A stretch of 21,352 nt of DNA from an uncultured Ruminococcus sp. (GTDB lineage: Bacteria; Bacillota; Clostridia; Oscillospirales; Ruminococcaceae). Under the pieces are notes generated by a model that ran no database searches, was not told where the DNA came from, and saw only the letters and a list, made by a program, of their open reading frames with translations. Positions 1-21,352 of this stretch are shown piece by piece. The stretch is from contig CAMNFW010000006.1 in NCBI GenBank assembly GCA_946537565.1, positions 1 to 21,352 on the forward strand. The letters are read 5' to 3'. The translations under genes were made by a program, and so were the position numbers. Within the stretch, counting starts at the first letter, position 1, and the number at the start of each line of letters is the position of its first letter.

Positions 1-42
1 AAGCCGCTCCGTTATAGTTATTATAATTTTAAGGTATAAAAA

Positions 43-669
43 TTAACCGTTTGCAGCAATAAACCGGGCAAAAATACCGCCCATGCCTATGAATGAAAAC
101 AGATAGCTCTTACCCAGCGAAGCCAGATATTTTCCCTTCAGTTCAAGCGCATCAAGAAGCTGACCGAAGTTTGAAAAGCATTCACTAAAAGTGGCTTCTG
201 TGATTCCATATTCCTCTTTCACATAGTCATTAAACCAGTTTGGTCCCAGAGACTTGTCAATATCTGCTCTTGTATAATCCGGCAGCTCCTCAAGCATATA
301 AGCATATATCCGTTCCTTCAATCCCGGAAGCTCCTTCTTGAAAACATCCATCAGCTCCCAGCTCCAGATCACACGCTGGGAAATATATACCGATATTGCC
401 ATGATACCAATACAGATAACTGCACTAAGCCAAAACGGCAGCTTTCCTTTCTTTGTCATAAAATGAAAGCCAAAGATTACTCCTGCCGCTATCAGAAATG
501 CAACCAAAGAAGAAATTACACCAAGCTTTCCCAGCAATATCCATATCGCCATGCCCGGAACAGCTCCTGCTGCTGCACCGATAAGTCCTTTTAAAGCAGT
601 GATAACAGGCGATTCATCCGGGTATAGTCTCAGGTCTTCATATCCTGTGTAATTGTTCTCATATTCCAT
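43..669 (-). CDS. Hypothetical multi-pass membrane protein (208 aa)
   Basis: I do not recognise a family. A polar N-terminus of about 20 residues is followed by a hydrophobic half: segments at about 25-48 and 50-70 and another at about 78-100. A soluble, mixed-charge region follows (about 105-185, with YTRADIDKSLGPNWF), and a short hydrophobic glycine-rich tail closes the protein (about 188-205). It is therefore probably an inner-membrane protein with a cytoplasmic or extracytoplasmic helical domain. The ATG at 669 is preceded only by a weak Shine-Dalgarno-like GAGAAAA. It lies 18 nt after the stop of the preceding gene, so it is probably translated from the iorA transcript. No catalytic motif is visible. 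The presence of the gene is fairly sure; its function is unknown. Confidence 0.75.
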   Translation of the reverse strand: MEYENNYTGYEDLRLYPDESPVITALKGLIGAAAGAVPGMAIWILLGKLGVISSLVAFLIAAGVIFGFHFMTKKGKLPFWLSAVICIGIMAISVYISQRVIWSWELMDVFKKELPGLKERIYAYMLEELPDYTRADIDKSLGPNWFNDYVKEEYGITEATFSECFSNFGQLLDALELKGKYLASLGKSYLFSFIGMGGIFARFIAANG

Positions 670-687
670 AATTATTTTCTCAGCACG

Positions 688-1095
688 TCATTTGCGAAGA
701 TATTCAAGATCCCCATCTACAAAGCCTATTGCAATACCTTTTTTGCCTAAGAGTATATCTCTGGATCTGCCCTTTTCAAGGTACTCCTTGCACAGCTCAG
801 TGAACACATCAAGCACCCTCTGAAAATCCACATTTTCTTCATCTGAAAAATCAAGGCAGAACAAATCCTCCTCAGATGACCAGACTTCATAGCAAGCCCA
901 CTCCCCTGCTTCATCTTCCGGGTCAAATCTGTCAGCTGCGATCAGCTGGATACTATAAGGCATAGAAGCAGTCTCAGTGGGAGCATCCTGATAGAGATTG
1001 AAGCTGAAAGCCTTGGTTTCATCAGGCATGACGTTGTTTTCAAGAAGAGCGTCCAGCCATGCGGCAAAATGCTCATAAACTTCAATATTTATCAT
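688..1095 (-). CDS. Hypothetical small acidic protein (135 aa)
   Basis: This is a soluble acidic protein with no signal peptide or membrane segment. It alternates predicted strands and helices (MINIEVYEHFAAWLDALL..., YSIQLIAADRFDPEDE, WACYEVWSSEEDLF). The aromatic- and acid-rich middle recalls small SMI1- or immunity-like proteins found singly in Firmicutes genomes, but no toxin gene is nearby, so this is only a resemblance. The start is well supported: AGAGG stands 5 nt before the ATG. The TAA stop of iorA lies just in front of that site (GAATAAGAGGCTGATATG), so translation is probably coupled to iorA. Function unknown. Confidence 0.78.
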   Translation of the reverse strand: MINIEVYEHFAAWLDALLENNVMPDETKAFSFNLYQDAPTETASMPYSIQLIAADRFDPEDEAGEWACYEVWSSEEDLFCLDFSDEENVDFQRVLDVFTELCKEYLEKGRSRDILLGKKGIAIGFVDGDLEYLRK

Positions 1096-1104
1096 ATCAG
1101 CCTC

Positions 1105-2835
1105 TTATTCTATTGCACCGAACTTGCACTGTTCCTTGCATATTCCGCAGCCTACACACTGAGTATGGTCGATAACTGCCTTCTTGTCCTTGATAGAAAT
1201 TGCTGGACATCCCAGCTTCATACAAGCCTTGCAGCCTACACATTTAGCTGTATCAACTGCAAACGGCGGATTATGCTTAACATATTTAAGAAGAGCGCAG
1301 GGACGGCGTGAAATGATAACTGATGCTTCATCAGCAGCCAGCTCTTCCTTGATAGCAGCCTCAGTTTCTGCCAGATGATATGGATCGGTAACTCTTACAC
1401 GCTTGATGCCGATAGCCTTGCAAAGCTCTTCCAGATTTACAGCAGCTGCCGGATCGCCCTTCAGATTCTTGCCTGTGGTAGGATTCTGCTGATGACCAGT
1501 CATACCGGTAATGGAATTGTCAAGGATAATAACAGTTGAGTTTGAATTGTTGTAAGCAATATTTACCAGACCTGTCATACCGCTGTGCATAAAGGTGGAA
1601 TCTCCGATAACAGCAACGCTCTTATGCTCAGACTCCTCGCCTCTTGCCTTATTGAAACCGTGAAGACCGGAAATAGATGCGCCCATGCAGATAGTTGTAT
1701 CCATTGCATTGAGCGGAGCCGCAGCGCCAAGAGTATAACAGCCGATATCTCCTGAAACAGTAACTCCAAGCTTCTTAAGGCAATAGAACAGTCCACGGTG
1801 AGGACATCCTGCACACATTACCGGCGGACGAACTGGGATATTATCCTCCAGAACTGCAAAGTCCTTCTTCTCACCCAGCAGCTTTTCTGCGATTATAGCC
1901 TGATTTATTTCACCTATGTATCCGAAGATCTCCTTGCCCTTAACGTTGCTCACACCAATATTGCGGCAATGCTGTTCGATGATGCCGTCCAGCTCTTCAA
2001 CAACTATAACTGTTTCAAATTTAGCAGCAAAGTCCTGTATCAGTTTAACAGGCATCGGATTTACCATTCCAAGCTTAAGTACAGATGCATTCTCGCCCAG
2101 TGCTTCCTTGACATACTGATAAGCTGCACCATTGGTGATAATGCCGAACTCAGCCTTATCAGAAAGCTCTACACGGTTGAGAGGTGAAGTTTCAGCATAC
2201 TCAGTGAGCTTTTGGGTTCTCTCCTCCACCACAACGTGTCTGCCCTTTGCAAAAGCAGGCATCATAACAAATTTCTGAGGATTTTTTGTATACTCTTTAA
2301 GTCCGGGATCCTGGCGGTCACAAATCTCCACAATACTCTGTGAATGAGCCACACGGGTAGACATTCTTACGATAACAGGCGCATCGAACTGCTCTGAGAT
2401 CTCGAAAGCCAGCTTGACAAATTCTTTGCATTCAGTTGAGTCAGAAGGCTCCAGCATCGGAACCTTTGCAGCGATAGCATGATGACGGCTGTCCTGCTCA
2501 TTCTGAGATGAGTGCATACCCTGATCGTCTGCAACGGCAATTACCATGCCTGCATTTACTCCGGTATATCCGGCTGTATAAAGCGGATCAGCTGCAACAT
2601 TCAGTCCAACGTGCTTCATTCCGCAGAATGATCTTGCACCGGCAATTGAAGCGCCGAGAGCGGTTTCCATAGCAACCTTCTCATTAGGTGCCCACTCCGC
2701 ATAGATCTCATCATACTTTGCAGCCTCCTCTGTGATCTCGGTTGAAGGAGTTCCCGGATAACTTGAAACTATCCGGCAGCCTGCCTCAAAAAGACCTCTT
2801 GCAAAAGCTGCATTTCCTAACATAAGCTTTTTCAT
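1105..2835 (-). CDS. iorA: Indolepyruvate:ferredoxin oxidoreductase, alpha subunit (IorA)
   Basis: The alpha subunit of the thiamine-diphosphate enzyme that oxidatively decarboxylates aryl pyruvates (from Trp, Phe and Tyr) to aryl-acetyl-CoA while reducing ferredoxin, in the cytoplasm. At 576 aa it has the full family length. Domain order is as expected: an N-terminal pyrimidine-binding half (SYPGTPSTEI near the start, EWAPNEKVAMETALGAS), a central region, a TPP-binding half (CAGCPHRG, GDIGCYTLG, VIGDSTFMHSG, LDNSITGMTGHQQNP), and a C-terminal 2[4Fe-4S] module with cysteines at about 532/535/538/543 and 560/563/566/570. I place the start at the ATG at 2835, because AAAGGAAA lies 9 nt upstream. 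An in-frame ATG or alternative codon up to 2868 would add 11 non-conserved residues. iorB, usually next to it, is absent from the window; two unknown genes follow instead. Confidence 0.95.
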   Translation of the reverse strand: MKKLMLGNAAFARGLFEAGCRIVSSYPGTPSTEITEEAAKYDEIYAEWAPNEKVAMETALGASIAGARSFCGMKHVGLNVAADPLYTAGYTGVNAGMVIAVADDQGMHSSQNEQDSRHHAIAAKVPMLEPSDSTECKEFVKLAFEISEQFDAPVIVRMSTRVAHSQSIVEICDRQDPGLKEYTKNPQKFVMMPAFAKGRHVVVEERTQKLTEYAETSPLNRVELSDKAEFGIITNGAAYQYVKEALGENASVLKLGMVNPMPVKLIQDFAAKFETVIVVEELDGIIEQHCRNIGVSNVKGKEIFGYIGEINQAIIAEKLLGEKKDFAVLEDNIPVRPPVMCAGCPHRGLFYCLKKLGVTVSGDIGCYTLGAAAPLNAMDTTICMGASISGLHGFNKARGEESEHKSVAVIGDSTFMHSGMTGLVNIAYNNSNSTVIILDNSITGMTGHQQNPTTGKNLKGDPAAAVNLEELCKAIGIKRVRVTDPYHLAETEAAIKEELAADEASVIISRRPCALLKYVKHNPPFAVDTAKCVGCKACMKLGCPAISIKDKKAVIDHTQCVGCGICKEQCKFGAIE

Positions 2836-2909
2836 TTCACTACATTTCCTTTCGATTATTTTGCTCACGCTGTCACACGCAAGCTCCTTTACTTTTACAA
2901 AATATAATT

Positions 2910-2928
2910 ACGCATTTGGATCATGCGT
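2910..2928 (-). terminator. Weak hairpin at the end of the HAD gene
   Basis: ACGCAT and ATGCGT form a 6-bp stem with a 7-nt loop, overlapping the TGA stop of the HAD gene. On the minus strand the sequence after it is AATTATATTTTG, a poor U tract. It may slow or partly stop transcription between the HAD gene and iorA, which are 85 nt apart. It is weak evidence for full termination. Confidence 0.3.
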
Positions 2929-3757
2929 TCTCAGTTATATAATTGTTCCGCAGCCATTCTGCCACTCCGTCCCCGGTGTTCGGACCGATAACGATATCTG
3001 CTGCTTCCTTCACCTCCGGTCTTGCATTGCCTGCCGCTATTCGCAGGTCAGCAGCCTCAAACATACTAAGGTCGTTGAGATTGTCCCCGAAGCAAACGAT
3101 TCTTTCAAAGCCATAAAGCTCTTTCAGCTGCCTTATGCCATTCGCCTTTGAAGCCTTGTCCGAGAATATCTCCAGGAACCACTTTCCGGAATAGGTGTCG
3201 ATATAAAATGCACAGCCTACTCCTCTGATCTTATCAACAGCCTCCTGAACACATTTGAGCTGGTCATATTCACCGAGGGCATTGAAATAAACCGTCCGTT
3301 CATCAGATTCAGCAAGAATATCACTGCACTGGATATACGGTTTATTGAAGCGTTTTTTTCTCAGCTCTGCAAATTCACGCATAGCCTCGCTGCCGAAGCT
3401 GGTATAGAAAGCGATCAGCTCCTCGCCGCACATTTTGTACATAAAACATTTCAGACCATTTTTTCTGAAAGCAGCAACTATCTCTTCGGAAGCCGCCTCC
3501 GGTATATAATGATTTGAGATATACTTATTCCTGTTCAGATCATAAATGCTCACACCGTTCATCAGAATGCAGGGGACATTTATTTTAAGCGCAGACGTAA
3601 TATCTCTGGCTGAGTGGATAGATCTGGCTGTGGCAAAGGTAAAGTTCATTCCTTGCTGTATCAGGCTGTTTATGATCTCCGCAGTTCTGGGAGTTACCGC
3701 CGCAGATCTATCCAGCAGCGTTCCGTCCAGATCAGACAAAAATAATGATTTTTTTAT
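2921..3757 (-). CDS. HAD-family Cof-type phosphatase, apparent ATA start
   Basis: A cytoplasmic haloacid-dehalogenase-type phosphatase of the Cof/IIB group, which dephosphorylates sugar phosphates or similar small molecules; the substrate cannot be read from sequence. The Asp nucleophile motif SDLDGTLLD sits at residues 8-16. The central cap region has the Cof look, and the C-terminal motif CFGDNLNDLSMF binds magnesium. With the proposed start the protein is 278 aa, normal for the family, and begins MKKSLFLSDLDGT, the usual Cof N-terminus. That start is unusual. The only in-frame candidates are ATA at 3757 and TTG at 3739. GGAGGTGA (3764-3771) is 9 nt from the ATA but 27 nt from the TTG, and the TTG start would delete most of the first beta strand. 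No ATG or GTG is available in frame before the upstream TGA. Confidence 0.88.
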   Translation of the reverse strand: MKKSLFLSDLDGTLLDRSAAVTPRTAEIINSLIQQGMNFTFATARSIHSARDITSALKINVPCILMNGVSIYDLNRNKYISNHYIPEAASEEIVAAFRKNGLKCFMYKMCGEELIAFYTSFGSEAMREFAELRKKRFNKPYIQCSDILAESDERTVYFNALGEYDQLKCVQEAVDKIRGVGCAFYIDTYSGKWFLEIFSDKASKANGIRQLKELYGFERIVCFGDNLNDLSMFEAADLRIAAGNARPEVKEAADIVIGPNTGDGVAEWLRNNYITENA

Positions 3758-3791
3758 CTCTGTTCACCTCCGGATGAATACTTACTTTTTA

Positions 3792-3820
3792 ATTATATCA
3801 TATTTCATCAAAAAAGTGAA
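3792..3820 (-). promoter_or_regulatory. Probable sigma-A promoter for the HAD gene
   Basis: Read on the minus strand, TTCACT (3820-3815), a 17-nt spacer and a perfect TATAAT (3797-3792). The -35 matches four of six consensus bases. Predicted transcription start is near 3785, giving a leader of about 28 nt. Confidence 0.6.
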
Positions 3821-3989
3821 GATGTTATTTTAGCCAGCAGCAAGTTTTGTCGAATATAAACAAAAACCTGTCTAATTAATGTGTATATTGACTATAGACC
3901 AGAGCCTGGTATTACCCAACTTAAGATCAATAACCGGATTTCTTTAAAGAATGTTAAACGATCCTTAAACAGACAGCAATAATAATGGG
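3821..3989. other. Divergent intergenic spacer, no gene seen
   Basis: This is the space between the promoters of the HAD gene (minus) and the patatin gene (plus). It is AT-rich and has no open frame with a ribosome binding site. A TTGACT near 3889 has no good -10 at the right distance. A small CCA-gagc-TGG-like hairpin lies near 3899-3909. I find no clear operator. Confidence 0.4.
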
Positions 3990-4018
3990 TTGAAATAATA
4001 GAGACAATGTGCTATAAT
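3990..4018 (+). promoter_or_regulatory. Sigma-A promoter for the patatin gene
   Basis: TTGAAA (3990-3995), a 17-nt spacer, TATAAT (4013-4018). Predicted start near 4025 gives a short leader of about 26 nt that contains the ribosome binding site GGAGGAA. It may also drive copA, since no terminator lies between the two genes. Confidence 0.75.
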
Positions 4019-4050
4019 ATTGGAGTAAAAATAATTTTCGGAGGAATAAT

Positions 4051-4899
4051 ATGAAATACGGACTTGTGCTTGAAGGCGGAGCAATGAGAGGAATGTTCAC
4101 CGTCGGAGTTCTCGATGTCTTCATGGAAAACAACATCTGGCTTGACGGAGCAGTAGGAGTATCAGCCGGTGCAGCTTTCGGCTGTAATTACAAATCTAAG
4201 CAAAAGGGCAGAGCTATCCGCTATAATAAGCGATTCTGCAATGACAAACGCTTTTGCAGCTGGTCATCACTGATCAAGACCGGAGATATGTTTGGTGCAG
4301 AATTCTGCTATCATACTATACCTTCAAGCTTAGATGTGTTTGACGGCGAGGTGTACAAGAATAATCCTATGGAATTTTATGTTGTATGCACTGATGTCAA
4401 CACCGGAAAGGCTGTTTATCATGTCTCCCGTTCAGCTGAATACAACGAGCTGGAATGGGTCAGAGCTTCTGCTTCAATGCCGCTGGCTTCACGCATCGTC
4501 CATGCCGGCGGAAGAGAACTGCTGGACGGCGGTGTGACCGATTCTATCCCACTGCGCTTTATGGAATACAGAGGCTATGAAAAAAATGTCCTCATTCTCA
4601 CTCAGCCACGAGACTATGTAAAGCCGCACAGTAAAAGTGAAAAGCTCGTTTCGCTCTATTATAAAAAGTATCCCAATCTCGTGAAAGCCTACTGCTCACG
4701 CCCGGAAGTTTATAACCAGCAGCTGGAATATGTCCGCAAAGCTGAGGCTGATGGCAGAGCTTTTGTTATCGCTCCTGAAACTAAACTCCCTGTCGGTCAT
4801 ATCGAACACGACCCCAATGTTCTCGAAAAAGTCTATAACCTGGGAATTTCTGCCGGAGAAAAATATCTCGGCGAAGTAAGAAAATTTATCGGAAAATGA
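4051..4899 (+). CDS. Patatin-like phospholipase family protein
   Basis: A predicted serine lipid acyl hydrolase of the bacterial patatin (RssA/YlaK-like) group, acting on membrane phospholipids or lysophospholipids. The catalytic features are intact. The oxyanion-hole loop EGGAMRG is at residues 8-14. The nucleophile elbow GVSAG has Ser38. The dyad aspartate is in LLDGGVTDSIP (Asp159). The length of 282 aa is typical, and the C-terminal third (YYKKYPNLVKAYCSRPEVYNQQLEYV...) is the helical tail common in Clostridia members. There is no signal peptide, so it is probably cytoplasmic or at the inner membrane face. The start ATG follows GGAGGAA at 8-nt spacing. copA begins 55 nt downstream with no terminator between. 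The substrate is unknown. Confidence 0.92.
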   Translation: MKYGLVLEGGAMRGMFTVGVLDVFMENNIWLDGAVGVSAGAAFGCNYKSKQKGRAIRYNKRFCNDKRFCSWSSLIKTGDMFGAEFCYHTIPSSLDVFDGEVYKNNPMEFYVVCTDVNTGKAVYHVSRSAEYNELEWVRASASMPLASRIVHAGGRELLDGGVTDSIPLRFMEYRGYEKNVLILTQPRDYVKPHSKSEKLVSLYYKKYPNLVKAYCSRPEVYNQQLEYVRKAEADGRAFVIAPETKLPVGHIEHDPNVLEKVYNLGISAGEKYLGEVRKFIGK

Positions 4900-4954
4900 T
4901 CACTCAACAAAAATATTGACTATCTCACTAAGACAAAAGCTTCAGGAAGGGGAT

Positions 4955-7483
4955 ATGGGGAAAATGGAACAGTATAATGTAACCGGTATGAGCTGTGCAG
5001 CTTGCAGCGCAAGAGTTGAGAAGGCTGTAAGCAGTGTTCCCGGCGTTTCCTCATGCTCAGTCAGCCTGCTGACAAATTCTATGGGCGTTGAGGGAAACGC
5101 AAAACCGGAAGATATTATCAGTGCCGTTGAAAATGCCGGCTACGGCGCTGCCTTGAAAGGTCAGGATAGATCTCCTGCCGCTTCTGCCTCCGAGCTTGAG
5201 GACAAGGAAACTCCAATACTCAAAAAGCGCCTTATCGCATCAGTTGGATTCCTGATTATTCTGATGTATATATCTATGGGGCATACCATGTTCGGTGCGC
5301 CTTTGCCAGGATTTTTTCAGGGGAATCATATCGCAATGGGACTGGCTCAGCTGCTCCTTGCCGGTATTGTTATGGTCATTAATCAAAAATTTTTCATAAG
5401 TGGTTTCCGTGGACTTGTGAACCGGGCACCAAATATGGACACCCTTGTGGCAATGGGTTCTATGACTTCATTCGTATGGAGCGTTTATGAGCTGTTCACG
5501 ATGACTAAAGATCAGCTGAACGGTGATTCAGCTGCTGTTATGGATCATATGCACGGTCTTTACTTTGAATCAGCTGCCATGATCGTTACACTGATCACTG
5601 TAGGCAAAATGCTGGAGGCTCACTCCAAAGGCAAAACTACTAACGCTCTCCGCAGTCTCATGGAGCTTGCCCCCGAAACTGCCTGCGTTATCCGTGACGG
5701 CAAAGAGATCACTATCCCGGCTCAGCAGCTTAAAACCGGCGATATTTTCATTGTCCGCCCCGGTGAGAACATTCCGGCAGACGGTATCGTTATTGAAGGA
5801 AACAGCGCCGTTAATGAGGCTTCCCTTACCGGCGAAAGCATTCCTGCTGACAAGGCTGCCGGCGATGAGGTCTCAGCTGCAACTGTTAATCAGTCCGGTG
5901 TTATCCGGTGCCGGGCGCTGAGAGTCGGTGAGGAAACAGCCCTTTCAAAGATAATCAAAATGGTAAGCGATGCAGCTGCTACTAAAGCTCCTGCTGCAAA
6001 GCTGGCAGATAAAGTTTCCGGTATTTTTGTGCCGTCTGTAATATTGATTGCTGTCATAACTATTGTTATCTGGCTATTGGCTGGTCAGACCGTGGGATAT
6101 GCTCTGGCAAGAGGTATTTCAGTGCTGGTAATAAGCTGTCCCTGCGCTCTTGGTCTTGCAACTCCCGTGGCAATAATGGTTGGAAGCGGTGTAGGCGCAA
6201 GAAACGGCATTCTCTTCAAAACCGCCGCATCTCTGGAAAATACTGGTAAAATTCAGATTGCTGCCCTCGACAAGACCGGTACCATTACTGCCGGCGAACC
6301 TTCCGCTGTGGATATCATCACGGCTGAGGGAGTTTCTGAAAATGAACTCCTGACTTTAGCCGGCTCCCTCGAAAGAAACAGCGAACATCCGCTGGCTAAG
6401 GCTGTAATGAAGCTTGTCAATGAAAAAAATATCCAAACTGTTGATGCTGCTGATTTCACTGCGCTGCCAGGAAACGGACTGCGTGCTGTCATAAACGGCA
6501 TGACCGTCAGAGGCGGAAATCTCAGCTATATCTCAGAGATCTGCACTGTTGACGATGCTATGAAAAAACAAGCCCTCGATGTTTCAGCAAAAGGCAGAAC
6601 TCCCCTGTTTTTCGCCTGCGATAATAAACTTCTCGGACTTATTTCCGCTGCCGATAAAATCAAAGAGGACAGCGCTGAGGCTGTCAGCGATCTGAAAAAT
6701 ATGGGCATAAAAGTTGTAATGCTCACCGGCGATAATGAAAATACTGCCAACACTGTTGGCGGTCAGGCTGGTGTGGATAAGGTCATTGCCGGCGTACTTC
6801 CCGACGGAAAAGAACAGGTCATCCGCACACTTAGCTCTCAGGGAAAAACCGCTATGGTCGGCGATGGAATCAACGATGCTCCTGCCCTCACAAGAGCTGA
6901 CACCGGAATCGCTATCGGTGCCGGCACTGATGTAGCCATAGATGCAGCTGATATCGTTCTCATGAAGAGCAGCTTAAGTGATGTGGCAGCTGCGGTTCGT
7001 CTGAGCCGTGCTACACTTCGCAATATCAAGCAGAATCTGTTCTGGGCATTTTTCTATAATGTTATCGGCATACCGCTGGCTGCCGGTGCATATATACATT
7101 TATTCGGCTGGGAGCTGAATCCAATGTTCGGAGCAGCTGCAATGAGCCTTTCAAGCTTCTTTGTGGTAACAAATGCACTGAGGCTCAATTTCGTTGATAT
7201 TCACGACAGAAAGCATGACAAGCCGGCTAAAAATGCTGTTAAGGCCATCAGCCTTCCCGGTGATTCTCAGGGCAGAAAAATGACCGTTAAGATCAAGGGT
7301 ATGATGTGCGGACACTGCGAAAACCGTGTAAAAGCTGCCCTTGAAAAGCTTTCTCAGATAGATCAGGCTGATGTTAACTGGCAGGCTGGAACCGCTGTTA
7401 TCACCCTAAACAGCGATATTTCCAGCAAGGAATTGAAGAAAGCAATTGAAGATGAAGACTATAAGTTTGTCTCTGTCAACTAA
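4955..7483 (+). CDS. copA: Copper-translocating P1B-type ATPase with N- and C-terminal HMA domains
   Basis: Exports cytoplasmic Cu(I) across the membrane using ATP. The protein is 842 aa from the ATG at 4955, which has AGGAAGGGG just upstream; the ATG at 4964 is also possible, and the longer in-frame TTG at 4916 has no site. Order: N-terminal heavy-metal domain with MSCAAC (Cys14, Cys17), membrane helices, actuator motif LTGES, ion-channel motif CPC (395-397), phosphorylation motif DKTGT (Asp439), SEHPLAKA in the nucleotide domain, TGDN, GDGINDAPAL (636-645), two last helices, and then a second heavy-metal domain with MMCGHC (Cys785, Cys788) at the C-terminus. CPC and the late helix residues are those of Cu(I) pumps. 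The C-terminal CopZ-like domain is an addition to the usual layout. No CsoR or CopY site or regulator gene is visible. Confidence 0.95.
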   Translation: MGKMEQYNVTGMSCAACSARVEKAVSSVPGVSSCSVSLLTNSMGVEGNAKPEDIISAVENAGYGAALKGQDRSPAASASELEDKETPILKKRLIASVGFLIILMYISMGHTMFGAPLPGFFQGNHIAMGLAQLLLAGIVMVINQKFFISGFRGLVNRAPNMDTLVAMGSMTSFVWSVYELFTMTKDQLNGDSAAVMDHMHGLYFESAAMIVTLITVGKMLEAHSKGKTTNALRSLMELAPETACVIRDGKEITIPAQQLKTGDIFIVRPGENIPADGIVIEGNSAVNEASLTGESIPADKAAGDEVSAATVNQSGVIRCRALRVGEETALSKIIKMVSDAAATKAPAAKLADKVSGIFVPSVILIAVITIVIWLLAGQTVGYALARGISVLVISCPCALGLATPVAIMVGSGVGARNGILFKTAASLENTGKIQIAALDKTGTITAGEPSAVDIITAEGVSENELLTLAGSLERNSEHPLAKAVMKLVNEKNIQTVDAADFTALPGNGLRAVINGMTVRGGNLSYISEICTVDDAMKKQALDVSAKGRTPLFFACDNKLLGLISAADKIKEDSAEAVSDLKNMGIKVVMLTGDNENTANTVGGQAGVDKVIAGVLPDGKEQVIRTLSSQGKTAMVGDGINDAPALTRADTGIAIGAGTDVAIDAADIVLMKSSLSDVAAAVRLSRATLRNIKQNLFWAFFYNVIGIPLAAGAYIHLFGWELNPMFGAAAMSLSSFFVVTNALRLNFVDIHDRKHDKPAKNAVKAISLPGDSQGRKMTVKIKGMMCGHCENRVKAALEKLSQIDQADVNWQAGTAVITLNSDISSKELKKAIEDEDYKFVSVN

Positions 7484-7498
7484 AATTTCAAAAATAGG

Positions 7499-7527
7499 TT
7501 GACAAATTAGTTTTTCCATGATATAAT
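7499..7527 (+). promoter_or_regulatory. Perfect-consensus sigma-A promoter for bioY
   Basis: TTGACA (7499-7504), a 17-nt spacer, TATAAT (7522-7527): both hexamers match consensus exactly. It starts only 15 nt after the copA stop. Predicted +1 is about 7534, leaving a leader of about 220 nt before bioY. I see no convincing BirA operator overlapping it, so control may lie in the leader. Confidence 0.88.
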
Positions 7528-7533
7528 AGTTAC

Positions 7534-7635
7534 ATGAAGCTGAAATCAGAAAATATTTCTCTTTCTCCGATTCAGCGAAGTCTGTTTAGCATTCTGCTGA
7601 CAGCCGTATTTTCGGTCAGTTTTACGTCCAGATGA
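7534..7635 (+). CDS. Possible leaderless small ORF (33 aa, hydrophobic) in the bioY leader
   Basis: An ATG lies at 7534-7536, where the +1 of the consensus promoter is expected, and opens a 33-codon frame ending in TGA. The peptide has a basic or polar start (MKLKSENISLSPIQR) and then a hydrophobic stretch of about 17 residues (SLFSILLTAVFSVSF), compatible with a single membrane segment. There is no ribosome binding site, so it would need leaderless initiation. The same bases also take part in the leader's inverted repeats, which could explain the sequence without any coding. Existence is uncertain and function unknown. Confidence 0.25.
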   Translation: MKLKSENISLSPIQRSLFSILLTAVFSVSFTSR

Positions 7636-7740
7636 CATTTTTACGAAGCAGCAATACTTTATGTATTATAGGAGGACGAAAACGACGAAAATACGTCTCT
7701 TTACCAATGCTAAACAGACTTCGGCATCTATTCTCTAAAA
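7535..7740 (+). ncRNA. Structured 5' leader of bioY (candidate cis-regulatory RNA)
   Basis: The leader contains a long nested inverted repeat. The outer arms, 7576-7593 (CGAAGTCTGTTTAGCATT) and 7706-7723, are perfectly complementary over 18 bp. Inner arms 7605-7614 (CGTATTTTCG) and 7686-7695 pair perfectly over 10 bp and continue with small bulges through GTTTTaCGTCC and GGACGAAAAC. A small hairpin, AATAC-tttat-GTATT, sits in the loop. Competing pairings exist: GCTGAAATC (7539-7547) with GATTCAGC (7569-7576), and TCAGCGAA with TTCtGCTGA (7572-7600). The bioY ribosome binding site (AAAGGAG, about 7737-7743) lies just outside the stem. No U tract follows, so this is not a simple terminator. It matches no riboswitch class I can name. 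Confidence 0.5.
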
Positions 7741-7753
7741 GGAGTATACTATT

Positions 7754-8308
7754 ATGGCTCAGGAAGCTGCTGTAAAGCAAAACAAAAAAATTTTCACCAC
7801 AAAAGAAATGGTATTGACCGCAATGATGTCCGCTCTTATGGCGGTATGCTCATGGATAGAAATTCCCGGTACCGTTCCTTTCACCCTCCAGACCTTTGCT
7901 GTATTTTTCGCTTTGATGCTGCTTGGCGGCAAAAACGGATTCTTCGCAACATTGGTCTATATCCTTCTCGGTGCAGTCGGACTGCCTGTATTCTCAGGCT
8001 TCAGCGGCGGCATTTCTGCGCTGACTTCGTATTCAGGCGGATATATTGTAGGATTCCTGTTCATGGCTGGCGCTTTTTGGGCTGCTGAATTTCTTCCCTG
8101 GAAAAACATTTTCATCAGGGTCGCAGCTCTTATCATTGGACTCGCCCTTTGCTATGCCTTTGGTACAGCCTGGTTCATGCACGTTACCCAGTCTGGTATA
8201 AAGTATTCTCTTTCAGCCTGTGTCGTGCCTTTTATTCCCTTTGACCTGGCTAAAATGGCTCTGGCTGTTGTTCTCGCTGAGAGGATAAAAAAACATATAA
8301 CCCTTTAA
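7754..8308 (+). CDS. bioY: Biotin transporter BioY (ECF S component)
   Basis: The substrate-binding membrane subunit of an energy-coupling-factor biotin importer. The 184-aa protein has about six hydrophobic segments and the BioY signatures IPGTVPFTLQTFAVFFALMLLGG and YILLGAVGLPVFSGFSGG, with SYSGGYIVGF later. The N-terminus is cytoplasmic and lysine-rich. The start ATG follows AAAGGAG at 10-11 nt. No ecfA, ecfA' or ecfT genes lie nearby, so it probably uses the shared group II module encoded elsewhere, as is usual in Firmicutes. No biotin synthesis genes are in the window, which fits a scavenger. It has its own strong promoter and terminator and so is a monocistronic unit apart from possible readthrough from copA. 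Confidence 0.95.
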   Translation: MAQEAAVKQNKKIFTTKEMVLTAMMSALMAVCSWIEIPGTVPFTLQTFAVFFALMLLGGKNGFFATLVYILLGAVGLPVFSGFSGGISALTSYSGGYIVGFLFMAGAFWAAEFLPWKNIFIRVAALIIGLALCYAFGTAWFMHVTQSGIKYSLSACVVPFIPFDLAKMALAVVLAERIKKHITL

Positions 8309-8328
8309 TTAATCTCACATTAAATTAT

Positions 8329-8365
8329 AAATCGCAGGACATTGGCTGTTCTGCGATTTATTCTT
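8329..8365 (+). terminator. Intrinsic terminator of bioY
   Basis: AAATCGCAG (8329-8337) pairs with CTGCGATTT (8351-8359). The stem extends inward by ACA/TGT and a G-U pair around a TTGGC loop, and is followed by ATTCTT. Confidence 0.8.
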
Positions 8366-8391
8366 GCTACATAAAATTCAGGAGGTTTGCT

Positions 8392-8769
8392 TTGTTGTAT
8401 AAATTTAAACTTCGTCCCCATCACGGTCTGTGCATCGGATTCTTTCAGGGAAAAGGCTACAGTCCTGCTTTCGTTGATAATATGAAGAATATCATCAGTG
8501 ATCTTAACAGCTCAGACCCCATGATCATGCTTACTCTCACCGGTGATTCTGTATGCTCCTGCTGTCCGCAAATGTCTGACGGCAGCTGCGATAAAAACGG
8601 AAAGGCTCTTTCGTATGATAAAAAAGTGCTGGAGATATGCGGTTTGTCAGACGGTCAGATAATGAACTGGAACAGCTTCCGCTGTATCGTTTCTGAGAAT
8701 ATCCTCATTCCAGGAAGGCTGTGTCAGGTCTGCGGTGACTGCCGCTGGAGCTATATATGCAGCAATTAA
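8392..8769 (+). CDS. DUF1284 domain protein, TTG start
   Basis: A 125-aa cysteine-rich protein of the DUF1284 type, recognised by the N-terminal KLRPHHGLCIGFFQGKGYSPAFVDNM. It has paired cysteines later (CSCCPQM; CxxCGDCRW near the C-terminus), which suggests an iron-sulfur cluster or zinc site; the biochemical role of the family is not established. Two adjacent TTG codons (8392 and 8395) are the only possible starts. GGAGG (8381-8385) is 6 nt from the first and 9 nt from the second, so either fits, and no ATG is in frame nearby. There is no signal peptide. It sits alone between two hairpin terminators, convergent with rubrerythrin. Confidence 0.88.
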   Translation: MLYKFKLRPHHGLCIGFFQGKGYSPAFVDNMKNIISDLNSSDPMIMLTLTGDSVCSCCPQMSDGSCDKNGKALSYDKKVLEICGLSDGQIMNWNSFRCIVSENILIPGRLCQVCGDCRWSYICSN

Positions 8770-8781
8770 TTCATTTAATAT

Positions 8782-8818
8782 AATTAACTCCAAAAGCACT
8801 TAACTTTTGGAGTTAATT
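8782..8818. terminator. Bidirectional terminator between DUF1284 and rubrerythrin
   Basis: A perfect 15-bp stem: AATTAACTCCAAAAG (8782-8796), loop CACTTAA, and its complement 8804-8818. It separates two convergent genes and is flanked by AT-rich sequence on both sides (TTATTT on the plus strand). Confidence 0.85.
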
Positions 8819-8831
8819 TATTTCCCCGGCT

Positions 8832-9431
8832 TTAAGCTGTGAACGGAGCTTCCTTTTCACGAATAAAATATCCCTGCTCAGCATTGCACACAGGACAGGT
8901 TCCAGGCGGTTCACTGGCTGTGTGGATATGACCGCAGTTGAGACATATCCATACCTCCTCTGTACTGTCTGAACGGAAAAGCTTATCACTTCTCATAAGC
9001 TCACTGTAATATAAAAAACGTTCACGGTGACTGCTCTCAATCTTCGATATCATTTCAAATTTTGAAGCTGCTTCGCTGAATCCCTCTTCTCTGGCAATAC
9101 GGGCAAATTCCGGATACAGTATCTCCGCTTCATTCTGCTCGTCCCTGGCTGCTGAATCAAGAAGCTGCTGAAGATCATAAAAAACATCAGCCGGATAGTC
9201 GGCAGTTATATTTACCTGAGTCCCGGCAGCTTCCTTCAACAGCTTGAAATAAACCATTGCATGGCGTTCCTCCTGTTCAGCTGTAAACCTGAACATTCTC
9301 TCTATGCCTACCATTTTTTCCTGCTGTGCAATTAGCGCTGCCTGGTAGTAGCGCTGTCTGGACTGACATTCTCCGGCAAAGGCTTTCATCAGGTTTGAAC
9401 GAGTCTGGCTTTCCATAAAATCTGTTTGCAT
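8832..9431 (-). CDS. rbr: Rubrerythrin
   Basis: A cytoplasmic non-haem diiron peroxidase that reduces hydrogen peroxide in anaerobes, with electrons passed through its rubredoxin-like site. From the ATG at 9431 it is 199 aa, the usual size. The four-helix diiron domain has Glu21 in FAGECQSRQRY, the ExxH of AEQEERHA (Glu54, His57), acidic residues in DEQNEAEILYPEF (about 98-101), and a second ExxH in KIESSHRERF (Glu132, His135). The C-terminal rubredoxin-like domain binds iron with CLNCGH (Cys163, Cys166) and CPVC (Cys179, Cys182). The ATG at 9431 is preferred over that at 9437 because GGAGG lies 7 nt upstream of the former but touches the latter. Divergent from the sigma-factor gene; no PerR box was identified. 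Confidence 0.95.
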   Translation of the reverse strand: MQTDFMESQTRSNLMKAFAGECQSRQRYYQAALIAQQEKMVGIERMFRFTAEQEERHAMVYFKLLKEAAGTQVNITADYPADVFYDLQQLLDSAARDEQNEAEILYPEFARIAREEGFSEAASKFEMISKIESSHRERFLYYSELMRSDKLFRSDSTEEVWICLNCGHIHTASEPPGTCPVCNAEQGYFIREKEAPFTA

Positions 9432-9517
9432 AATCATTCCTCCTTCGGGATTAGTATGTTACTTTTTAAGCATAATATTCACAGCAGGCAGAGCAATAAG
9501 CTGACTATAAAATAAAA

Positions 9518-9547
9518 TTGACTTTTTATATTGCTGCGGTGTATTAT
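9518..9547 (+). promoter_or_regulatory. Candidate promoter for the ECF sigma gene
   Basis: TTGACT (9518-9523), 18-nt spacer, TATTAT (9542-9547). The predicted +1 near 9554 falls just before the ribosome binding site GGGAGG, so the leader would be only about 14 nt. An autoregulated ECF-type promoter is not obvious. Confidence 0.5.
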
Positions 9548-9567
9548 TAGTGAAGGGAGGAGAGAAA

Positions 9568-10050
9568 ATGATAAACAGTGAGCTCACCGCTGACAACGTA
9601 AAAAACGCTGTCGAAACCTACGGCAATATGATCTACCGGCTTTGCCTGATAATGCTGAAAAATACCGCCGATGCTGAGGACGTTTCTCAGGAAACATTTC
9701 TGACCTATATGCAGAAATTTCCGGGCGGTCCGCCTGAACGAGAAAAAGCCTGGCTGATGACCGTCGCCGTAAACAAATGCAGGAACCTGCTGAGATATAA
9801 CAAAAGACACCGGACTGACCCGGAAGAGCTCCTCAGCTGTTTCGTAATGCCGGAACAGGATAAAAATATTCTCCTGGCTCTGGAAATGCTTCCTGATAAA
9901 TTCCGGCTGGCAATGACCCTTCATTACATTGAAGGCTATAAAGTCGATGAAATAGCTGATATGCTTGATCTCTCAGCCTCCGCAGTTAAAATGCGTCTTT
10001 CCAAGGGCATAAAACTGCTGGAGGAAAAATACAGAAAGGAGTTTATGTAG
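9568..10050 (+). CDS. ECF-type RNA polymerase sigma factor
   Basis: A group IV (extracytoplasmic function) sigma factor of 160 aa that directs RNA polymerase to stress or envelope genes. Region 2 is seen in YRLCLIMLKNTADAEDVSQETFLTY (core binding and -10 recognition), followed by a linker. Region 4 is LPDKFRLAMTLHYIEGYKVDEIADMLDLSASAVKMRLSKG, a helix-turn-helix reading the -35. I choose the ATG at 9568, 7 nt after GGGAGG; an upstream in-frame GTG (9550) would put that site inside the coding sequence. The next gene begins one nucleotide after its stop, so sigma and partner are translationally coupled, the standard sigma/anti-sigma pair layout. Its regulon cannot be inferred here. Confidence 0.93.
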   Translation: MINSELTADNVKNAVETYGNMIYRLCLIMLKNTADAEDVSQETFLTYMQKFPGGPPEREKAWLMTVAVNKCRNLLRYNKRHRTDPEELLSCFVMPEQDKNILLALEMLPDKFRLAMTLHYIEGYKVDEIADMLDLSASAVKMRLSKGIKLLEEKYRKEFM

Positions 10051-10051
10051 T

Positions 10052-12256
10052 ATGGATATAAATGATCTGAAAAACGCTGCGGAAAATATCCGTATGCCTG
10101 AACAGCTAAAAGACCATATTCTCAGCAAGTGCAGGGATATGGAGCATATGCCGGATATTCAGGAAATAAGCCAGACCTTCAAAGTTGAACCTGCTGTCAG
10201 ACGACCATTTCTGCGGATCGCTGCCGGAATAGCTGCCTGCGGCTTGCTGGTGGGCGGAGCGGTTTATACCCGTGGTCTGATCGACCGATCAATGACTGAT
10301 CCTGATTCTGGTACTGAGGATACCTCGATCTTTAAACATGAAGAAACTCCCTGGTTTAATTTTGACGATCAGGAATATCTCTTCAGTGAAAGCTTTTCAA
10401 ATATGCAGGCACCAATAATGCTCTCTCAGGAGAAAAGAAAACAGCTTGGAGAATTCGTCCGCTCCCAGCAGCTGGAATTCGTCGGCTGTGCGAACGATGA
10501 GGGCAATGCTGATGTAGACTTTAACCGTGTGGGAAAAAACTGCTCAGGCTATGACGACTATTACTTCGTGTTTAATTCATATGGTGACAATCAAAGCCGG
10601 ACTATAGAGATCGAGCCATACGGATACCTGATCTACACTTACCACTATCCCGAAATGGTTGACCCTGAAATGATAACTGCCTATTATGCCATTGATTCTG
10701 CTGCCTTTGGTAATGCGATAAGGGATATCGTCTACGGCGGAAGAAATGAAGCTGTCACCCCCTTCGGCGACCTCAGCGACTATAACTATACCGCCGATTT
10801 TATGGGTGAACCACTGGAGCTTAACTCACCGCAGCGTGACAGTATGAATGAGCTGCTGAACAGTCTGGAATATGAACCGGAAACAAGAAGCAGTGACAAT
10901 GTCATGAATACTATTCTGAACGAGGACGGCATCACCAACAGCTTCACCTGGTCAATGGAAAACGGAAATTATCAATTCCAGCTGGATTTCTTCACCGGCG
11001 GTTATGCCAGATATATCGTGTCCTTTCCGGAAAATGACAGTAATGCGGTCACTTACAGTGAAAATTATTACAAGGTGGACTACACAGCCTTCCGAGACGG
11101 ATTCAGCCAAATCATGGGAGAAAGCTCCGAGCCAACAACAACACCGGTCAGCGATGATGTATTAAACACTCTTCTCATGAATAAGTTCGGCGATGAGCTG
11201 ACTGAGCTTTATACAGATGAGCAGTGCAATGAGGTAAGGGACTTTATCTCCTCGATCATTGACGAAAAAGAACCTTTCACTGACCCTGACCCTTCTCAGC
11301 CCAGCTACTGGATGAACGTTCCGGAAAGCAACGGTATTTACGGCAGGATAGAGCTGAGAGACTACAGCCTGACCTGTTCTCTTTCCAAAGCTGTTACCAC
11401 TGTTGACGAAGCCGGAAATAAGAATATCTCCATTGAGAGTTCAAATGCGCTGTATACCTGCAAGATGACACTGTCTGAAATGCTTGAAAATATCGACAGA
11501 ATAACCGGAAACGGCTGCTCAGAAATTGACTTTGTCCGTTTAAATAATTCACCTTTAATGAATATGAGCAGCGGTGAGGCTTATTTTGACGGTTATAAAT
11601 TCCAGCAGCCTATCAGTCTTGATAATGACAAAAAAAGCTCTCTTTCAACCTATTTCAGTAATATGACCTGGGAAACGCTGAACGTTAGCGATATAATTGA
11701 AATTGATTTCGAGGACAAAAGCCTTTCACCTGATAAGCATCTGGGATTCGGTTGGTACGATGTGAGCTATAATGAAAACGGTACCGTCTATGCTCTGCGG
11801 TTTTATGATACCGGCTATGCTGAATTTTATGTTACTGTCGGAGATGAGGCTCAGTCTCTGGGATATTTCCGTGCAGACCCGGTGACAGCTGATACGATGC
11901 TGAGAAGACTGATAGAAGTCTCAGTGAGCTATCCGCCTTTCCATACGCTGTATAAATCCGGAGCTTCCTGCAACGGTGAACAGCTGTCGGGTGATAAACT
12001 AAGAGCTGTGTCAAATGTATTCTTCGGACTTGACTTCAGTGCATATAATCTTGCTGCTTATACTCGGCAGTATGCTGATGAATATGGTGATATCACATAT
12101 TGGCTTGATAATGGAACGTGGCTCATATATGTTTATGCAGATAATACCGTTGAATGGACTGAAAACGGAACGGAATACTACAGACTTTCTCTGAATCCCG
12201 GCGGTGACAAGCTGGATATAAATAAAGAACTTGATGCGATACTTGGTGATCATTAA
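10052..12256 (+). CDS. Putative membrane-bound anti-sigma factor with a five-repeat ectodomain
   Basis: By position it is the cognate regulator of the ECF sigma factor. The 734-aa protein has a cytoplasmic N-terminus of about 52 residues (DLKNAAENIRMPEQLKDHILSKC..., a typical clostridial anti-sigma start without a zinc HxxxCxxC site). A single membrane helix lies at about 53-71. A large extracytoplasmic part of about 660 residues follows. I read that part as five degenerate units of about 100-115 aa, at about 121-230, 246-355, 380-485, 508-622 and 634-729. Each starts with a helix (for example SQEKRKQLGEFVRSQQLEF, TDEQCNEVRDFISSI, SLDNDKKSSLSTYFSNM) and then a beta strand pair ending in a GY-type turn (EPYGYLIYTY, FTGGYARYIV, YDTGYAEFYV). 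No enzyme motif is seen, so it may sense a ligand or envelope state. The repeat boundaries are my judgement. Confidence 0.8.
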   Translation: MDINDLKNAAENIRMPEQLKDHILSKCRDMEHMPDIQEISQTFKVEPAVRRPFLRIAAGIAACGLLVGGAVYTRGLIDRSMTDPDSGTEDTSIFKHEETPWFNFDDQEYLFSESFSNMQAPIMLSQEKRKQLGEFVRSQQLEFVGCANDEGNADVDFNRVGKNCSGYDDYYFVFNSYGDNQSRTIEIEPYGYLIYTYHYPEMVDPEMITAYYAIDSAAFGNAIRDIVYGGRNEAVTPFGDLSDYNYTADFMGEPLELNSPQRDSMNELLNSLEYEPETRSSDNVMNTILNEDGITNSFTWSMENGNYQFQLDFFTGGYARYIVSFPENDSNAVTYSENYYKVDYTAFRDGFSQIMGESSEPTTTPVSDDVLNTLLMNKFGDELTELYTDEQCNEVRDFISSIIDEKEPFTDPDPSQPSYWMNVPESNGIYGRIELRDYSLTCSLSKAVTTVDEAGNKNISIESSNALYTCKMTLSEMLENIDRITGNGCSEIDFVRLNNSPLMNMSSGEAYFDGYKFQQPISLDNDKKSSLSTYFSNMTWETLNVSDIIEIDFEDKSLSPDKHLGFGWYDVSYNENGTVYALRFYDTGYAEFYVTVGDEAQSLGYFRADPVTADTMLRRLIEVSVSYPPFHTLYKSGASCNGEQLSGDKLRAVSNVFFGLDFSAYNLAAYTRQYADEYGDITYWLDNGTWLIYVYADNTVEWTENGTEYYRLSLNPGGDKLDINKELDAILGDH

Positions 12257-12308
12257 TTTGTCCGCTTAATACTTGATAGTTTACAAATGGAAACATATGA
12301 AAAAAAGC

Positions 12309-12337
12309 TTGACAGGAGGGATAGAATGGTGTATAAT
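12309..12337 (+). promoter_or_regulatory. Perfect-consensus sigma-A promoter for the CNNM/CorC gene
   Basis: TTGACA (12309-12314), 17-nt spacer, TATAAT (12332-12337). Predicted +1 is at about 12344, giving a leader of about 147 nt. Confidence 0.88.
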
Positions 12338-12366
12338 ATGTGAGAAAGTGAAGGTGAGATTTCCTT

Positions 12367-12420
12367 ATGGACGGTGCCCCTGACGGCAGTCGAAGTTGTA
12401 TAAAAAAGAATAAGAACTAA
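12367..12420 (+). CDS. Candidate leader peptide (17 aa) upstream of the CNNM/CorC gene
   Basis: The ATG at 12367 has AAGGTGAG 8 nt upstream and opens a 17-codon frame encoding MDGAPDGSRSCIKKNKN. The TAA (12418-12420) overlaps the first bases of the terminator-like stem (12419-12436). This is the geometry of translation-dependent attenuation, where a ribosome at the stop would cover the 5' arm. The early Asp and Pro residues (D2, P5, D6) recall MgtL of enterobacteria, whose acidic and proline-rich start destabilises ribosomes at low magnesium; applying that here is inference. The ORF could also be chance within a structured RNA. Confidence 0.4.
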   Translation: MDGAPDGSRSCIKKNKN

Positions 12421-12464
12421 AGGCATGGCTCTTTTGAAATTGCAAAAGAGTTATGCCTTTTCGT
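12419..12464 (+). terminator. Terminator-like hairpin (attenuator) in the leader
   Basis: AAAGGCATGGCTCTTTTG (12419-12436) pairs along all 18 positions with 12443-12460 (two G-U pairs) around AAATTG. The run TTTT ending the stem forms a short U tract before CG. It lies 30 nt ahead of the start codon and downstream of the promoter, so it is probably conditional. Confidence 0.7.
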
Positions 12465-12490
12465 GGTTGTAGAATGATGGAGGATGAAAT

Positions 12491-13810
12491 ATGATAGAGC
12501 AGTTATTACTGCAAATTGTTTTGTTAGCGGTATGCGCTTTTATTACCGCCGCTGAGACCGCAATGACCGCTGTAAGTGATTCTAAACTGGAAAAATTGGC
12601 GGCAAGCGGCAGTTCAAGAGCCTTAAGATTAAAAAAACTTCTTGAAAGTCCATTGACTTTCACTCAGTCAATGCACACCGTTAAGGTGCTTATGATGGTC
12701 GCCGGTGCAGCCTTTGCAGCAAAGGATTTTTCAGGGCCGCTTTCAGCTTTTATGCAGAAAGAAAAATTATCTGCCAGTGTAAGTAATATACTCGCTGTGG
12801 TGATCATAATTCTGGCTGAATCTTTCCTGATGCTGGTACTGGGTGAGATCGTTCCGAAGCGGAGAGCTGGACGTGATCCAGAAAAGCCTGCTCTTCGCTA
12901 CATCAGACTGATAAGTATAATAAAGCTCATTTTTACACCGTTTTCAGCGTTAATAAAACTCACTGCCTCCGGTATCCTCCTGCTAATGGGTATCGACCCC
13001 AAAAAAGAAGAGGCTGCCGTAACTGAAGAGGAAATACTTATGATGTCCGATGCAGGAGCCGAAAATGGTACTATTGATGAAGATGAAAACCGTATAATTA
13101 AAAATGTCTTTGCTTTCGACGATATGACCGCTGAACAGCTCTGTACCCACCGCACTGATGTGTCTGTGCTCTGGCTAAGTGACAGCGTGGAGGTATGGGA
13201 GGAAACTATCCACCGTACCCGTCACTCGGTTTTCCCGATATGCGGCGATAATGTTGACAACGTTGTGGGTGTTCTGAATGCAAAGGATTATTTCAGACTG
13301 GACGATAAAAGCTATGAAAATATCATGGAAAACGCCGTGAAAGAGCCTTACTTCGTCCATGAGAATATGAAGGCTGACAGACTGTTCGCTCAGATGAAAA
13401 AGAACGGCTCAGACCATTTCGCTGTTGTAGTTGATGAATACGGCGGAATGACCGGAATCATAACCGTTACTGATCTGGTTGAACAGCTTGTTGGTGAATT
13501 TGATGACGATGAACTGGACGAACCAGAAGTAACTTTTGAAAAAACCGGTGAGGATACCTGGAGAGTCCCCGGTCAGACTCCTCTCAACCAGGTTTGTGAG
13601 GAGCTTGAAATATCCCTTCCTGCCGATAAATTCGACACCTTCGGCGGCTATGTCATCGGTCAGCTGGGTGAGATACCAAAAGACGGTGCTAAAACTGCCC
13701 TTGAAAGTGACGGACTGAAAATTGAGATACTGGAAATCCTCCACCACCGTGCTGAGCTTTGCCGTGTCACTAAGCTGAAAGCTGAAACTGAACCCGGAAG
13801 TGAAGTGTAA
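12491..13810 (+). CDS. CNNM/CorC (HlyC) family transporter with CBS pair
   Basis: A membrane protein of the DUF21-CBS-CorC_HlyC family (439 aa). Characterised members export or regulate Mg2+, sometimes Co2+; the older label haemolysin is misleading. The N-terminal DUF21 domain (about 1-180) has hydrophobic segments near 5-28, 58-77, 92-115 and 137-168, with the family motifs AETAMTAV and LGEIVPK. The linker is acidic. A CBS pair (about 200-325; HRTDVSVLWLSDS..., VVVDEYGGMTGIITVTDLVEQLVGE) binds adenine nucleotide. The C-terminal CorC_HlyC domain (about 345-430) starts at WRVPGQTPLNQVCEEL. Start ATG follows GGAGGATGAAAT. The gene has its own promoter and attenuator-like leader and ends before a terminator shared with the convergent operon. 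Confidence 0.93.
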   Translation: MIEQLLLQIVLLAVCAFITAAETAMTAVSDSKLEKLAASGSSRALRLKKLLESPLTFTQSMHTVKVLMMVAGAAFAAKDFSGPLSAFMQKEKLSASVSNILAVVIIILAESFLMLVLGEIVPKRRAGRDPEKPALRYIRLISIIKLIFTPFSALIKLTASGILLLMGIDPKKEEAAVTEEEILMMSDAGAENGTIDEDENRIIKNVFAFDDMTAEQLCTHRTDVSVLWLSDSVEVWEETIHRTRHSVFPICGDNVDNVVGVLNAKDYFRLDDKSYENIMENAVKEPYFVHENMKADRLFAQMKKNGSDHFAVVVDEYGGMTGIITVTDLVEQLVGEFDDDELDEPEVTFEKTGEDTWRVPGQTPLNQVCEELEISLPADKFDTFGGYVIGQLGEIPKDGAKTALESDGLKIEILEILHHRAELCRVTKLKAETEPGSEV

Positions 13811-13911
13811 AAATAATTCTTTTTCGCCTCCCAATAAGTTTAACATCAATTGCCCGGCGAAAAAAAATTCTCTCTTTATCAGAATGCGTCAGCCTTTAAA
13901 ATATAAACAAA

Positions 13912-13958
13912 AGCCATAGTGTCTCTTCTATGTTCAGAAACACTATGGCTCATTTTTT
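13912..13958. terminator. Bidirectional terminator
   Basis: AGCCATAGTGT (13912-13922) and ACACTATGGCT (13940-13950) form an 11-bp stem followed on the plus strand by CATTTTTTA. It lies between the CNNM gene and the convergent operon and likely serves both; on the minus strand the run after the stem (TTTTGTTTATATTT) is T-rich. A second inverted repeat, TTTTTCGCC/GGCGAAAAA with a long loop, lies just before it (13820-13864). Confidence 0.82.
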
Positions 13959-13963
13959 ATACA

Positions 13964-15865
13964 TCAAAGGGTGCTGGCAGATATTATCCTCATTGACTTT
14001 ATCTGATAACCGGAGTTTGTCTCAACTATACCGTACTCCACAGTTTTTGCAACTGAGCTGTCTATCCATGAGGGCACTTCGTTGATATAATCAACAGTAA
14101 CAATATAGTCAGTGCCATTCTTGGAAACAGACTTTACGTCCGGCTGATAGGTAAAGGTTATGGGCTTTACAGGAACGTTATAAGCCTTTGTCTCTGAGTT
14201 GTAATAGAAATGTGCAGTACCGGCAGGACCAGTAGTTGTATGGTTGAATTCAGGCAGATCGTCACCGAACAGCTTAACAGCATACTTTTCAACAACTGTG
14301 TCCGGAATAGTAACTGTGTCAAAGGTTATCTCAAGATTTTCACGTCTTATGGCATCGCTGTCCATAACGATCGACCAGATAGCTGCGGTTATGATCTGAT
14401 CAGAGGGCAGCTCAGACGGCGACTCAAAGGATTCTATATCCATAATTACCGCTGGGTATACAACTTCTGTGAAGCCGTCCTTTTTGGTATCACCAGAAGA
14501 AAATCTGTTAAAGTAGTCGATCCCCCTGAAAATAACAGTAATAAGACCAATGCAGGCAAGTATTGAGAAAACAACACCCAGCAGTGTCAGCAGAACCTTT
14601 TTGACAGCACCGGCTTTTCTTGGCTGATCGTCAGAAGCCTCAGCTTTTTCACTGCGCTCACTCATGATCTCTTCCGGCTCTTCATCAAGAATATTTTCAA
14701 GTGCCTTTATTACACCGCCTTTTTTTCTGGCAGGAGTTTCAGCTTCTTCTTCAGCAGATTCATCTTCCTCTGATTCGGGGGCAGCATCGGAATTATCCTC
14801 ATTTTCTTCACTGACCGCAGGCTCTTCATTTTCATGATCAGAAGATTCATCATCACTGCCGGAGTTTTCTATATCTGAAATAGCCTTTTCCGCATCACTC
14901 TGGAGGCTTTCGATAAGCTTCTGAGCAGGGTCTTCATCATCAGCATTATTATTGTCATCGGGCTCTTCATTTTCCTTTGAGATCTCCAGAGCCTTGCTGA
15001 GCAGCGCATCTATATCATCGCTTTCATCCTCAGCAGTAGCATCAGCAGGATTTTCTGCAAACCCAAATATATCCTCCTGAACCTCTTCAACAGGCTCTTC
15101 TGAAACAGATATTATCTCTTCTTCGATCTTCAATACAGGTGAGATCTCTGTATCATCAGAATCTGACTCTGAAATTGCCGGCTCATCTGATATTTCAGAC
15201 GCTTCCGGAATTTCAGGCGCAAACGATGAATTCTCATCGGCAGACTCTGTTTCAGGAGTTGCTGCTGGTTTATTCCTGTCCTTTTTACGAGATTTTTTCT
15301 TTGACTTTTTCTTAGCAGCTTTAGCTTCTTCCTCAGCCTTTTTCTTAGCAGCTTCTGCGGCGGCTTTGGCTTCTTCCTCAGCCTTTTTCTTAACAGCTTC
15401 TGCGGCGGCTTTGGCTTCTTCCTCAGCCTTTTTCTTTGCAGCTTCTGCGGCGGCTTTAGCTTCTTCCTCAGCCTTCTTCTTAGCAGCTTCTGCGGCGGCT
15501 TTGGCTTCTTCCTCAGCCTTTTTCTTTGCAGCTTCTGCAGCGGCTTTAGCTTCTTCCTCTGCCTTTTTCTTAGCAGCTTCTGCGGCGGCTTTGGCTTCTT
15601 CCTCTGCCTTTTTCTTCTTTTCTATTATCTTCTGAATATGCAGATCACCGCTGAATTCCTGAGATACAGCATCAGCCAGTTCATTGGCAGAGACATCTGT
15701 CTTTTTCTTTTCACTGGTCAGAGAATTGAGCAGATCCTCAACTGACATATCATCTATCTTGCTTCTGGATGCAGATTTTTTTGCCGGTGCGGCAGGCTTT
15801 TTGTCAGGCTGGTCATCTCCCATAAGGTTGTTGAGAATATCATCTATATCCTGTCTGGTTGCCAT
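13964..15865 (-). CDS. Single-pass membrane protein with a Lys/Ala/Glu repeat helix and acidic linker
   Basis: I do not recognise a named family. The 633-aa protein has these parts: an N-terminal region with two short motifs, DIDDILNNL (6-14) and VEDLLNSL (42-49); a highly charged array at 84-185 made of a 15-residue unit KKKAEEEAKAAAEAA (six copies plus a partial), likely a long single alpha helix as in TolA; a basic patch (186-199); an acidic, disordered stretch of about 200 residues; one membrane helix at about 421-446; and a C-terminal domain of about 180 residues, probably extracytoplasmic because positive residues (RKAGAVKK) precede the helix. Thus a long cytoplasmic arm is tied to an outside domain. 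Start ATG has AAAAGGAG 6 nt upstream. It is the last gene of the proBA-containing operon. Scaffold or envelope linkage is a guess. Confidence 0.88.
   Translation of the reverse strand: MATRQDIDDILNNLMGDDQPDKKPAAPAKKSASRSKIDDMSVEDLLNSLTSEKKKTDVSANELADAVSQEFSGDLHIQKIIEKKKKAEEEAKAAAEAAKKKAEEEAKAAAEAAKKKAEEEAKAAAEAAKKKAEEEAKAAAEAAKKKAEEEAKAAAEAVKKKAEEEAKAAAEAAKKKAEEEAKAAKKKSKKKSRKKDRNKPAATPETESADENSSFAPEIPEASEISDEPAISESDSDDTEISPVLKIEEEIISVSEEPVEEVQEDIFGFAENPADATAEDESDDIDALLSKALEISKENEEPDDNNNADDEDPAQKLIESLQSDAEKAISDIENSGSDDESSDHENEEPAVSEENEDNSDAAPESEEDESAEEEAETPARKKGGVIKALENILDEEPEEIMSERSEKAEASDDQPRKAGAVKKVLLTLLGVVFSILACIGLITVIFRGIDYFNRFSSGDTKKDGFTEVVYPAVIMDIESFESPSELPSDQIITAAIWSIVMDSDAIRRENLEITFDTVTIPDTVVEKYAVKLFGDDLPEFNHTTTGPAGTAHFYYNSETKAYNVPVKPITFTYQPDVKSVSKNGTDYIVTVDYINEVPSWIDSSVAKTVEYGIVETNSGYQIKSMRIISASTL
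15311..15616 (-). repeat. In-frame 45-bp tandem repeat array (six copies plus a partial)
   Basis: The array encodes the Lys/Ala/Glu helix. Six full 45-bp units and one partial are nearly identical. Silent differences alternate between units: read on the plus strand, TAGCAG with CTTTGGC, and TTGCAG with CTTTAGC. This implies that some growth occurred by copying a 90-bp pair of units. Such arrays expand and contract by slippage or unequal recombination. Confidence 0.95.
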
Positions 15866-15923
15866 AACGATCTCCTTTTGAAAAAAATTTTCTCAGAGCC
15901 TCCGGATATTACCGGACGGTCTG

Positions 15924-17171
15924 TTATCTGATCTGTCCGTTTCCGTCGATAAGATATTTCACAGTAGTAAGCTCTGTGAGACCCATAGGACCTCTTGCAT
16001 GAAGCTTCTGGGTAGAAATACCGATCTCAGCGCCGAATCCAAATTCACCGCCGTCAGTAAAACGAGTAGAAGCATTAACATAAACAGCAGCAGCATCGAC
16101 CTCTTTGCGGAAACGCTCTGCATTTTCCAGAGACTTAGTGACGATACATTCAGAGTGCTTTGTGCTGAATTTTCTTATATGAGCAATTGCCTCGTCAATG
16201 CTTTCAACCACCTTGACTGCAATTATATAATCATTGAATTCCTTTGCATACTCAACATCAGTAGCTTTTTCAATATCATTTCCGAGAATTGCGATAGTCC
16301 TGTCACAGCCATATATCTTCACATCATGAGACTTGAAGCGTTCAGCTATCGCCGGCAGGAATTCATCTGCAATATCCTTATGTACCAGCAGGCTCTCGAT
16401 AGCATTGCAAACTGAGGGGCGCTGGGTCTTGGCATTATCTGTGATATCAACAGCCATAGCTATATCAGCAGAAGAATCAACATAAACGTGACAATTTCCC
16501 GCTCCGGTCTCGATAACAGGAACAGTAGCAGTCTGAACAACAGCCTGAATAAGTCTTGCGCTTCCTCTTGGAATAAGCAGATCAAGATAACCGTTAAGCT
16601 TCATAAGCTCATTAGTTGTTTCACGGTCAGTTTTATCAACTACCTGTATAATATCAGCAGGCAGGCCGGCAGTTTCAACAGCCTCACGCATTATTTTACC
16701 CAGGCATACATTTGAATTTATAGCTTCTTTGCCGCCCTTAAGGATAACAACATTGCCGGCTTTTAGACACAGCGCCGCAGCATCAACAGTAACATTTGGT
16801 CTCGATTCAAAAATAATGCCAATAACACCGAGAGGCACACGGGTGCGTGTAATACGCAGGCCATTCGGACGAGTCCAGCCGTCGATTATCTGACCGATCG
16901 GGTCAGTCATAGCTATCAGCTCATCAACACCCTTTGCCATGTCAGCGATACGTTTTTCATCAAGTTTAAGCCTGTCCTTCATTGCGGCGGACATACCATT
17001 TTCGTCAGCAGCCCTGAGGTCTTTTTCATTCTCTGTTATAATCAGCCGGGCATTATCCTTCAATGCCTTTGAGACAGCAGCCAGAGCGTTATTTTTCTGC
17101 ATTGTTGACGCAGCAGCAATAGCAGCTTCTGCGGCTTTGGCTCTTATTCCCAGTTCCAGTGTATAGCTCAT
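15924..17171 (-). CDS. proA: Glutamate-5-semialdehyde dehydrogenase (gamma-glutamyl phosphate reductase)
   Basis: The second step of proline synthesis: NADPH-dependent reduction of gamma-glutamyl phosphate to glutamate-5-semialdehyde in the cytoplasm. It has 415 aa, full family length. Seen in order: GVIGIIFESRPNVTVD (116-130), the cofactor region LKGGKEA, IPRGSARLI, ETGAGNCHVYVD (221-232), the catalytic cysteine in SVCNAIESL (Cys255), and the C-terminal signature TRFTDGGEFGFGAEIGIS with KLHARGPMGL. The start is the ATG at 17171, which has GAGGTGATATTT in front; the in-frame GTG at 17180 is inside that site. It begins 10 nt after the stop of proB, so the pair is one operon. proC is not in the window. 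Confidence 0.97.
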   Translation of the reverse strand: MSYTLELGIRAKAAEAAIAAASTMQKNNALAAVSKALKDNARLIITENEKDLRAADENGMSAAMKDRLKLDEKRIADMAKGVDELIAMTDPIGQIIDGWTRPNGLRITRTRVPLGVIGIIFESRPNVTVDAAALCLKAGNVVILKGGKEAINSNVCLGKIMREAVETAGLPADIIQVVDKTDRETTNELMKLNGYLDLLIPRGSARLIQAVVQTATVPVIETGAGNCHVYVDSSADIAMAVDITDNAKTQRPSVCNAIESLLVHKDIADEFLPAIAERFKSHDVKIYGCDRTIAILGNDIEKATDVEYAKEFNDYIIAVKVVESIDEAIAHIRKFSTKHSECIVTKSLENAERFRKEVDAAAVYVNASTRFTDGGEFGFGAEIGISTQKLHARGPMGLTELTTVKYLIDGNGQIR

Positions 17172-17181
17172 AAATATCACC

Positions 17182-17988
17182 TCATTGTGTATTTGACTTA
17201 TTAGCCATAAATATTGTGCCTATATCCTTATCCTCAAAAAGATCGTACAGCTTTTCGGGATCACGTCCGTTCATGATGACCATATCAATACCGGCATTTG
17301 CAGCTATTTTAGCTGCGTTTATCTTAGTGGACATACCGCCGGTGCCGAGATTTGAACCAGCACCTCCGGCAGCCATTTCTATTTCCGGTGTAATTTTTTC
17401 AACCACGCTGATCGGCTTTGCATTCGGGTCAGTCCGTGGATCTTTATCATAGAGAGCGTCAATATCTGAAAGGATCAGCAGCAGGTCTGCACCTGAAAGG
17501 TCAGCCACCAATGCTGAAAGAGAATCGTTCTCGCCTATTTCCAGCTCCAGCTCATCAATAGCGATAGTATCATTTTCATTTACAATCGGTATAACACCCA
17601 TGCCCACCAGAGTTTCAATGGTATTCTTGAAGTTCATACAATGGCTGGGGTTATTGATGATAGTTTTGGTGAGGAGTATCTGGGCAACAGTTACGCTGTA
17701 TTTGCTGAACATATCGTCATAAACGTGCATAAGCTCACACTGACCGATAGCAGCAACAGCCTGTTTCAGTTTAGTTTCCTTTGGACGCTCATTGAGACCC
17801 AGCTTTCCTGCGCCGAGACCTACAGAGCCGGAAGATACCATTATTATCTCCTTGCCGGAATTGTGAAGGTCAGAAATGACCCTGACCAGATTAGTCATGC
17901 GGCGGATATTGAGCTTGCCTGTCTTATGGGCAAGAGTGGAAGTTCCCAGTTTTATAACTATTCTTTTTTTATCAGATATATTACGCAT
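17182..17988 (-). CDS. proB: Glutamate 5-kinase (PUA-less)
   Basis: The first, rate-limiting step of proline synthesis, the ATP-dependent phosphorylation of glutamate. Amino-acid-kinase fold motifs are present: VIKLGTST near residue 11, VSSGSVGLGAG, NENDTIAIDELE, LLLILSDIDALYDKDP and GTGGMSTKINAAK. At 268 aa it ends after the kinase domain and lacks the C-terminal PUA domain of the E. coli enzyme, a known variant in Firmicutes; whether it is still proline-inhibited cannot be read. ATG at 17988 follows GGAGAAGGAT. I looked for a T-box in front of it and saw none, so control may come from the upstream operon promoter. It lies 76 nt after the 467-aa gene. Confidence 0.96.
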   Translation of the reverse strand: MRNISDKKRIVIKLGTSTLAHKTGKLNIRRMTNLVRVISDLHNSGKEIIMVSSGSVGLGAGKLGLNERPKETKLKQAVAAIGQCELMHVYDDMFSKYSVTVAQILLTKTIINNPSHCMNFKNTIETLVGMGVIPIVNENDTIAIDELELEIGENDSLSALVADLSGADLLLILSDIDALYDKDPRTDPNAKPISVVEKITPEIEMAAGGAGSNLGTGGMSTKINAAKIAANAGIDMVIMNGRDPEKLYDLFEDKDIGTIFMANKSNTQ

Positions 17989-18044
17989 ATCCTTCTCCTA
18001 CTATTTTTTATGCATAATTTATTATTAACGAACACTTATCAGCT

Positions 18045-18057
18045 TCCGGATCCCGGA
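18045..18057 (-). repeat. TCCGG-n-CCGGA mini-hairpin before proB
   Basis: TCCGG (18045-18049), ATC, CCGGA (18053-18057). A similar hairpin, TCCGG-ATATTA-CCGGA, sits after proA at 15901-15916. Both are in the short gaps on either side of proBA and lack a following U tract, so they could be RNA-processing or stability hairpins, or chance. Confidence 0.35.
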
Positions 18058-18064
18058 CTGTCTT

Positions 18065-19468
18065 TTATTCAGAGACTTCAAGTCCGTGGGAGCGCAGAAT
18101 TTCAAGGTTCATATTCTTAACTTTTTCAGCTTCGGCAAGTGCCCTTTCAAGCAGCTCCGGGGTATTCAGGATCTTATCCCTTGCCTCATCAGACTTAGGA
18201 CTGTTTAGCTCACGGTCATTATAGACAATGGAGAATAGGCCTTCGCTGGAATTGAAGCTGTCATTGGTCAGATATTCATCAAGATCAGCGAGATAGCAGC
18301 GGAATCTTTTCTTAAGATATCTTATACAAGCTTCCGGAGTGACAAGCCGGTCAAGGGCCGGAATCATAATTCTCTCACAGACGCTGAATGCCGTCTCCAT
18401 ATCTTTTACGGTCAGCTCACTGTCCTCGGCATTTATCCTGTAATCGACTATACAGCGGCGGAAAGCATGCTCAAAGCTTCTCTGGAATTTCATGTAACTT
18501 TCGGCGGTATGTCCCCATTTTGCGGCGTAATGACCGATGACAGACAGCATGAAATACTCTATAGGCTCATAGCTTTTTCCACGTTCTTCACTGTAGTCAT
18601 CGCAAAAATATTGCAGATCAGTATCCAGTAAACCGTGAGCATTCATAAAAAAGTCCTCGTCAATTCCCAGCTTCCGGCGGTAAAGTGAAAAGACACCGCC
18701 CACAGGAAGTATCGACTTGTGACCTCTTACGCCGGAACTCATTTTCTGATAGGTTATCAGGTGGAGGATATCGCCGTGAACAAGGCGTGCAAAAACCGGA
18801 CGCTTTGTCTTTTTCAGGCGGATAAATCCATGAGGCGCAAGTCCATCGCCGTAAACTTTGACAAAAGCCGAATTGACGGTAATTTTCTTTTTAACGGGAG
18901 CATCAGCTCTGCGGAAATAGAGCCGGGTGATATTTTCCTTGTCCTTGTCAAACTCAGGGTCAAAAAGCACGGCTTCTCTGTCCATGCGGATAAGCGGAGC
19001 CAGGTCAGAAAGCGCTTCTTCCACGAAAACAGTGTCTGCCCTTAGCTTTTCACTGAACTGTTCACGGCTTACGCCTTCTGCAAAAAACTGCTCCCACAAA
19101 GACCAGTCCGGCTCTTTCAGGCTATCCTCCGGCTCCGGTCTGCCAAGAAAGATCGTATCAGCGATGTTTCCGTCGCTGCCGAAAAGCTGCATAACGACAA
19201 AATCACTGTCAGCGCAGATGATGTTCACGCTGTGGGTATTCATTATCTTAGCCAGCCATTCAGTATCCTCAACAGCATTGCCTTCACCACTGCCGTAGGA
19301 TTCGGACCAGACCGTGATCCAGGGACAGTTTTCAGATGTAAGAAGAGTGTAATCCTTCTGGCTGTAATCAGCCTCGCAGGTCACATAGCCTGCTTTTTTC
19401 ATATATTCGCAGAACCTTTCGATGCCCTCCGGACAGTACAGCTGAGAAACAGTATAAAATCTACCCAT
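18065..19468 (-). CDS. Hypothetical protein (467 aa), unknown function
   Basis: I do not recognise the family. It is soluble with no signal peptide or membrane segment. The N-terminal 125 residues look like a small alpha/beta domain (WITVWSESYGSGEG..., VNIICADSDFVVMQLFG). The middle (about 205-280) has GLAPHGFIRLKKTKRPVFARLVHGDILHLITYQKMSSG and GGVFSLYRRKLGI, a pattern that reminds me of DUF4304-type domains (weak, from memory). The rest is helical with many aromatic residues (YFMLSVIGHYAAKWGHTAESYMKFQRSF). No catalytic motif is evident. The ATG at 19468 follows AGGAGA with a 10-nt spacer. It sits 33 nt after the hydroxyacid dehydrogenase gene and 76 nt before proB, all on one strand. Confidence 0.82.
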   Translation of the reverse strand: MGRFYTVSQLYCPEGIERFCEYMKKAGYVTCEADYSQKDYTLLTSENCPWITVWSESYGSGEGNAVEDTEWLAKIMNTHSVNIICADSDFVVMQLFGSDGNIADTIFLGRPEPEDSLKEPDWSLWEQFFAEGVSREQFSEKLRADTVFVEEALSDLAPLIRMDREAVLFDPEFDKDKENITRLYFRRADAPVKKKITVNSAFVKVYGDGLAPHGFIRLKKTKRPVFARLVHGDILHLITYQKMSSGVRGHKSILPVGGVFSLYRRKLGIDEDFFMNAHGLLDTDLQYFCDDYSEERGKSYEPIEYFMLSVIGHYAAKWGHTAESYMKFQRSFEHAFRRCIVDYRINAEDSELTVKDMETAFSVCERIMIPALDRLVTPEACIRYLKKRFRCYLADLDEYLTNDSFNSSEGLFSIVYNDRELNSPKSDEARDKILNTPELLERALAEAEKVKNMNLEILRSHGLEVSE

Positions 19469-19501
19469 TTTAACTAACTCTCCTAATTAAATAATTCAAG
19501 C

Positions 19502-20452
19502 TCAGCTTACTACATTTACAGGCGTGCCATTCTGCCATGCCCGTATATTGCTGCACACAATGTCAACAAGACGGCTTCTTGTCTCATAGGCAGCCCAGGC
19601 GGTATGGGGAGTTATAACACAGTTTTTAGCGGTTTTAAGAGGTGTGTCCGGCGACATAGGCTCATTGACAAGCACATCAAGATATGCTGCTGCTATTCTG
19701 TCACTGTTAAGAGCATCTGCAAGATCTTTTTCGCAGACAACTCCGCCCCGTGAAGTGTTTATCAGTACAGCTTCTTTCTTCATAAGGTCAAGAAGATCTT
19801 TATTGATCATGCCCTGAGTCTTATCAGTCAGAGGGCAATGGAATGTAATAATATCAGCTCTTGCAGCAGCCTCTTCAAGTGAAACTGTCTCATATGGACA
19901 AAACTCAGGCTTTGTGCGTGTGGAGATAATAACATACATACCGAAAGCCTCTGCGATCTCCGCAACTCTTCTGCCAATAGAACCATAGCCGACAATAGAC
20001 AAGGTCTTTCCGGCAAGCTCATCAATTGGTATCGGAAAATATGAAAATGAGGGGAAACGCTCCCATTCTCCGGCTTTTACAGCAATATCATAATCTCTTA
20101 TCCTGCTGTATCTGTCAAGGATATAAGCAAAAACCTGCTGAGCCACAGCATTGGTTGAATACTGTCCTGCATTGCATACGGTTATGCCCTTTTCTCTTGC
20201 ACAGTCAATATCTACGTTATTATAGCCAGTTGCAAACAAACCTATGTATTTAATTGACGGGCAGGCTTCCATGACCTCTCTTGTGATCATTACCTTATTG
20301 CACAGAACAATATCAGCATCACCAATATTTCCGGCAGTTTCCTCCGGTGAGGTCATTGGTATTATCTTTACCTCTCCCAGTTCTTCCAGCCGTGACACCG
20401 GGATATCACCGCTTATATTGACGGTATACCAATCAAGAACAGCTATTTTCAT
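19502..20452 (-). CDS. D-2-hydroxyacid dehydrogenase (glycerate dehydrogenase-like)
   Basis: An NAD(P)-dependent cytoplasmic oxidoreductase of the D-isomer 2-hydroxyacid family, interconverting 2-oxoacids and D-2-hydroxyacids. Its closest look is glycerate dehydrogenase/hydroxypyruvate reductase, but substrate is not certain. It has 316 aa, normal length without an ACT domain, so it is not a long SerA. Seen: ATGYNNVDIDCAREKGI (substrate loop), the Rossmann motif VGYGSIGRRVAEIAEAFGM (GYGSIG 155-160), TFHCPLTDKTQGMI, and the catalytic set Arg235 (NTSRGGVV), Glu264 (NEPM) and His283 (TPHTAW). ATG overlaps the stop of the upstream membrane protein by 4 nt (ATGA), so translation is coupled and both genes are probably needed together. 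Confidence 0.93.
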   Translation of the reverse strand: MKIAVLDWYTVNISGDIPVSRLEELGEVKIIPMTSPEETAGNIGDADIVLCNKVMITREVMEACPSIKYIGLFATGYNNVDIDCAREKGITVCNAGQYSTNAVAQQVFAYILDRYSRIRDYDIAVKAGEWERFPSFSYFPIPIDELAGKTLSIVGYGSIGRRVAEIAEAFGMYVIISTRTKPEFCPYETVSLEEAAARADIITFHCPLTDKTQGMINKDLLDLMKKEAVLINTSRGGVVCEKDLADALNSDRIAAAYLDVLVNEPMSPDTPLKTAKNCVITPHTAWAAYETRSRLVDIVCSNIRAWQNGTPVNVVS

Positions 20453-20862
20453 TCCTGATCATCCTCATTTGCCTGTTCTGCTGTATTATTCTCAGCAGGA
20501 GCAGCCTCCGGCTTTTCCTCTTTAGCAGGCTCTGCATTATCCTCAGCCTTTTCAGCTTCCGGCTCCGGCTTTTTCTTGAAGATAAAAGATGTTATAAGTG
20601 CAGCCAGAAGCAGCACCAGCTCAGCAGCTCCAACTGCATAGAAAAGAGTACGGTTTTCTGAAAGCTGCAATATCAGCGAAACCGGTATTGCTATAGCAAG
20701 TATCATCTGATAAGGAAGCTTTTCCCTTGAAAATCTATAAAGGAAAAAAAGCGTGCCGATTATAACAAAGGCAAGATGCATTCCCAGCGGAAAGGGAAAT
20801 ACTCCCGGCTCTTCAACATCAGCGGTCTGGGTAAGTACAACGATCATATCTGACAAATTCAT
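20449..20862 (-). CDS. Hypothetical small membrane protein with acidic tail (137 aa)
   Basis: Three hydrophobic segments can be seen (about 24-42, 52-66 and 75-93). A hydrophilic Glu/Ala/Pro/Lys-rich tail follows from about residue 95 (KKKPEPEAEKAEDNAEPAKEEKPEAA), likely disordered and cytoplasmic. I do not recognise a family. ATG has GGAG 5 nt upstream (20868-20871). It is the first gene after the minus-strand operon promoter and overlaps the hydroxyacid dehydrogenase start by 4 nt. The coding signal is convincing; the function is unknown. Confidence 0.85.
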   Translation of the reverse strand: MNLSDMIVVLTQTADVEEPGVFPFPLGMHLAFVIIGTLFFLYRFSREKLPYQMILAIAIPVSLILQLSENRTLFYAVGAAELVLLLAALITSFIFKKKPEPEAEKAEDNAEPAKEEKPEAAPAENNTAEQANEDDQE

Positions 20863-20881
20863 ATTTTCTCCATATCAGCAT

Positions 20882-20899
20882 CTGAAAAGCTTTTCTCAG
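20882..20899 (-). promoter_or_regulatory. Hairpin just upstream of the first operon ribosome binding site
   Basis: On the minus strand CTGAGAAAAGCTTTTCAG contains a perfect 12-bp palindrome, GAAAAGCTTTTC, 10 nt before the GGAG site. Its TTTTC half could instead pair with GAAAA at the ribosome binding site (GGAGAAAA), so it might switch access to that site. This is a paper fold only. Confidence 0.35.
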
Positions 20900-20935
20900 C
20901 GTATAGTCATATCATTTATCTTAAGCTTTTGTACA

Positions 20936-20987
20936 GATACTGCGTCGCACTTAAACGGCGTGCAGACAAGCCGTGATCCGCAGTATT
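20936..20987 (-). ncRNA. Candidate pseudoknotted leader RNA
   Basis: Read on the minus strand, a P1 stem ATACTGC/GCAGTAT (20986-20980 with 20943-20937) encloses an H-type pseudoknot. ACGGC (20974-20970) pairs with GCCGT (20959-20955). GTC-t-GCAC (20967-20960) pairs with GTGCGAC (20950-20944). Almost every base between the P1 arms is used, leaving only GGATC, TT and TTAA as joiners. It lies about 32 nt downstream of the predicted transcription start and about 75 nt before the first gene. The compact fold is riboswitch-like, but I cannot match it to a named class. Confidence 0.5.
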
Positions 20988-21025
20988 AATAGTAAAACAT
21001 TTACTGAAAACTGCTCATACACATT

Positions 21026-21054
21026 ATTATATCATAGCTGACCGTAAATTTCAA
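21026..21054 (-). promoter_or_regulatory. Sigma-A promoter of the minus-strand operon
   Basis: On the minus strand TTGAAA (21054-21049), 17-nt spacer, TATAAT (21031-21026). Predicted +1 is about 21019, giving a leader of about 157 nt. It probably drives the six genes down to 13964. Confidence 0.8.
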
Positions 21055-21304
21055 CCAGTTTTACAAAAAAAACACATTTTACCGGCATTCCTGTTTTAAA
21101 AATATTATACACATTAAGCGATATTTTGTGCATTTTAGGCAATTGAGCGTCATTGCCAAAGTTATATTCATAAACTGAAATAGGTATTCTTTATGGAGCT
21201 GGCTGCAATTCTTTCAACGTCATGATCCCTGCATCAATGATATCTCAGACTATCCAGAGACTTCTCCGTCCATTTTTAAAGTATAAGCAATAACGGCTTA
21301 CGGC
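21055..21304. other. AT-rich intergenic stretch, no gene seen
   Basis: I find no convincing open frame or RNA gene. A small inverted repeat, GGCAAT-n8-ATTGCC, lies at about 21138-21157. A minus-strand TATAAT (about 21105) with a poor -35 (TGCACA) at 17-nt spacing could be a weak extra promoter. A 10-codon frame at about 21193 lacks a good ribosome binding site. TAAGC/GCTTA near 21285-21301 could be a weak hairpin after the gene entering from the right edge. Confidence 0.4.
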
Positions 21305-21352
21305 TCAAAACTCAAAATCTGCGTAATCCTCAGCAATGAACCGGTGATAGGT
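21305..21352 (-). CDS. Possible 3' end of a gene running in from the right edge
   Basis: The minus strand is open from the window edge to a TGA at 21305-21307 and reads TYHRFIAEDYADFEF, which looks like a plausible protein C-terminus. Only 15 codons are visible, so chance is possible. Direction and spacing fit a gene upstream of the operon promoter. Confidence 0.25.
   Translation of the reverse strand, partial: TYHRFIAEDYADFEF

Follow-up and report, generated by a model that had tools for sequence, protein, structure and literature searches.

A conserved acidic leader upstream of a CNNM/CorC gene in Ruminococcus and its proposed role in gating a predicted Mg2+ exporter

The locus and its leader region

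The window, by which we mean the whole stretch of 21,352 nucleotides analysed here, comes from an uncultured Ruminococcus sp. and holds a CNNM/CorC gene preceded by a promoter, a short open reading frame and a stem-loop. The features of this region are as follows.

12309..12337, plus strand: sigma-70-type promoter TTGACA-17-TATAAT, with 12/12 consensus matches
12351..12358, plus strand: Shine-Dalgarno-like AAGGTGAG of the leader ORF, read from the sequence
12367..12420, plus strand: leader ORF MDGAPDGSRSCIKKNKN, 17 codons, stop TAA at 12418-12420, from the sequence and its conservation in the genus
12367..12390, plus strand: N-terminal motif M-D/E-x-x-x-D-G-S/C (MDGAPDGS in the window), the proposed ribosome-destabilising sensor, from codon columns
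12375..12388, plus strand: small hairpin P1 within codons 3-8, with pairs T12375-A12388, G12376-C12387, C12377-G12386 and C12378-G12385
12419..12460, plus strand: 18-pair stem-loop, arms 12419-12436 and 12443-12460, loop 12437-12442, -25.1 kcal/mol
12458..12461, plus strand: short T run, TTTTCG, at the stem base, read from the sequence; borderline as a terminator
12479..12483, plus strand: GGAGG Shine-Dalgarno of the CNNM gene, read from the sequence
12491..13810, plus strand: CNNM/CorC protein of 439 aa, predicted Mg2+ exporter, with Pfam CNNM, CBS and CorC_HlyC

A preliminary description of this DNA had named a perfect promoter, the Shine-Dalgarno-like sequence, the 17-codon ORF, the 18-bp stem and a stop codon at the base of that stem, and each of these is indeed present: the TAA of the leader overlaps the 5' arm of the stem. 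The leader RNA folds with a z of -4.0, a value that none of 200 shuffles reached. That the stem is terminator-like, as had been said, holds in one respect and fails in another. A standard scan reports no terminator in the window, since only TTTTCG follows the stem, whereas a looser custom scan accepts it, so that its status as a terminator is borderline. The description had further proposed that a GTGCC segment pairs either in a hairpin of its own or with GGCAT of the stem. The first of these structures, the small hairpin at 12375-12388, can form; the second is possible on paper and found no support, and the proposed switch was rejected: the GTACC leaders L004, L008 and L010 keep GGCATGG, and leaders of the family such as MDDGDS are devoid of GTGCC.

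The encoded protein matches the solved structures 7m1u, 4hg0 (CorC) and 7cff. We predict that it is a Mg2+ exporter, the direction of transport being drawn from Staphylococcus aureus MpfA; loss of MpfA raises internal Mg2+, according to an excerpt of a study whose authors leave open whether MpfA exports the ion or regulates its export (PMC6711546). Other features surround the locus. A sigma-70 family (ECF-like) gene, then a gene for a 734-aa protein with no Pfam match, occupy 9550-12256 directly upstream of the leader, and are perhaps a sigma factor and its partner. Downstream, between convergent genes, a hairpin followed by a T run is visible by eye at 13915-13960; it resembles an ordinary gene-end terminator, with a T run longer than that at the leader stem, and is missing from the standard terminator scan, whose loops are 3-8. 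The minus strand at 13964-15865 encodes a protein containing a long repeated KKKAEEEAKAAAEAA stretch.

Conservation of the leader within the genus

How widely is the leader shared? CNNM loci of the genus were fetched as sets of 30, 47 (mostly Ruminococcus) and 19, and the resulting 96 were reduced to 73 distinct loci by removing 20 duplicates and L086, an outlier, together with L074 and L298, which repeat L028 and L072 with a second start call. A leader ORF with a Shine-Dalgarno stands upstream of the CNNM/CorC gene in 64 of the 73, eight loci are leaderless, and the leader of L305 is deviant; the association is not due to chance. A wider leader rule returned 67/74 in the genus (L298 still counted, and L061 a false positive) against the 64 recognised by motif, with L161 probably a false positive in the family, and an earlier strict sORF rule had overlooked leaders having distant Shine-Dalgarno sequences. 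Promoters with at least 10/12 consensus matches precede 49 of the 63 genus leaders with enough upstream sequence (2.3% in shuffles). By eye, L012 (with its copy L083) and L009 show a consensus-like promoter and a Shine-Dalgarno with neither leader nor stem, and would be helpful for comparison as natural deletions. The CNNM gene of L301 (G652) contains an in-frame TAA, possibly because it is a pseudogene or through an assembly error.

A 24-base leader pattern, searched with up to one mismatch in 60 genomes of the genus, proved largely specific when matched exactly: 32/34 exact matches lie just upstream of CNNM genes, with G016:C18 an exact match that is not before a CNNM gene and G646:C299 a copy at a contig end. 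At one mismatch, 7/22 matches are also CNNM leaders, and the backward pattern gave seven matches. Outside the genus, a sample of 398 genomes of the phylum yielded four matches, two of which (G304, G290) fall within long open frames and two of which (G144, G159) have no CNNM gene downstream in the stretch read.

Within the leaders it is the N-terminus, M-[D/E]-x-x-x-D-G-[S/C], that is conserved, and the C-terminal half is loose. Positions D/E2, D6, G7 and S/C8 are nearly invariant, residue 6 being D and residue 7 being G in 53/54 rows each of a codon alignment that includes one false hit, L009; proline occupies residue 5 in 33/54 rows, and the residues at codons 3-5 vary freely. Nucleotide changes at D6 were synonymous in six cases and not in two, and at G7 in ten and three, in counts that ignore kinship and include one row out of register owing to an inserted codon. 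The preliminary description had looked to synonymous substitutions in a conserved frame as a sign of coding, and this is mostly what D6 and G7 display. Conceivably, the ORF might instead be incidental to a metabolite- or ion-binding RNA, i.e., a riboswitch, with MDGAPDGS conserved as RNA. Such a reading would account for the third bases of codons 3 and 4, which are largely kept though the residues vary, and for the small hairpin over codons 3-8, which is complete in one of two registers in 49/64 genus leaders. We nevertheless judge it quite improbable. The changes at D6 and G7 speak for the peptide, a like motif occurs on CNNM proteins themselves, and leaders of the wider family have acidic N-termini in common but not the RNA of the genus. 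Moreover, Rfam detects no relevant family: the window has no match at gathering score to the M-box or any other known RNA, 15 genus loci given to Rfam, out of a set of 30, match no family, and 20 loci of the family return only tRNAs and one distant cobalamin riboswitch; weaker matches to RNA families were rejected as being at chance level. In a translated leader, the small hairpin may slow the ribosome over the destabilising codons.

The stem downstream of this start is a real RNA element in the genus. In an alignment of 38 sequences, 93.3% of cells pair, as compared with 32-52% in slid versions; 9/16 stem pairs have changed on both sides, and the covariation score was reached by none of 500 shuffles. 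The placement of the stop codon relative to the stem is likewise maintained. Among the 64 genus leaders, the stop lies in the 3' arm in 35, in the loop in one, touching the 5' arm in one (the window) and within 15 nt before the stem in four, so that 41/64 terminate within the stem or at most 15 nt upstream of it; two more stop after the stem, and in eight the stop overlaps or abuts the CNNM start. Thirteen of the 64 do not have this stem, besides some of the eight whose stop meets the CNNM start. Consistent with the earlier expectation, stop-to-stem placement is thus kept in most leaders having a stem. The description had also specified what would speak against it, namely frameshifts or loss of the stem in relatives, and both signs are present in part, as the 13 leaders without the stem show on one side and a shifted frame shows on the other: the stem begins in the same frame in 34/39 leaders and out of frame in 5/39. 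Four of these five have a stop that falls inside the stem, directly behind it or a little ahead of it; the stop of the fifth borders on the CNNM start. A functional small protein, which we had considered as the product of the ORF, is unlikely given that these five leaders read the C-terminal half in a different frame and yet keep the stop at those places.

What would such a stem do? U-runs are not enriched after the stems of the genus (3/64, versus 3.1% of shuffles). Downstream of codon 8 and ahead of the stem, many genus leaders have a segment that is complementary to the CNNM Shine-Dalgarno and the bases 5' of it; in L019, for example, CUUCGUUAAAU pairs with AUUUAACGGAG. This segment changes together with the context of the Shine-Dalgarno in L008, L014, L016 and L023. 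Across 56 leaders, the mean energy of the duplex is -11.64 kcal/mol for native combinations and -10.00 kcal/mol for permuted ones, with 0/5000 permutations reaching the native value; among 32 dissimilar leaders, 1/10000 permutations did so. A leader's own Shine-Dalgarno ranks in the best quarter for 29/56 and, taken singly, 23/49 leaders beat 95% of their own shuffles and 26/49 do not. In the window leader no anti-Shine-Dalgarno was detected (-4.3 kcal/mol), and we rejected it as a device of the window itself. For the genus, masking of the Shine-Dalgarno is the more likely output, rather than a U-rich terminator.

Acidic starts on leaders and exporters across the family

Beyond the genus, 197 genomes of the family were searched, 99 of which have a CNNM relative at E 1e-60. 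The 111 rows obtained gave 105 CNNM genes with readable starts, after leaving out the genus rows L001, L028 and L087, the partial G500, G464 (stops) and L107, whose start lies outside the match. A leader was defined as an ORF that has a Shine-Dalgarno and whose residues 2-7 include two or more acidic ones and neither K nor R; by this rule 36/105 genes were preceded by one, compared with 1/105 in a reverse-strand control. Leader starts among them include MDDGDSNAP, MEDSDNN, MDEDGSYD, MADPDPDRTNTPGP and MDADPWPD, and also MADPDPD; that of L088 begins MSDDADCSTD, close to the start of Escherichia coli CorC, MSDDNSHSSD. A pattern search for MDDGDS returned five sites, all of them CNNM leaders. A terminator-like stem accompanies 20/37 leaders of the family or order (2.2% in shuffles); 13 of these 20 ORFs stop within the stem or at most 15 nt before it, six read through, and one ends 35 nt before.

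Many CNNM proteins of the family carry a comparable start on the exporter itself, beginning MDPDGS, MDPDS, MPDPDG or MEPDGS. A motif of the DPD/PDG type is found in 38/105 family CNNM proteins and in 0/260 control ORFs of the fetched loci, and a broad rule (at least two acidic residues without a basic one, or an acid beside proline, within residues 2-7) selects 58/105 CNNM proteins and 30/260 controls. Conversely, 194 family genomes contained 29 distinct sites (30 rows) at which a Shine-Dalgarno precedes MDPD[G/S/R], and the backward control gave none. Of these 29 sites, 25 belong to CorC/CNNM genes or to the leader of such a gene, a count that includes L347, L326 and divergent genes recognised by CBS/CorC_HlyC alone. 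The remaining four, located inside open reading frames 73-226 codons long, are unlikely to be starts; L326 and L354, too, have long open frames upstream, of 209 and 108 codons. L326 (G618) is by eye a frameshifted CorC gene, with no Pfam match in the scanned frame, and here as well a pseudogene or an assembly error is possible. Several divergent CorC-family proteins start with MDPDG/S (L347, L330, L331, L338-L341, L354), some of them having no recognisable CNNM domain, and may be regulators or cytosolic CorC-type proteins. L347 (G498:C160), which starts MDPDG, has CBS and CorC_HlyC domains; Pfam recognises no membrane domain in it, and its residues 1-120 contain no hydrophobic stretch.

Acidic N-tails are compatible with the outside N-terminus of CNNM proteins. 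One might hence envision structural coupling devoid of regulation, whereby translation of the leader keeps the RNA open and the acidic N-termini of CNNM proteins are membrane-topology signals. We consider this very unlikely, because a like acidity is found on leaders and on L347, and because none of the 72 control ORFs in which a hydrophobic stretch comes early has the DPD/PDG motif and two satisfy the broad rule, as against 38 and 58 of the 105 CNNM proteins.

Leader and own-N-terminus types occur together in only 6/105 family CNNM genes. Their mutual exclusion has a Fisher p of 8e-9 with kinship ignored, and is not independent of kinship, because the two types fall mainly in two clades. In a tree of 117 CNNM proteins (with the labels of L110, L114, L144 and L305 set by eye, and L061 wrongly labelled as a leader), the own-motif label changes eight times, at least seven of these changes being forced by well-supported branches, and the leader types L137, L144 and L145/L172 fall within groups of relatives that carry the motif themselves. 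The case of L137 (G511) is instructive: its leader, MDPDSIPPG..., ends directly at the CNNM start, its sisters L139 and L143 carry MDPDS on the exporter, and the leader looks like the N-terminus of an exporter that has been split off into a separate ORF. Among 30 CNNM genes sampled across the phylum we found two leaders (one in the reverse-strand control) and six own-motif genes. With so few cases, the system looks concentrated in the family.

A proposed ribosome-survival sensor

How might the leader act on the downstream gene? We lean towards a scenario whereby the leader peptide gates a predicted Mg2+ exporter through ribosome survival of its N-terminus. The conserved start, the stem, the anti-Shine-Dalgarno pairing, the placement of stops and the near-exclusion of the two types support such gating at the level of comparative sequence. 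The motif M-D/E-x-x-x-D-G-S/C, like its relatives MDDGDS, MEDSDN and MADPDPD, would form a destabilising acidic, often proline-containing nascent chain (IRD). We infer that the leader is translated, that ribosomes can drop off it and that Mg2+ is the signal. At low Mg2+, ribosomes would be lost within a few codons, the RNA beyond them would fold, and the exporter would be off. The form of the blocking fold would differ among leaders. Roughly half of those in the family would use a terminator-like stem, and many Ruminococcus an extended hairpin joining the leader ORF by base pairing to the Shine-Dalgarno of the exporter; in the window, it would be the 18-pair stem with its short T run. At high Mg2+, ribosomes would reach a stop codon in or next to the stem, or at the start codon of the exporter, and so either open the block or couple translation, whereupon the exporter would be made and Mg2+ exported. 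In leaderless exporters with an MDPDGS of their own, low Mg2+ would abort synthesis of the exporter itself. The predicted polarity, off at low and on at high Mg2+, follows because in all types ribosomes have to clear the acidic N-terminus and complete the reading frame before the exporter can be made.

The closest precedents are the enteric leader peptides mgtL and mgtQ, which sense Mg2+ and switch importers on, as far as the excerpts of the respective studies go (PMC11282234, PMC8092293). Early acidic and proline residues cause ribosome drop-off, which in mgtL is favoured by low Mg2+. The leader of mgtA in E. coli and Salmonella resembles ours in being a short ORF with early acidic/proline codons (EPDP) ahead of a Mg2+ transport gene, where drop-off at low Mg2+ changes RNA folding (excerpt of PMC11282234), and our leader indeed combines a Shine-Dalgarno-bearing short ORF, early acidic/proline codons and a Mg2+ transport gene. 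It differs in that abortion of mgtL turns an importer on and termination there is Rho-dependent, whereas here completion would turn an exporter on by way of a terminator-like stem, Shine-Dalgarno masking or start-stop overlap. The original proposal of an mgtL-like leader before CNNM/CorC therefore survives with respect to the anatomy, as the N-terminus is conserved, acidic and often proline-containing and the stop lies at the stem, and is reversed with respect to the predicted output. The strength of the sensor must also be considered. MDGAPDGS of the window is mild in comparison with tested IRD sequences, and in an excerpt of PMC11282234 nothing less than a DPEE motif sufficed for clear dependence on EttA, which counts against MDGAPDGS as an IRD.

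Alternatively, abortion or pausing at the early acidic codons might free the gene, as in mgtQ and mgtL, with induction at low Mg2+ or by another signal. The leader mgtQ of Salmonella mgtCBRU offers parallels that fit this logic, with acidic codons 2 and 5, a hairpin over its first codons and a masked Shine-Dalgarno of a Mg2+ transporter gene, and abortion at its acidic codons raises translation of mgtB (excerpt of PMC8092293); the small hairpin of the genus leaders is comparable. Yet mgtQ serves an importer, its abortion promotes translation, and it is intergenic and enteric. A stop codon in the 3' arm of the stem (35/64) or at the CNNM start (8) makes completion a more natural opening event than abortion, and CNNM genes with an MDPDGS N-terminus of their own can only be lowered by abortion. 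By eye, moreover, the anti-Shine-Dalgarno segments, for which an alternative pairing with the first hairpin might be imagined, track the Shine-Dalgarno (L008, L016) while GACGG stays constant. We thus favour completion as the on state, an inference from the stop in the stem, the start-stop overlap and the own-N-terminus types, i.e., from architecture alone, and regard release by abortion as a poor prospect.

A leader ORF with a terminator-like stem is also the hallmark of the trp and his attenuators. Those contain a run of regulatory codons, and completion leads to termination there, according to an excerpt of PMC9413887, as opposed to the on state proposed here. It is conceivable that the leader is a general attenuator of translation stress or amino-acid supply, responding to slow decoding of Asp, Gly, Ser and Pro or to ribosome inhibitors and not specific to Mg2+, since judging from the anatomy any early stall would also keep the stem or the anti-Shine-Dalgarno folded. 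This seems improbable to us, the leader having none of the repeated codons typical of amino-acid attenuators and its motif being acidic and tied to CorC/CNNM genes.

The enteric CorC proteins are a further point of comparison. In an excerpt of PMC12421838, which cites Chadani et al., an IRD sequence is placed in the CorC N-terminus, and high Mg2+ induces corC and, at neutral or alkaline pH, mgpA by a regulatory mechanism that is called unclear there. CorC (YbeX) of E. coli and Salmonella shares with the proteins described here an acidic N-terminus on a CorC-family gene, destabilising in CorC and predicted to be so here, which is proposed in the same excerpt to raise expression at high Mg2+; unlike the Ruminococcus family, with its MDPDGS-like N-termini or leaders, it has no leader and belongs to another phylum. 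The leader ORF YoaL of yoaE/mgpA overlaps the start of a CorC-domain gene, as is seen in the sequence, and removal of its start codon lowers translation of the downstream gene (excerpt of PMC12421838). Its start, MDRHRRHFS, is however not acidic, and the transporter is of the TerC type. A full-text search of the open-licence PMC literature gave, among the matches listed, no title or beginning of an abstract that describes the leader or the MDPDGS signature, and the excerpts of PMC13009471 and PMC12992588 hold nothing on Mg2+ leaders.

The preliminary reading as a whole is partly supported, and the motif reaches beyond leaders, to the exporters of many relatives. We envision, as a broader proposition that we find as credible as it is doubtful, that Mg2+ export in the Ruminococcus family is set by a portable sensor, a ribosome-destabilising N-terminus that can be part of the exporter (MDPDGS), of a coupled leader, or of a leader that opens a terminator or a masked Shine-Dalgarno. 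Such a sensor would be movable in evolution, as is suggested by the L137 leader, whose initial MDPDS also begins its sister exporters; with an output opposite to that of mgtL, the sensor would represent the exporter counterpart, in another phylum, of the enteric importer leaders. If true, this would account for the regulation of CNNM/CorC exporters in the absence of any known riboswitch, would turn the proposal made for enteric CorC (PMC12421838) into a wider, testable rule, and would make MDPDGS a sequence signature for genes under ribosome drop-off control. A family of gut Clostridia appears to use an enteric-type sensor, the stability of ribosomes over an acidic start, with the opposite output of turning exporters on, placed on the leader or on the exporter.
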